A model generated the notes under the pieces. It saw nothing but the letters and a program-made list of their open reading frames with translations. It was not told where the DNA came from and did not search any database. The position numbers and the translations under genes are program-made. Source: Nitrospirota bacterium (lineage in GTDB: Bacteria; Nitrospirota; Thermodesulfovibrionia; Thermodesulfovibrionales; Magnetobacteriaceae). Taken from it: 64,000 bases of DNA. The stretch lies in contig JADFXD010000003.1 of assembly GCA_015233725.1 (NCBI GenBank), positions 1-64,000 of the forward strand. Direction: 5' to 3'. Shown here piece by piece: positions 1 to 64,000 of the stretch (position 1 is the first letter of the stretch; every line of letters starts with the position of its first letter).

Positions 1-99
1 TTTCTGTGATAAGTACCTGCCCTACCAGAAGAGAAGAAAGAAAGGGGCGGCTCCACAGGATTTTTGACAGCAAGAAATCCCCCCTTCTTCTTTCTTGTC

Positions 100-1710
100 T
101 TAGTTTTCTATGAAGACCTGATCGTGTATGGCTTGTAGCAGTGCAGCGAATGTGCTGTTATCGGTTGCCGTGATTGCCACGGCGTTGTACCTTATCAGGA
201 GGTTTTCGACCACGTCGGGGGCGACCTTGTCGCACTTGTTAAAGACCAGCAACTGTGGCTTTTCTATGAGTTCAAGCTCGGTGAGGATATTTCGTACCGA
301 GTCCATGTGCTGCTCAAATCGCGGGTTTGATATGTCAACGATGTGTAGAAGGACATCGGCGTCCTCAAGCTCCTCAAGCGTGGCCTTAAAGGCGGCCATC
401 AGCTCCGGGGGCAGGTCGCGTATAAAGCCCACGGTGTCCGTGATGATGACGTCCCGTTCGCGCGGAAACCGCAGACGCCTGCTGGCGGTATCCAGGGTGG
501 CAAACATCCTGTCCTCTACGAACGTTGCGCTCTTGGTCAGGCTGTTGAGCAGGGTTGACTTGCCGGCGTTGGTATATCCAATGATGGAGAGTATCGGCAG
601 GGTCATCTTGAGGCGCCTTTGTTTTCTCTGAAGCCGTGCCATTGCGAGCTTGTCTAGTTGTCGTTGCAGGAGATTTATCCTGTCCCTGACCCTCCTGCGG
701 TCGATTTCGAGCTTCATCTCCCCGGGCCCCCTGCCACCTACGCCGCCCATCAAACGTGACATGGCCGTGCCCTTGCCCGTCAGGTGCGGAAGCCTGTACT
801 TGAGCTGTGCCAGCTCAACCTGCACCTTGCCATCACCACTGTGTGCACGTCTGGCAAATATGTCCAGTATCAACTGGGAACGGTCGATCACCTTTAGCTC
901 GGTGATGTCAGTGACAGCCCTACGCTGGGACGGCGACAGGTCCTGGTCAAAGACCAACAACGTGGCGCCCTTGCCAAGGGCATCTATGACAAGCTCCTTG
1001 ACCTTGCCTGTGCCTATAAGATACCGCGGATTTATCTCCTTTGCGCGCTGGATAACCTTGTCAAGCACCATCACGTCGCAGGAGGCGGCCAGCTCCTCAA
1101 GCTCGTTGAGGGACTCCTCCTGCTGATATCGCGGCGCCTGGGATACGCTTATGAGGATCGCCCTCTCCTGTGCCTCCCCCTTGGAAGAGGTACGTTGCCG
1201 TTGCATCTCCTCTTGCAAGGAGTCAATGAATGATCTGAAATCCAGCTCAAGGTTGTACATGCCTATGGGTTGGGAGACATCGTAGAGCTTATCGGCGTTG
1301 CGGGGCAGCAGATGTGCCCCATAGAATGTATCGGGCAACCCGTTACGCAGCCCAATGGCGCCTATGTAGTCAAATCGCAACAACGCCAGGTCAGTGAGGT
1401 CGTCCCCGGAAAGCGCCTCGTTCTTGAGGTGCGTATGGATAAACCTCAACCCCCTCAGGGTCTTCTTGCCCAGGGGGTAATCGGTCAGCTCGGGCAGGAA
1501 TATCCCCGAGGCATCACCACAGATGACATGCGTGATGACCCCCTCCCGCGCTATGAGCACCCCTATCTGACGGTTAATCTCGTGGGATATCTCCGCTATA
1601 AAACGAGCAAGCTCCTGCGAAATGACCTCCCCAACGGCAACCTTCCTCCTGTATATCCTCTCAAGATCATACACGGTCTTCTTCTTAAGACCTGCTATGT
1701 TGCCATACAC
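100..1710 (-). CDS. hflX: GTPase HflX
   Basis: ORF with HflX N-terminal domain, GGxGGRGPGE linker and G motifs (GYTNAGKST, DTVGFIRDLP, NKCD). Confidence 0.95.
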   Translation of the reverse strand: MYGNIAGLKKKTVYDLERIYRRKVAVGEVISQELARFIAEISHEINRQIGVLIAREGVITHVICGDASGIFLPELTDYPLGKKTLRGLRFIHTHLKNEALSGDDLTDLALLRFDYIGAIGLRNGLPDTFYGAHLLPRNADKLYDVSQPIGMYNLELDFRSFIDSLQEEMQRQRTSSKGEAQERAILISVSQAPRYQQEESLNELEELAASCDVMVLDKVIQRAKEINPRYLIGTGKVKELVIDALGKGATLLVFDQDLSPSQRRAVTDITELKVIDRSQLILDIFARRAHSGDGKVQVELAQLKYRLPHLTGKGTAMSRLMGGVGGRGPGEMKLEIDRRRVRDRINLLQRQLDKLAMARLQRKQRRLKMTLPILSIIGYTNAGKSTLLNSLTKSATFVEDRMFATLDTASRRLRFPRERDVIITDTVGFIRDLPPELMAAFKATLEELEDADVLLHIVDISNPRFEQHMDSVRNILTELELIEKPQLLVFNKCDKVAPDVVENLLIRYNAVAITATDNSTFAALLQAIHDQVFIEN

Positions 1711-1746
1711 CGTAGCGATATCAATACCTCCTTTTTTGTTATTCCC

Positions 1747-1860
1747 CCCAAAGAAATAAAGAAAGAAAAAGAAAAAAAGAAGAAGGGGAACGGCTCCGCC
1801 CTCCCCTCAGACCCCTCCTGCAAGGGCACCAGTGCCCTTGACCCCATAATCCTCAATCCT
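1747..1860 (-). repeat. Interspersed double-hairpin element, class I
   Basis: Reverse-complement copy: purine arm, ggcggctccgcc-like hairpin (degenerate), caagggcaccagtgcccttg hairpin, accccataatcctcaatcct end. Confidence 0.8.
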
Positions 1861-2009
1861 ATTTTATATGATAGCATGTTTCATAGATGTTTGACAAGGG
1901 CAGGTGGTGTGAGATTGTCAAATCAGATTCATCCCAAAAGTCCTCAAATCTATTAGCTTATCGTTACAGAGGAGGATATAAAATGATTATACTATCATAA
2001 TTGGGCTTA

Positions 2010-2039
2010 TTGACAAAGGGTTATTTTTTGTAGTACAAT
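2010..2039 (+). promoter_or_regulatory. Putative sigma70-type promoter of the MCP gene at 2102
   Basis: TTGACA (2010-2015), 18-nt spacer, TACAAT (2034-2039). Confidence 0.5.
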
Positions 2040-2101
2040 TGGGCAATAATGCATAAATGGCCGAGAGTAACATAATTATAGGCAAAGACAACTAAGGAGG
2101 T

Positions 2102-4012
2102 TTGAGTATGGGAATATCAACAATGGTTAACATTATGGTGGCGGTGTTGTTTGTTTTTTCATTAATAGGCAGCGGGTCTGTTTTTATTCAGACCAGAGAT
2201 ATGGCAAGTGATAGCAAGATAGTTACGGAGGTTGGTTTAATCAGGAGTAGGGCTATGAAGGTGTTTAGCCTCGAACTGCTTAAGCAACGAGCAAAGTCCG
2301 AGGTATTTATCGAAAAACTAAACTGCTCCTTCAGGCTGTGTCTTAATGGTGATAAAGCGGCAGGTATCTCCCCCTTAGATGACGAAGAATTTAAGGTAGC
2401 CATGAAGGAGTTAGAGGCTAAGTGGGGAAATATTAAGCAAAAAATTCAGCAGGCACGGCGAGACAGCAATCTTTATGAGTCCCTTAATAACGATTTTGAT
2501 GCCTTCTATGAGTTGTCGAGGAAGTCGGTAAAGGTCATAGATAGGCATACGCAGGAAGGTGTGAGGGCGTTAAAGATGGTTCAGTTTATAGTGTTCTCGG
2601 TCAACATGATGTTAATGACAGGCATCTGGGTATTTGCAAGGAAAAAGATAGTCAACCCTCTGAGTATGCTCATTGGTGTTGTTGATACAATAGTGTCAAA
2701 AAACATAAGGGTAGATATTGATTATACCAGCAAGGACTCGGTGGGTCAACTGGTCAGGGACATGAACAAGATGATAAACTTCCTAAACGATGTGGTAAAT
2801 GGCACGATGTCGTCTATAAACAACGTCGTCAACACAATGGATTCCGTAAAGAAGAAGTCATCTCAGTCCTGTTCGTTTGCCAGCAATCAGTACGATCAAT
2901 CGGTTAATATATCGACTGCCGCTGAACATATGAATAAGACAATAGCGGATATATCCAAGAACGCCTCCGTTGCCTCCGAGACATCAACCAGGGTGTTGTT
3001 GATGGCCGAGGAGGGTAAGGCAATGACTGAAAAGGCCATAGAGACTGTCAACATGGTCTATACGTCCAACATGGACTTGGCCTCCATGATTAACAGGCTA
3101 AACGCGAGCGCTCAGGAGATCGGCCATATTGTCACGGTGATAAACGATATTGCCGACCAGACAAACCTCCTTGCCCTAAATGCTGCCATAGAGGCCGCAA
3201 GGGCTGGGGAGCAGGGCAGGGGGTTTGCCGTCGTTGCCGATGAGGTCAGAAAGCTGGCCGAGAGGACATTAAAGGCAACCACGGAGATATCTGAAAAGAT
3301 ACGCTCAGTACAATCGGAATCATCCCACACCTATGCCTCTATGGAGGGGTCGTCGGCCAAGGTTACTATGGCCTCGGATTTGATAAAAAACATGGGCAGG
3401 TCGCTGTTTACTATCGTGGATGGCGTCAACGAGTCAAAAGAGCAGATAACCTATATCGCATCGGCAGTTGAGCAACAGGCCATATCCTCTGAGGAGGTGG
3501 CAAAGAACATCGAAACCACCCGCAATGAGTCACAGGTGATGCAACAACTGGCCAACGACATAACCCATGAAGTAAACAGGATGATAGCAACCGCGGAGGA
3601 GTTGAGGGCATACACATCGGGATTTAAGACAAAAGGCGGTGATTTGCTCCTGCTGGAACTTGCCAAGACCGACCACCGGTTGTGGGTCAACAAGGTGTCT
3701 TACCACATATCAGGCGGTGACAGGTTGGATAGCACAAAGCTGGCTGACCATACAAAGTGTCGCCTTGGAAAGTGGTACTATTCAGACGGCAAGAAGTGCT
3801 GTGAGGCTATGGAGGCCTTCAGGGCAATCGAGGAGCCTCACAGAAAGCTACATGCCCTGGGAAAAGAGATCGTTATCACCTACGACAAAGGTGAGACACA
3901 AAAGGCACAACAGATGTTTCATGCCTTAGAAGAGATGTCCATTGTGATAATCAACAACCTGGAGGGAGTACGGCAAGATATAGGCGGTGATGTAAAACTC
4001 ATTGGCAGATAA
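2102..4012 (+). CDS. Methyl-accepting chemotaxis protein with C-terminal CZB-like (zinc-binding) domain
   Basis: Signalling tip [42 protein letters not shown]-terminal [10 protein letters not shown]...[14 protein letters not shown]...[11 protein letters not shown]. Confidence 0.93.
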
Positions 4013-4048
4013 GTAAGAGAGCATAAACATTTATAACAATATCACCCC

Positions 4049-4133
4049 CTAAGAAAAGAAAAAAGAGAGGACGCCTGACCGCCCCTCCCTCAGAGCCACC
4101 CTGCAAGGGGCCCAGCCCCCTTGACCCCTCCCT
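4049..4133 (-). repeat. Interspersed double-hairpin element, class I (degenerate)
   Basis: aagaaaagaaaaaaga arm, second hairpin decayed, ctgcaaggggcccagcccccttgacccc hairpin. Confidence 0.7.
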
Positions 4134-4213
4134 GCTCGTTATAGTTACTTATGCTCTCCTGCTTAAGAAAAAAGAAAAGAAGGGGAGGTGTTGCCCCCTT
4201 TTCATATCTCTTC

Positions 4214-6403
4214 TTAAAAACTGCTGTTGAACAAGTATTTCTGGCAGTCTTCTGATTTTAGTGGTTTGCTCAGGAGGTAGCCTTGTACCTCATCGCAGCG
4301 TAACAGACGGAGGAAGTCGTATTGTTGGATCGTCTCCACGCCCTCGGCAATGACCCTTAGGTTGAGGCCGTGGGCCATTGCCGTAATGGCGGTGACGATG
4401 GCCACGTTGTCGTTGTCTATGGGGAGGTCGCGGATAAAAGATGTGTCTATCTTCAGCTTACTAATGGGCATGCACTTGATATAGCCAAGTGAAGAGTAAC
4501 CGGTGCCGAAGTCGTCGATAGAGAGATAAAAGCCCATGTCACTTAATCTCCTGAGGTTGTTGAGCACCACACCGGAGTCGTTGATAAAGACATTCTCTGT
4601 GAGTTCGAGCTCCAGGCACTCGGCCGTTAGATTTGCCTCTTCCAGCACATGCGCCAGGGCATCGATGCGGTCGCTCTGCTTGATATATGAACCGGATATG
4701 TTGATCGCTATGCGTGGTGTAGATATGCCCTGTTTGCGCCACATTATTATCTGCTCACAGACAGTCTGTATCACCCAATCTGTTATTGGAATGACCAACC
4801 CCGTTTCCTCTGCGATTGATATGAACTTCATTGGCGGCAGTAGGCCAAGGTGAGGTTGATCCCAGCGTATAAGCGCCTCTAACCCTATTATCTTCTGCCT
4901 TTTTATATCCACCTGCGGTTGGTAATGCAGCAAGAACTCTTGATTCTTAAGCGCGTTACGCAGGTTCACCTCCATATCCAAACGCTCATGGGCAAGGGTG
5001 TTCATCTGTGACGTAAATAATCTAAAGGCATTGCCGGTGTCTCTCTTTGCCATATACATGGCCGTATCTGCATTACCCAGGAGCGTATCTATGTCCTGGC
5101 CGTCGTTGGGATATACGCTGATCCCGATACTGGCACCAACCGAACACTCATATCCCCTCAGATAGAAGGGGCTGCTTACTATCTCGATGACCTTCTGAGC
5201 AACCATCCTTACGTCAAGCTCATCCTTGATAGAGGTCAATATGATTGTAAACTCATCCCCGCCCATGCGCGCTACGGTATCAGACTTGCGCAGTATGGAC
5301 TGCAGGCGTTGGGCAACCTCCTTGAGCAAGAGGTCGCCTACATCATGTCCCAGGGTGTCGTTGACGAGCTTGAAGCGATCGAGGTCGAGAAACATTATGG
5401 CTATGAGCCTTTTCTCACGCCTGGCCATCTCAATGGCCATGGCAAAGCGCATGTTAAACAGGACGCGGTTGGGCAGCGATGTAAGCGTGTCGTAGTGGGC
5501 CAGGGACTGTAGTAACTGCTCCATCTTCTTGCGCTGCGTGATGTCTCTGACTATGCCCAGTATCCAGCGGTAGTTTCTCATCAGGTACGAGGAGAGGGAG
5601 ACCTCAATAGGGAACTCCGTGTTATCCTTCTTTATGCCCTGGAGCTGGAATATCTTCTTGGGGCTGTACTTGATATCAGGCCCCCGCTCAGAGTCGGTAA
5701 TCTCATCTCCGGCAATTACCGTTAATAGCTCGTAGCTGCAGGATGACAGTGAAAAGATGACGTATATGCTGCGTCCAATGATATCGTCAACGTAATAGCC
5801 AAACATCTCCTCTGCGGCGGGGTTCCAGTATGATATGTTGAGTTCATGGTCTATCAGCACGATGGCATCCATTGCGCAGGACGTGATTGAACGGAACTTC
5901 TCCTCATTCTCCCTGAGCGACTCCTCCATCTGCCGTCGTAACATGAGCTCCTTCAATACCTTATTACTCATGACCTTGTGTTCCTTTAACAGGGTAATCA
6001 GGTCTGTTACGTCCTGGGTTACAAAGAGGGCATAGATGTCATCCTCCCCCTCCAGCTTCAAGGCAGTGACGGAGGTGTTCTGTAGACGCACGCTACCATT
6101 AGTGAGGGGGGTGTGTATGATACAGTTATGGAGATAAGCCGAAAACAGGGTTGGCGGCCACCCCTCAAAAATAGACCGTATCCTGTTGAAATACCGTGGG
6201 TCTTTGAGGTGGGGAAATCGCTCACAGATATTAATTCCCGTTATCTCCTCCTTTGAGATACCCGTCCATTGCTCCATACGCTTGTTCCAGAAGACAACGT
6301 TAAAGTCCTTGCTTATGATAAATATCCCCAATGGCATATTATCAAGTATCTCAAAGCTATGGATTTGCACTTTCTGTCGCTGCCCTTTACGGTGTCTCTC
6401 CAT
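4214..6403 (-). CDS. PAS-PAS-GGDEF-EAL protein (c-di-GMP signalling)
   Basis: GGDEF motif (ARMGGDEFTIIL), EAL motif (GLEALIRWDQP), DDFGTGYSSLGYIK. Confidence 0.95.
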   Translation of the reverse strand: MERHRKGQRQKVQIHSFEILDNMPLGIFIISKDFNVVFWNKRMEQWTGISKEEITGINICERFPHLKDPRYFNRIRSIFEGWPPTLFSAYLHNCIIHTPLTNGSVRLQNTSVTALKLEGEDDIYALFVTQDVTDLITLLKEHKVMSNKVLKELMLRRQMEESLRENEEKFRSITSCAMDAIVLIDHELNISYWNPAAEEMFGYYVDDIIGRSIYVIFSLSSCSYELLTVIAGDEITDSERGPDIKYSPKKIFQLQGIKKDNTEFPIEVSLSSYLMRNYRWILGIVRDITQRKKMEQLLQSLAHYDTLTSLPNRVLFNMRFAMAIEMARREKRLIAIMFLDLDRFKLVNDTLGHDVGDLLLKEVAQRLQSILRKSDTVARMGGDEFTIILTSIKDELDVRMVAQKVIEIVSSPFYLRGYECSVGASIGISVYPNDGQDIDTLLGNADTAMYMAKRDTGNAFRLFTSQMNTLAHERLDMEVNLRNALKNQEFLLHYQPQVDIKRQKIIGLEALIRWDQPHLGLLPPMKFISIAEETGLVIPITDWVIQTVCEQIIMWRKQGISTPRIAINISGSYIKQSDRIDALAHVLEEANLTAECLELELTENVFINDSGVVLNNLRRLSDMGFYLSIDDFGTGYSSLGYIKCMPISKLKIDTSFIRDLPIDNDNVAIVTAITAMAHGLNLRVIAEGVETIQQYDFLRLLRCDEVQGYLLSKPLKSEDCQKYLFNSSF

Positions 6404-7004
6404 AGGTTTTGAACATATCGTTGATGTACTTGATTATCGTGTCAAAAGAGCCTGGCTGCAGGCATATAAGCATATCACCATTTATCAGATGCCCCTTTAT
6501 CTCAAAGCAGGTCTTTGCCATTATGATGATGGCGTTTGGTTCAAGCCTGTTTTCCGAGATCAGTTGCGATGCTATAGCCTCGTGATAATCTGGCACCGCG
6601 TAATTTAGCCTGGCATTGAGTATGTTTACCATCGTACCGACGACCCCGTTAAGGACGATATTGCCAACCTCTATAAGAGCGCCGATCTTGATCAGGTCCA
6701 TGACGCTATCGTCAGTGGTATCACCACCGAGGAGGTCTACGAGCCTGGAGGCTATGTTGGATTGGAATAAGATGTATGACATGCCCTCAAGTGCTCCACT
6801 AAAAGGAAACCACACAACGGAGACACCCTCTGGCCATAGTTGAGATGCCGTGTTGCCTAGTTCCTCCTTGAGAAAAACCCTGATATCCGGTATCTTAATG
6901 GTTATGTGCGTGTTAAACATCTCATTTAACAACCCGGCAGATTGCCCCATACCCATGTTGATTATCTCTCTGATCGAGTCGTAAACCTGTGGAGTCAGGA
7001 TCAT
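6387..7004 (-). CDS. CheC/CheX-family chemotaxis phosphatase-like protein
   Basis: IREIINMGMGQSAGLLNEMF and LIKIGALIEVGNIVLNGVVGTMVNIL resemble the CheC-type repeats. Confidence 0.75.
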   Translation of the reverse strand: MILTPQVYDSIREIINMGMGQSAGLLNEMFNTHITIKIPDIRVFLKEELGNTASQLWPEGVSVVWFPFSGALEGMSYILFQSNIASRLVDLLGGDTTDDSVMDLIKIGALIEVGNIVLNGVVGTMVNILNARLNYAVPDYHEAIASQLISENRLEPNAIIIMAKTCFEIKGHLINGDMLICLQPGSFDTIIKYINDMFKTYGETP

Positions 7005-7074
7005 TATAAGTACCTACACACAGTTGAGGATTGTCTTGTTATCGTTTTATACATGACATATTATAACAGCATCT

Positions 7075-7290
7075 CTACATTATTGCCACCTCAAGCGGAA
7101 TTGAATGAACATCTTCAGGGCTCTCTTTCTTGAGATAATTTAGTTTCTCAAAGCCAATTATTTCACCGTGTTCGTCTTTTTTTATAATCGTCCCCCCGCC
7201 AATCTCTTCATTAATACATGGTCTTGGCGTTGAGAACCAAACATCAAGGGTGTTTCCAACTCTATCGTAAGTTATTATTATTTTTTCCAT
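7075..7290 (-). CDS. DUF2283-like small protein
   Basis: MEKIIITYDRVGNTLDVWF...NYLKKESPEDV resembles DUF2283 proteins. Confidence 0.55.
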   Translation of the reverse strand: MEKIIITYDRVGNTLDVWFSTPRPCINEEIGGGTIIKKDEHGEIIGFEKLNYLKKESPEDVHSIPLEVAIM

Positions 7291-7305
7291 ATAGTTTCTC
7301 CTTTC

Positions 7306-7551
7306 TTATATAACAGTTGCCCCAGACAGAGGTTGACCGTTGATATGACCTACATACACATTCCCAGTTATGCTACCGTACCAATTACCGTTAGGCAAAG
7401 TCTGCCAATTATGGTAAACCTGGCCATCGGTTCCAACACCGAATATCTCTAACCTTGCCGTCCGCATTGACCCCCTACTCCAATATCGGTGTTTATTTTT
7501 CCACCCATCCGGTCCAACCGTACCAAAGACAATTTTATGGCTCTTTCTCAA
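7306..7551 (-). pseudogene. Fragment joining a lectin-propeller-like blade to a repeat of the neighbouring C10 peptidase gene
   Basis: ARLEIFGVGTDGQVYHNWQTLPNGNWYG followed by SITGNVYVGHINGQPLSGATV, which matches the repeat in ORF 7597-11013. Confidence 0.5.
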
Positions 7552-7596
7552 AGTGAGTGGGTAAGAGAAACAAACTCCACTCTGTAGTATAAGGGA

Positions 7597-10500
7597 TTAA
7601 GGGTAGAGCAAAACATTAAAAGGAATCACATTAGGAAGCACACGTAGGTGTAGAGCGTCTTCACCAGCATATAAGTCTACGCCTGAACTAATACTGAGGG
7701 GTCTGGAAACAGAACTATAAACGCTTGCTGTTATTGACAAGGTCTGGTTTCCTGGCGGAATATTACCTATACTATATGAACCATCACTTATAGTGGTTGT
7801 AGACTGACCTCCGCATGTAACAGTTGCCCCAGACAGAGGTGGACCGTTGATATAACCTATATACACATTCCCATGTATACTACCAGTAGAGCCACTGGAT
7901 ATTAGAGCATCTTTACCAGCATATAAGTTTGCACCTGCACTAATACTTAGTGGTCTGTTAACAGAACTATAACCGCTTGCTGTTATTGACAAGGTTTGGT
8001 TGCCTGCCGGAATATTAGCTATACTATATGAACCATCACTTACCGTGGTTGCAGACTGACCTCCGCATGTAACAGTTGCCCCAGACAGAGGTGGACCGTT
8101 GATATAACCTATATACACATTCCCGGTTATGCTACCAGTAGAGCCACTGGATGTTAGAGCATCTTTACCAACATATAAGTTTGCACCTGGAAACGCATTA
8201 ATACTTAGTGGTCTGTTAACAGAGCTATAACCGCTTGCTGTGATTGACAAGGTTTGGTTGCTGCCTGCAAAAATATTATATAGACTATATGAACCATCAC
8301 TTCCAGTGGTCGTAGACTGACCTCCGCATGTAACAGTTGCACCAGACAGAGGTGGACCGTTGATATAACCTATATACACATTCCCGGTTATGCTACAAGT
8401 AGAGTTACTGGCTGTTAGAGCATCTTTACCAGCATATAAGTTTGCACCTGCACTAATACTTAGGGGTCTGTTAACAGAGATATAACCGCTTGCTGTGATT
8501 GACAATGTCTGGTTTCCTGCCGGAATATTAGCTATACTATATGAACCATCACTTCCCGTGGTTGCAGACTGACCTCCGCATGTAACATTTGCCCCAGACA
8601 GAGGTGGACCGTTGATATAACCTACATACACATTCCCAGTTATGCTACCTACATAATGTGGAATGGTGGATTTCTTTATACTTATTTGTTTCGAGTCACA
8701 TGCTTCATAAGGCCAGCCAAAAGCATTGCAGACATATACCACCGCATTGGGTAGATCGGCGTCATTTGAAACAGCCCAATCGTATGATTTTGTGGTAACA
8801 GGTAAGTTTTGTTTCACATAACCCCATGTTGACCCTGTTGTCCCTGGATCGAACAAAACAGTTAAATTATTACTTCCTGTCAAGCCAGATGAATTCCATT
8901 TAATAGTGTAAGTAGACCCACCTGTCAATACTTCACCATTTTGCGGGGAGATTATGCTTATACTCTTAATGCTTACGTTAAAAATCAAGGCGCCGCTCCA
9001 TGTACCCCATCCTGCGGAATTCGCTGCTGATACTATCCACCAATATTGGCCATTTGCCAACGCCTCTGTGGTGTAACCATTTACCGCAGTTGTTGATGGG
9101 GTAAGGGAACATGTGCATCCACCGCTACATCCCAACTCCGAAGCAGCATATGCTTTATCAGCAATAATGTTGTTGTTTCCTGCATCGTATATCTGGAGCT
9201 TATAATATGTTGCACCTGGCACAGCGTTCCAAGTATAAGTCGGTTTTGTCGCTACGGTCATACCTGATGGTGAGACTAAAGTTGCTTGACCTGGTATTGT
9301 AATCCAAGTAGGGGTAATGCTTTTGCTTTTGAAAGAAGAGGTTATATCGTTAAAATTTACATTAACCAGATTGGGTATGCTGGTATTGCTTGTATATGAC
9401 CTACCTCCGTAATTGATGTCCTGGTAGAGGGTTATTTCTTCACCTTGGAGTGATACTGATGAGAGCTGGTCATTCCACTCGCTACCTATCCATGAATAAT
9501 TCATGTTGGCAGCTGGACAGAAAGCTTTGCCGCTATAGTTTATATCCCAAAACAAGCAGGCATACTTCGTAAATATATTGTATGTGCCATAGAGGTTGTT
9601 CTTTCTAAAAATGCATTGGTCAGTACCTAGCCCCCAACCCATATTGAGGCAATATGTATCACTATAAGCGTTGTTATAGGCATTATAACTATACGCAACT
9701 ACAGCATGATTGGTAACGCCTCCTCCTTGAGTGGCGATGCCGTTTGAGTCTACATATATGTTGACAATAGGTGGGGCCTGAATATCAATATCGGTCATAA
9801 CATCTGCCCATTCAGAGTCGTTACCATTCGTGTTACTTGTCATAGCAAGACCGTAACCTCTTGAGTTGACATACTTCGCTATATTGATCATGTTATCACC
9901 AGTATATGTGTCAGCCCCAATATTACCGTTAATATCTTTTTCACAGTCTGTACCTAAAATACCTCTGATGTCATTTATCATGTTACGTATGCATGTTGAT
10001 GTAACATCAGTTGTGTTACAAGAGGAGCATGACGTGGTATCGATCAAGTTTGGAAAGTCGTTTTTAAACCAGTATTCCAGGACAATTGCTACAGCAACAG
10101 GAACACAACCGGAAACACAACGTCCATTAATAGTGCCACCTTTTGTCCATGTAAAGTCTTCCTGCCAGAAATTACTTAACATGGTTCGATCTATATTCCA
10201 TGAAGAATCCTTTTTGTGGGGGGGGTGTGTGACAATGCCTTCGCCATTTTCTTCTAATGGTGGCATTGATTTGATCATACCTTTTATTGCGCCTGAGCGA
10301 GTCTCACGGAAAAAATCTGTAGAGTAGTTCTGTTCTATTAGAGCACTACGGAAGTCTTCCTGTTGCTGATCTTCCTTGGACTTTATCTCAAATGTAGCAG
10401 ACTTTACCGATAGGCCTTTTCCAAAGCTCAAAGCTGATGGTAGTGGCATTGAGGCAAAGATATACCAACCATTCTCCTGTCGTACATTAGCAAGCATATC

Positions 10501-11013
10501 AGACTGACCGTTAAATTTAAAACCAAGGGCATAGAATATAGACGATAACATAAAATGTGTGTTAGCTACAGTTAGCCCAGCTTTTTCTATCTCTCCCTTC
10601 ACAACGGAGTTATAAAAGGCATTAAGTGAACTACTAATAGAAGTTCCCGATGGGAAAAAAGATTGTATTACACCTGAATTCTTGTTGGCGTAAACCATCA
10701 CATAACCAGCATCAGCACCCTTCGCAGATTTAAAAGATACTTCATAGGCTATCACCTCATCATTAGAGTTGTAAAACGGTTGCACGGTTAAGATTGAGGC
10801 ACCATTCCAATCTTCGTAGCCTGCTTTCGATCCTTTGGACTTAACAAATCCATCGGCTATTTTCACTGCATCATCTGAACTGATCAACGCCGATGTCGTT
10901 GCACTATATACGCTCTGCGGTATCAGCAACAGTAGCAACACAAGGACTGCGAATATTTGTACTATGTGGGACTGTAGATACTTCATCTTTAGGTTATCGT
11001 TTCCTTTAAACAT
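7597..11013 (-). CDS. Secreted C10-family (streptopain-like) cysteine peptidase with beta/gamma-crystallin-like domain and tandem carboxypeptidase-regulatory-like repeats
   Basis: Catalytic-Cys-like GRCVSGCVPVAVAIVLEYWF and His region NHAVVAYSY; WNDQLSSV and FNDITSSF; four copies of SITGNVYIGYINGPPLSGATVTCGGQS... repeat; signal peptide. Confidence 0.8.
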   Translation of the reverse strand: MFKGNDNLKMKYLQSHIVQIFAVLVLLLLLIPQSVYSATTSALISSDDAVKIADGFVKSKGSKAGYEDWNGASILTVQPFYNSNDEVIAYEVSFKSAKGADAGYVMVYANKNSGVIQSFFPSGTSISSSLNAFYNSVVKGEIEKAGLTVANTHFMLSSIFYALGFKFNGQSDMLANVRQENGWYIFASMPLPSALSFGKGLSVKSATFEIKSKEDQQQEDFRSALIEQNYSTDFFRETRSGAIKGMIKSMPPLEENGEGIVTHPPHKKDSSWNIDRTMLSNFWQEDFTWTKGGTINGRCVSGCVPVAVAIVLEYWFKNDFPNLIDTTSCSSCNTTDVTSTCIRNMINDIRGILGTDCEKDINGNIGADTYTGDNMINIAKYVNSRGYGLAMTSNTNGNDSEWADVMTDIDIQAPPIVNIYVDSNGIATQGGGVTNHAVVAYSYNAYNNAYSDTYCLNMGWGLGTDQCIFRKNNLYGTYNIFTKYACLFWDINYSGKAFCPAANMNYSWIGSEWNDQLSSVSLQGEEITLYQDINYGGRSYTSNTSIPNLVNVNFNDITSSFKSKSITPTWITIPGQATLVSPSGMTVATKPTYTWNAVPGATYYKLQIYDAGNNNIIADKAYAASELGCSGGCTCSLTPSTTAVNGYTTEALANGQYWWIVSAANSAGWGTWSGALIFNVSIKSISIISPQNGEVLTGGSTYTIKWNSSGLTGSNNLTVLFDPGTTGSTWGYVKQNLPVTTKSYDWAVSNDADLPNAVVYVCNAFGWPYEACDSKQISIKKSTIPHYVGSITGNVYVGYINGPPLSGANVTCGGQSATTGSDGSYSIANIPAGNQTLSITASGYISVNRPLSISAGANLYAGKDALTASNSTCSITGNVYIGYINGPPLSGATVTCGGQSTTTGSDGSYSLYNIFAGSNQTLSITASGYSSVNRPLSINAFPGANLYVGKDALTSSGSTGSITGNVYIGYINGPPLSGATVTCGGQSATTVSDGSYSIANIPAGNQTLSITASGYSSVNRPLSISAGANLYAGKDALISSGSTGSIHGNVYIGYINGPPLSGATVTCGGQSTTTISDGSYSIGNIPPGNQTLSITASVYSSVSRPLSISSGVDLYAGEDALHLRVLPNVIPFNVLLYP
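7640..8650 (-). repeat. Four tandem in-frame repeats (about 80 aa each) in the C10 peptidase-like protein
   Basis: Repeated unit GSITGNVYIGYINGPPLSGATVTCGGQSATTGSDGSYSIANIPAGNQTLSITASGYSSVNRPLSISAGANLYAGKDAL with high nucleotide identity. Confidence 0.9.
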
Positions 11014-11142
11014 ACATTCTCCGAGAAATCTATTATATTCTAAATCACCAGTAAAACCGGCCTGAGTATCCTGATTATCTTATTGCTCAAAACGGCTAAA
11101 ATCAAGGCAATATACATCCGCTGCCTTAAAGCTTGCACAGGA

Positions 11143-11219
11143 AGGGCTCAAGGGGACTGCTCCCCTTGCAGGGGGGTCTAGGGGGGGCGGAGCCGCCCAC
11201 TATTTTCTTCTTTTTTTTA
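11143..11219 (+). repeat. Interspersed double-hairpin element, class I
   Basis: caaggggactgctccccttg hairpin, gggggcggagccgcc hairpin, pyrimidine tail. Confidence 0.85.
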
Positions 11220-11222
11220 TAT

Positions 11223-12380
11223 TCATAGTTTGGCGATTTCGGATGCGATCTTAGCGGCGTCTGCATCGATCGTTGACTCATTACTGATGACGATGGTCTT
11301 TACGTTAAATAGCGCCTTTAGATCGGAGATAAAGCCATCTGGTACCTCAGATGCCGTATTGAGGGCAAAGACCACCGTGTCGTACTTAAACTGGGCGTAT
11401 AGCTCAGGCAACACATCGTAGCTCCCCAGGAAGGTCGCAATCCCCCTGGCCTCAAGAAATTCCCTTGCCGCCTGTTGCTGTACCAGGAACCTGACCCCAA
11501 CGCCAAAGCGCTCAATCAGCGCCCTTGCCACCGCCAGCACCCTTAACAACACGTCATAGCCCTCCATTTGTGGCACCGTCACGTAGTAGATGACCTTGAC
11601 GGAGGCATCGTTGTATGCCTTTTGATACACCGAGGCATTGATCTCCCGCAAGTGGGGTTGTGTGCTTATGAGCTCAATGACGCCTTTGAGGGTGAAGTCC
11701 TTACCCGCATCCGTTAAGACATCGTAGAGACGGTTCATGAATTCGAGGTCGGAGGGGGTATCCACCGATATCCTGTGTCTTACGCGGTAGAACACCTCTT
11801 CATCTCTGAAGCTAAGACGTTTTACGTGAGCAAACCTTTCGGGATAGACGCCTTGAACGTAGACGGGGAAGTGGTGCTCTCTGAGGTGAGGCGTATCCGA
11901 TAGTTTATCGGCAAGGGCCCACATCCACCGCCTTGCAACCAGGATGCCCTCATGTATTGGATACACACCGTTGATCGGTTCAAAGACGACGTAGCCGGCA
12001 TCCTCGACATCCCTGAGGGCGCCAACTAGCAGGTCTATGGTCAGTGGATTGAGCAGCGGACAATCGCCACTTGCAAGGACACAGATATCGGCCTCATAGA
12101 GCGCTGCGGCTGCCGTAAGCCTGCCCACCACGTCATTTACATCCCCGTCGTAGATAAATAGCTCAAGGGCGTGTTCCTGGGCAAACCCTCTCAATTCCTC
12201 GCTCTCTGCCTCGCCTGGTGCGCATATGACGACCTGGTCAACCAAACCGCATTCCCTCAACCTGTGGGACACCCACGTAAGGAGCATCTTGCCCCCGATT
12301 TGCCTAAGATGTTTCCGGGGCAGCCGGGTCGACGTCAGTCTTACAGGCACAAATGCCACTGTCCTGCCCTTGACGCTCAC
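11223..12380 (-). CDS. Cytidylyltransferase (SpsF/PseF-like) with an extra C-terminal domain
   Basis: N-terminal VRLTSTRLPRKHLRQIGGKMLLTWV...ASGDCPLLNP; located with pseC and pseB. Confidence 0.75.
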   Translation of the reverse strand: MSVKGRTVAFVPVRLTSTRLPRKHLRQIGGKMLLTWVSHRLRECGLVDQVVICAPGEAESEELRGFAQEHALELFIYDGDVNDVVGRLTAAAALYEADICVLASGDCPLLNPLTIDLLVGALRDVEDAGYVVFEPINGVYPIHEGILVARRWMWALADKLSDTPHLREHHFPVYVQGVYPERFAHVKRLSFRDEEVFYRVRHRISVDTPSDLEFMNRLYDVLTDAGKDFTLKGVIELISTQPHLREINASVYQKAYNDASVKVIYYVTVPQMEGYDVLLRVLAVARALIERFGVGVRFLVQQQAAREFLEARGIATFLGSYDVLPELYAQFKYDTVVFALNTASEVPDGFISDLKALFNVKTIVISNESTIDADAAKIASEIAKL

Positions 12381-13618
12381 GCCGCTACCCCTGCTGCCAT
12401 TACCGCATAGACCCTCTCTATGACATCCCCCACCTGTGACTCAGACAGCGACGGGTAGATCGGTAGGCTTATCTCCCGCTGGTAGAAGTCCTCTGCTATG
12501 GGACACAGACCCCTATCGTAGCCCATTGCCCTATAGAAGGGGTGTTGATAGACCGGCACATAGTGTACGGCGACGCCAACACCGGCATCCCTTAATCCGT
12601 CGATCACTTGCGCCTTTTTTTCCTTATACCCGTCCTTGAGCCTTATAAAATAGAGGTGCCAGGCGCTTTGTGCGTAGTCTCTCTCCGGTGGGGTATAGAA
12701 ATATGGATTATTGTGAAATGCCTCGCTATAGGTCTCTGCAATATGTCGTCTCTTCTGAATAAACCCCTCGAGCTTACCCAACTGAGACCGGCCTAGTGCT
12801 GCCTGAAAGTCCGTCATGATGTAGTTGTATCCCAGATGGTGCATCTCATACAGCCAGGGTTCGTTGTCTTTTGGCATGTCTCTGTTGATCCCGTGCTGCC
12901 TAAACGACCTGAGTCTGTCATACAATGCCCTGTCGTTAGTCAACACTGCCCCCCCCTCCCCTGTTGTTATCGCCTTTACGGGGTGGAAGCTCAACACCGA
13001 CATGTGCGCGTGCAGACAGCAGCCAACGCTCCTGTATGCGTTGACGCTATTGAGGGGCGTGTCGTTTGATCGGATTCGTTCTTTTCCGCTGCAGGTCGCA
13101 CCTGCCTCCTTACAGTGGCGGGGTTTGTACCTGGCGCCAAGGGCATGGCAGGCATCCTCAACGACAGTGAGACCGTGTCTCTGAGCCAACTCAAACACCC
13201 CCTCATTGTCTACCGGATGGCCGGCAAAGGCAACGGGCACGATCAGCCTTGTCTTATCGGTGATCAGGGGAGCAATCCCTGATAAGTCAATGTTGCCGGT
13301 ATCGGGTTCAATGTCCGCAAAGACCGGTCTTGCCCCCAGATACAGTCCGGCATTGGCCGTTGCCACAAATGTTGTAGGGCTCGTGATAAACTCATCCCCC
13401 ACTTCCACTCCGGCGGCAAAATATGCACCGTGCAAGGCGGAAGTCCCGGAGTTAAACACCACCGCATAAGAGGCGCCTACACTGGCAGCAAGGCCCTCTT
13501 CAAATGCCTCGGAGACCCTCCCCCTGGTGATAAAGTCCGAGCGTAAGACCTTCACTACCTCAGCGATGTCACCTTCATCGATAGTCTGCCTTCCATAGGT
13601 AATGCGATCTAAGGACAT
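12377..13618 (-). CDS. pseC: UDP-4-amino-4,6-dideoxy-N-acetyl-beta-L-altrosamine transaminase (PseC-like), containing an apparent 30-aa insertion
   Basis: DegT/DnrJ/EryC1 aminotransferase: VVEDACHALGARY, SFHPVKAITTGEGG, FRQHGINRD; adjacent pseB. Confidence 0.88.
   Translation of the reverse strand: MSLDRITYGRQTIDEGDIAEVVKVLRSDFITRGRVSEAFEEGLAASVGASYAVVFNSGTSALHGAYFAAGVEVGDEFITSPTTFVATANAGLYLGARPVFADIEPDTGNIDLSGIAPLITDKTRLIVPVAFAGHPVDNEGVFELAQRHGLTVVEDACHALGARYKPRHCKEAGATCSGKERIRSNDTPLNSVNAYRSVGCCLHAHMSVLSFHPVKAITTGEGGAVLTNDRALYDRLRSFRQHGINRDMPKDNEPWLYEMHHLGYNYIMTDFQAALGRSQLGKLEGFIQKRRHIAETYSEAFHNNPYFYTPPERDYAQSAWHLYFIRLKDGYKEKKAQVIDGLRDAGVGVAVHYVPVYQHPFYRAMGYDRGLCPIAEDFYQREISLPIYPSLSESQVGDVIERVYAVMAAGVAA
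13028..13117. repeat. Class II palindromic element carried in frame inside pseC
   Basis: ttcttttccgctgcaggtcgcacctgcctccttac matches the intergenic element ttctttttcgctccaggtcgcacctggcccccttat at 38335-38369; encodes HCKEAGATCSGKERIRSNDTPLNSVNAYRS. Confidence 0.65.
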
Positions 13619-13634
13619 AGCTTGCTCATCACCG

Positions 13635-13695
13635 TAAAGAAAGAAAAGAAAGAAGAGGGGCGGCCAGGCGGCCTCCCTTTTTTCTCTCTTTTTAT
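13635..13695. repeat. Partial interspersed hairpin element
   Basis: aaagaaagaaaagaaagaag arm, ggggcggccaggcggcctccc, ttttttctctcttttt arm. Confidence 0.5.
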
Positions 13696-13728
13696 GGTTG
13701 AACTATTTTCTCTGCGCAACGCGAGTTA

Positions 13729-14727
13729 TTAGAACTGCTTTAGGCACTCTGCCATCTGTTCAACGGTCAACCACCAATCGTTTTTGTCGCTGCGGTATAC
13801 ATAGTTGTCAGGTAGTCTCCTGCAGTGCTTGTACCTGCTGACATCTTTTACGTCGAGGTGCAACTCCGACATCACTATATAGAGGACCTTGCCATTGTGC
13901 TCATACTCGATGGTTGTACCCGCCTCATCGCTTGAGATGAGGGTCTCATGGATCTTCTCCCCGGGACGGCAGCCGACAACCTTTATCTTGCAGTTGGGAG
14001 ATATGGCATCGACGAGGTCTGTTATCTTCATGCTTGGTATCTTAGGGACAAAGACCTCTCCGCCGACAGAGCCAACCAACGCCGTGTTGACCAACTCTAC
14101 GGACTCCTCGATGGTTATCCAGAATCTGGTCATACGCAGGTCCGTAACGGGCAGCTCAGTTGCCCCATCTCTGATGAGCTTTAAGAACAGGGGGATGACA
14201 CTGCCCCTGCTGGCTACAACGTTACCGTATCTGACAACCGCAAACCTGGTATCCTTTGCACCCACGTAGGCGCTTGCCGAGACAAATATCTTCTCCATCG
14301 CCAACTTTGTGGCGCCATAGAGGTTTACCGGGCTTACGGCCTTATCGGTGGATAAGGCGATGACCTTCCTGACACCATTGTCTATAGCCGCCTCGACGAT
14401 GTTCTGGGCGCCGATGATGTTGGTCTTGACCACCTCGAATGGGTTATACTCGGCAGCCAGCACGTGCTTGAGAGCGGCTGCGTGGATCACGTAATCCACC
14501 CCGTTAAAGGCCCTGTACAACCTCTCCCTGTCTCTGATATCACCTATGAAGTATCGTATTGGATACTTATGCCGGGGATAGACAAAGGACATCTCGTGCT
14601 GTTTATGTTCATCTCTGCTAAAGATGATGAGTTTTTTTACATTAAAGTTCTCAAATACGTATTGGGTATACCTCTTGCCAAAGAACCCTGTCCCTCCGGT
14701 AATGAGAATAGTCTTGTTGTTTAACAT
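13729..14727 (-). CDS. pseB: UDP-N-acetylglucosamine 4,6-dehydratase (inverting), PseB
   Basis: LNNKTILITGGTGFFGKRYTQYV, HAAALKHVLAAEYNPFEVVKTNIIGAQN, GATKLAMEK. Confidence 0.92.
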   Translation of the reverse strand: MLNNKTILITGGTGFFGKRYTQYVFENFNVKKLIIFSRDEHKQHEMSFVYPRHKYPIRYFIGDIRDRERLYRAFNGVDYVIHAAALKHVLAAEYNPFEVVKTNIIGAQNIVEAAIDNGVRKVIALSTDKAVSPVNLYGATKLAMEKIFVSASAYVGAKDTRFAVVRYGNVVASRGSVIPLFLKLIRDGATELPVTDLRMTRFWITIEESVELVNTALVGSVGGEVFVPKIPSMKITDLVDAISPNCKIKVVGCRPGEKIHETLISSDEAGTTIEYEHNGKVLYIVMSELHLDVKDVSRYKHCRRLPDNYVYRSDKNDWWLTVEQMAECLKQF

Positions 14728-14737
14728 GATTTAATCT

Positions 14738-15796
14738 CTAATACCTTCCTACACACCTGAATGTCCCCGTTGGGGTAATAGACAGATCAACCATGTTGAA
14801 CTTGACCTCGCTCTCTCTAACAACGTTCAGGCCATCCCTTTTTGCCTCAAGTGCCTCTCTCTTGTTTGGACAGATGGCTATGTTATCGACGCGTTCTTTT
14901 TCGGTGTAGTAGGCAACGTAATCGCGGTTTACAATCCCGATTGGCTCTGAGGCGCGGGCTTTATGTATGGAGCGCTTGCTCTGGATGTTAAACACCTCAA
15001 GGATATATGTATCATAATCCTTGAGTCTAACGAACAGATGGTCCCTTGATATTCCATAAAAACTACCCGCGTCCCTGAGTACGAGGTGGGGGATAACGGG
15101 GTTTAGGTTGTTATATATCCTGATTATTTCAGAGTTTTCACCGCCGCCTGGTTCAACGTAAACAGTGTACCTGCTAAACAGGTAACACCTCTCATCCGCC
15201 TTCCCTTGACACGGCCTTGGCTCCTCGGAAGAGTTGACGACTGCCCTGGCATCGGGATACCGTGCGTTTTCAACCACACTAGCAACCCCGTGCTCCCTCA
15301 CCGGTGGAAGGGGAAGCTCAAGAGGCAACGGCGGCACAGATGGAGTATCCACGGCTGTTGTAAGGGTAAAGTCAAACTCCACGCGTCCTTGTCTGATTAT
15401 ATGGCCTCTGAGGGTGTTACCTTCACAATCATCGGCATCTGCCTCCCACCTCTCATTGTCAATGGGGTTTGTAATCTTCACCCAGTTCTTTCCATAGTCG
15501 CCAAAGAGGTTTAACTCCTGAGCTGAGTTGTTGGAGTACTGGATGATAAGCCTTCCGCTACTGCGTGGGGTGTCGGTAAACATAAGCCACCCGGAGTTGC
15601 GTTCCTCGCCTCTTTTATATACCGTCCAGGGCACCTTGACGTTCTTTTTTATAGCAACCAGGCACTGTGCCCACAACTGGTCAACAGACACAAAACACAC
15701 CATAACCAACAACGTAAATATGGCAACCGTAACCCTCTGACATACCCTAAAGTCCATTGAAACCTCCTTATTTAACCTTATATTAATTTCAGGCAT
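14738..15796 (-). CDS. Secreted hypothetical protein (likely start at MDFRVCQ)
   Basis: Signal-peptide-like VAIFTLLVMVCFVSVDQLWAQ; no family recognised. Confidence 0.6.
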   Translation of the reverse strand: MPEINIRLNKEVSMDFRVCQRVTVAIFTLLVMVCFVSVDQLWAQCLVAIKKNVKVPWTVYKRGEERNSGWLMFTDTPRSSGRLIIQYSNNSAQELNLFGDYGKNWVKITNPIDNERWEADADDCEGNTLRGHIIRQGRVEFDFTLTTAVDTPSVPPLPLELPLPPVREHGVASVVENARYPDARAVVNSSEEPRPCQGKADERCYLFSRYTVYVEPGGGENSEIIRIYNNLNPVIPHLVLRDAGSFYGISRDHLFVRLKDYDTYILEVFNIQSKRSIHKARASEPIGIVNRDYVAYYTEKERVDNIAICPNKREALEAKRDGLNVVRESEVKFNMVDLSITPTGTFRCVGRY

Positions 15797-16051
15797 TAAT
15801 TGAACCTGTTACATTTTACAATTTTCTGCCTGATTTAATCTATAGGCCCAATTGCATCATATAGAATCTATATGAAATTTATAGCGCGTTTCGATCCGAT
15901 TCGTATAAGGCAGTAGCGAACGATGGGAGATAAAGGAGAGGGAAAGAAGGTAGGGCTTTATATTCCTTTTATTTCTTTTGTCAACTTAGCTATGGGTAGG
16001 TGTTTTATGTTATAATATACCATTATATAAAGTTATACAGGAGGTTGTTCA

Positions 16052-16420
16052 ATGGCTAAGAGGATTATGATCATCGATGATTCGGCCACTCTGAGGGAGG
16101 TTGTAAAGGCCACACTGCTTAAGGCCGGCTATGAGGTGCTGGAGGCGGTAGATGGTAAGGACGCGTTGAAAAAGATTGCCGGGCAGAAGATCAACCTGAT
16201 CGTATGTGACGTAAATATGCCCAATATGGATGGCATAACCTTTCTCAAAGAAATAAAGCAGCAGACAGCTCACAAGTTTGTCCCGATCATCATGCTGACG
16301 ACCGAGTCTCAGGAGACAAAGAAGCAGGAGGGTAAGGCCGCCGGAGCCAAGGCATGGGTCGTAAAACCATTTAAACCTGAAACAATGCTGGCAGCCGTTG
16401 AAAAACTTATACTGCCATAA
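16052..16420 (+). CDS. cheY: CheY-like response regulator
   Basis: IMIIDDSATLREVV, VCDVNMPNMDG, MLTTES, VVKPF. Confidence 0.93.
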   Translation: MAKRIMIIDDSATLREVVKATLLKAGYEVLEAVDGKDALKKIAGQKINLIVCDVNMPNMDGITFLKEIKQQTAHKFVPIIMLTTESQETKKQEGKAAGAKAWVVKPFKPETMLAAVEKLILP

Positions 16421-16480
16421 AAAAAAGATGTTGTATTATGAGTATTTGCCTCAATGTAAGTCACAAACCTGCGCAAGATG

Positions 16481-16560
16481 GCGCGTCAAGGGCACTGGTG
16501 TCCCCTTGTGGGTGGGTCTGAGGGAGGGCAAAGCCCTCCCATCTCTCCCCCCTTCTTAAA
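16481..16560 (+). repeat. Interspersed double-hairpin element, class I
   Basis: caagggcactggtgtccccttg, then gggagggcaaagccctccc hairpin, pyrimidine tail. Confidence 0.8.
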
Positions 16561-16581
16561 TGCACTAACCGGGAGGATTTT

Positions 16582-16872
16582 ATGCTGGTGAACATGGATA
16601 AAGATAAGACAACGCACAGGCTTACAGTGGATGGCGAGATGACAATAGTCAACGCCATTGAAATAAAAAAGACCTTTGCCGATGCCCTGGAGGGTTGCTT
16701 GGAGCTGGAGGTAGACCTCTCCAAGGTAAGCGAGTTTGATACCGCGGGCTTTCAACTGCTGTTGATGCTCAAGCTGGCGGCTCAGAAGCAAAACAAGGGA
16801 TTTCGCGTGATCGCCCACAGCCCCTCTACTACACAGGTGCTGAATATATATAATATGAAGGGAGAGTTTTGA
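16582..16872 (+). CDS. STAS-domain protein (anti-sigma factor antagonist-like)
   Basis: VDGEMTIVNAIEIKKTF...LEVDLSKVSEFDTAGFQLLLMLK. Confidence 0.85.
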   Translation: MLVNMDKDKTTHRLTVDGEMTIVNAIEIKKTFADALEGCLELEVDLSKVSEFDTAGFQLLLMLKLAAQKQNKGFRVIAHSPSTTQVLNIYNMKGEF

Positions 16873-16873
16873 T

Positions 16874-19051
16874 ATGGAGCTAGAATCCGTAAGAAATACG
16901 TTTCTGATTGAGGCCAACGAGCTCCTGGTGGAGATGGAAAAAGCCCTCCTCGAGCTGGAGGGAAGCGATGACAAGGCAGAGCTTATAAATGTCATGTTTC
17001 GCGGCGCTCACACCATTAAAGGCTCTGCCGGCCTTATTGGTCTGGACAGGGTCGTGCACTTTACACACAAGGTCGAGAGTGTGCTGGAGCGCCTCAGGCA
17101 GAATGAACTGAAGATATCAGAGGGGTTGATCGGGGTCATGCTTAACTGCAAGGACCACATAGCTGAACTGGTGCAGTTGAGCTGTGCCTCCGAGGAGGAG
17201 CTTCCAGCTGCGATAATAACAGCGGGCGATCTGCTCCACGATGCCTTGGCCCCCTATCTTGCTATAACCCCACCTCCCGCCCCAAAATCCGCCAATGCTA
17301 CAACCGGTGCCCCCGCGCTGGACTGCGGTATCGGCCCTTATAATGCCGATGCCTCTGTGGGCAGTAGTAGCTGGCACATATCGCTGAGGTTTGGACGCGA
17401 TGTCCTGCGTGATGGCATGGACCCGCTGTCGTTTATAAACTACCTAAAACGTTATGGCGAAATAGAGTATCTAACCACGCTGTATGCCTGTCTGCCCGAT
17501 ATTGAGGACATGAATCCCGAGAGCTGTTACCTCGGCTTTGAGATAACCTTTCGCTCCGATTTTACCAAGCAGGAGATCGAGGATGTCTTTGAATTTCTCA
17601 GGGAGTCCTGTGTGATCAGGATTATACCGCCCCACAGCGCCGCCCCGACGTACATGTCGCTTATTGACGAGCTGACTGAGGATAGCTGGCGCCTGGGTGA
17701 AATCCTGGTCAAGAGCGGGGCCATAACCCAGAGAGAACTTGATGAGGCGCTTAGAAAACAACAGGGCGAACCCGAAAGAGAAAAACCCTGCATTGGCGAT
17801 ATCCTGGTCAAGGAGGGCGTAGTACACCGCGAGGTCGTAGAGGCAGCCGTCGATAAACAGGCCAAACTCAGAAAGCCCGCCTCGGAGGAGGGTAAGACCA
17901 TCCGCGTCGATGCCGTCAAGCTCGACCACCTCATCAACCTCGTCGGAGAGCTGGTCATCTCCTCCGGGGGGATCAGGCAGCACGCAAATATGGTCAAGGA
18001 CAGCGCCCTGTCAAAGTCTTCCATGCTGATGAGCAGACTCGTCAACGATATCCGCGAAATAGCCATGAAGATGAGAATGGTGCCCATAGCCGCAACGTTT
18101 AATCGCTTCCAGAGGCTGGTACACGACTCAAGCAGAGAGATGGGAAAAAACATCGAGCTTGTCATCGAGGGCGGCGAGACCGAACTTGACAGGACCATGA
18201 TAGAGAAGCTCACAGACCCGCTAACCCACATCGTGCGCAACTCCGTAGACCACGGGATCGAACCCCCGCAAGAACGCCTGGCCGCCGGAAAGCCGGCCAA
18301 AGGTACAATCACACTCGACGCCTATCACGACTCGGGCAGCATCATAATCGCCATCTCGGATGACGGCAGGGGGCTTAACGCAGAAAAGATATGGCAAAAG
18401 GCCATCAAGGTGGGTATGGTTGACCCCGACAAGCGTCCCCCGGATAAAGACCTCTACAAACTGATCTTTGAACCCGGCTTCTCCACTGCCGAGGCGGTGA
18501 CCAATCTCTCCGGTCGCGGCGTGGGCATGGACGTGGTAAGACGAAACATCGAGGTCATGCGCGGCTTTGTCCAGATAGACACCGTCCAGGGACAATCAAC
18601 GACCATGCTGATCCACCTGCCACTGACGCTGTCCATAATCGATGGCTTTATGGTGGGCATCAGGGGCGCATTTTATATAATCCCATTAGATATGGTCGTA
18701 AAGTGCTTTATCCTTACCGAGGAAAGGCGGATGATGATAGAGTCGCGCGGATACTTTGACTTCCGGGGCAAGGTGATCCCCTACATAGACCTGGCCGGCG
18801 TCTTTAACACCAACGGGGGGGCACGACACAGCGATAACATCGTGGTGGTCCAGTATGCCGGTCAGAGCGTGGCCTTCGCCGTGGACAGGCTCTTTGGCGA
18901 CGTGCAGGTGGTAATCAAGACCCTGGGTAAGGTCTACAAAGAGGTAGAAGGCATAGCAGGGGCCACCATCCTGGGCGATGGCACGGTAGCGATGATCCTG
19001 GACGTGCCGGGTATCATAAAGACCGTCAAAAATAGCACGATAAATGTGTAA
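16874..19051 (+). CDS. cheA: Chemotaxis histidine kinase CheA
   Basis: Hpt motif AHTIKGSAGLIG; VDHGIEPP, GRGLNAEKI, GRGVGMDVVRRNI; CheW-like C-terminus; embedded LGEILVKSGAITQRELDEAL segments. Confidence 0.95.
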   Translation: MELESVRNTFLIEANELLVEMEKALLELEGSDDKAELINVMFRGAHTIKGSAGLIGLDRVVHFTHKVESVLERLRQNELKISEGLIGVMLNCKDHIAELVQLSCASEEELPAAIITAGDLLHDALAPYLAITPPPAPKSANATTGAPALDCGIGPYNADASVGSSSWHISLRFGRDVLRDGMDPLSFINYLKRYGEIEYLTTLYACLPDIEDMNPESCYLGFEITFRSDFTKQEIEDVFEFLRESCVIRIIPPHSAAPTYMSLIDELTEDSWRLGEILVKSGAITQRELDEALRKQQGEPEREKPCIGDILVKEGVVHREVVEAAVDKQAKLRKPASEEGKTIRVDAVKLDHLINLVGELVISSGGIRQHANMVKDSALSKSSMLMSRLVNDIREIAMKMRMVPIAATFNRFQRLVHDSSREMGKNIELVIEGGETELDRTMIEKLTDPLTHIVRNSVDHGIEPPQERLAAGKPAKGTITLDAYHDSGSIIIAISDDGRGLNAEKIWQKAIKVGMVDPDKRPPDKDLYKLIFEPGFSTAEAVTNLSGRGVGMDVVRRNIEVMRGFVQIDTVQGQSTTMLIHLPLTLSIIDGFMVGIRGAFYIIPLDMVVKCFILTEERRMMIESRGYFDFRGKVIPYIDLAGVFNTNGGARHSDNIVVVQYAGQSVAFAVDRLFGDVQVVIKTLGKVYKEVEGIAGATILGDGTVAMILDVPGIIKTVKNSTINV

Positions 19052-19065
19052 CAATAGTATAAGCA

Positions 19066-19153
19066 TTCACCGTGAAAAAGATATAAGATGGGGTCAAGGG
19101 CACTGGTTCCCTTCCAGGGGGCCAGGGGGCGGAGCCCCCTTTCTTCTCCCTTA
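19066..19153 (+). repeat. Interspersed double-hairpin element, class I
   Basis: ccgtgaaaaagatataagatggggtcaagggcactggttcccttccagg...ggggggcggagccccctttcttctcc. Confidence 0.8.
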
Positions 19154-19181
19154 ACGAATTGTTATAACAAAGGAGGAATAT

Positions 19182-21242
19182 ATGAGCTGGTTCTACAACA
19201 TGAGGATTGCGAAGAAACTTGTATCAACGTTTATCTTGCTCGCCTTGATAGCGGGTGGGATTGGCTATATAGGCATCACAAACATCAACAAGATTACGGC
19301 TGCCGATACAACGCTATACGAAAATATGACCGTTCCCCTTGCATCTCTGGCATCCATTACAGGCGACTTCCAGAGATTGAGAGTCAATGTCAAACAATAC
19401 CTCGATGCTGAAAAGGAGGACGAACGAAAATCCGTCATTGAGAGGGCCAAACTACGAAAGGACGAAATAGAGAAAAACGCCCAACTGTACTCAAAGACGA
19501 TCTTACATGAAGAAGGCAAGGTCCTTTTTAAGGAATTCACGGATGCCCATAAGACATTCCTTGGAGAGTTGGATAAGTTATTCGAGCTTGTTCATGCGGG
19601 GAAGGTGGCTGAGGCAAAGGCCCTCGAAGAAGGAGATATGTTAAAGCTGGAAAGGACTGAAACGCAGGCAATCAACAAACTGATTGACTACAAGACCAGG
19701 ATAGCAAAAGATACCGCTGAGGCCAATACGGCATTAGCGAACTCCTCGACCAAGATGATTATCATTATCACCATTATCGGTATGATAGCGGCGATAGCCA
19801 TCGGTCTGTTGGTCTCCAATACCATCAGCCGCCCCGTCAACGCGATGGTTATAGCTGCAGATAAGATAGCCAGCGGCGACCTCAACGTCAAGATAGAACA
19901 TGACACAAGGGATGAGATCGGGATGCTTGCACAATCCTTCAAGGGCGTCATCGGTAACGTAAACGCCCTCACAAGAGACGCCAACATGCTGGTTCAATCG
20001 GCCTTGGATGGCAAACTCACCACGCGTGCGGATGCCTCCAAACACGAGGGGGACTATCGCAAGATCATCGATGGCATCAACAACACACTCAACGCCGTGG
20101 TTGGGCCGCTCAATAAGGCAGCCAACTATATCGACAGGCTCAGTAAGGGTGACACCCCCGAGCGGATCACGGAGGAGTACAAGGGGGATTTTAATGACAT
20201 CAAGGGCAACCTCAATGCCCTGATCGACGCCACCAACGCAATAACCAACATAGCAAAGACGATCGCAAGGGGCGACCTGACGGTGGAGATAAGGGAACGC
20301 TCCGACAAGGATGAACTCATGAGGTCGCTTGCCACGATGGTGGATAAGCTGGTAGATGTGCTCTATGAGATAAAGCTGTCCTCTGGCGGCGTGGCCGATG
20401 GCAGTAGTAACCTCAGTGCGGCCTCCGAGGAGCTATCCCAGGGGGCCACGGAGCAGGCCGCGGCGGCAGAGGAGGCATCCTCCTCGATGGAGGAGATGGC
20501 CTCAAACATCAGACAAAGCGCCGACAACGCCCAGCAGACCGAAAAGATAGCAAAGCAGGTGGCAGAGGACGCCATACAGAGTGGTAGGGCCGTCTCCGAG
20601 ACCCTGACTGCCATGAAAGAGATAGCCGGCAAGATCACCATTATCGAGGAGATAGCCCGGCAGACAAACCTCCTTGCCTTAAACGCGGCCATTGAGGCGG
20701 CACGGGCTGGGGAGCATGGCAAGGGCTTTGCCGTTGTCGCCTCCGAGGTCAGGCAACTGGCCGAGCGTAGTCAGACCGCGGCGGGGGAGATCACCAAGCT
20801 GGCCACCACAAGCGTGGAGGTCGCCGACAAGGCAGGCGGGATGTTGGCCAAGATCGTCCCCGATATCAAAAAGACCGCAGAGCTTGTCCAGGAGATAAGC
20901 GCGTCCAGCGTTGAACAAAACGCAGGGGCAGAACAGGTAAACAAGGCCATACAGCAACTGGACCAGGTGATACAGCAAAACGCCTCGGCCTCCGAGGAGA
21001 TGTCCTCCACCGCCGTCGAACTATCCAATCAGGCAGAGCAACTGCAAAGGGTCATATCGTTCTTCAAGATGCCCGATGACATAAGCGACAGGAAGGCATA
21101 CGCATCCGCCAAACAACAGGGTAAATCGAATGTAAAAAAGAAGCCATTTGCCATAACCAGGGATGTCAAAAAGGGCAAGGAAAAGACAGGCGCCGCCGTC
21201 CATATACACGACTCCGACGACAGCGGCTTCGAAACCTTCTAA
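19182..21242 (+). CDS. Methyl-accepting chemotaxis protein
   Basis: 4HB-like sensor, HAMP region, [42 protein letters not shown]. Confidence 0.95.
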
Positions 21243-21352
21243 GGAAAAGGGAAAAGACAAGAAGGGGGCGGCGCTGCTTCTTTTGCGCTCCAGGACGCTC
21301 CTGGCGCCCCCTTTAGAACCCCCTGCAAGGGCACCATGCCCTTGAGCTCGAT
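21241..21352 (-). repeat. Composite interspersed element (class II hairpin next to class I hairpin)
   Basis: cgctccaggacgctcctggcg followed by ctgcaagggcaccatgcccttgag. Confidence 0.75.
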
Positions 21353-21390
21353 GGTTGGGGCGTTACACAGGGTAGGGAGATGATAGAGAT

Positions 21391-21931
21391 GTGATTGCAA
21401 AGGCATTGAAAGACAAAGCTGTCCCTTTTCGGTTTCTTGAGCTAACACCGGAGACCTGGAAACAAGAGTTTGGAGACCATCTAACTGTTAATACGCCCAT
21501 TGGTCAAGTGAAGATTGGGGAAAACCAATATAGCAAACTGTTAGCCAAAGATGGAGGACAGTTTTTTGCCTTGATAAAACCCACCCTAATGGAGCCATTG
21601 TATGTAGGTGAAAAAGAAAGCCCTAAAGAGGGTGCTGAAAGAAACACAAAATACATATTCATAAAGTCTTTTCTCGACAAGGATAAGCAAGTTAATTTCA
21701 TGTCTGTAACTATCCAGAAAGAAGGACAAGAGATAGTTATAAGCTCACATAGAAAAACTCTTAGTGGTATTATATAATGAAATCAAGGGGAGTAAGGCAC
21801 GTTTTGATGTGACATCCACGGCACTAGGTTTAGCCGACTCAAACCCGCCGACGCGCCCTACCATTACAGACGGGCCCCTCGATACTCTTATAGTACTACA
21901 ACCCGACGAGATTGTCAAGGGGGAGAGGTAG
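21391..21931 (+). pseudogene. Frameshifted small ORF pair, resembling a PBECR-type (phage-barnase-EndoU-ColicinE5-like) nuclease domain
   Basis: Frame 1 ...YIFIKSFLDKDKQVNFMSVTIQKEGQEIVISSHRKTLSGII* continues in another frame as LYNEIKGSKARFDVTSTALGLADSNPPTRPTITDGPLDTLIVLQPDEIVKGER*. Confidence 0.5.
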
Positions 21932-22038
21932 ATTAAGACTATGACAGAGGCATCATCACAAGTCACCCTCCTTTATGGGAGAGGGATGACAATATCACTA
22001 CCACTTCAAAACTACCCAAAAAATAATTCCCTGCATCG

Positions 22039-22085
22039 TTCACGATTTTTTCACGCAGGCATGTTAAGATGTAAACATGGCAAGA
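22039..22085 (+). promoter_or_regulatory. Shared pilus-locus promoter-like block, copy 1
   Basis: ttcacgattttttcacgcaggcatgttaagatgtaaacatggcaaga; TTTTCA-16 nt-TGTAAA. Confidence 0.6.
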
Positions 22086-22126
22086 GATCGAAAGACAAGT
22101 AATTATAGAAGGAGGAATATATCTAC

Positions 22127-22477
22127 ATGAGAAAGGTAATGTTATTGGCAGCGGCCATTGTCATGGTAATGACTGTTAATGGTGTGTATGCCGCTAAGGG
22201 ATTTAAAAAACACGCCTCCAGACCCACGGCGGTAAGCCCAACGCCACAACCACCTAAGGAGGGAGACATCTCGGGTCGTGTTATGGAGGTGTCTTATGGT
22301 CAACCTCCGTATATAGTGATAGGAGAGACGCGATTCTCTGTCGATAAGGCAGTGTTTAAAACGATGAGCGGTAGCCCTATCTCTATCTCCAGCATAACGA
22401 AAGGCAAGAAGGTAAAGATCGTATATGACAAGTCCAGGGTTGTAACCAATGTGTTTTTATACCCGGATCAGCGATAA
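22127..22477 (+). CDS. Small secreted hypothetical protein
   Basis: Good SD (aaggaggaatat), signal peptide MRKVMLLAAAIVMVMTVNGVYAA. Confidence 0.65.
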   Translation: MRKVMLLAAAIVMVMTVNGVYAAKGFKKHASRPTAVSPTPQPPKEGDISGRVMEVSYGQPPYIVIGETRFSVDKAVFKTMSGSPISISSITKGKKVKIVYDKSRVVTNVFLYPDQR

Positions 22478-22508
22478 ACAATTTAGATATAATTGGGAGG
22501 ATAAAGAG

Positions 22509-25500
22509 ATGATACGGGATTGTATATCTGGAAGGTTAAGGCGTACCATAGTGGCCAGGGCGTTATGGATCGGGATTTTGTTAATAATTGGTATTGTTTC
22601 TCCCGCTATAAGCGAGGCCACCAACTATAACTTGAATGTAAGCAATTCGCCATCAACAGGCGGTACTATAACTAGCTCGCCTACCGGCATTAACTGTGGG
22701 TCTACTTGCACCCATAGTTATTCTAGTGGTACTAACGTAACCCTAACCGAAACTCCGGCTGGTGTATGCGTTTTTTCAAACTGGACTAGTGGTAGCACAG
22801 TCCTTGGCACTTCACCCACAGTGTCCATTGCTATGAGTGCTGCCAAGACTGTCGTGGCCAATTACACATCGTGTACACCGTACACCTTGAATGTAAGCGA
22901 CTCGCCATCGGCAGGCGGTAGTGTAACAAGTACGGATGGTCACATTAGCTGTGGAGCTACTTGCAGCTATGCTTCTTATTCGGGTACTGCCAGCGTAACC
23001 CTGACCGCAGTGCCGGCTACAGGATACACCTTTTCAGGTTGGACTGGTGTCCCTGGTGGGGCTTGTACAGGGACTTCAACCACATGTACCTTTAACATGA
23101 CCAGTAGTAACCAGAACGTTATAGCCAATTTTACTGGAATCTTGTACGGCTTGACGGTAACTAACTCGCCATCGGCAGGCGGTAGTGTAACAAGTACGGA
23201 TGGTCACATTAGCTGTGGAGCTACTTGCAGCTATGCTTCTTATTCGGGTACTGCCAGCGTAACCCTGACCGCAGCTCCGGCTGCAGGATACTCCTTTGCA
23301 GGTTGGAGTGGTGTCCCTGGTGGGGCTTGTTCAGGGACTTCAACCACATGTACCTTTAGCATAACCAATAGTAACCAGAATATCACAGCCAATTTTAATG
23401 CAATGTACACCTTGACGGTTAGCAACTCGCCATCGGCAGGCGGTACTGTAACAAGTTCGGATAGTCACATCAGCTGTGGAACTACTTGCAGCTATGCCTC
23501 TTATTCGGCCGCTGCCAGCGTAACCCTAACCGCAGCTGTGGCTACAGGATACACCTTTGCAAATTGGAGTGGTGTCCCTGGTGGGGCCTGTACAGGGACT
23601 TCAACCTCATGTACCTTTAGCATGGGCACTAGTAACCAGAATGTCACAGCCAATTATACTGCAGTAGCGCCCCCATACGCCTCCCCCTCCAACATAACGC
23701 AGTATTGCTCCAAGCCGCCATTTATTGCGGGCAGCGTTCCACCCAATATAATGATACTGCTCGATAACTCCGGCAGTATGATTCAAAATCCAGCTTACCC
23801 TGATGGCGGGGGGGCGTGTGCCTCAGGCGCTACCTGCTGGTGTCAATCCTCAACCAGTCCCTGCAACGACTTTAATCCAACTCTCCTGTACTTTGGCCTG
23901 TTTGACCCTACCTATTGGTACAGTTACTCTGGTGGCGGCACATCAGGGTCTAGTTCCACTGGTAGTTGTTGTGTTAATGACAAGTTCTCCCCAACTGTCA
24001 CAAAGACCACACGCGCAAAGACCGCAACGGAGTGGGACGGCAACTTCCTAAACTGGCTGACGATGAGGAGGATCGATGTGGCAAAGGCCGTCCTCACCGG
24101 CGGCAAGGTCATGACTACCTCAATTTACTCTACCTTCACCGCTGAACCTGCCGGTTACGGTAGAGTTTTTACCGATGATGGTACTGCCAATATCTATAAG
24201 AGTATATGTTATCCTGCAAACTACGTTGGAAACTCCCCCACCGGAACCCCATCCTACACCAATACTGGCCACGATTGTACCCTCGCCCTTAGCGCTCCAA
24301 CATTAGGTACCCTGACTACGTCAACTGGAGGCACTCTTAGCGGAACTTACTACTATAAGGTATCTGCATGTGATGCCAACGGCGCTTGCAGCGTTGCCTC
24401 AAACGAAAACCACCTCTCCAGCCTTTCTAGTAATAAGGTAAACCTTACATGGAATGCTGTCACCGGGGCAGTTAAATACAGGGTCTGGCGTGGCACAACC
24501 TCTGGTAGTGAAAACCAATACTATGACGTTACCACTGGTACACCTTTGAGCACGTCCTTGACTGATACCGGTGGCCTTACCTTTACCGCAGGCACACCGC
24601 CAACGCCAATAACCTTTAATTATGAAAGCCTAAGTGGATCAGCTATTTCAAATATACCCGCTTTCTACGATAGCGGAGCTGGCAGTAGCAGTTTTAACTG
24701 GAGGGTACAGGCAAAGGTTGTCACTCCTTTTGGCGTTGTACAGGAGATCGGCAATAAGGCAAGATTTGGCCTGGCTGGCTATAACAATAACCAGGGCGGA
24801 AATATCGTGGTTCCTATAGGCAACAACAATTATACAACCGTTGTCAACGCCATAAATAACGTGACTCCAGCAAACTGGACGCCCCTTTCTGAAGCCCTGT
24901 GGTCTATAGTTGGATACTTTGCCCATACATCTACATCTACATTATTGGGAATTAATCCCACAACCGCTAACTCCACCTCGGGGCCGCTGTATACTTCAGG
25001 GGATTATCCAACCACCGCCGCAACTGACCCATACAACAATTTCACTGACTCAAACAACGCCTCTGTCTATGCCCCATGCGTCAAGAGCTATGTGCTGCTG
25101 ATAACAGATGGCAATCCTACCTATGATGGCAGCCTACCTGCGGCTCTGACTACATATGTAAGAGGCAAGACGGCATACAACTGCGAGCCTTACGCTACGT
25201 CGGCAACGTCATCGTCAACTTGTGGCAACGGCACCGATTGTGCTTGTCCTGCGGCCGGCCCTTTTGTGGCCTCTACGATCTGGGAAGATGGAGCTGGAGC
25301 CACAGGCGGGCTTGAGGATGTGGCTTACTATATGCACACCACTGACCTCAGAAGCGATCTCGTAGGTAGCCAGACGATAGATTTATATTCTATCTTTGCC
25401 TTTGGAAGTGGCGCCACACTCCTTCAATATGCGGCCATTAACGGCAGCTTTGTCTACAGCTCTACCCACACAAGCCCCAGCATCACAGCGCCCTACGCCG

Positions 25501-27986
25501 ATTGGACCAATGATACGACCAACTATGTCCCCAATAATTACTTTGAAGCCTCCGACGGATTTGCCTTACAGACATCCCTGAGGGCGATACTCCAAACCAT
25601 CATAAAAAAAGCAGCATCAGGCACAGCGGCCTCCGTCCTGGGTGAAAAGACAAGGGAAGGCTCAAGCCTCTTACAGGCGATGTTCTATCCAAGCCAGGAC
25701 TTTGACATCTCAAACCCGCCAGGTACCATCACCCTATCGTGGCTTGGCTATCTCGATAGCCTCTGGTACTATGAAGACACCACTAATGGTATCTCCAACA
25801 TGCGGGAGGATACCGTAAACGACGACATCCTGAACCTGCAGAACGATAATGTCATCAGCTTTGACTTCGTGAACAATCAGGTGGTTGTTCATAGCTGGCA
25901 GGATACAAATGGAGACGGTACGCCCGATGTTGCCCTTCCAGACAAGTTGATTGATGACGTGGCGCTGATATGGGAGGCTGGAAAGATACTCTTTCAGAGG
26001 GACACCTCCGCAAGACCAAGAAAGATATTTGTAAATGACAACTCTACCGCTTATCCAAAATCACCGACTGCTACCACCTGCGGCGGTGGTAACTTTGTGG
26101 CCTTTTCAACGGCCAACAAGGCCTGCTTTAGCAGCTACCTGGGGGCAGACCTCAACAACGATGGCACTGTAAACTCCTTTGATTCCACACAGGCAGACAA
26201 GCTCATTAACTACATAATCGGTACCGACTACCCTGAGTACAGAGGCAGGACGCTGCCCTTGAACAACCCCGTCAATGCCTCAGTGACAGGTACATGGAAA
26301 TTGGGGGATATCATATACTCGACCCCTGCGGTCGTAACGTATAGCAACACATTTAGCGATTACAGCGTTGTCTATGTGGGAGCAAACGACGGAATGTTGC
26401 ATGCCTTTAAGGTCGGTAAGGTAAGCACCACAGGGTTATCGGGTACATCAAAGTCTCAATTAACACTTGGCAGCAAAGACAGCATCGCCTTAGGGGATGA
26501 GCTGTGGGGATTTATACCTCAAAACATCCTTCCGTATCTGAGGTATTATGCCGACCCCAATTACTGTCACAGCTACATGATAGACCTCAGCCCCTATGTC
26601 TATACCTATGGCAGCAACAAAATCCTGATCGGCGGCATGAGGCTTGGCGGGGGCTGCGGAGGGACGACCTCAACCCTCAATCCACCGGCAGACACATGCA
26701 CTACCCCAACCGCTTCCTCCAATTATCCAACAAGTCCCTCCTCGTGTGTTGGGATGTCCTCGTACTTCGCCCTCGACGTCAAGGACCCAAATAACCCGAA
26801 ACTGCTGTGGGAGTTTGCCGATCCATCCCTTAAGTTCAGCTTCTCAGGTCCGGCGGTGATAAACATCAATAACACCAGATTTGCGATGTTCCTCTCCGGT
26901 CCCAGTGACTATAGTGGTAACTCCAACCAGAACCTCAAGGTGTTTGTCCTAAAGCTCAACACGGATAACACTATCAATACGGTCTACACCAAGGATATGG
27001 GAGCCTCTTATGCCAACAGCTTTGGAGGCCGATTGTTTACAAAGGGACTTGACCTCAACGAGGACGGCAATACGGATTATGTGTTCTTTGGCTATTCAAA
27101 GTGTACAAATTGCACAACATCTCCTACTTATCCTCAATGGGGTGGAGGTATCTTTAAGGTATACATAAATGGCGCCGACCCCACACAGTGGGTATATAAC
27201 GAGTATGTCAACTTCGGCAATGCAAACGGCTTTCCAATCACCACAAAGATCGGCATTGACAAGTGTTTCGACAAGTACTACTTGTATTTCACCTCCGGCA
27301 GATACTTCACGTCAACCGAAATGTACAATACAAGTACCGGACCGGTAACAAACAAGTCCGATATAGTGGCGGGTGTCCCATTTACATGTACCTATAACAA
27401 CGTCTGTACCCCTGCCAGCATTAACATGCCAACTGTACCAACACCACCACCATCACCATTAACAGCAGCACAAAGAATAACGCAGGCTAACACAAATGCC
27501 ACTGGCGTCTGCAGTAATATCAATCCTAGTTCTATGGCCAACGCGGGCTGGTACGTGGCCCTTGACCCGTACGCGGCGGCAAACACGACGGCGAATCCGC
27601 CAACCCCTGCTTATTACATGGAGCGCGGCGTAACCGATCCGGTAACCACGGGGGCAAACTATGTGATGTTTGTAACCGCAACGCCATCGGCTGATATATG
27701 CTCGTTCTCAGGCACCTCGCGCATATGGGCGTTTAATTGCGCCACGGGCGGGATGGTAACTAACAGTACATGTTCTGGTAAAACGGTTAATCCGTCGACA
27801 GTCAAGGGGACGTTGCTAATGCAGCTCTCTACGGCGGCAGTAAATCAGGTTAATCTAAAGAATACCTTTACGGGCGCTGGAGCTGTGCTGTCTACCCCTC
27901 CTACATCGGGTATGCCGCCTCCCAATCCACCACCGATCACGCCATCCGGCACAAGCGATAGAGTCATTCACTGGCTCGAGAAATAG
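22509..27986 (+). CDS. PilY1-like pilus-associated adhesin with InlB-type repeats and VWA-like domain (copy A)
   Basis: Signal sequence MIRDCISGRLRRTIVARALWIGILLIIGIVSPAISEA; repeats YTLTVSNSPSAGGTVTSS...; MIDAS ILLDNSGSM; PilY1 propeller VVYVGANDGMLHAF, WGFIPQNILPYLRYY; DLNEDGNTDYVFFG. Confidence 0.9.
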   Translation: MIRDCISGRLRRTIVARALWIGILLIIGIVSPAISEATNYNLNVSNSPSTGGTITSSPTGINCGSTCTHSYSSGTNVTLTETPAGVCVFSNWTSGSTVLGTSPTVSIAMSAAKTVVANYTSCTPYTLNVSDSPSAGGSVTSTDGHISCGATCSYASYSGTASVTLTAVPATGYTFSGWTGVPGGACTGTSTTCTFNMTSSNQNVIANFTGILYGLTVTNSPSAGGSVTSTDGHISCGATCSYASYSGTASVTLTAAPAAGYSFAGWSGVPGGACSGTSTTCTFSITNSNQNITANFNAMYTLTVSNSPSAGGTVTSSDSHISCGTTCSYASYSAAASVTLTAAVATGYTFANWSGVPGGACTGTSTSCTFSMGTSNQNVTANYTAVAPPYASPSNITQYCSKPPFIAGSVPPNIMILLDNSGSMIQNPAYPDGGGACASGATCWCQSSTSPCNDFNPTLLYFGLFDPTYWYSYSGGGTSGSSSTGSCCVNDKFSPTVTKTTRAKTATEWDGNFLNWLTMRRIDVAKAVLTGGKVMTTSIYSTFTAEPAGYGRVFTDDGTANIYKSICYPANYVGNSPTGTPSYTNTGHDCTLALSAPTLGTLTTSTGGTLSGTYYYKVSACDANGACSVASNENHLSSLSSNKVNLTWNAVTGAVKYRVWRGTTSGSENQYYDVTTGTPLSTSLTDTGGLTFTAGTPPTPITFNYESLSGSAISNIPAFYDSGAGSSSFNWRVQAKVVTPFGVVQEIGNKARFGLAGYNNNQGGNIVVPIGNNNYTTVVNAINNVTPANWTPLSEALWSIVGYFAHTSTSTLLGINPTTANSTSGPLYTSGDYPTTAATDPYNNFTDSNNASVYAPCVKSYVLLITDGNPTYDGSLPAALTTYVRGKTAYNCEPYATSATSSSTCGNGTDCACPAAGPFVASTIWEDGAGATGGLEDVAYYMHTTDLRSDLVGSQTIDLYSIFAFGSGATLLQYAAINGSFVYSSTHTSPSITAPYADWTNDTTNYVPNNYFEASDGFALQTSLRAILQTIIKKAASGTAASVLGEKTREGSSLLQAMFYPSQDFDISNPPGTITLSWLGYLDSLWYYEDTTNGISNMREDTVNDDILNLQNDNVISFDFVNNQVVVHSWQDTNGDGTPDVALPDKLIDDVALIWEAGKILFQRDTSARPRKIFVNDNSTAYPKSPTATTCGGGNFVAFSTANKACFSSYLGADLNNDGTVNSFDSTQADKLINYIIGTDYPEYRGRTLPLNNPVNASVTGTWKLGDIIYSTPAVVTYSNTFSDYSVVYVGANDGMLHAFKVGKVSTTGLSGTSKSQLTLGSKDSIALGDELWGFIPQNILPYLRYYADPNYCHSYMIDLSPYVYTYGSNKILIGGMRLGGGCGGTTSTLNPPADTCTTPTASSNYPTSPSSCVGMSSYFALDVKDPNNPKLLWEFADPSLKFSFSGPAVININNTRFAMFLSGPSDYSGNSNQNLKVFVLKLNTDNTINTVYTKDMGASYANSFGGRLFTKGLDLNEDGNTDYVFFGYSKCTNCTTSPTYPQWGGGIFKVYINGADPTQWVYNEYVNFGNANGFPITTKIGIDKCFDKYYLYFTSGRYFTSTEMYNTSTGPVTNKSDIVAGVPFTCTYNNVCTPASINMPTVPTPPPSPLTAAQRITQANTNATGVCSNINPSSMANAGWYVALDPYAAANTTANPPTPAYYMERGVTDPVTTGANYVMFVTATPSADICSFSGTSRIWAFNCATGGMVTNSTCSGKTVNPSTVKGTLLMQLSTAAVNQVNLKNTFTGAGAVLSTPPTSGMPPPNPPPITPSGTSDRVIHWLEK
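22880..23660 (+). repeat. Tandem InlB-like repeats in PilY1-A
   Basis: Blocks at about 22900 and 23164 are almost identical at nucleotide level (264-nt period); a third is more diverged. Confidence 0.85.
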
Positions 27987-27989
27987 AGA

Positions 27990-28052
27990 CAAGAAAAAAA
28001 GGGGGGGCAGCGCCGCCCCCCCTCGACCCCATTATACTTTATTCACGGTGGA
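27990..28052 (-). repeat. Interspersed element lacking the first hairpin
   Basis: agacaagaaaaaaagggggggcagcgccgccccccctcgaccccattatactttattcacggtgg. Confidence 0.75.
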
Positions 28053-28072
28053 TTGATTGTACCCAACACCGA

Positions 28073-28732
28073 TCAATAGCTCTTAGGCACAAACTTGTCA
28101 TCGTTTAGTATCTTGACCGAATCCCCGCGCTGTCCGATAACGAAGAGGCCGTTGTGGTAAGCAAAGCTGTCAACCCCTTCCTCAATGACGATCCCAGCCA
28201 CCGCGCCGATGATCTGTCTGTCAGCGTATTCCTTAAAGGCTAATCGAAACTTCCCAAGCCTTTCTATGTGCTTCTTGACATCATCTACTCCTAACGTGCT
28301 CTTAACCTCTATTGCTACTACATATTCACCGTTGACCGCTAGTATGTCTATCTCCATTTTAGCGCCCTCTTCGTCGCTTTGAGCGCTTTTAAAAGTATTC
28401 TTCAATACGATCCCTTTTTCTCGAAACATCTTCTTTGTTGCCGGTAATACCAGCCCAACCACAAAGTTGCCCCACTTGCCGGTTAAATTGTTTATAGCTC
28501 TATTGGTTTGTTCAACCAGCTTTTCAGTCTTTGTTAATCGTTTATTGGCTTCCTTAAACGATTCCTTGATTTCAACAAACTCTTTTATTGATTTCTCAGC
28601 CTCTTTGATTCGCGCCTCAGTGTCTTTGGTTCGTGCCTCAGTGTCTTTGGTTCGTGCCTCAGTATCCTTCGTCATTCTCTCAAAATCTTTCCCGATTGCC
28701 TCAAAGCCCTTCATTACGTCTTCAAATGTCAT
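28073..28732 (-). CDS. Coiled-coil plus PD-(D/E)XK nuclease-like protein (DUF3782-like), copy 1
   Basis: MTFEDVMKGFEAIGKDFERMTKDTEARTKDTEARTKD; core MEIDILAVNGEYVVAIEVKSTL. Confidence 0.7.
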   Translation of the reverse strand: MTFEDVMKGFEAIGKDFERMTKDTEARTKDTEARTKDTEARIKEAEKSIKEFVEIKESFKEANKRLTKTEKLVEQTNRAINNLTGKWGNFVVGLVLPATKKMFREKGIVLKNTFKSAQSDEEGAKMEIDILAVNGEYVVAIEVKSTLGVDDVKKHIERLGKFRLAFKEYADRQIIGAVAGIVIEEGVDSFAYHNGLFVIGQRGDSVKILNDDKFVPKSY

Positions 28733-28832
28733 AGCGTCATCCCCTCCCTATATCTGTCAGCGGCCTGCCTTATTATATTTTCCGTTACGGTGGCTCCCTG
28801 TGTCAATTATCAACAAACATGTCTAAAAGCGG

Positions 28833-29570
28833 CTAAAAGCTCTTGGGCACAAACTTGTCGTCGTTTAGTATCTTGACCGAATCCCCACGCTGTCCGATAA
28901 CGAAGAGGCCGTTGTGGTAAGCAAAGGTGTCAACCCCTTCCTCAATGACGATCCCAGCCACCGCGCCGATGATCTGTCTGTCAGCGTACTGTCTAAAGGC
29001 CGATTTAAAATTACCTAACCTTTTCAGGTGTTTCTTGACATCGTCTACGCTTAATGTGCTCTTGACCTCTATTGCCACTACATAGTCACCATTGACTGCC
29101 AGTATATCTATTTCCATTTCAAAACCGGATTTGCGACTCTTGACGTGTTGAGATATCTGATCGACCTCTATGCCTCTTTCTTTGAAGAGTCTTTCCGTAG
29201 CCGGTAATACCAATCCTTCTACAAAAACACCCCACTTGCCGGTTAACGCATTAACGGTGTCTCTTGATTTCTTGAGACCATCGACCACATCCTTGAGTTC
29301 CCTGGCTGTTTCCTCAGACTCTTTCCTCCTTTCCTCGGATTCTTTTCTCCTTTCCTCGGATTCTTGCCTCCTTTCTTCGGATTCTCTCTCAGACTCTTTT
29401 CTCATTCTTTCCTCAAACTCTTTTCTCCTCTCCTCAGTCTCCCTGGTTCGTGCCTCAGTCTCCTTGATTCGCTTCTCAGTCTCCCTGGTTCGTGCCTCAG
29501 TGTCCCTCGTCATTCTCTCAAAATCCTTCCCGATTGCCTCAAAGCCCTTCATTACGTCTTCAAATGTCAT
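28833..29570 (-). CDS. Coiled-coil plus PD-(D/E)XK nuclease-like protein (DUF3782-like), copy 2
   Basis: N- and C-terminal blocks near-identical to copy 1; central coiled coil differs (ESEERRKESEERRKE). Confidence 0.7.
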   Translation of the reverse strand: MTFEDVMKGFEAIGKDFERMTRDTEARTRETEKRIKETEARTRETEERRKEFEERMRKESERESEERRQESEERRKESEERRKESEETARELKDVVDGLKKSRDTVNALTGKWGVFVEGLVLPATERLFKERGIEVDQISQHVKSRKSGFEMEIDILAVNGDYVVAIEVKSTLSVDDVKKHLKRLGNFKSAFRQYADRQIIGAVAGIVIEEGVDTFAYHNGLFVIGQRGDSVKILNDDKFVPKSF

Positions 29571-29736
29571 GGCGTCATCTCCTCCCTATCTTTGACAAAC
29601 GTCATCTGCCTTATATATATATTTTCCATTACGTTGGCTCCATTTGTCAATTAACAACAGCCAGGGCATGTTATCTCTGTACGCAGATGTCAGGAAATCG
29701 CAAAAAGGCATAGTTAAAAAGAATCTTACGGCAACA

Positions 29737-29786
29737 TTCACGATTTTTTCACACACGTATGTTAATATATAATCATGGCAAAGATT
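29737..29786 (+). promoter_or_regulatory. Shared pilus-locus promoter-like block, copy 2
   Basis: ttcacgattttttcacacacgtatgttaatatataatcatggcaaagatta; TTTTCA (29746)-16 nt-TATAAT (29768). Confidence 0.65.
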
Positions 29787-29860
29787 ATAAACAATTGCAA
29801 CATAAACAGGGAGGGTAAACTATGACTCAGGAATCGGCATATGAGAGAGCAAGACATATA

Positions 29861-29925
29861 GCCGTCAGGGCGTTGCCGTCAGGGCGTTGCCGTCAGGGCG
29901 TTGCCGTCAGGGCGTTGCCGTCAGG
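29861..29925 (+). repeat. 14-bp short tandem repeat (gccgtcagggcgtt)x4 plus partial unit
   Basis: Exact units at 29861, 29875, 29889, 29903, then gccgtcagg at 29917. Confidence 0.97.
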
Positions 29926-32900
29926 ATGCTATGGATAGGGATACTATTAATCGTTGGGATTGTCTTTCCCGCTATCAGTGAGGCCAACAAGACCTTAGGC
30001 GTAGTCCTGTCACCATCAACGGCCGGTACTATAGCTGTTACGGTCGCTGCTGTTAGTAAGACTGCTTGCGGAGTGGGGGGTAATTCAAGTCCTTGCAGCT
30101 ACGCCACGGCAAACAGTGATAACATAGTTCTAACCGTAACGCCGGCTACCGGATACACCTTTTCAGGTTGGTCTGGGGCCCCTACTGGGGCTTGTACTGG
30201 GACTTCAACCACATGTTCCTTTGGTATGGGCAATGCGTCATGGAATGTAACGGCCACCTTTACAGTGGTGACGACTTACACCCTGACTGTAAGCAAATCG
30301 CCAGCAGGAGGCGGTACTGTAGCAAGCGCGGATGGCTTCATTAGCTGTGGAACTACCTGCACCCATTCTTATTTGGGCACTGATAGCGTAAGCCTAACCG
30401 CAACTCCTGTAGCTGGATACACCTTTTCAAGTTGGTCCGGGGCTCCTGGTGGGGCTTGTACAGGGGCCTCAAACACATGTTCCTTTAGCATGAGCAGTTC
30501 GTCTCAGTCTGTCACGGCCAATTTTACAGTCTCTACGGCTCCAACAACCACCTTGAACCTAACCGTGGCCTCAGCATCAACATACGGTAATGTAACGAGC
30601 TCGCCTACCGGTATTAACTGCGGAAACGGTGGAGCTGTTTGCAGTTATGCCTTTCCTCAAAATACTGCCATAACCCTGACCGCAAATCCGGCTACCGGAT
30701 ACTCTTTTTCAAGTTGGTCTTCTGGTTGTACGCCGGTAACAGGGTCTCCGACCCAGTGCAACATTAATACGGGCACCTCAGCGAGCCTGTCTGTCACGGC
30801 CGCCTTTACAGCCTCCACAATACCTCCGACCACTTGTACACTACCCACGACGACTATATCTACTACGACGACAACGACCTCAACTATCGTAGGCGCGGCC
30901 TACTGCGCGCAACCGCCCTTTATACCACAGTCGTTAAAGCCAAACCTCTTGCTGATGCTGGATAACTCCTTCAGCATGTATGACCCCGCCTACTACAGCA
31001 CTACGTCCTACAACAACTCTGCATCGGGGATATATCCAGGCTATGACAACTCGTATAACAATAGCAACACATACATAGGCTACTACACACCAACACAGTT
31101 GTATGAGGCAACAGGCGGGACGACCTTCGCAAACGACGGTCAATGCTCGCACTTCACAACCTACTCAGGCACCTTACCCAACGCGGCATGTACATACATC
31201 AATACGAGTTACCTGTGCCTGACCCTCAACGCTGGCTCGACGGATGTCACACTCTTTAGGGCGAGCGGGAACTTCCTGAACTGGCTGGCCGCCTCCAAGA
31301 TGGACATCCAGAAGCAGGTGCTCACCGGAGGCAAGTACGACAGCACCTATCAAATGCTCGTCGGTGAGACAAGGGGTTGGAACGGCATGATGTATCTCAA
31401 GAGTGTCAATACGACTCCAGCCGTTACATTTGGCGTGCGCGGTCCAAGTAATGGAAAGTACCCGGGCTTTGGAAGCTCGGATGGTGGAACAGCGAGAATT
31501 GATGTAATGGTAGGAACCTTTAACTATACCAGTTGTATGACTGCCGTTAATTATTGGCTCAATGGCGGTGCCTTTGGTCAAGCAAAACAATCAATACTTG
31601 ACTGTTTTAATGACCCCACTGGTGGCGCAGATGCAACACGACCCATCTTTAATCACGTTACGCAGTCGTGTTGGGGCTGTAGCTCCCCAACATGTTTGGC
31701 ATCCGATATGGGCAATGGAGATAGTTCAAGGATGGAGAACGACTGTGAACGCTACTATGGCTCGCTTACACCAGTCAATACTGTGCCCACCTATGCCAAT
31801 GCCAACATCTTGGCTTCAATTTGCGCTATAAGCCCAAATTCCAGTGTACCTTATGTTGGCGATTGCTATAAGACCGGTGGTCCTTGTGTCATCGGTGCTC
31901 ATAATGGCAGTGCCTGTGATACCTGTGTTAATACAGGGATCGCTGACTACTGCAATGGCATGTCTAACTCTGCCGTAGTGGACCCAACAGGGATTGCGCT
32001 TTTGGGTGCCAGTCCTACTCGTTCTTCTTCGATGCCGGCATTTTTCATGGCTGGTGGGATTTTGACGCAGCTTGGCTCTCCGATAAAGACCTACCAGGTC
32101 AAGGTCGATCAGACAGTGCTGCCAACAGGGCTTATCCACGACTTCTATAACCTGATAAAGTTTGGCGTCATGGTATTTAACACAGACGGCTCCGCCTCAG
32201 AGTGTGTGGCCAATGCCACGACAAGCCAAATACCCTGCCCATCAGGGACAAACCAAGATGGCGGCAAGATCATCTCCTACATCAACCCAAGCGACGACTC
32301 TACCGTCCTTGCCGCGGCCAAACAACCCCTGATCGACAGCGTAAACGCGATAACGGCCTCCACCTGGACGCCTTACGCCGAGGCCTTCTATAACGCGATA
32401 GGCTATTTCGCCAGCAACGCCAGCATGCGCCTTAACACCACGGACTTTGACCCAACGATCAATCAGCCCGTAAACTACACCTGCAGACAGAACAACATCC
32501 TGCTCGTCACCGACGGCGTCTCTACGGCAGACCAAAACCCAACCGTAAAGGCCCTGGCCGTCCCCCCGGGCAGCCCTACACACAGCCCCGACGGCGATGA
32601 CGACTCCAACACTAATAGCTGCATGTCCTACAGCGGCAGCACATACCTGGACGACCTCGCGTGGCTCGCCCATAACAAAAAGATCACGGACTTTACACAG
32701 ACCCCAACAACGGCGGCAGACACCATCACCACCTACACGGTCTTTAACGGAGAGGACAACGGCAGGACGGATGAGTGCAGCCCCGTGGTGCAATTGCAGA
32801 ATACGGCCACAAACGGCGGCGGCACCTATCAAAACGCAGGCAACTCCGCCGGGTTGCAGACTGCCCTGAGGGCCGCGTTTCTGTCCGTAGCGGCAAAGGC

Positions 32901-35175
32901 GGCATCAGGGACGGCGGCCTCCGTGTTGGGCGAAAAGGCAAGGGAAGGTTCAAACATCCTCCAGGCGGTGTTTTATCCTAACAAGCTCTTTAATCTCACA
33001 TCCCCCTCAACCACTATAACCCGCGCGTGGCTTGGTTATCTCAATAGCCTCTGGTTCTATGAAGACAGCGTAAACAATATAGCCAACATCCGTGAGGACA
33101 CCATAAACGACGACATCCTGGACCTAAGGACCGATAATGTCATCAGCTTTGACTTCGTCAACAATCAACTGGTAGTACATAGCTGGCAGGATACAAATGG
33201 AGACGGCACCCCCGACGTCGCCCTTCCCGACAAGACCCTCGACGACGTAAAACTGATATGGGAGGGCGGAAAGATACTCTTTCAGAGGAACCTCACCACA
33301 AGACCAAGAAAGATATTCGTAAATGACAGCAGCACCTCGTATCCCAAGAGCTCCGCTGCCAACACCTGTAGCAGCGGTAACCTGGTGACCTTCACAACAA
33401 CCAACAAGACCTGCTTTAGCAGCTACCTCGGGACAGACCTAAACAACGACGGCGTTGTAAACGCCACTGATACCGCCCTGGTCGACCCGTTCATTAACTA
33501 CGTCAATGGTACCGACACCTCACCATTTAGAACCAGGACGCTGCCGTTGACAAACCCCGTCGACCCCACAATCTCAAACACCTGGAAACTGGGCGATATC
33601 ATATACTCAACCCCCCAGATTGTAACGTACAACAACACCTTCAGCGATTACACCGTTGCCTATGTGGGCGCCAACGACGGTATGTTACATGCCTTTAAGG
33701 TCGGGAAGATAGGCTCAATGGGGCTGACCGGCACCGCGAAGGCTCAGATTACAGTGGGCAAGGATAACTCTATGCTGGGGGATGAGCTGTGGGCCTTTAT
33801 ACCTCAAAACGCCCTCCCGTATCTCAGATATTATGCCGACCCCAATTACTGTCACTCCTACATAGTAGACCTTAGCCCCTACCTGTATACCTATGGCAGC
33901 AATAAAATCCTGATCGGCGGCATGAGGCTTGGCGGTGGCTGCGGAGGTACCTCAACCGTCAATCCACCAACAGATACGTGCCCTAACCCAAACTCCTCCT
34001 CGTGTGTGGGGATGTCCTCGTACTTTGCCCTTGACGTCAAGGACCCAAATCACCCCAAACTGCTGTGGGAATTTACCGATCCAGGCCTCAAGTTTACATT
34101 TTCAGGCCCGGCGGTTGTAAACATCAGTAACACCAGGTTTGTGGTCTTCCTCTCCGGCCCAAATGACTACAACGGCAACTCTAACCAGAACCTCAAGGTG
34201 TTTATACTAAAGCTCAATACAGATAACACAATCGATACGGTCTATACCAAGGATATGGGGGCATCGTACGCCAACAGTTTTGGAGGCCGGTTGTTTACAA
34301 GGGGACTCGACCTCAACGAGGACGGCAATACGGATTATGTGTTCTTTGGCTATTCAAAGTACATAAACACCGTAAATGGTTATCCTCAATGGGGCGGAGG
34401 CGTAGTAAAGCTATACACAAACAGTACCGACCCCACACAATGGGTGTATGACAATGGCTATGTCGCCTTCTCGGACCCGACCGGTTTTCCAGTTACGGCA
34501 CAGGTTGCCTTTGACAAGTGCTTCGACACATACTATCTGTACTTCACCTCCGGCAAATACTTTACACCAACCGAGCTGTACAACACAGGCACCGGACCGG
34601 TAACGTTGAAGTCCGATATAATCGCGGGTGTCCCACTTATGTGCGACTATCAAAACAACTGTACCCCTACCAGTATCAACGTACAGGCTACCGGCACGAA
34701 TTCACTGTCATCGGTCAGCACCGTGTGTACCAACCTCGCGAATTCTGCTAACCACGCAAACTCGGCCTGGTACAGGTCGCTCGACCCGATATCACTGCCC
34801 TACTACATGGAGCGTGGCGTAACCGATCCGGTGGTCACCGGAGGTAACTACGTGATGTTTGTAACGGCAAAACCCTCCAATGATGTCTGCTCGTTTTCAG
34901 GCACCTCGCGCGTATGGGCGTTTAACTGTGCAACGGGCGGGGCCGTGACCAACACCACGTGTGCTGGCAAATCGGTTAATACATCGTTGCTCCAGGGGAC
35001 GATGCTATTGCAGCTCTCCACGGCGGCAATCAACCAGGTCAATCTGAAAAATACCTTTGCCAGCTCTCCCGGCTTGATATCTACCCCTTCCAGCTCAGGT
35101 ATGCCGCCTCCCAATCCACCACCGATTACGAAGTTTGGCGCCGGTAACAAGATCATCCATTGGCTGGAAAAATAG
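29887..35175 (+). CDS. PilY1-like pilus-associated adhesin (copy B); true start probably ATG 29822, out of frame in this assembly
   Basis: Signal core MLWIGILLIVGIVFPAISEA; MLDNSFSMYD; VAYVGANDGMLHAF; strongly similar to PilY1-A in the C-terminal half. Confidence 0.88.
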   Translation: MPSGRCRQGVAVRMLWIGILLIVGIVFPAISEANKTLGVVLSPSTAGTIAVTVAAVSKTACGVGGNSSPCSYATANSDNIVLTVTPATGYTFSGWSGAPTGACTGTSTTCSFGMGNASWNVTATFTVVTTYTLTVSKSPAGGGTVASADGFISCGTTCTHSYLGTDSVSLTATPVAGYTFSSWSGAPGGACTGASNTCSFSMSSSSQSVTANFTVSTAPTTTLNLTVASASTYGNVTSSPTGINCGNGGAVCSYAFPQNTAITLTANPATGYSFSSWSSGCTPVTGSPTQCNINTGTSASLSVTAAFTASTIPPTTCTLPTTTISTTTTTTSTIVGAAYCAQPPFIPQSLKPNLLLMLDNSFSMYDPAYYSTTSYNNSASGIYPGYDNSYNNSNTYIGYYTPTQLYEATGGTTFANDGQCSHFTTYSGTLPNAACTYINTSYLCLTLNAGSTDVTLFRASGNFLNWLAASKMDIQKQVLTGGKYDSTYQMLVGETRGWNGMMYLKSVNTTPAVTFGVRGPSNGKYPGFGSSDGGTARIDVMVGTFNYTSCMTAVNYWLNGGAFGQAKQSILDCFNDPTGGADATRPIFNHVTQSCWGCSSPTCLASDMGNGDSSRMENDCERYYGSLTPVNTVPTYANANILASICAISPNSSVPYVGDCYKTGGPCVIGAHNGSACDTCVNTGIADYCNGMSNSAVVDPTGIALLGASPTRSSSMPAFFMAGGILTQLGSPIKTYQVKVDQTVLPTGLIHDFYNLIKFGVMVFNTDGSASECVANATTSQIPCPSGTNQDGGKIISYINPSDDSTVLAAAKQPLIDSVNAITASTWTPYAEAFYNAIGYFASNASMRLNTTDFDPTINQPVNYTCRQNNILLVTDGVSTADQNPTVKALAVPPGSPTHSPDGDDDSNTNSCMSYSGSTYLDDLAWLAHNKKITDFTQTPTTAADTITTYTVFNGEDNGRTDECSPVVQLQNTATNGGGTYQNAGNSAGLQTALRAAFLSVAAKAASGTAASVLGEKAREGSNILQAVFYPNKLFNLTSPSTTITRAWLGYLNSLWFYEDSVNNIANIREDTINDDILDLRTDNVISFDFVNNQLVVHSWQDTNGDGTPDVALPDKTLDDVKLIWEGGKILFQRNLTTRPRKIFVNDSSTSYPKSSAANTCSSGNLVTFTTTNKTCFSSYLGTDLNNDGVVNATDTALVDPFINYVNGTDTSPFRTRTLPLTNPVDPTISNTWKLGDIIYSTPQIVTYNNTFSDYTVAYVGANDGMLHAFKVGKIGSMGLTGTAKAQITVGKDNSMLGDELWAFIPQNALPYLRYYADPNYCHSYIVDLSPYLYTYGSNKILIGGMRLGGGCGGTSTVNPPTDTCPNPNSSSCVGMSSYFALDVKDPNHPKLLWEFTDPGLKFTFSGPAVVNISNTRFVVFLSGPNDYNGNSNQNLKVFILKLNTDNTIDTVYTKDMGASYANSFGGRLFTRGLDLNEDGNTDYVFFGYSKYINTVNGYPQWGGGVVKLYTNSTDPTQWVYDNGYVAFSDPTGFPVTAQVAFDKCFDTYYLYFTSGKYFTPTELYNTGTGPVTLKSDIIAGVPLMCDYQNNCTPTSINVQATGTNSLSSVSTVCTNLANSANHANSAWYRSLDPISLPYYMERGVTDPVVTGGNYVMFVTAKPSNDVCSFSGTSRVWAFNCATGGAVTNTTCAGKSVNTSLLQGTMLLQLSTAAINQVNLKNTFASSPGLISTPSSSGMPPPNPPPITKFGAGNKIIHWLEK

Positions 35176-35188
35176 CGAAGAATGTATA

Positions 35189-35280
35189 AGTGTGAACAAG
35201 ATATGATGGGGTCAAGGGGACTTGTCCCCTTGCAGGAGGGTCTGAGGGGGGGCGGAGCCGCCCCCTTCTTCTCTCTTAAG
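35189..35280 (+). repeat. Interspersed double-hairpin element, class I
   Basis: gtgaacaagatatgatggggtcaaggggacttgtccccttgcaggagggtctgagggggggcggagccgcccccttcttctctctta. Confidence 0.9.
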
Positions 35281-35329
35281 GGCTGAATTGTTACGAGATA
35301 GTTAGGTTATAAAAATTTTCCCTGATTTG

Positions 35330-35380
35330 CTCACGATTTTTTCACGTATGTATGTTAGGATATAAGCATGACAAAGATTA
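35330..35380 (+). promoter_or_regulatory. Shared pilus-locus promoter-like block, copy 3
   Basis: ctcacgattttttcacgtatgtatgttaggatataagcatgacaaagatta; TTTTCA (35339)-16 nt-TATAAG (35361). Confidence 0.6.
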
Positions 35381-36030
35381 TGGACAAGAAAGGCTTTACC
35401 ATGATTGAAATGGTGGTGGTGTTAGTGATAGTCGGCATTATCCTGGCGCTTATGGTACGACAATTCTCCGGCTCATCGACAAAGGCGAATATCGAGGTCG
35501 CTATCAAACAGATGTATGGAGACCTTATGGAAGCCAGGGCAAGGGCATCCGCAGAGAGAAAGACCTACGGGCTGGACTGGAACAGTGCGGATTGGGCTAC
35601 TCCACCATCTATACCATCTACGCCAGCTAGCATTACAGGTTACGAGTTGAGGGTCGATACTGGCAACACTGGCAATATTGTGACTGCCGGTGGCTACTCC
35701 GTTGTCAGAACCGTTACCCTCAACAATAATATAACGATTATAAATCAGGAGGGATTTAACTCCATACCATTTGCCATAAAGGGCTCTCTGGATACCGCGA
35801 CCTACGGAAACCTCACCGCCACCTTTTACAGCGAGTGCCGGGCCTGTGACCACGTGACCTCCGGCTGTGACCCGGAAGACCCCAGTAGTTCCGGTTATGC
35901 ACTCTGTTTGCCCTCTGACACATCACCTAACTGCGACAACGTTGATTACCCTGAGAGCTCGTGTATAGTGGTGACATTGACAAGGATAAAAATAGGAAAG
36001 TGGTGTAGCAATGCCTGTGTATTACGATAA
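35368..36030 (+). CDS. Type IV prepilin-like protein (FimT/GspH type); start may be ATG 35380
   Basis: MDKKGFTMIEMVVVLVIVGIILALMV prepilin motif. Confidence 0.85.
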   Translation: MTKIMDKKGFTMIEMVVVLVIVGIILALMVRQFSGSSTKANIEVAIKQMYGDLMEARARASAERKTYGLDWNSADWATPPSIPSTPASITGYELRVDTGNTGNIVTAGGYSVVRTVTLNNNITIINQEGFNSIPFAIKGSLDTATYGNLTATFYSECRACDHVTSGCDPEDPSSSGYALCLPSDTSPNCDNVDYPESSCIVVTLTRIKIGKWCSNACVLR

Positions 36031-36112
36031 GATCAACAACTGCGGCAGCAGTATAAAACAGGGAATGAGCCCAAATAGTAGCCGCCAGGGCAGTAACATA
36101 TGTGTAGGCATC

Positions 36113-36523
36113 ATGGCCAACGACAAGGGCTTTACGCTGGTTGAGGCCCTCGTCTCGATGCTGATACTCATAGTTGTCATGCTTGGCATGTTGCAGGCCA
36201 TCATCATTTCCAGCAGCGTTGCCTACAAGAACGAACTCAGAGATGAGGCCGCCAAGGTAGCCTCGGAGGAATTCGAGGCCACAAGGGATGTCGGCTTCGA
36301 TAATGTGCTACCAATTGCAGGCAGCGGTTCAAGTCCGTGTATAAAATGTACCTCTGCCAACACCTTTACACGGCAATTTGACAACGCAAGTATCAACTTT
36401 ACTATCGCAAAGACCGTAGCTAACCTTGATCCCAACAACAAGCAGGTAAGCATTACGATAACGTGGACATTTAAGAGCGAGCCTATCACATACAATATAA
36501 ACACCTTAATAACAAGGAACTAG
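36113..36523 (+). CDS. Type IV minor prepilin (PilV-like)
   Basis: MANDKGFTLVEALVSMLILIVVMLGMLQA. Confidence 0.82.
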   Translation: MANDKGFTLVEALVSMLILIVVMLGMLQAIIISSSVAYKNELRDEAAKVASEEFEATRDVGFDNVLPIAGSGSSPCIKCTSANTFTRQFDNASINFTIAKTVANLDPNNKQVSITITWTFKSEPITYNINTLITRN

Positions 36524-36527
36524 GCAT

Positions 36528-37685
36528 ATGAAAACACAGATGAAAATAAGAGAAAATGGCTTTACATTAACAGAGCTTATTGTGACACTATTTGTCATGA
36601 GCGCCATAATGGCGGCGACGTTCTCGGCCTTTCTTACACTGTCAAAGAGCTTTAAGAATATGTCAAAGAGGACGGAAACCCATATGGAGGATATAGCAGG
36701 CCTTGATATCATGAAATACGACATAGAGATGGCCGGCTACGGTCTGCCGCGCGCCTATTACCCCCCTGCCCTGGGCATCAACTATACCGAGGCCGCCTCC
36801 ACCGGGACATATGGGCTAGACCCTGTTACTCTGAACGACGCCCCCGCTAACGAACCACGCGCCTATGTGTTTGCCGACAATGTTGTGCCTGCCGGCGGCA
36901 CTGGCACTAATACCTCCGACGTGCTGGCGATAAAGTCCTTTGCCGTTGCCTTGACAAGCGTCTCAGAGAAGTGGACTTTCGTGTATTACAATGGCACAAA
37001 CTGGGTGTACAGGCTTTGGAATGACACCCGCTACGACTTTAAAAATCACGAGATCGTTGTCTTTGTATCAGCAATAAACAAGGTGCTCCAGGTCTCTGGT
37101 GGCAACTGGTACTTTACACTCGCCGGCTGGCCCACGTACAATACCGCGACTATGCCCGTACCGGGAACCATCGATCTCACGTTTATTATGTATGGGATCA
37201 CTACTACCACTGCCACAACAGCTCCACGGATGCCCTTTAATCGCGTGGACTACTTCCTGTACAGACCAGCCGCTGGCTTCCCCGCACGGTGTAACCCCAA
37301 TACGTACACACTCTACAGGGCTACAATCAATCAGTCAACCGGTGCAAGAGATATACAGCCCATACTCGATTGCGTGGCAGATTTTCAGGTGGGCTTTGGC
37401 CTGGATACAGATGCGAATAACATAGTCGATACCTGGACAAGCAACGCCGTGCCAACAAGCGCCTCTACGCTGCAGGACCAGCTCAAGGAGCTCAAGGTGT
37501 TTCTCCTGATCCAGGAGGGACAGTATGACCCCGACTTTACCTTTGCAACCAACTCAACCCATACACTAACAATTGGAGATAGCGATATTACGCTTAAGAC
37601 CTTCGATCTGACCACATTGCCAAACTATGCGCACTACCGTTGGAAGGTATATAAAATGGTCACTAAACCGCTAAATCTTATGTGA
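36528..37685 (+). CDS. Type IV minor prepilin (PilW-like)
   Basis: ENGFTLTELIVTLFVMSAIMAATFSAF; operon context. Confidence 0.82.
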   Translation: MKTQMKIRENGFTLTELIVTLFVMSAIMAATFSAFLTLSKSFKNMSKRTETHMEDIAGLDIMKYDIEMAGYGLPRAYYPPALGINYTEAASTGTYGLDPVTLNDAPANEPRAYVFADNVVPAGGTGTNTSDVLAIKSFAVALTSVSEKWTFVYYNGTNWVYRLWNDTRYDFKNHEIVVFVSAINKVLQVSGGNWYFTLAGWPTYNTATMPVPGTIDLTFIMYGITTTTATTAPRMPFNRVDYFLYRPAAGFPARCNPNTYTLYRATINQSTGARDIQPILDCVADFQVGFGLDTDANNIVDTWTSNAVPTSASTLQDQLKELKVFLLIQEGQYDPDFTFATNSTHTLTIGDSDITLKTFDLTTLPNYAHYRWKVYKMVTKPLNLM

Positions 37686-37695
37686 GGCGATAGAT

Positions 37696-38295
37696 ATGAA
37701 AATGCTTAAAAATGAAGACGGCTTTGGCCTTGCGATGACAATGGTGTTTGCGGTTATTGCCCTGGCTCTCACAGGGGGCTTGCTGTTTGTTGTGATGCAG
37801 GAGTCGAAGTTATCCGGCTCGACAAAGCGCTACTCCTCCGCAATGGAGGCCGCCAGGGGAGGCGTGTCAATAGCAAAAGACTTCATCATCTCCGGTAAGA
37901 TAACCCCTTCCTACGCCGGTATGGTAATGCAAAACGCCAACTGCACAAATGCCAGGATATCTAACGCAACCTACGACCCCGATAATACCTATCTGTGGGG
38001 TGCATGTGATTCATACACGGACTATAATGGCGTTATCTGTACCAATGTAAATCCCAATTATTATGCCACAAGCGCCGACCCAAAGGTCTGCCCTGATTTT
38101 ATCCTCCCCCCCTACAGCGCCGCTAACCCCCTGGGCCTGGGAGACTACACGGTATACATCAAACTCGCCGATAACAAATTGATAGTCACAGCTAATACAT
38201 ACAGCTTAATCACGATCTCCGTATATGTCGAAAATCCTACCCTGATCAAAGAATCCGTGAGCATGATGTTCCTCTACCTACTAAGAATCAGCTAA
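37696..38295 (+). CDS. PilX-like pilus assembly protein
   Basis: EDGFGLAMTMVFAVIALALTGGLLFVVMQESKLSGSTKRYSSAMEAARGG. Confidence 0.75.
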   Translation: MKMLKNEDGFGLAMTMVFAVIALALTGGLLFVVMQESKLSGSTKRYSSAMEAARGGVSIAKDFIISGKITPSYAGMVMQNANCTNARISNATYDPDNTYLWGACDSYTDYNGVICTNVNPNYYATSADPKVCPDFILPPYSAANPLGLGDYTVYIKLADNKLIVTANTYSLITISVYVENPTLIKESVSMMFLYLLRIS

Positions 38296-38368
38296 GAAGA
38301 AAAGAAAGAAAAAGAAAAAAGGGGTGGCTCCGCTTCTTTTTCGCTCCAGGTCGCACCTGGCCCCCTTA
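38296..38368. repeat. Interspersed hairpin element, class II
   Basis: aagaaaagaaagaaaaagaaaaaaggggtggctccgcttctttttcgctccaggtcgcacctggcccccttatt. Confidence 0.85.
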
Positions 38369-40276
38369 TTGAGAGATAGACTTTAGAGGGGGTTGTCCTA
38401 CAAGATGGTTCTTAGTCTCATCCAGTAAGCGTACAATCTGTGATGAGAGTCCCTCTAGTTCTTTAAAGAGCTCATAGCTTCTTTGCTTATCTCCTTTATT
38501 GTATAAAGACACTATCTCTTTTCCAAGTGCGTGCAGTTTCGTGTGTGGGGTCTCTATAGCCTTAAAGTTAGACAGGTTACCACACAGCGCCTTACCCGTA
38601 GTGTAATACCACTTGCCAAGACGGCATAGCGTGTGGTCAACAAGCATTGCAGGGTCTACATGTTCAGCGCCCTTTAGACAGGAAGATATCTTATAGACCC
38701 AGAGCCTGTGATCGGTCTTGGCAAGGTCCAACACCAACAGCTCACCACCCTTAGTGATAAATCCTGAAGACGCCTTTCTTAGCTCCTCGGACATTACTAT
38801 CATCCTGTTTATCCCTGATGTTACCTCGTCTGAGTGTTTTACCATCTCTTGAGATATACCAGTGGTCCTCTCAACATTCTTTACAATGTCCGAGGATGTT
38901 GCCGACTGTTGTTCCATCGCTGTAGCAATCAGTGTTATTTGGTCGCGTACCTCAAGGGCCGCCTCCACTATGTCCTTTAGGGTAGTGCCCACCTGATTCA
39001 TTTGTTCGGTGGCCTTTGAGACCTCGTTTGAGGCGTATTGCATTGATTTTGTGGTTTTATCGGACTCTACCTGTACGGCTGATATCTTTTCAGATATCTC
39101 TGTTGTGGCGCCTTTTGTCCTTTCGGCAAGCTTTCTCACCTCGTCTGCCACTACGGCAAACCCTCTGCCCTGCTCACCTGCCCTGGCTGCCTCTATGGCC
39201 GCATTGAGCGCAAGCAGGTTTGTCTGATCGGCTATGTCGTTGATCACCCTCAATATGCTGCCTATCTCATTTATCCGCTTGTTTAAAGCGTCTATTACCG
39301 ATGATAACTCCTTTGTGGTGTTGTGCACCAGATTAACCGTACCCACAGCGTTACCAGCTATATCCTTTCCCCTTGATGCTATTACCATTGCGCTTGTAGA
39401 CATCTCAGACGCCGTTGAGGCATTCCTCGATATGTCGGCTATTGTCTGACTCATTTGCTCAATCGCTGTGGCTATCTGTGCCGACTGACTAAGCTGCTCG
39501 TTTGCCCCTTCCATTGTGTCGTCAGTCTTTAACCTGACAAGGTCCATTACGCTAACCACATTGTTAATTGATACAAGCGTACTGTTTATAAGCTCGCTAA
39601 AAAAATCTACCACCCTATTCATCTCACCCACAAGGAGCCCTACCTCGTCATTACTCATGTAATTCACAGTCATCTTTAGATCCTTGTTCACAATGTAGTG
39701 CATTTGCTCCATAAGGAGATTTAACGGTTTTAATATCTTCATCCTTGATGCTAAAAAGATCGCTATGTATATAATAACACTTAGACACAGTATCCCTATC
39801 TGAATGATTTTTATATTTCTTACCTTGTTTTTTGCCATGTGTTCAGCCTCAGTCGTCATATCGTTAGTCAGGGCAAAAAAGGCGTCGCTCTCTTTAATGA
39901 GTCTTTCGTGAAGTGATGCGTCCTGCCTTGATGTGGTCAGAGTGCTTTTTAATCCCAACCAGGCATCCTCAACCCTCTTGCAGGTCTGGATAAAATGAGC
40001 ATCTGTGGGCGCTGGCATGTCCATCTCCTTGTTACCATTAATAAGTGCAGATATTAACTGATCAATCGTTATCATAAGCCTGTCTGCCTCCGCGTATTTA
40101 GCGACCAGGGCATATTTGACCACCTTCTGCGAGGAGCCCCTCACCTTGCCCGTGGTATTAACTATCTTACCGTCATGAGACATGTTGTCGAGCTCGTTAA
40201 AAACACCAACGCTACTCACTAACGCAAAGAAAAGCAATATCGCTAACATTACGTCAATCTGCCAAGATATTTTCAT
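38366..40276 (-). CDS. Methyl-accepting chemotaxis protein with C-terminal CZB-like domain (paralogue of 2102-4012)
   Basis: [51 protein letters not shown]...[13 protein letters not shown]...[11 protein letters not shown]; PilJ-N-like [17 protein letters not shown]. Confidence 0.93.
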
Positions 40277-40481
40277 TTAAATCTCCTTAATAATTTTGTA
40301 TGGTACCTACTTGTGTTTTATACCACAAACCCAGTGTTAATATCAATCTCATATCTCAGTTAACTAAAATGTTTTTTTATATCAATAAGTTACATGGATT
40401 TTGTATGTATTTTCATTGAGAGTTGCTGTCATGGGTAGTCACTTATTGACTTACGCTGGCAACTATGTTAATATCAATGTC

Positions 40482-43400
40482 ATGCAGCAGTCGGATTACG
40501 TCCCGCTTCATCTACATACCGAGTACAGCCTGCTGGATGGGGCCATACGGATCAGCGAGCTTATAGAGATGGGGCTGCAGTACAATATGCCTGCAGTGGC
40601 CATCACGGACCATGGCAATCTGTTTGGGGCTATCGATTTCTATAAGAAGGCCAAGGATGCCGGCATTAAGCCCATCATTGGATGCGAGCTGTACGTTGCC
40701 CAGGGCAGTCGCCACGAGAGAAACAAGGCCGACTCCAAGGGGGCGTACTTTCACCTCGTCCTGTTGGCCAAGGACACAGAGGGCTACAAGAACCTCGTCA
40801 AGCTTGTGACAAAGGCCTACACCGAGGGATTTTACTACAAGCCGCGCATCGACATGGAACTGCTGCAACAACACAACAAGGGGCTCATTGCCCTGACGGC
40901 CTGCCTCAAGGGCGAGGTGCCGTACTACCTGCAACGAGACATGATTGATAAGGCCAGAGAGGCCGCCATCAAATACATAGATATCATGGGGGCAGATAAC
41001 CTCTACTTCGAGATACAGGACAACGGCATAGCCGAACAACTCGACGTCAACAAGAAACTCATCACCCTCTCCAAGGAGCTTGACATCAAGCTCGTGGCCA
41101 CAAACGATTGTCACTACCTGCGCAGAGAAGACTTCACCGCACACGACATCCTCCTGTGCATCCAGACCGGAAAGACCGTCACCGACACCGACAGGATGAG
41201 GTTTAAGACAAGCGGGTTGTATTTCAAGTCCCCGCAGGAGATGAGACAGGCCTTCTCAGAGACCCCGGAGGCCATCCTTAACACCCTGGAGATAGCAGAA
41301 AGGTGTAACCTCTCCTTCCAACTCTACAAAAACATGCTGCCCCAATACCACATAGATGGCGCCACCACAGCCGAGACCTACCTGCAAGGGCTCGCCCAGG
41401 AGGGACTAAAGAAAAAGATAGGCCACCAACCATCCGCACAGTACCTAGAACGCTTTGACACCGAGCTAAAGGTAATCAACAAGATGGGTTTTGCCTCGTA
41501 CTTTTTGATCGTGTGGGACTTTATAAATTTCGCGCGCACCAAAGACATCCCCGTTGGCCCTGGCAGGGGCTCCGCGGCTGGCTCCCTGATTGCCTACTGC
41601 CTGGATATCACCGACATAGACCCGATCAAGTACAACCTCCTCTTTGAGCGTTTCCTCAACCCCGACCGTATCAGCATGCCAGATATAGACGTTGACTTCT
41701 GCAAGGACAGACGTGGAGAGGTCATCATCTACACGGCCGAGCGCTACGGCAAGGACCACGTTGCCCAGATCATTACCTTTGGGACGATGGCAGCCAAGGC
41801 CTCCGTGCGGGACGTGGGCAGGGCGCTGGGCATGCCCTATGCCGAGGTCGACAGGATCGCCAAACTCATACCGGGGACACTAAACATCACCATCAAGGAG
41901 GCCCTCGAGGCAGAGGTAGAACTCAAGAGCTCCTACGAACGATCGGAGGAGGTCAAGCGCCTCATCGACATCGCCATGCGCCTGGAGGGGCTGTGCCGAC
42001 ACGCCTCAACCCACGCCGCAGGGGTCGTCATCTCGCCCACCCCGCTGACCGATTACACTCCACTGTACCAGCACCCCGGAGAAAGCGCCATCACACAGTT
42101 CGATATGAGCTCCATCGAAAAGATCGGCCTGTTGAAGTTTGACTTCCTCGGCCTTAAGACCCTGACTGTAATCAGACAGACACTCCAGTACCTGACAGAA
42201 CGCGGGATCGACCTCGTGCTTAAGGACATCCCCGTTGACGATAAAGCAACATACGACCTGCTAAGTCAAGGACTGACAACCGGTGTGTTTCAGCTTGAGA
42301 GCCCCGGCATGAGAGACATCCTCATAAAGATGTCCCCCAACCGATTTGAGGACCTCATCGCCCTGGTTGCCCTGTACCGGCCAGGCCCCATTGGCAGTGG
42401 CATGGTGGATGACTTCATCAAACGCAAGAAGGGACAGACTCCGGTTACATACGACCTGCCACAGCTAAAGGACATCCTGGATGAGACCTACGGCGTCATC
42501 CTCTACCAGGAACAGGTCATGAGGATAGCCAATAAACTCGCCAGCTTCACAATGGGACAGGCCGACCTACTCAGAAAGGCAATGGGTAAGAAGATCGCCC
42601 AGGAGATGGACCGCCTCAAGGACGAGTTCGTCGCCGGCTCCATAAAGAACAATATAGCTCAAAAGATGGCCGTTAAGATATTTGACCTCATGGCCATGTT
42701 TGCAAAATACGGGTTTAACAAGTCACATTCGGCGGCATACGCCTATCTCTCCTACCAGACGGCCTACCTCAAGACCCACTACGCCGTTGAATTTATGGCC
42801 GCCAACCTCTCCTGCGAGGATACGACGGAGAAGGTCGTCAAGTTCATCAAGGAGTCTCAGGAGATGTCCATAGACATCATGCCTCCCGATATAAACAGCA
42901 GCGGCAGCCGGTTTAAGATAGTCGATAAGGCCATCCTGTTTGGTCTTGAGGCCGTCAAGGGCGTTGGGGGCAGCGCCATAGAGGCCATCATCCAGTGCAG
43001 ACAGGATAGACAATTTCAGAGCCTGGAGGACTTTGTCCGGCGTGCCAAGGTCAACAAGAAGGTGACAGAGAGCCTTATAAAGGCCGGAGCCTTTGACCGC
43101 CTCTGTAAGAGCAGGGCAGGGGCCGTACAGGAGCTTGATATGCTACTATCGGGTAACATCGCGCTGCCATCGCTCTTTGGCAACGGCGCTGAGACATCAA
43201 ACACCCCCGGAGACAATGGCACCCATGAGTGGGAGGAGGCCGATAAGCTCATGTATGAAAAACAGGCGCTGGGCTTTTATATCACCAGTCATCCGCTGCG
43301 AAGGTACGAAGGCCTCTTGAGACAGTTGCAGGTCACAAAGACCTCAGCCCTGGAGGATTCTGTAAGCGGTACTGAGGTCAGGGTAGCAGGCATCGTGGCG

Positions 43401-43859
43401 TCGTTTAAAAAGAAACAGTTAAAGGACAAGCGAATGATGGCCATCGTGACCCTGGAGGACGATGATGGCTGGGTTGAGGGTGTCATCTATCCGGATATGC
43501 TCTCAAAGGTACAGGAGATGCTCAAAAAGGACATCGTTGTCGTTGTAAAGGGCAAGCTCGAAATATCCGAAAAGGGCCCCAAGGTGGTCGTCAACGAGGT
43601 CTCAGACATAGCGGCAGTCCTGACGGAGCGCCTCTCAAAGATCGAGATAGACCTCACACGCACCCCATGTAACAAGGACATCTCTGGACGTCTGATAGAT
43701 GCACTTAACCGCAGTAAGGGTAAGATACCAGTGTACCTGAGGTTCCCCTGGAATGACACAGATATCATCATCATGACCTCCTACTCGGTAGGCTATGACC
43801 AGGGACTGTTTAACGAAATCGAGGGCATCACTTACAAAGGCTCTATAACACTTAATTAA
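40482..43859 (+). CDS. dnaE: DNA polymerase III subunit alpha
   Basis: FVPLHLHTEYSLLDGAIRI-type PHP start, PDIDVDFCKDRRGEVI, GPGRGSAAGSL, FNKSHSAAYAYLSYQTAYLK. ORF track start 40401 probably too long. Confidence 0.97.
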   Translation: MQQSDYVPLHLHTEYSLLDGAIRISELIEMGLQYNMPAVAITDHGNLFGAIDFYKKAKDAGIKPIIGCELYVAQGSRHERNKADSKGAYFHLVLLAKDTEGYKNLVKLVTKAYTEGFYYKPRIDMELLQQHNKGLIALTACLKGEVPYYLQRDMIDKAREAAIKYIDIMGADNLYFEIQDNGIAEQLDVNKKLITLSKELDIKLVATNDCHYLRREDFTAHDILLCIQTGKTVTDTDRMRFKTSGLYFKSPQEMRQAFSETPEAILNTLEIAERCNLSFQLYKNMLPQYHIDGATTAETYLQGLAQEGLKKKIGHQPSAQYLERFDTELKVINKMGFASYFLIVWDFINFARTKDIPVGPGRGSAAGSLIAYCLDITDIDPIKYNLLFERFLNPDRISMPDIDVDFCKDRRGEVIIYTAERYGKDHVAQIITFGTMAAKASVRDVGRALGMPYAEVDRIAKLIPGTLNITIKEALEAEVELKSSYERSEEVKRLIDIAMRLEGLCRHASTHAAGVVISPTPLTDYTPLYQHPGESAITQFDMSSIEKIGLLKFDFLGLKTLTVIRQTLQYLTERGIDLVLKDIPVDDKATYDLLSQGLTTGVFQLESPGMRDILIKMSPNRFEDLIALVALYRPGPIGSGMVDDFIKRKKGQTPVTYDLPQLKDILDETYGVILYQEQVMRIANKLASFTMGQADLLRKAMGKKIAQEMDRLKDEFVAGSIKNNIAQKMAVKIFDLMAMFAKYGFNKSHSAAYAYLSYQTAYLKTHYAVEFMAANLSCEDTTEKVVKFIKESQEMSIDIMPPDINSSGSRFKIVDKAILFGLEAVKGVGGSAIEAIIQCRQDRQFQSLEDFVRRAKVNKKVTESLIKAGAFDRLCKSRAGAVQELDMLLSGNIALPSLFGNGAETSNTPGDNGTHEWEEADKLMYEKQALGFYITSHPLRRYEGLLRQLQVTKTSALEDSVSGTEVRVAGIVASFKKKQLKDKRMMAIVTLEDDDGWVEGVIYPDMLSKVQEMLKKDIVVVVKGKLEISEKGPKVVVNEVSDIAAVLTERLSKIEIDLTRTPCNKDISGRLIDALNRSKGKIPVYLRFPWNDTDIIIMTSYSVGYDQGLFNEIEGITYKGSITLN

Positions 43860-43899
43860 GGATTTGAAATTAATAGTGAAATATTGGGTATTATCAACC

Positions 43900-43998
43900 C
43901 ACTGTGAACAAGATAAGATGGGGTCAAGGGGGCTGGCCCCCTTGCAGGGGGGGTCGAGGGGGGGGCAGCGCCGCCCCCCTTTTTTCTTCTTCTCTTAG
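43900..43998 (+). repeat. Interspersed double-hairpin element, class I
   Basis: gtgaacaagataagatggggtcaagggggctggcccccttgcagggggggtcgaggggggggcagcgccgcccccctttttt. Confidence 0.92.
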
Positions 43999-44009
43999 GG
44001 GTTGGGTTA

Positions 44010-45023
44010 TTGATGCGAACATATCTGGATTTTGAGAGGCCGCTTGAGGAGTTGGAGTTTAAGCTCGAGGCCCTTGCGCACCATCGTGGTGGTGAAGACC
44101 CTGTAATTGAGTGTGAGTTGCAAGTGCTGCAACAACAGCTCAACCAGAGGCAGCGGGATTTGATCGCGACCCTCACGCCGTGGCAGAAGTGTCAGTTGGC
44201 GAGACATCCCGAGCGTCCGTATACGCTTGATTACATAAGCCGGATCACCGATGACTTCCTGGAGCTACATGGAGATCGCCGGTTTTCCGACGACCCGGCC
44301 ATCATAGGCGGCCTTGGTACAATAGATAACCACTCCGTGCTGATCGTAGGCCATCAGAAGGGGCGAGGGACAAAAGAGCGCATAAGCAGAAACTTTGGTC
44401 AACCCCATCCCGAGGGATATAGAAAGGCACTGAGGCTGATGAAGCTGGCCGAGAGGTTTGACCTACCCGTTGTGACGTTTATCGATACGCCTGGGGCATT
44501 CCCCGGCCCTGGGGCTGAGGAGAGGGGACAGGCCGAGGCCATTGCCACGAACCTCCTGGAGCTTTCACTCCTGAGCGTCCCCGTGATATCGATCGTGATA
44601 GGCGAGGGGGGAAGCGGTGGGGCACTTGCCCTGAGTGTGGCAGACAGGCTGGTGATGCTTGAGCACGCCGTCTATTCCGTGATCTCACCGGAGGGCTGTG
44701 CGGCCATCCTCTGGGAATCGGACAAGCTCACCCAGGAGGACTTCTCAAGGGCCGCCTCGGCATTGAAGCTCACGGCCTCCGATCTCCTGGCCTTTAACGT
44801 CATAGACGCCATAATCGATGAACCCCTCGGTGGGGCACACACGAACATGGACGAGGCCGCAAGGATCGTTAAGGCATACATCGTGGATACGCTCACAACG
44901 CTCAGGGATATCCCAAAGGATGTGTTGCTGCAACAACGCTACGAAAAGTTCACAGGCATGGGTGTATTTAAACAAATACAAGAAAAAGAAGAAAAAGAAC
45001 AAGAAGGGGGCGGCTCTTCTTAA
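44010..45023 (+). CDS. accA: Acetyl-CoA carboxylase carboxyltransferase subunit alpha
   Basis: [54 protein letters not shown]. Confidence 0.96.
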
Positions 45024-45085
45024 CCCTGGCCCCCCCCCGCAAGGGGTCCAGACCCCTTGGCCCCTTAATGCTTAATCCTGCAACT
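44978..45085 (-). repeat. Interspersed element overlapping the accA 3' end
   Basis: agaaaaagaagaaaaagaacaagaagggggcggctcttc... ccgcaaggggtccagaccccttggccccttaatgcttaatcctg. Confidence 0.82.
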
Positions 45086-45090
45086 TTTTA

Positions 45091-45483
45091 TTATACCTCT
45101 ACTCTATGTTTTCCTATGCAGTACATGATACTTTCAAGTAATTGCTCCTCGTCTATTGGTTTAATGACGTTTCTGCAGACCTTATCGCTTGTGTGTTCTT
45201 CGTCTCTATATGCGGTGGTGATTATGATGGGTTGGGATTTGTTTACTTCGAATATCCTTTCTATCATCTCTTTGCCATCCATAACTGGCATCTCTATATC
45301 TGTTATAACGACATCTATCTCGTCTTGATGTTTAATGTAGGTCTCCAGACCTTCCTTGCCATTACTTGCATCATAGACAGCAGCAACCCTTCTCTTTAAA
45401 AAACGGGCAAGCATTTTTCTTATAAACTCATCGTCCTCTACGTAAAGCACCGTTAATGTTTTCAGTATGGATTCGTCAATCAT
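45091..45483 (-). CDS. Response regulator (receiver domain)
   Basis: TVLYVEDDEFIRKML, VVITDIEMPVMDG, NVIKPID. Confidence 0.92.
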   Translation of the reverse strand: MIDESILKTLTVLYVEDDEFIRKMLARFLKRRVAAVYDASNGKEGLETYIKHQDEIDVVITDIEMPVMDGKEMIERIFEVNKSQPIIITTAYRDEEHTSDKVCRNVIKPIDEEQLLESIMYCIGKHRVEV

Positions 45484-46961
45484 ATCTCTATCCTAAATTC
45501 GCACCATCCGTTATTAATGTTTCTTGCCAGTATATGGCCGTTGTGATACCTCTCAATTATGACCTTTGACATATACAGTCCAATCCCCGTTCCCCTTGTC
45601 TTATCTTTTGTTGTAAAATACGGATCAAACACCTTGTCTATTATATCGTCTGAAATCCCACCTCCGTTATCCATAGCACTTATAATTATTTTCCCAATAG
45701 AGTCATCTTTCTGTAATGTTATATTGATAACTCCATTGACAATATTTCTTCTTTCAAGTATATCCTTTGCATTGGTTAGAATGTTTAAGATTGCCCGGGC
45801 AAACTCATTTGGCAGACCGTGTATAGTCAAGGTTTCATCCAGCGTCTTATATATAACAATCCCCCTGTTTCTCATATACCCTGATAACAGGGCTACTGCC
45901 CTGTTTATCTCACCGGCGATATTGAATTGCCTTCGTTCTCTGTCAGAATTATAAAAATCCCTGAAGTTATCTACAGTATCTGACAATGCCTTAAGCTCAG
46001 ACATCGCAATTGCGACATCATTGTCCAGGTACTTATAGCTTAACTCGTCATGCAGAAATGCGTCCTTTATGTCCTGGAGTATAAGACCAATCGCACAAAG
46101 GGGCTGTCTCCAATGATGGGATATGTTCATAAGCAACTCGCCCATAGCAATATGACGGGATTGCTCATACATCACCTGATCTATAAGGCGATTTTTCCCG
46201 ACCTCTTCTTTTATTCTCTCTTTGAGGTTGAGGTTCATGGTCATTATTTCTTCTTCCATCCGTTTACGCTCTGTTATATCTCTGATAAATGAAAATATTA
46301 CATTATCACTCTTAATAAAATTAGCACTTGATTCAACATCGATAATACTGCCATCCTTACGCTTGTGTCTGGTTGCGAAGATATCCTTTCCAGTTTCTAT
46401 AATCCTTCTTATATGTCTTTGTGTCTCCTGGGGCGATTCTATCACTTCAAGATCGGATATTGTCATCTGTAATAACTCTTCCCTACTATATCCGGTCATA
46501 TTACAATATGATTCATTTACAAATATCGGTCTACCTTCAATATTCACCATAAGAAAGCCATCAAAACAGGTGCGCAAAATGGTCTTGTTCTGTTGCTCTA
46601 CTCTTAACTTATCGGTTATATCGTGGATTGTGCAACACACATAATCGTTGTTATCTATCATGAACGATCCCGTATATACCTCCACATCCCTGACTTCACC
46701 TGTGGAGATACGATGCCGGTGTGTTAAATATCTTAGCTTCCCGTCCAAGATATCTCTAATGTTCTCTCTTATTTGCCCTTCAGTATTAACTATTATATCC
46801 GTCAGATTTTTCTGGCAAAACTCCTCCCTGGTATAACCATAAAAGCAACACGCTGAGTCGTTTACCTCGACAATGCCCAGGGTCTGCGGGTCGTATACCC
46901 ACATAACCGATTGAGAATGGGTGAATATGCTCTTATATATATCCTGGCTGTCTTTAAACAT
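45480..46961 (-). CDS. PAS-domain sensor histidine kinase
   Basis: PAS repeats; SRHIAMGELLMNISHHWRQPL; NILTNAKDIL, DNGGGISDD, TGIGLYMSKVI. Confidence 0.93.
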   Translation of the reverse strand: MFKDSQDIYKSIFTHSQSVMWVYDPQTLGIVEVNDSACCFYGYTREEFCQKNLTDIIVNTEGQIRENIRDILDGKLRYLTHRHRISTGEVRDVEVYTGSFMIDNNDYVCCTIHDITDKLRVEQQNKTILRTCFDGFLMVNIEGRPIFVNESYCNMTGYSREELLQMTISDLEVIESPQETQRHIRRIIETGKDIFATRHKRKDGSIIDVESSANFIKSDNVIFSFIRDITERKRMEEEIMTMNLNLKERIKEEVGKNRLIDQVMYEQSRHIAMGELLMNISHHWRQPLCAIGLILQDIKDAFLHDELSYKYLDNDVAIAMSELKALSDTVDNFRDFYNSDRERRQFNIAGEINRAVALLSGYMRNRGIVIYKTLDETLTIHGLPNEFARAILNILTNAKDILERRNIVNGVINITLQKDDSIGKIIISAMDNGGGISDDIIDKVFDPYFTTKDKTRGTGIGLYMSKVIIERYHNGHILARNINNGWCEFRIEI

Positions 46962-47060
46962 ATAGTGAGATTATTATACAACTTCCTTTACAGTTTCTGC
47001 TACATAGGTTCTTCCTCTTTTTTGACTTTTCTGGATGTCCATGATATAGTAAATACCCTT

Positions 47061-47483
47061 ATGGTTAGGTCTTTGCAGGAGAGGGGATTTCTCGTTATTG
47101 AGATACTGATAGCCAGTCTGATCCTGACGACTAGCATTGCGGCTACCATGTATCTTTTCAGGGTGGGGTTTCAGACGTTGCAACAGGCACGGCAGTCCAA
47201 CATGGTGGCATCAAAGGTGCCGCTGGCGATAGACTACCTCAAGGCCTCGGAGATGAGAGGCATAACAAGCGCCGTGGAGCTTGGAGATGGAGTCATGATG
47301 GTGTGGAAGTCCCAGCCCCTGGGGGAGTCCTCTCCAACCGTTACGCCTAACAGCACGGGTCTGTTTGATATATACCTCTACAAGGTGGGCTTTACCCTGA
47401 CCTACGAAACGCTATCAAGGGACTATGAACTTACGCTATTTAAGTACAGACCAAAGAGCTCCAGTGAAGAGCCGCTCATATAG
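47061..47483 (+). CDS. Type II/IV prepilin-like protein
   Basis: MVRSLQERGFLVIEILIASLILTTSIAATMYLFRVG. Confidence 0.75.
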   Translation: MVRSLQERGFLVIEILIASLILTTSIAATMYLFRVGFQTLQQARQSNMVASKVPLAIDYLKASEMRGITSAVELGDGVMMVWKSQPLGESSPTVTPNSTGLFDIYLYKVGFTLTYETLSRDYELTLFKYRPKSSSEEPLI

Positions 47484-48156
47484 GTCATCGTCTATATTGC
47501 CGTCTTGTTGGGGTTATTCGCTGATAGAGGTGCTCATAGCCGTTACGATATTTACGTCGATGGTGATGCTGGCAATGGTGGCGCTCAACCAGGGGCTTGG
47601 ACAGTACAAGAGGCTGATGAAGGAGGGGATAGACTTTCGCAGGTATGCCTCTACGTTCTGGTTGCATCAGAGTGCCTCGGGTATGCTCAAGTACCTCGTA
47701 AGCGACATCAACAACAGGCAGTTTCCCTACTTCCGCTGCTCCTACGACGGGGTGGTCAGCTATGTCAGCGTCTCGCCGCTGTCCAGCAACGTGCCCGTGG
47801 TCGTGTGGATCGTCAGGGAGAAGTTGAACTCATCGGGACTATCTGCCCTGACGTACTACGAATTGCCCGTCTATGCCAAGAAGTACGACGACATTGACCA
47901 TGACTATGTATCGTCTGATTATAAGAAAGGCAGCTCTTTTGTCATTCTCCAGGATGTAACCGACGTTCGGATCGAGGGCTACGTCATGGACACGGTAACA
48001 AAGCTCTGGCAATGGCTCTCGGATTACGACGCAAAGGACGGTAACATGCTACCAACGTCCATCAGGATAAGCTACAAGCGCGGGGGCAAAAAAGCAACGA
48101 TCTTCCTAAATATCCCGACAAACAAGAGTATCAGACCCGACACCAGTGTCATATGA
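47425..48156 (+). CDS. Prepilin-like protein (PilW/GspJ type); true start uncertain
   Basis: CWGYSLIEVLIAVTIFTSMVMLAMVALNQGLGQYKRL. Confidence 0.7.
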   Translation: MNLRYLSTDQRAPVKSRSYRSSSILPSCWGYSLIEVLIAVTIFTSMVMLAMVALNQGLGQYKRLMKEGIDFRRYASTFWLHQSASGMLKYLVSDINNRQFPYFRCSYDGVVSYVSVSPLSSNVPVVVWIVREKLNSSGLSALTYYELPVYAKKYDDIDHDYVSSDYKKGSSFVILQDVTDVRIEGYVMDTVTKLWQWLSDYDAKDGNMLPTSIRISYKRGGKKATIFLNIPTNKSIRPDTSVI

Positions 48157-48159
48157 AGC

Positions 48160-48240
48160 GGCAAAAAAAAAGGGGGGGTGGCGCTGTTTCTTTACCGCTC
48201 CAGGACGCTCCTGGCCCCCCTTTCTTTCTTCTCTTCTGGT
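48160..48240. repeat. Interspersed hairpin element, class II
   Basis: aaaaaaaaagggggggtggcgctgtttctttaccgctccaggacgctcctggccccccttt. Confidence 0.85.
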
Positions 48241-48263
48241 AGGGCAGGTACTTATCACAGAAA
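48217..48263 (+). repeat. 47-bp perfect inverted match to window positions 1-47
   Basis: cccctttctttcttctcttctggtagggcaggtacttatcacagaaa is the reverse complement of positions 1-47. Confidence 0.95.
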
Positions 48264-48282
48264 TATTTACAGTAAGAAATAA

Positions 48283-48313
48283 TTTACACAAAATCATGCT
48301 GTTTTTGTACAAT
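48283..48313 (+). promoter_or_regulatory. Putative purC promoter
   Basis: TTTACA-19 nt-TACAAT. Confidence 0.4.
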
Positions 48314-48336
48314 ATACGTATTAAAAAAAAAGGCGG

Positions 48337-49248
48337 ATGGGTTCTATTATGGCAGCAGAGAGCGACATTGTGCTACAGACCGATATCAAGGGGCTTAGGC
48401 TCATAAAGAGGGGCAAGGTCAGAGACATATACGACGGCGGACAACACCTGTTGATGGTGGCCACCGACAGGTTGTCGGCCTTTGACGTGGTTCTGCCATC
48501 GGGCATACCGTCAAAGGGGGAGATACTGACGAGGCTGTCCGTCTTCTGGTTCGGGCTTGTAGAGGACATCGTCGGTAACCACCTGGTCTCTACGGATGTC
48601 AACGATTTCCCCGGCCTCACCCAGGAGGATAGGGCGATCCTCAGCGGCAGAACCATGCTGGTGAAAAAGGCAACCCCCATGCCCGTTGAATGTATCGTGC
48701 GCGGCTATATAACCGGCTCCGGCTGGAAGGATTACCAGAGAAGCGGCAGCCTCTGCGGCATACCGATAACTGAGGGTCTACAGGAGTCTCAGCGCCTGCC
48801 ACAACCCATCTTCACCCCAAGCACCAAGGCCGATACCGGACATGACATCAACATCTCTCTTGAGGAGACCGCCTCTATTGTCGGCAGGGAGATGGCCGAT
48901 AATCTCAAGAGACTGAGCATCGATATCTATAACAGGGCAGCCACCCACGCACAATCCAGGGGGATCATCATAGCCGATACGAAGTTCGAGTTTGGCCTCT
49001 GCGATGACAAGTTGCTCCTCATCGATGAGGTCTTGACACCGGATTCCTCGCGGTTCTGGCCGGCTAAGGACTACGCCCCGGGACGCGGTCAGGACAGCTT
49101 CGACAAGCAGATAGTCAGAGACTACCTGTTGACTTTGAACTGGGCTCAGACCTATCCAGGCCCAGCGCTTCCCGATGACATTATAGCAAAGACCACCGAC
49201 AGATACAGACAAATATTGGAGATACTAACATCCCCCTCCCCTACATAA
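48337..49248 (+). CDS. purC: Phosphoribosylaminoimidazole-succinocarboxamide synthase
   Basis: KRGKVRDIYDGG, VATDRLSAFDVVLPSGIPSKG, VECIVRGYITGSGWKDY, LIDEVLTPDSSRFW. Confidence 0.97.
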   Translation: MGSIMAAESDIVLQTDIKGLRLIKRGKVRDIYDGGQHLLMVATDRLSAFDVVLPSGIPSKGEILTRLSVFWFGLVEDIVGNHLVSTDVNDFPGLTQEDRAILSGRTMLVKKATPMPVECIVRGYITGSGWKDYQRSGSLCGIPITEGLQESQRLPQPIFTPSTKADTGHDINISLEETASIVGREMADNLKRLSIDIYNRAATHAQSRGIIIADTKFEFGLCDDKLLLIDEVLTPDSSRFWPAKDYAPGRGQDSFDKQIVRDYLLTLNWAQTYPGPALPDDIIAKTTDRYRQILEILTSPSPT

Positions 49249-49250
49249 CA

Positions 49251-49295
49251 AGATAAAGAAAGCGAGGGGGCGGCTCCGCCCCTTTCTTTCCCTCT
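49251..49295. repeat. Short hairpin element with purine/pyrimidine arms
   Basis: aaagaaagcgagggggcggctccgcccctttctttccctc. Confidence 0.6.
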
Positions 49296-49298
49296 ACT

Positions 49299-49328
49299 TG
49301 TATATAATTAATTATGGGCAGGTACTTA
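49299..49328 (+). repeat. Left copy of 30-bp perfect inverted repeat flanking the histidine kinase
   Basis: tgtatataattaattatgggcaggtactta. Confidence 0.97.
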
Positions 49329-49339
49329 TAATCCAGCTT

Positions 49340-49396
49340 ACCTGTGAGCATGTAGATAATAACCTTTAGGCTTTTAAAAGCCTCGTTTATCATATC
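49340..49396 (-). pseudogene. Stub of a response-regulator gene overlapping the histidine kinase 3' end
   Basis: Minus strand TTTAGGATAGAGATATGATAAACGAGGCTTTTAAAAGCCTAAAGGTTATT mirrors TTTAGGATAGAGATATGATTGACGAA at the intact HK-RR junction (about 45470-45495). Confidence 0.5.
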
Positions 49397-52032
49397 TCTA
49401 TCCTAAACTCGCACCACTGACCGATATTTCTTACAGTAATGCTGCCTTTCATACCCTTCTCTATGATAATCCTGGCAATGTATAAACCAAGCCCTGTCCC
49501 TCTTGATTTATGTTTGGTCGTAAAATATGGGTCAAATATCTTGCTAATAATGTCCTTACTCACTCCACCACCGTTGTCCATGATAGTTATCACTATCTTG
49601 CCATTGTCAAGGTCTCTGTATGTCTTTATTTTGATGGTGCCGTTAGTAATACCACGATCTTCAAACACATCCTTAATGTTTGTCAATATGTTCAGGATGA
49701 CTTGAGAAAACTCATTAGTTAAAAGATTTGCTGTCAGTTCTTCATCAAACTCCCTATATATTATAACACCCTGAAGTTTAAATGCCCCTTTTATAAGCGA
49801 TAGCGCGTTGTTTATCTCCTCTGAGAGCCTGCATTGCGTTTTCTGTGAGGTATTCATATAATAATTTCTGAATTTGTCTATGGTGTCTGATAATCCCATC
49901 AGTTCGTTCATAATGGCCTTGATATTTTCGTTCAAATACTCATCATTCAACTCTCTTTGTAAATACGCTTCTTTTATGTCTTGCGCTAAAAGACCTATTA
50001 CAGTCAGTGGTTGTCGCCATTGATGGGCAATATTAACCAACAACTCACCCATTGCTATGTGCCTGGATTGTTCATACATTAATTGGTCTTTCTCTCTGTT
50101 CTTTTCGACTTCTTCCGACACCCTTTTCCTAAGATCAACTGTGAGTTCTCTTAATTCTTCCTCTATACGTATTTGTTCTGTTATGTCCCTTGATATTATA
50201 CACAGCATCTTACGCCCTTTATATGTAAAAGTGCTTAAACTTATCGCTACAGTAAATATTGTTCCATCCTTTTTCTTGTGTAATCTACGATTTACCCTTG
50301 CACTTCCTGTGGCCCTAGCAGTCTCTACAGCTTGTAAGGTTCTTTCAGGTTCAGCCGTTACAATCATTGTATTCCTCCCAATCATTTCTTCTTTGCTGTA
50401 CCCGTAAAGATTGCTCCAGGCATCATTGGCATCTATATACTCAAACGTCTCTGCATCAGAAAGGAATATAGCGTCATTTTCATACATAAAGAGCAGTCTG
50501 TATTTCTCCTCACTTTCCTGCAATACCTTTTCCATTGCCTTGCGTTCAGATATGTCCTCTAATAATGTCACAAAATACTTGACTGACCTATCTTCATTAC
50601 GTCTGCAATTTACCCAAAGTTTTGTATATAATATGCTGCCATCCTTTCGGACAAAGCGCTTTTCCAGCTCGTAGCCATCCATATCCCCTTTGAGTACTTG
50701 ATTGAACAAGACTAAATCAGATTCTATGTCTTCTCTATGTGTGATTTTAACCCACGTCATCTTCGTTAGTTCTTCTTTTGAATATCCGAGCATCTCACAC
50801 AGTCTATGATTTACATCTATCCACCCTTTCTCAACGGATGTTATGGCTATGCCAATGGTGCTAAAATCAAATACGGCATGTAACTGTTGCTCTCTCTCTA
50901 ATAATTCAACCTCAGCCTCTAATCTTTTCTGTGAAGCTATTAGACTTGTTGCCATCTCATTAAAAGACCTTGATAAAAACCCCACTTCGTCATCGGAAGT
51001 AATAGTATTTACTATTTTAGATGTATCACCTTCTTTTATTTTTCTTGCTGCATCTGTAAGTCTAACAATGGGAGAGGTTATTGAACGGGAGACTATATAC
51101 GATACTATCATGACTATTATCATTATGAAAACGGTAAACCATACATAGAGTTTACGTATATCAGAAAGGTGAAAAAATGCCTCGTCACTGTCTATCTTGA
51201 CTACTAATCCCCAATCTGTTTCCTTGATATACCTTGTTGTTGCTATAATGTTTTTCCCTCTATAGTCAACAGCGTTGTAGAATGTATGTTCTTTTTTCAG
51301 TAATGCCTGTGTCATAATTATTTCTGTGCTTTTTTTGGGGACTGTAGTTCTTAGAGCTGACTTTGGATCAAATCTCGGAGGGACTATAAAAAGTGCATCT
51401 CCGTTTTTATCCCTTCTTGCGATGGTAGTTTCGGCCGTTTTCCCAAATCCCTCATAAATCTTTGTTCTAACTTCAAGCGACTTATTTGTCAGCTCTATCA
51501 CCAATACGCCTAATATCCTCCCCTCATGTAGCAGAGGACATGAAAGGTAAGACAATACCTCATCTTTACTGTTGAGGGAGAAAACATCCATTGAGTAGCC
51601 ATTCTTCCCCCTGATAAAGTATTCTTCTCCTGAAAGGTCTCTGCCGTTGTATGAGGCATTTGTAGATGCAACCACCCTTCCGTCCTGGTTTAGTATAGAG
51701 ACTTCTCTAATATCCTTTATAGCTGCCTTTACTTCTGACAGAAATCCTATCATTATCTCCTGTTGCGATCTTTCACCTGTCTTCATATAGTTATCAAGCG
51801 CCACACGCATCGTAGGTCTGCTCGTTATGATATCCATCCTCTCTATATTCCGGGCTATGTAGCCTTCTACCCTGCCTTTTTGAAGATTGGCAACAGCATT
51901 TAATTTGTTGTTGACCTCTTCAATAATAATTGCCTTCGTATGATAGTACGATACAATGCTAACGGCACAGAGCGGCACTATGCACATCAGCATCAATACA
52001 ATATTGGCCTTTTTAGATATCTTCATAAGCAC
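49390..52032 (-). CDS. Cache-like/HAMP/PAS sensor histidine kinase
   Basis: Periplasmic sensor, SRSITSPIVRLTDAARKIKEGD HAMP, PAS repeats, SRHIAMGELLVNIAHQWRQPL, TGLGLYIARIII. Confidence 0.93.
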   Translation of the reverse strand: MLMKISKKANIVLMLMCIVPLCAVSIVSYYHTKAIIIEEVNNKLNAVANLQKGRVEGYIARNIERMDIITSRPTMRVALDNYMKTGERSQQEIMIGFLSEVKAAIKDIREVSILNQDGRVVASTNASYNGRDLSGEEYFIRGKNGYSMDVFSLNSKDEVLSYLSCPLLHEGRILGVLVIELTNKSLEVRTKIYEGFGKTAETTIARRDKNGDALFIVPPRFDPKSALRTTVPKKSTEIIMTQALLKKEHTFYNAVDYRGKNIIATTRYIKETDWGLVVKIDSDEAFFHLSDIRKLYVWFTVFIMIIVMIVSYIVSRSITSPIVRLTDAARKIKEGDTSKIVNTITSDDEVGFLSRSFNEMATSLIASQKRLEAEVELLEREQQLHAVFDFSTIGIAITSVEKGWIDVNHRLCEMLGYSKEELTKMTWVKITHREDIESDLVLFNQVLKGDMDGYELEKRFVRKDGSILYTKLWVNCRRNEDRSVKYFVTLLEDISERKAMEKVLQESEEKYRLLFMYENDAIFLSDAETFEYIDANDAWSNLYGYSKEEMIGRNTMIVTAEPERTLQAVETARATGSARVNRRLHKKKDGTIFTVAISLSTFTYKGRKMLCIISRDITEQIRIEEELRELTVDLRKRVSEEVEKNREKDQLMYEQSRHIAMGELLVNIAHQWRQPLTVIGLLAQDIKEAYLQRELNDEYLNENIKAIMNELMGLSDTIDKFRNYYMNTSQKTQCRLSEEINNALSLIKGAFKLQGVIIYREFDEELTANLLTNEFSQVILNILTNIKDVFEDRGITNGTIKIKTYRDLDNGKIVITIMDNGGGVSKDIISKIFDPYFTTKHKSRGTGLGLYIARIIIEKGMKGSITVRNIGQWCEFRIEI

Positions 52033-52078
52033 CTCTCTGCTTTTGTGTCATAAGCTTTAGAATCAGTTCCACATTTAC

Positions 52079-52108
52079 TAAGTACCTGCCCATAATTAAT
52101 TATATACA
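52079..52108 (-). repeat. Right copy of 30-bp perfect inverted repeat flanking the histidine kinase
   Basis: taagtacctgcccataattaattatataca. Confidence 0.97.
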
Positions 52109-52298
52109 CGCAAGAGGGAGAGAAATTTGAAAAGTTATCCTTTATAAGTCCTTTATTTTCATCTCCCTATTGTATCATGCCTATCGGGAAAAAGTGAACA
52201 CGCACGCGAGAGCTGTCTCCAGCAGTTGGACGGATTGCCGTGGAATAAGGTACACGGAGCTACGACCACAGCCCCCTCCTGTTTATTTTATGGCAGAA

Positions 52299-52490
52299 AA
52301 TTTATTTACACAAAATTATGTCGTTTTTTTGTACAATATATCCTGAGTGTCACCATATAAAGGCAGAGGGCGATATTGTGCTACAGACTGACATCAAGGG
52401 GCTCAGACCTATCCCGGACCAACCCTGTCTGATGACATTGTGACAAAGACGACAGATAGATACAGACAAATATTGGAGATTTTAACTTAG
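52299..52490 (+). pseudogene. purC remnant (upstream region plus first codons fused to last codons)
   Basis: gcgatattgtgctacagactgacatcaaggggctcag matches the purC 5' end; acctatcc...gatgacattgtgacaaagacgacagatagatacagacaaatattggagat matches the purC 3' end. Confidence 0.92.
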
Positions 52491-52498
52491 GTAATATT

Positions 52499-54223
52499 AT
52501 GGAAAAGAAACTCAACATGGTATGTGGCTGGTGCAAAAAGATAAGGGCTGATAACGTCAACTGGCAGACCGTAGAGGAGTTCTTCGCCTCCAGCGGCCTT
52601 GGCGATACAACGCACGGGATGTGTCCCGATTGCTCCGAAAAGATATTCCAAAAGAGGGTGTATCTCGAGAGCTACCAAAACATCTGTAAGGTGATCAGCT
52701 CCAGCATCTCCCTCAAGGAGGTGCTTAACCTCATCGTGACAAACGTGGTAAAGGTCATGAACGTCAAGGCATGTCTGTTGAGGCTGATAAACAAGAAGTC
52801 GAGGACCCTGGACGTTGCCGCCTACTTTGGTCTCAGCGACGAGTACGTAAACAAGGGCTCTGTCGGGATCGACAAGAGCGTAGAGGACGCCCTATCGGGT
52901 AACCCCGTGTCGGTGTACGACATAACCCTCGATGAAAACTCCAAGTACCACAAGGCGGCAGTGCATGAGGGCATCCGCAGCATCGTCTCCATCCCGCTGA
53001 GGTTTAAGGACGAAATCATTGGCGTCTTGAGGATGTACATATCGGAGCCGCGCGACTATACCGAGGAAGACCTCAAGTTCGTCTCTGCCATAGCCGAACA
53101 GGCAGCCATCGCGATAATGAACGCAACGGTCTTTGAGACCATCGTCTCTCGGGAAAAGAGATACCTGAGCCTATTTCAGGAGATATCCAAGGCGGTCAGC
53201 TCCTCGCTTAACCTCGAGGAGGTACTCAGCATGATAGTAAGAAAGATACCAGAGGCAATGCAGGTAAAGGCCGCCAATATCAAACTCGTTGACGATAAAT
53301 CAAAAAAGATAAAGCTGGCCGCCTCCTTTGGCCTCAGCGATAAGTTCCTGGCAAAGGACCCCGTCACAGAGGGTATAAATATATCAGAGGCGTTGAGCCA
53401 TCTGTACAAGCAGACCTCGTCTCTGCCCTTTCTCAAGGAACAAGACATGCACCTGCTCGATGGCCTGAGCTATGTCCCCGAGACCATCTACGACGCAACA
53501 ACAGACCCAAGGATACTAAACAAGAAAGACATGATCGATGAGGGCATAAAAAGCATCCTCACCGTCCCCATAATAGTCAGACACAAGTTGATAGGCGTCC
53601 TTAAGCTCTTTTCAGGATGGTACAGGAATTTCACGGAACAGGAGATCGATTTTGCCGCCTCACTGGCTGCCCAATGCGGTATAGCAATAGAAAACGCCAG
53701 GATGTATGAACAGAGATACGTCGAACTGACGTACCTTAAAACCCTGCAGGAGACGACAAAACTCCTGAGTAAGACAACGGATTTCCACGAAATCCTGAGA
53801 CTCATAGTGCGCAAGATACCAGAGATAACGCACACCAAGGCAACAACCATCAGGCTCATCGATCCCAATACCAAGCAGTTAGAGCTGATGGCCTCCTCCG
53901 GGCTTAGTCAGAACTACCTCGCCAGAGGGAGTGTGGTCTTTGAGGAGAGCGTAAAGTTGGCCCTCAGCGGTAAACCGGTGGCTATCTACGACGCCACAAA
54001 TGACCCACGCATCATCTATAACAAAGAGGCCGCAAAGGAAGGGATCAAGAGTATGCTTGTCGTCCCCCTGATGCTCTATGACGAGGTCATAGGCGTGCTG
54101 AGGATGCTGACAGACCAACACAGGGTCTTTACACAGCAAGAGATAGACTTTGCCATGGCCCTCGCCGAGGAGGCCGCAATCGCTATTGAAAAGACCAGAT
54201 TTCACACAAAAGCCACTACATAG
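52499..54223 (+). CDS. Multi-GAF-domain signalling protein
   Basis: Three repeats of KVxxVKAxxLRLIDxxSKxLxLxASxGLSxxYLxKGxV...EGIKSxLxVPL; N-terminal CGWCKKIR...CPDCSEKIF. Confidence 0.88.
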   Translation: MEKKLNMVCGWCKKIRADNVNWQTVEEFFASSGLGDTTHGMCPDCSEKIFQKRVYLESYQNICKVISSSISLKEVLNLIVTNVVKVMNVKACLLRLINKKSRTLDVAAYFGLSDEYVNKGSVGIDKSVEDALSGNPVSVYDITLDENSKYHKAAVHEGIRSIVSIPLRFKDEIIGVLRMYISEPRDYTEEDLKFVSAIAEQAAIAIMNATVFETIVSREKRYLSLFQEISKAVSSSLNLEEVLSMIVRKIPEAMQVKAANIKLVDDKSKKIKLAASFGLSDKFLAKDPVTEGINISEALSHLYKQTSSLPFLKEQDMHLLDGLSYVPETIYDATTDPRILNKKDMIDEGIKSILTVPIIVRHKLIGVLKLFSGWYRNFTEQEIDFAASLAAQCGIAIENARMYEQRYVELTYLKTLQETTKLLSKTTDFHEILRLIVRKIPEITHTKATTIRLIDPNTKQLELMASSGLSQNYLARGSVVFEESVKLALSGKPVAIYDATNDPRIIYNKEAAKEGIKSMLVVPLMLYDEVIGVLRMLTDQHRVFTQQEIDFAMALAEEAAIAIEKTRFHTKATT

Positions 54224-54234
54224 GAATAACCACA

Positions 54235-55101
54235 ATGCCAACCCTGACAGCACTCAACAAAATAACCGCATACCTGAAAATGATAAAGTTCTCCCACAGC
54301 ATATTTGCCCTACCCTTTGCCTTTACCGCGGCCATATTAGCAGCCAATGGGTTGCCGTCCTTAAGGCAGGGGCTGTGGATAGCCGTTGCTATGGTTGGCG
54401 CACGTTCGGCGGCTATGGGACTCAACAGAGTCGTCGATAGAAAGATAGACGCCCTCAATCCACGCACCAGCGCCCGCGAGCTGCCCACTGGCGCTATAAG
54501 CGTCACGGATGCCAGGCTGTTTGTTGCTTTATCGACGATGGTGTTTGTCGCTGCGGCGTACATGCTAAACCCTCTATGCCTTAAGCTATCGCCACTGGCC
54601 ATAGGGATCATCTTTTTCTACTCATACACAAAGAGGTTTACGTGGGTGTGTCACCTCGTCCTTGGGGTGGCCATTGCGCTGGCGCCTCTGGGGGCGTGGA
54701 TTGCAATCAGGGGGGAGTTGTCGTATCAGATACTGCCTCTGGTTGTTGCGGTTGTCTTCTGGCTTGCCGGGTTTGATACCATCTATGGACTACAGGATAT
54801 AGACTTCGATAAGTCTCACGGCCTATACTCCATCCCTCAGCGCTTTGGCGTGCACAGGGCATTGATCATTGCCAGGGGCTTTCATGTGGTCTCGTGCCTG
54901 TTGCTGGCGCTCACGGGTGTTGTCTTTCACCTGGGGGTTGTTTACTATGCGGGGCTGGTTGCCGTGGCCCTGTTCTTCTGGTACGAGCACGCCATCATAA
55001 GCAGGGATGACTTAACCAGGATCAATATAGCCTTCTTTAACGCAAACGGCTACATAAGTCTGACCGTCTTTGTCTTTGTCCTGATAGAAAAATCCTTGTA
55101 A
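54235..55101 (+). CDS. ubiA: UbiA-family prenyltransferase (4-hydroxybenzoate polyprenyltransferase-like)
   Basis: MIKFSHSIFALPFAF, GLNRVVDRKIDALNPRTSARELP, GFDTIYGLQDIDFDKSHGLYSIP. Confidence 0.9.
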   Translation: MPTLTALNKITAYLKMIKFSHSIFALPFAFTAAILAANGLPSLRQGLWIAVAMVGARSAAMGLNRVVDRKIDALNPRTSARELPTGAISVTDARLFVALSTMVFVAAAYMLNPLCLKLSPLAIGIIFFYSYTKRFTWVCHLVLGVAIALAPLGAWIAIRGELSYQILPLVVAVVFWLAGFDTIYGLQDIDFDKSHGLYSIPQRFGVHRALIIARGFHVVSCLLLALTGVVFHLGVVYYAGLVAVALFFWYEHAIISRDDLTRINIAFFNANGYISLTVFVFVLIEKSL

Positions 55102-55223
55102 GAAGAAAGAAAAAAAAGGGGAGCGGCGCTGCCTTCTTTACCGCTCAAGGCACGCTCCTGGTTCTTTGCCGCTCAAGGCACGCTCCTGGTTCTTTACCGC
55201 CCTCTTTTTTTCTTCTTCTCTCT
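55100..55223. repeat. Class II element with internal 28-bp tandem duplication
   Basis: ttctttaccgctcaaggcacgctcctggttctttgccgctcaaggcacgctcctggttctttaccgcc between purine and pyrimidine arms. Confidence 0.85.
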
Positions 55224-55224
55224 C

Positions 55225-56304
55225 CTATAGCAACTGCAGGGCTGCCTCTGTGACTTCCTCCGGGGTGATAGAGACCAGACATTGCACGCCTATCTTGCAG
55301 GGGGGTGTGTAGCCAAATCTCGTGCAGGGGCTACAGCTCAGACCGGCGTTTATCACCCTGTGCCTCTTGCCACGAGGGGCCCACTTGAGCTGTATCCCTG
55401 AGCCAAAGAGCGAAACCGTCGGCGTACCCACACCCACCGCTATGTGCAACAGACCAGAATCGGCGCTTATCAACACCCTCGACAACCTCAACACCGACGC
55501 ACTCTGCACGAGGGTCGTCCTGCCGGTGAGATCGATGCTCCTGCCACAGCGCTTTACGATCTCAACGGCGTCGGCCTTGTCCGAGGCTGCCCCCACGATC
55601 ACCGGGATGTAACCCCTGTCGCTGAGGTTGCTGGCGACCTTGCCGTAGTTATGCCCTCCCCACCTCCGCTCCCTCACCGAGGCGCCAGGAAAGATCGCCA
55701 CAAGCCTATCCAGTTCAACCTCCGGCAACGACAACACACCTGCAATGTCCGCATCAAGCTCGATAAATGGCGCGCCATGATCAAAGGTGAACGGTTGCCC
55801 TGTCAGGGGGGCGATCAGGTTTGCAAAGAGCACGGCCTCGTATTCGTCGTGGCTGTAAACCGCCCTGTGGTTAAAGAGCGTGCCGCGGTTGTTGGTGTCA
55901 AACCCCAGTCTGATGGGTGCCCGCGTTAAAGCCGATACGATGGCCGAAAGACAGTGCCACTGCTCCGTGTCGATCACAACGTCGTAGTGGTTGCCCAGGC
56001 ACCTGATCAAATCAATCCCTCTGTCGTAGAGGTAGGTACGGCTTACGGCGGCACTCATGACGAAGACGCCGGCATTTCTGCCCTCGCACAGGACATCGAT
56101 CGATGCCCCCGGAAGTGCCTGCTTTACATGGCTAATGCTCGGCAGCAACAGGACGGCGTCACCGATCCCTCCTGGGCGTATAAACAACACGTTTCGCATG
56201 TTCGTTGGCGACCCCTTGCGTCCCCTTGCAAGCCTGCGGGTCAGAGGCACCAGCGGTCTGCCAATTGCGGCGTCGAGCCTCTTTAAAAGCTCTGTCCTAT
56301 TCAT
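55225..56304 (-). CDS. Glycosyltransferase family 9 (ADP-heptose:LPS heptosyltransferase-like)
   Basis: VLFIRPGGIGDAVLLLPSISHVKQALP, SADSGLLHIAVGVGTPTVSLFGS. Confidence 0.88.
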   Translation of the reverse strand: MNRTELLKRLDAAIGRPLVPLTRRLARGRKGSPTNMRNVLFIRPGGIGDAVLLLPSISHVKQALPGASIDVLCEGRNAGVFVMSAAVSRTYLYDRGIDLIRCLGNHYDVVIDTEQWHCLSAIVSALTRAPIRLGFDTNNRGTLFNHRAVYSHDEYEAVLFANLIAPLTGQPFTFDHGAPFIELDADIAGVLSLPEVELDRLVAIFPGASVRERRWGGHNYGKVASNLSDRGYIPVIVGAASDKADAVEIVKRCGRSIDLTGRTTLVQSASVLRLSRVLISADSGLLHIAVGVGTPTVSLFGSGIQLKWAPRGKRHRVINAGLSCSPCTRFGYTPPCKIGVQCLVSITPEEVTEAALQLL

Positions 56305-56587
56305 AAGAAGAAGAAAAGAAGCAGTTGATTGTGATACTACCGTATCTATAACACATCGCCTGTATTATACCATAAGGGCACCATGCATAAGGCTCTTGCT
56401 ATTTTCATGCGCGGGGGCTATTTTTTTTAAAGGTTGATAAAACATCACCATAGTCAATAATTTGACACTGTGGGGGGGCTTGGCTGATAAAGTGTTTCAT
56501 TTTCTTTGTTGTTTATCTATGGGTACGTTATTTGATATAATAGAATTAAATGAGTTACGTTAAAGTTAGATAGGAGGGTTTGATTTA

Positions 56588-57100
56588 ATGGCTGATGAAG
56601 ATGATGCCGCAGGCGAGGGGACACAGGGGCCGGATAGTAAAAAGTCCAAGGCAAGTGTGAAGTTAATTATTATCGTTGTCGGTATCCTGTTAATTGTTGC
56701 TGGTGGAGGGTTTTTTGCATACACTAAGCTGATGGGTAAGAAAGATGGCGCTGGTCATGAGGGTAGCGCTGGCCACGAGGCAAGTAAGAAACAGGAGGAG
56801 GGTCCTCCTGTGCTTGTAGCGCTTGATCCCTTTGTGGTCAACCTTGTCGATAACGGGAGGTACATGAAGGTAACCATACAGGTGGAACTAGCCTCCAAGC
56901 ATGATGAGGCAAATATCAAGGACAGGGTGCCTCAGCTCAGAGACGCTATACTGTTTTTACTAAGCGGTAAGTCGTTGGAGTCGGTGTCGGGTTCTGAGGG
57001 GAAATTGCAATTGAAGGAGGAGATGTTGTTTAAGCTCAATCAGACTATCGGGAGCGAGGTTATAAAGAGCGTTTATTTTACGGATTTTGTGGTGCAATGA
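56588..57100 (+). CDS. fliL: Flagellar basal body-associated protein FliL
   Basis: Single TM then LDPFVVNLVDNGRYMKVTIQVEL; followed by fliM. Confidence 0.9.
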   Translation: MADEDDAAGEGTQGPDSKKSKASVKLIIIVVGILLIVAGGGFFAYTKLMGKKDGAGHEGSAGHEASKKQEEGPPVLVALDPFVVNLVDNGRYMKVTIQVELASKHDEANIKDRVPQLRDAILFLLSGKSLESVSGSEGKLQLKEEMLFKLNQTIGSEVIKSVYFTDFVVQ

Positions 57101-58068
57101 ATAAGATACTCTCACAAGACGAAATAGACGCACTGTTAAAGGGCGTCCAGGCAGGTGCCATTGAGACGGAAGCAGGAGCGGGCGAGGATATCGATGCAAA
57201 GATATATGACCTCACCAGTCAGGAACGCATCATCAGGGGCAGGATGCCTGGGCTTGAGATAGCCAATGAGCGCTTTGCCAGGTTTTTCAGAAACTCTATC
57301 TCAACCATTATAATGAAGTTTGTCGATGTCAACATCCACGGTGTTGAGATGATGAAGTTTAGCGAGTTTATGAAGACGCTGCCCCTGCCCTCCAGTATAA
57401 ATATATTCAAGATGGAGCCATTAAAGGGGTATTCGTTGTTTGTGATAAGCGCTCCGGCTGTCTTTGCCTTTGTGGAGTACTTTTTTGGGGCGACAACGGC
57501 GCGCAATACGAAATCGGAGGGCAGGTATTTCACTCCAATAGAGCAACGGATCATCAAAAAGGTAGTCAGCATGGTGCTGAAGGACTTTGCCCTTGCCTGG
57601 AGGGGCCTTGCCAACGTCCAACCCGAACACGTTGGCTCCGAGATGAACCCCCAGTTTGTCACCATTGTGACACCCACGGAGGTCATTATCAAGGTAGAGG
57701 TACACATAGAGGTGGAGGACTTCACCGGCAAGATGTATTTCTGCATACCATACTCGATCATAGAGCCCGTGAAGGAGAAGCTCTACTCGGGCATACAGGC
57801 CGAAAAGATGGAGATCGACCAGAGATGGATCAATCGACTCCGAGACATTCTCCTGGACTCCTATGTGGATGTCAGCGTGGAGCTGGGTAATATGGAACTC
57901 ACGGTGGAGGACTTGTTGAGTATGCGCATAGGGGATGTCATAAGCGTGGGGAAATCGTTGACGGATGAGCTGGTGCTGAAGATTGAGGGTATCCCGAAGT
58001 TTAAGTGTATCACGGGTGTCAGAAGAGGGGCTCAGGCAGTAAAGATATTAAGTATTATCAAGGATTAA
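57097..58068 (+). CDS. fliM: Flagellar motor switch protein FliM
   Basis: KILSQDEIDALLKGV, GLEIANERFARFFRNSIS. Confidence 0.96.
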   Translation: MNKILSQDEIDALLKGVQAGAIETEAGAGEDIDAKIYDLTSQERIIRGRMPGLEIANERFARFFRNSISTIIMKFVDVNIHGVEMMKFSEFMKTLPLPSSINIFKMEPLKGYSLFVISAPAVFAFVEYFFGATTARNTKSEGRYFTPIEQRIIKKVVSMVLKDFALAWRGLANVQPEHVGSEMNPQFVTIVTPTEVIIKVEVHIEVEDFTGKMYFCIPYSIIEPVKEKLYSGIQAEKMEIDQRWINRLRDILLDSYVDVSVELGNMELTVEDLLSMRIGDVISVGKSLTDELVLKIEGIPKFKCITGVRRGAQAVKILSIIKD

Positions 58069-58080
58069 GGAGGCAATTGG

Positions 58081-58398
58081 ATGGAAGCGCTTAAGGCGGA
58101 TTTTCAGGAGTTTGGCATTGGAGACAGCGAAGGAGGGATGAGGGATATAAAGTTCCTCCTTGACGTACCGCTTACTGTAACGGTAGAGATAGGCAAGACA
58201 AAGATGTTGATCAACGACCTGTTGCAGTTGGGTCAGGGCTCTGTCGTGGAGCTTGACAAGCTCGCCGGCGAGCCAATGGAGATGCTCATCAACAGCAAGG
58301 TCATCGCAAGGGGCGAGGTGGTCGTCGTCAACGAAAAGTTTGGCATAAGGCTCACGGATATCGTCAGTCCCACCGACAGACTAAAGCAGCTCAAGTGA
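58081..58398 (+). CDS. fliN: Flagellar motor switch protein FliN
   Basis: LLDVPLTVTVEIGKTKMLINDLLQLGQGSVVELDKLAGEP. Confidence 0.96.
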   Translation: MEALKADFQEFGIGDSEGGMRDIKFLLDVPLTVTVEIGKTKMLINDLLQLGQGSVVELDKLAGEPMEMLINSKVIARGEVVVVNEKFGIRLTDIVSPTDRLKQLK

Positions 58399-58679
58399 TG
58401 GATGTCCTGCTTCAGATGCTCCTGGCCCTTGGCGGCGTGGTCTTGCTTATATATGGTATCGCCTACGTACTAAAGAAAAGACAGAAGAAGGCAGGTCTTA
58501 TCAATATCCTGGATTATGTGTCTTTTGGGCCGAAAAAAGGCATCGCGGCCGTGAAGGTTGGCGCAGAGGTGTTGATCGTTGGGGTCACACCTACCGACTT
58601 CAGGCTGCTTACAACCTTAACCGGAAAAAATCCCTTAAATCTGGACGAGGAAGGCAGGTATGAACAACAACGTATTTAA
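58395..58679 (+). CDS. fliO: Flagellar biosynthetic protein FliO
   Basis: Short TM protein between fliN and fliP; FliO-like LINILDYVSFGPKKGIAAVKVGAEVLIVGV. Confidence 0.85.
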   Translation: MMDVLLQMLLALGGVVLLIYGIAYVLKKRQKKAGLINILDYVSFGPKKGIAAVKVGAEVLIVGVTPTDFRLLTTLTGKNPLNLDEEGRYEQQRI

Positions 58680-59307
58680 CATAGACCATCCTCTGATATC
58701 GATGTTTGTCCTTATCAGCTTCTTGTCGGTTGTGCCATCGATGCTTGTGATGTTTACGTCTTTTACGCGTGTTGTCATTGTGTTGTCCTTCCTGAGACAG
58801 GCCATCGGCGCACAGCAGATACCGCCAAACGTTGTGGTCATCGGGCTGTCAATATTTATAACGCTGTTTGTAATGAGCCCCATTATAGACGTCCTGGCAA
58901 AGGACTCGATAACCCCGCTGATCGATAAAAAAATAACCCTCGGCGAGGCCTTAAAACGCGCCGAAGACCCCGTCAAGGGCTTTATGCTCCGGCAGACAAG
59001 GGAGAAAGACCTGGCGTTGTTTATGAGACTGTCAAAGATGGATACACCCCAGAAACCAATGGATACGCCTATCAAGATCGTTGTGCCCGCCTTTGCAATC
59101 AGCGAGCTTAAGACGTCCTTCGAGATGGGCTTTTTGTTGTACCTGCCCTTTATTATAATAGACATGGTGGTGGCCAGCGTGATGCTCTCCATGGGTATGA
59201 TGATGGTGCCCCCGGTGATGATCTCTCTGCCCTTTAAACTCCTGCTGTTTGTCCTAGTTGATGGCTGGAACCTCGTAGTGGGTACGCTGGTGAGGAGCTT
59301 TCAATGA
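58660..59307 (+). CDS. fliP: Flagellar export protein FliP
   Basis: PSMLVMFTSFTRVVIVLSFLRQAIGAQQIPPN. Confidence 0.96.
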   Translation: MNNNVFNIDHPLISMFVLISFLSVVPSMLVMFTSFTRVVIVLSFLRQAIGAQQIPPNVVVIGLSIFITLFVMSPIIDVLAKDSITPLIDKKITLGEALKRAEDPVKGFMLRQTREKDLALFMRLSKMDTPQKPMDTPIKIVVPAFAISELKTSFEMGFLLYLPFIIIDMVVASVMLSMGMMMVPPVMISLPFKLLLFVLVDGWNLVVGTLVRSFQ

Positions 59308-59573
59308 CAGTAGAGATCGTAAGGGACATCTCCGCTGAGGTGTTTAAGACGCTGCTGATGGTGGCCGGCCCGATGCTCATGGTGAGCATGGTGGTTGGCC
59401 TGCTGGTGAGCTTCTTTCAGGCCATTACCCAGATACAGGAATTTACCCTTACCTTCGTCCCAAAGATACTAGCCGTCTTTGCCTGTATCTTCATCCTGAT
59501 GCCGTGGCTGGCCCGTACCATGATCCACTTTACGGTCACCCTAATAGAAAAACTGCCGGAGTACGCCAAATGA
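59304..59573 (+). CDS. fliQ: Flagellar export protein FliQ
   Basis: VAGPMLMVSMVVGLLVSFFQAITQIQEFTLTFVPKI. Confidence 0.96.
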   Translation: MTVEIVRDISAEVFKTLLMVAGPMLMVSMVVGLLVSFFQAITQIQEFTLTFVPKILAVFACIFILMPWLARTMIHFTVTLIEKLPEYAK

Positions 59574-59612
59574 TGGATTTCCTGATTATGGATATGGATG
59601 TAATTTATAAGA

Positions 59613-59702
59613 GTAGGATTGAGCATTATGGGGTCAAGGGCACTGGTGCCCTTGCAGGGGGGGTCGAGGGGGGGGCAGCGCCGCCCCCCTTCTTTGCCTT
59701 TG
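59613..59702 (+). repeat. Interspersed double-hairpin element, class I, between fliQ and fliR
   Basis: taggattgagcattatggggtcaagggcactggtgcccttgcagggggggtcgaggggggggcagcgccgccccccttcttt. Confidence 0.92.
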
Positions 59703-59706
59703 AAGA

Positions 59707-60494
59707 TGCTTATGAATAACAATCTGATGGAGCTGATCAACTCGGCGCTTGTCTCCAGGCAGATAGCGAAGTTTGTGTTTATACTGCTGCGGGTGAGTAT
59801 CTTTATGGCGATGATACCGTTGTTTAGCACCAAGAACTCACCGGCGCAGTTTAAGCTCGCCATCGCGGTGGCCCTGGCGTTTGTGCTGACGCCGGTGGTG
59901 CAGTTTGAGGTAAAAGAGGGTAATTACTTTGGCCTGATAGCACGGGAGATCATACTGGCGATGCTCATGGGCAGCGCCGTGAGACTTGTCTTCGTCGCCG
60001 TGGAGATGGCAGGCCAGATGATGAGTAACGGCATGGCCCTCTCTATCGCAACCAGCTTTGACCCCGAGTTTGGTCAATCCGCGGAGATATCCAGGCTGTT
60101 TAGCATCCTGGTAACGCTCCTGTTCTTTGCCATTAATGCCCACCACGACGTCATATACATATTCGCAAAGAGCTTTGAGATCATACCCCCTGGTCAGGTA
60201 AACATCAATGCCATGATGATAAACGAAATATTTGGCGGCTTTAAGGTCTTTATCATTGCCATCAAGATGGGGGCTCCGGTGATGATCGTAATGGTGGTGT
60301 TGAACTTCCTGCTTGGGTTTCTGTATAAGGCCTCACCGCAGATAAACATATTCTTTGTGAGCTTCCCACTGTTTATCTTCGTAGGCTTTGCGATCATGAT
60401 ACTGTCCGTGCCCACCTTCTTTCAGTTAGCAATCGGCGTGATCGAGGACATGAAATATGAAATGCACAAGATTCTCCAACTGGGTAAGGTGTAA
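59707..60494 (+). CDS. fliR: Flagellar export protein FliR (start corrected from ORF-track 59619)
   Basis: MNNNLMELINSALVSRQIAKFVFILLRVSIFMAMIPLF; upstream residues of the long ORF are encoded by the repeat. Confidence 0.92.
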
Positions 60495-61528
60495 TGCCAG
60501 AACAAGACGAGAGATCGGAACAGGCCACGCCGCGGCGGCGGCAGAGGGCAAGAGAGAAGGGACAGGTCGCCAAGAGCCGTGAGGTCACCTCCCTGGCAGG
60601 TATGGCAGGCGTGTTGTTGGTGCTGCACTTTGGCGGTAACTATGTCTTTACCGGCATGTCAGATATGCTCACCAAGTTTCTCAGCTTCCAGTATGGGATG
60701 GACCCCTTTACCGCCACGAGGGTTGCCCTGGTAAAGGTCATTACACTGCTTATGCCTTTCTTCGTCACCGTCATGGCGTTGGCGGTGTTCTCTGACGTTG
60801 CCCAGGTGGGGTTCTTCCTTAAGCCACTGGAGTTTAACCTCGCCAAGCTCAACCCGCTGAGTGGCCTGCAGAGGTTGTTCTCTTTTAACGGCCTCATTGA
60901 TTTCTTAAAGTCGTTGCTGAAGTTTCTGGCCGGCGGGATTATCTTCTATCAGGTGATTAAACATGATATCTACAAACTGCCCTACGTCTCGACGTTGGAT
61001 TTCAGGGAGCTAGCCACAACAGCGGTGGATTTTTTAAAGGAGGCCCTCCTGTATGGCTTTTTGTATCTGTTTATAGTGGCCGCGGTAAGCTATATCTTTG
61101 AGAAATGGAGGTTTGAGAAATCCATCAAGATGAGCAAGGAAGAGATAAAAGAGGAATTTAAGGAGACCGAGGGCGACCCAAAGGTAAAGTCAAGGATCAG
61201 GAGCATCCAGAGAGAACAGGCAAGGAAACGTATGATGGCAGAGGTGCCCAAGGCCACCGTGATCATAACAAACCCCACGCACCTGGCCGTCGCCCTGAGA
61301 TACAATGACAAGGAGATGGCCGCCCCAAAGATAATCGCAAAGGGCAGCGGCTACGTCGCCGAAAGGCTCAGGGAGATCGGAAAGGAACACAAGATACCGA
61401 TAGTTGAAGACAGACCCCTGGCCAGGACACTGTTTAAGCTCGAGGTCAATAGCTTCATCCCGCCTGAACTCTACAAGGCAGTCGCAAAGATATTGGCCTA
61501 CATATTCAGAATCAGGAGCGTCGCATGA
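60494..61528 (+). CDS. flhB: Flagellar export protein FlhB
   Basis: SEQATPRRRQRAREKGQVAKSREV; autocleavage motif NPTHLAVALRY. Confidence 0.97.
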   Translation: MPEQDERSEQATPRRRQRAREKGQVAKSREVTSLAGMAGVLLVLHFGGNYVFTGMSDMLTKFLSFQYGMDPFTATRVALVKVITLLMPFFVTVMALAVFSDVAQVGFFLKPLEFNLAKLNPLSGLQRLFSFNGLIDFLKSLLKFLAGGIIFYQVIKHDIYKLPYVSTLDFRELATTAVDFLKEALLYGFLYLFIVAAVSYIFEKWRFEKSIKMSKEEIKEEFKETEGDPKVKSRIRSIQREQARKRMMAEVPKATVIITNPTHLAVALRYNDKEMAAPKIIAKGSGYVAERLREIGKEHKIPIVEDRPLARTLFKLEVNSFIPPELYKAVAKILAYIFRIRSVA

Positions 61529-61544
61529 CAAACATCGTGGCCAT

Positions 61545-61633
61545 AAGGGAAAGAAAGAAGGGGGGCGGCTCCGCCCCCCCCTCAGCCCCCCCCTGCAAGG
61601 GCACCAGTGCCCTTGACCCCTTAATGCTCAGGG
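61545..61633 (-). repeat. Interspersed double-hairpin element, class I, between flhB and flhA
   Basis: aaagaaggggggcggctccgcccccccctcagcccccccctgcaagggcaccagtgcccttgaccccttaatgctca. Confidence 0.92.
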
Positions 61634-61742
61634 TTGTGCCGTGGTTCTTTTGGTTCATAGTTCGGCCAAAAAGAAGTGCTATTGAACCCTTAATTTTTAT
61701 TTTACTTGTAATCAATTTTATTGTAGAGAGGGGGAGAAATCA

Positions 61743-63791
61743 TTGAATATGGATTTTGTGTTAAGGTTATTGAGAGAAAGGGCTGAGGTTCTGGTCTCAG
61801 TGGCGGTGGTGGCGATATTGGGGGTGATGCTCTTGCCGTTGCCTCCGATCCTGCTTGACCTGTTGTTGTCGATATCGATAGCGCTTGCGGTGGTGATAAT
61901 CATCACCAGTGTGTATGTACAGAAGCCGCTTGATTTCTCCGTATTTCCAACTCTATTGCTGATAACCACGTTGTATCGTCTGTCGCTCAACATTGCCTCG
62001 GCGAGGTTGGTCTTGTTAAAGGGGCATGAGGGGATAGATGCCGCCGGGACGGTCATTATGTCTTTTGGTAACTTTGTGGTTGGCGGTAATTATGCCGTTG
62101 GTCTTATCATATTTTTGATACTGGTGATAGTCAACTTTGTGGTTATCACAAAGGGTTCTGGTAGGATAGCCGAGGTTGCGGCGAGGTTTACCCTGGATGC
62201 CATGCCCGGCAAGCAGATGGCCATTGATGCCGATCTCAATGCCGGTCTGATAAACGAAAAGGATGCCAGACGCAGGCGTGAGACCATAGCTCAGGAGGCG
62301 GACTTCTATGGCGCAATGGATGGTGCAAGCAAGTTCGTCAGAGGGGATGCCATAGCGGGTCTTATCATAACGGCCATAAATATATTTGGCGGTCTGATAA
62401 TAGGGGTCCTGCAGAGGGGAATGCCCATCATGGATGCGCTAAAGACCTATACGATCCTGACCGTTGGCGATGGCCTGGTGACACAGATACCGGCGTTGCT
62501 TATATCCACTGCGGCCGGTATAGTGGTCAGCCGTGCCGGCAAGGACTCCGACATGGGGCAGGACATAGCCAAGCAGGTGTTGATCAATCCTAAGGCGTTG
62601 TTTACGACCTCGGGTATACTGTTTGCCCTTGCCATGGTGCCGGGTCTGCCGCACCTGCCGTTTCTACTCATAGCGTCATCGGCGGCTGGTTTTGCCTATC
62701 TGGTGGGTACGATCGAAAAGAAGGAGGCCGCGGCGGCTGCGGCGCCCAAGGAGGCCATCGCGGAGGAGCCCAGGATCGAGAGCTTCCTTGAGCTTGACCC
62801 CCTTACGCTAGAGATCGGCTATGGGCTAATCCCCCTGGTGGAGGAGACCAAGGGCGAGCTGCTGTCCAAGATAAAGGCAATGAGGAGACAGGTGGCCAAG
62901 GAGATAGGCTTTGTCATCCCTCCCGTTCATATACGCGATAATCTTCAGTTGAGACCCCATGAGTACAGCTTTATGATCAGGGGGATAGAGATAGCGCGCA
63001 ACGAGGTCATGATGGGCTACTGGCTGGCTGTGGCCGCCGATGAGGCGGAAAAGATAGAGGGAGTCCCCGCCAGGGAACCAGCCTTTGGACTGCCCGCCTA
63101 CTGGATAGATGAGCAAACCGTCCAGAGGGCCCAGGTGGAGGGCTACATGGTGGTGGATACGCCAACCGTGATCGCCACACACCTGACCGAGCTGATCAGG
63201 AAGTCCAGTTGGGAGCTCCTGAGTCGCTCCGAGGTACAGAACATCCTCGATAACGTGTCCAAGAGCTATCCCAAGCTCGTTGACGAGCTGATCCCCGCGC
63301 ACATTACCCTGGGCGGGGTGCAACGCATACTCCAGGGCCTGCTAAAAGAAAGGGTGCCCATTAATGATATAATAAGCATACTGGAGACCGTGATCGACTA
63401 CGCCCCATCGGTAAAGGACACGGAGATGCTTACAGAGCTGGTGAGACAGTCACTATCACGACATATCACCAAGCAGTACTCCACCCAGGATGGCAACGTG
63501 CCGGTCTTTACCCTGGACCCAAGGTTTGAGACCATGCTCTCTAGGAGCGTGCAGACCGGAGAGGCTATAAACCCGGACGTGGTCAACAGGATAGTGAGAG
63601 GGATTGAAAACCTGATAAACAGCGACAGCTTTAAAGGCGTTCAACCGGTAATACTGTGCTCCTCGCATGTGAGGAGATATCTAAGGAAACTTGTGGAGAA
63701 ATTTATACCATCGGTGGTGGTGCTGTCCAACGCGGAGATTTCCTCTACGGCAAGACTATACTCATTAGGAGTGGTAAGGTATGAAGATTAA
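61743..63791 (+). CDS. flhA: Flagellar export protein FlhA
   Basis: FPTLLLITTLYRLSLNIASARLVLL, FTLDAMPGKQMAIDADLNAGLI. Confidence 0.97.
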   Translation: MNMDFVLRLLRERAEVLVSVAVVAILGVMLLPLPPILLDLLLSISIALAVVIIITSVYVQKPLDFSVFPTLLLITTLYRLSLNIASARLVLLKGHEGIDAAGTVIMSFGNFVVGGNYAVGLIIFLILVIVNFVVITKGSGRIAEVAARFTLDAMPGKQMAIDADLNAGLINEKDARRRRETIAQEADFYGAMDGASKFVRGDAIAGLIITAINIFGGLIIGVLQRGMPIMDALKTYTILTVGDGLVTQIPALLISTAAGIVVSRAGKDSDMGQDIAKQVLINPKALFTTSGILFALAMVPGLPHLPFLLIASSAAGFAYLVGTIEKKEAAAAAAPKEAIAEEPRIESFLELDPLTLEIGYGLIPLVEETKGELLSKIKAMRRQVAKEIGFVIPPVHIRDNLQLRPHEYSFMIRGIEIARNEVMMGYWLAVAADEAEKIEGVPAREPAFGLPAYWIDEQTVQRAQVEGYMVVDTPTVIATHLTELIRKSSWELLSRSEVQNILDNVSKSYPKLVDELIPAHITLGGVQRILQGLLKERVPINDIISILETVIDYAPSVKDTEMLTELVRQSLSRHITKQYSTQDGNVPVFTLDPRFETMLSRSVQTGEAINPDVVNRIVRGIENLINSDSFKGVQPVILCSSHVRRYLRKLVEKFIPSVVVLSNAEISSTARLYSLGVVRYED

Positions 63792-64000
63792 GAAATATCA
63801 GGCTAAGACCTTCGCGGAGGCCCTCGTGTTAGTCAAGAAGGAACTTAGCGAGGACGCCATAATCCTCTCAACGGAGGAAAAAGGCGGAGACAACCCCTTT
63901 GTCGAGGTAACAGCAGCCGTTGACTACGACATCAATAAAATAAGACCCCTAAACGACAAGAGAGAGGTACAAAAAAGTCACCTCAAAAAAGACACCACCA
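63781..64000 (+). CDS. flhF: Flagellar biosynthesis GTPase FlhF, N-terminal part (truncated by window)
   Basis: MKIKKYQAKTFAEALVLVKKELSEDAIILSTEEKGG, overlapping the flhA end. Confidence 0.9.
   Translation, partial: MKIKKYQAKTFAEALVLVKKELSEDAIILSTEEKGGDNPFVEVTAAVDYDINKIRPLNDKREVQKSHLKKDTT

Follow-up and report, generated by a model that had tools for sequence, protein, structure and literature searches.

Does the pseC gene of a Candidatus Magnetobacterium genome carry a mobile DNA hairpin within its reading frame, and if so, how large is the insertion and to what kind of element does it belong? The gene lies in a 64,000-nucleotide stretch, hereafter the window, whose closest loci are those of M. 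casense MYR-1 (L061), nMYbin3 (L062) and MYbinv3 (L063). A previous reading, made from the letters alone (the sequence-only reading), had proposed that a palindromic repeat entered the gene in frame and added 90 nt, or 30 residues, to a conserved enzyme.

The insertion in pseC

The pseC ORF (12377..13618, minus strand) encodes a 413-residue UDP-4-amino-4,6-dideoxy-N-acetyl-beta-L-altrosamine transaminase: it matches the profile TIGR03588 with 455 bits, above the cut-off, its best solved relatives are the H. pylori PseC structures 2fn6/2fnu, and it is a single-copy gene, with one match in its own genome. The hairpin is located at 13079-13105 inside this frame, as had been claimed.

To size the insertion we aligned the protein with about 40 sequences of the PseC type taken from elsewhere. 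The nearest relative, the PseC of nMYbin3 (83% identical), reads ALGARYRSK-DTSHTGPATYTN-VGASLH where the window protein reads ALGARYKPR-HCKEAGATCSGKERIRSN-DTPLNSVNAYRS-VGCCLH, a net gain of 18 residues. The insertion relative to nMYbin3 is thus 54 nt long (13068..13121, with boundaries uncertain by a few nucleotides) and contributes the approximately 18 residues HCKEAGATCSGKERIRSN. The remaining 12 residues, DTPLNSVNAYRS (13028..13066, minus strand), align with DTSHTGPATYTN of nMYbin3, are not repeat-derived and belong to a native length-variable loop, which is equal or shorter in all genus members; the figure of 30 residues resulted from comparison with distant PseCs only. Orthologues therefore do possess a comparable segment as far as the variable 12-residue loop is concerned, but the 54-nt repeat part is absent from the PseC of all three genus relatives (M. 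casense, nMYbin3 and MYbinv3). These relatives provide the insertion-free allele, which makes the insert specific to the window lineage and upholds the idea of a mobile hairpin turned protein-coding.

The insertion is composed of two elements of 27 nt each, one nested in the other (27 + 27 = 54 nt). Element A (13079..13105, plus strand; TTCTTTTCCGCTGCAGGTCGCACCTGC) consists of the head TTCTTTTCCGCT followed by the 6-bp hairpin GCAGGT-CGC-ACCTGC (13091..13105, plus strand), which is supported by folding and by stem covariation. It interrupts element B (GATCGGATTCG...CTCCTTACAGTSGCKGG) between GATTCG and CTCC, leaving a left part GATCGGATTCG (13068..13078, plus strand) and a right part CTCCTTACAGTGGCGG (13106..13121, plus strand). 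The hairpin element of the sequence-only reading is hence real, but it is not a lone element, as it sits within a member of a second family. At least four loci (pseC, L115:16902, L125:898 and L158:4753) have A in B at the identical internal point, and this fixed point may mean that the 54-nt composite moves as one unit and not in two steps; in L140 and L151, A interrupts B elsewhere, at CAG/TCG.

We modelled the structure of the window PseC with AlphaFold2 (16 sequences, mean pLDDT 85.8). The confidence drops below a pLDDT of 50 in residues 169-193 and 243-262, and the former, covering the greater part of the insert and native loop, are modelled as a loop flanked by confidently predicted regions. 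The best match of the model in the PDB is H. pylori PseC (2fnu, TM 0.92 by target length), and the lysine of the FHPVK motif, invariant across the PseC alignment, is retained. The fold is predicted to be kept, the insert forming a disordered loop, so that an active PseC with a floppy loop is likely and the activity would be preserved despite the insert. In a Thermodesulfovibrionales MAG (L065) the PseC loop has another short extra segment with the repeat-like peptide QPSAISHQPET, and this loop may accept insertions in general.

Two dispersed, nested repeat families and a covarying hairpin

Both parts of the insert recur elsewhere in the genome. The core CAGGTCGCACCTG is found twice in the window (0.06 expected) and 68 times genome-wide, compared to 0 in the control. 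Using the pattern TTCTTTNNYGCTNNAGGNNNNNCCT with one mismatch allowed, A matches 377 times in its own 3.3-Mb genome and 51, 21 and 3 times in M. casense, nMYbin3 (56% complete) and MYbinv3, respectively; outside the genus there are 0-2 per genome, and the control likewise yields 0-2. Scanning the A flanks revealed B, a 27-nt family with the consensus GATCGGATTCGCTCCTTACAGTCGCTGG and without a clear hairpin, which has 207 matches in its own genome, 13 in M. casense, 1 in nMYbin3, 4 in MYbinv3 and 0 outside the genus. Both families thin out in the sister species; A and B are restricted to the genus and have expanded recently. An Rfam scan of the 64-kb window gave no match, the commonest form of A had no exact match in 2.9 million viral contigs, and a search of the published literature on repeats in Magnetobacterium returned nothing relevant.

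The A unit comprises a conserved pyrimidine-rich head, TTCTTTNNYGCT, and then the 6-bp hairpin, with TTCTTT and CCTGG at its ends in nearly all units. Within the 12-nt head, positions 7-8 (NN) are hypervariable and their neighbours nearly fixed. DNA folding gives 6 bp and a 3-nt loop for both A variants alike (z -2.6 to -3.1), the pseC copy folding at -5.5 kcal/mol (z -2.59). Over 28 distinct units, hand-chosen as well-matching copies together with one from M. casense, a choice that favours pairing, 96% of the stem pair cells are paired and three of the six pairs show both-sided changes, a covariation score reached in none of 500 shuffles. Double changes of this kind, from C-G to G-C in the basal pair and from A-T to T-A in the top pair, recur frequently across all 178 units. 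One of them distinguishes the pseC copy from the near-identical intergenic copy at 38334..38360 (plus strand), which has a CCAGGT/ACCTGG stem and confirms the compensated change described in the sequence-only reading.

This intergenic copy lies within a GC-rich hairpin element, C, as do those at 21278..21304 and 48188..48214 (both plus strand), and a tandem pair of a 28-nt A variant, TTCTTTNCCGCTCAAGGCACGCTCCTGG, is found between genes at 55134..55189 (plus strand). Element C (GGGGGGCGGCTCCGCCCCCC...CAAGGGCACCAGTGCCCTTGACCCC) is an intergenic double hairpin with several window copies (1775-1855, 11142-11209, 35206-35273, 43918-43985, 59628-59695 and 61550-61630); A occupies the loop of its first hairpin at many places, and a further element, D, its second hairpin at some. 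D (TTATTGCCAGTGCGGCTCGCACC) is about 24-25 nt long, with an A-like head and a different hairpin; it matches 41 times in its own genome and in none of the searched genomes from beyond the genus. A variant, E, was matched 12 times across the sequence sampled, chiefly within genes. The D/E units (L130:8578, L163:11358, L141:2694-2740 and L113:1-75, of 24-25 nt, with pyrimidine-rich heads and other hairpins) are often in genes and also nested in B or C; they repeat every 24 nt in genes (L141, L130, L165) and every 25 nt in L113, where a contig ends.

Other repeats were observed alongside these. In L007, L009, L013 and L029 a longer repeat containing GGGTGCATCAAAAAGTCATGGGTAGCTTGGTCAAAGAAAG upstream of A carries an A copy, and is possibly a larger miniature element ferrying it. 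Two perfect inverted repeats in the window, of 47 nt (1-47 / 48217-48263) and 30 nt (49299-49328 / 52079-52108), link intergenic sites that lie far apart; they contain GGTACTTAT and ATAATTAATTATATACA and represent a further dispersed motif. Tandem 261-264-nt repeats (22592-23665 and 30102-30720) and long segments duplicated at about 7.2-kb spacing with 77-86% identity (25607-27911 / 32895-35100) apparently represent large paralogous repeat proteins.

The properties of A invite comparison with REPs and REPINs, palindromes of 20-40 bp in hundreds of copies, some of them intragenic and encoding extra residues (PMC3733652, PMC3116915). A could accordingly belong to the REP type and, as the GTAG REPs/REPINs do, depend on a RAYT (Y1) transposase for its mobility, since its size, its hairpin, its hundreds of copies and the intragenic copies that add residues fit such elements, in which intragenic copies are occasional (PMC3733652). 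However, neither end of A bears GTAG or CGTC, the tags by which those REP super-families are defined (PMC3733652), and this sets it apart from them; it has instead a 12-nt unpaired head, and a 3-nt loop. A also occurs singly or in direct 27-nt head-to-tail arrays of up to 12 units, not in the mainly inverted doublets of REPs. Nor is there an association with RAYT: no intact Y1 transposase was found in the four genus genomes, whose assemblies are incomplete, the own genome having only a truncated Y1_Tnp fragment with a stop and the other three none, and neither A nor B occurs in the sequence surrounding this fragment. We consequently reject Y1/RAYT as the driver, since only this relic remains, and consider the REP explanation unlikely. 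In one array (L161:2-325), 12 head-to-tail A units open a 426-residue reading frame as PGASWSGKE x12, the contig starting inside the array.

In-frame insertions and their empty alleles

We assessed how often the elements enter genes in a census of 1.34 Mb (40% of the genome, window included), in which a simple codon-usage ORF finder predicted 1049 genes, so that gene counts are approximate; 0.8 Mb of M. casense sequence was also examined. Of the 190 A units in this part, 84 are in coding sequence, and about half of A units sit in the loop of C. After separating free from composite copies by a flank rule, 73 of 97 free A units fall in predicted coding sequence, most of the others being C composites missed by the rule. 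Altogether 66 of the 1049 genes, about 6% of the predicted genes in the sampled part, have a free A or B inside. The 28-nt A variant is in coding sequence in only 1 of 21 cases (Fisher p = 2.5e-4 against all A units), as predicted by the loss of frame-breaking insertions, the comparison being partly confounded by the presence of this variant mainly in intergenic C composites.

Clean intragenic insertions measure 27, 54 or 81 nt when compared with the empty alleles of the sister species. Empty alleles for A are found at pseC and at genes for a MidA-like methyltransferase, a sugar transferase and a P-type ATPase. The best-defined site is that of the MidA-like methyltransferase (L184:8513), where 54 nt correspond to two A units with no target duplication; across the L184 methyltransferase region the difference is 81 nt, two A and one B, within coding sequence. 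Net insertions of B are 27, 27, 27 and 54 nt in coding sequence, the last a tandem B pair, and 44 and 52 nt between genes; clean 27-nt insertions of B alone include L154:15598 (in a P-type ATPase gene), L141:907 and L143:14709. Recognised domains are among the targets: Methyltransf_28 (L184), PAS (L158) and, in the L154 P-type ATPase, the haloacid dehalogenase domain. In-frame A copies are also present in the independently assembled M. casense.

One intragenic A copy is common to the window species and M. casense (L158:11676-11702 and L200:10344). It differs between the two by a compensated stem change that alters two residues, which suggests a possible constraint on the hairpin as such where it lies in a gene.

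Such a preserved stem would be expected if intragenic copies were domesticated and useful at the protein or RNA level, for instance as flexible linkers or regulatory mRNA hairpins. The same could be said of the orientation of A in genes: 33 of 46 clusters are antisense and encode hydrophilic peptides (QERPGAVKN, PGASWSGKE), a preference (p = 0.005) that the purging of harmful hydrophobic inserts predicts equally well. Moreover, the host genes are unrelated, the insertions are mostly missing in the sister species, and the PseC insert falls in a loop predicted by AlphaFold2 to be disordered. Domestication therefore appears improbable, and A and B would be near-neutral passengers rather than useful parts.

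Less probable still is that the pseC insert reflects an ordinary loop of varying length, or a tandem repeat that expanded on the spot, and not a mobile element. It is true that the PseC loop varies within the genus and beyond, and that A can follow itself with a 27-nt period up to 12 times; coding tandem repeats, the STRR type among them, resemble A in this respect, with 27-nt periods in reading frames at some loci. Slippage alone, however, is unable to seed a new locus, whereas A and B are also dispersed singly over dozens of unrelated genes and intergenic sites, with clean empty sites in sister species. The dispersal of the copies and the empty sites thus rule out an ordinary loop for the 54 nt; for the remaining 12 residues this explanation holds.

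Finally, although the assembly has 168 contigs, is 88.6% complete and has some contigs ending in A arrays, an assembly or binning artefact is hardly credible, as single 27-nt units lie in otherwise collinear genes with the frame kept, the L158/L200 sites are shared across independent assemblies, and the A family is present in M. casense as well.

Proposed origin and relation to known repeats

We conclude that the pseC insert is very probably the footprint of very small selfish DNA elements spreading in Candidatus Magnetobacterium. Their copies, presumably made by a transposition-like process, land within genes as well as in intergenic DNA. As 27 nt make up nine codons and most reading frames of A lack a stop, an intragenic insertion adds only nine residues, which would often be tolerated in loops; PseC gained its 18 residues in this way, through A within B, in a loop already variable in length. 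As to the copying itself, we tentatively favour a trans-acting enzyme working on single-stranded hairpin DNA; template switching at replication forks is a possible but somewhat less probable route, and the process may also be a different one. Reverse transcriptase was rejected as the driver, no RVT_1 being present in the incomplete assembly of this genome. A bolder proposal, which we regard as doubtful, is that these units and their 24-25-nt relatives with a similar head are codon-sized mobile cassettes, among the smallest mobile elements known, which reside in several per cent of one lineage's genes, are copied without RAYT or reverse transcriptase, and have a length selected as a multiple of three.

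The closest parallel in working is offered by the palindromic elements of Rickettsia and Wolbachia (RPE and WPE; Ogata et al.), which insert in frame (PMC10969869, PMC4224334), and the analogy with Rickettsia drawn in the sequence-only reading is apt. Both systems consist of palindromic mobile repeats that add peptides in frame to many unrelated genes, which are not evidently destroyed; A and B likewise have insertion-free orthologues, and the mobilising enzyme is unclear in both. The differences are that the first-reported RPEs measure about 150 nt and come from intracellular alphaproteobacteria, while the present unit spans 27 nt (9 aa), belongs to a Nitrospirota genome, and forms nested units and head-to-tail arrays. 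By length, the 27-nt unit is outside the RPE-1-type range of about 100-150 nt.

In size, A is closer to the small dispersed repeats SDR1-8 of Nostoc, which, as reportedly described by Elhai et al. in 2008, are 21-27 nt long, form hairpins with compensatory changes, are nested in themselves and in other repeats, and are limited to one clade. They are said to lie chiefly outside genes, and no transposase is known for them. By this description A resembles them in its dispersed short units and compensated hairpin, and in its nesting in B and in C; it differs in that free copies are mostly in genes and that two families are exactly nine codons long. Passages of PMC3116915, PMC4390886 and PMC2884548 cite this cyanobacterial work. 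A and B are therefore akin to RPE/WPE in working and to SDRs in size and nesting, and we place them in none of RPE/WPE, SDR and REP.

Rickettsia and Wolbachia are the best-known hosts of palindromic elements that sit in frame, and this distant lineage is another. It has hundreds of far smaller units, which belong to two unrelated 27-nt families, occur nested and in arrays, and have empty alleles in the sister species. This system makes directly testable both how tiny repeats are copied and whether they supply new loops to proteins.
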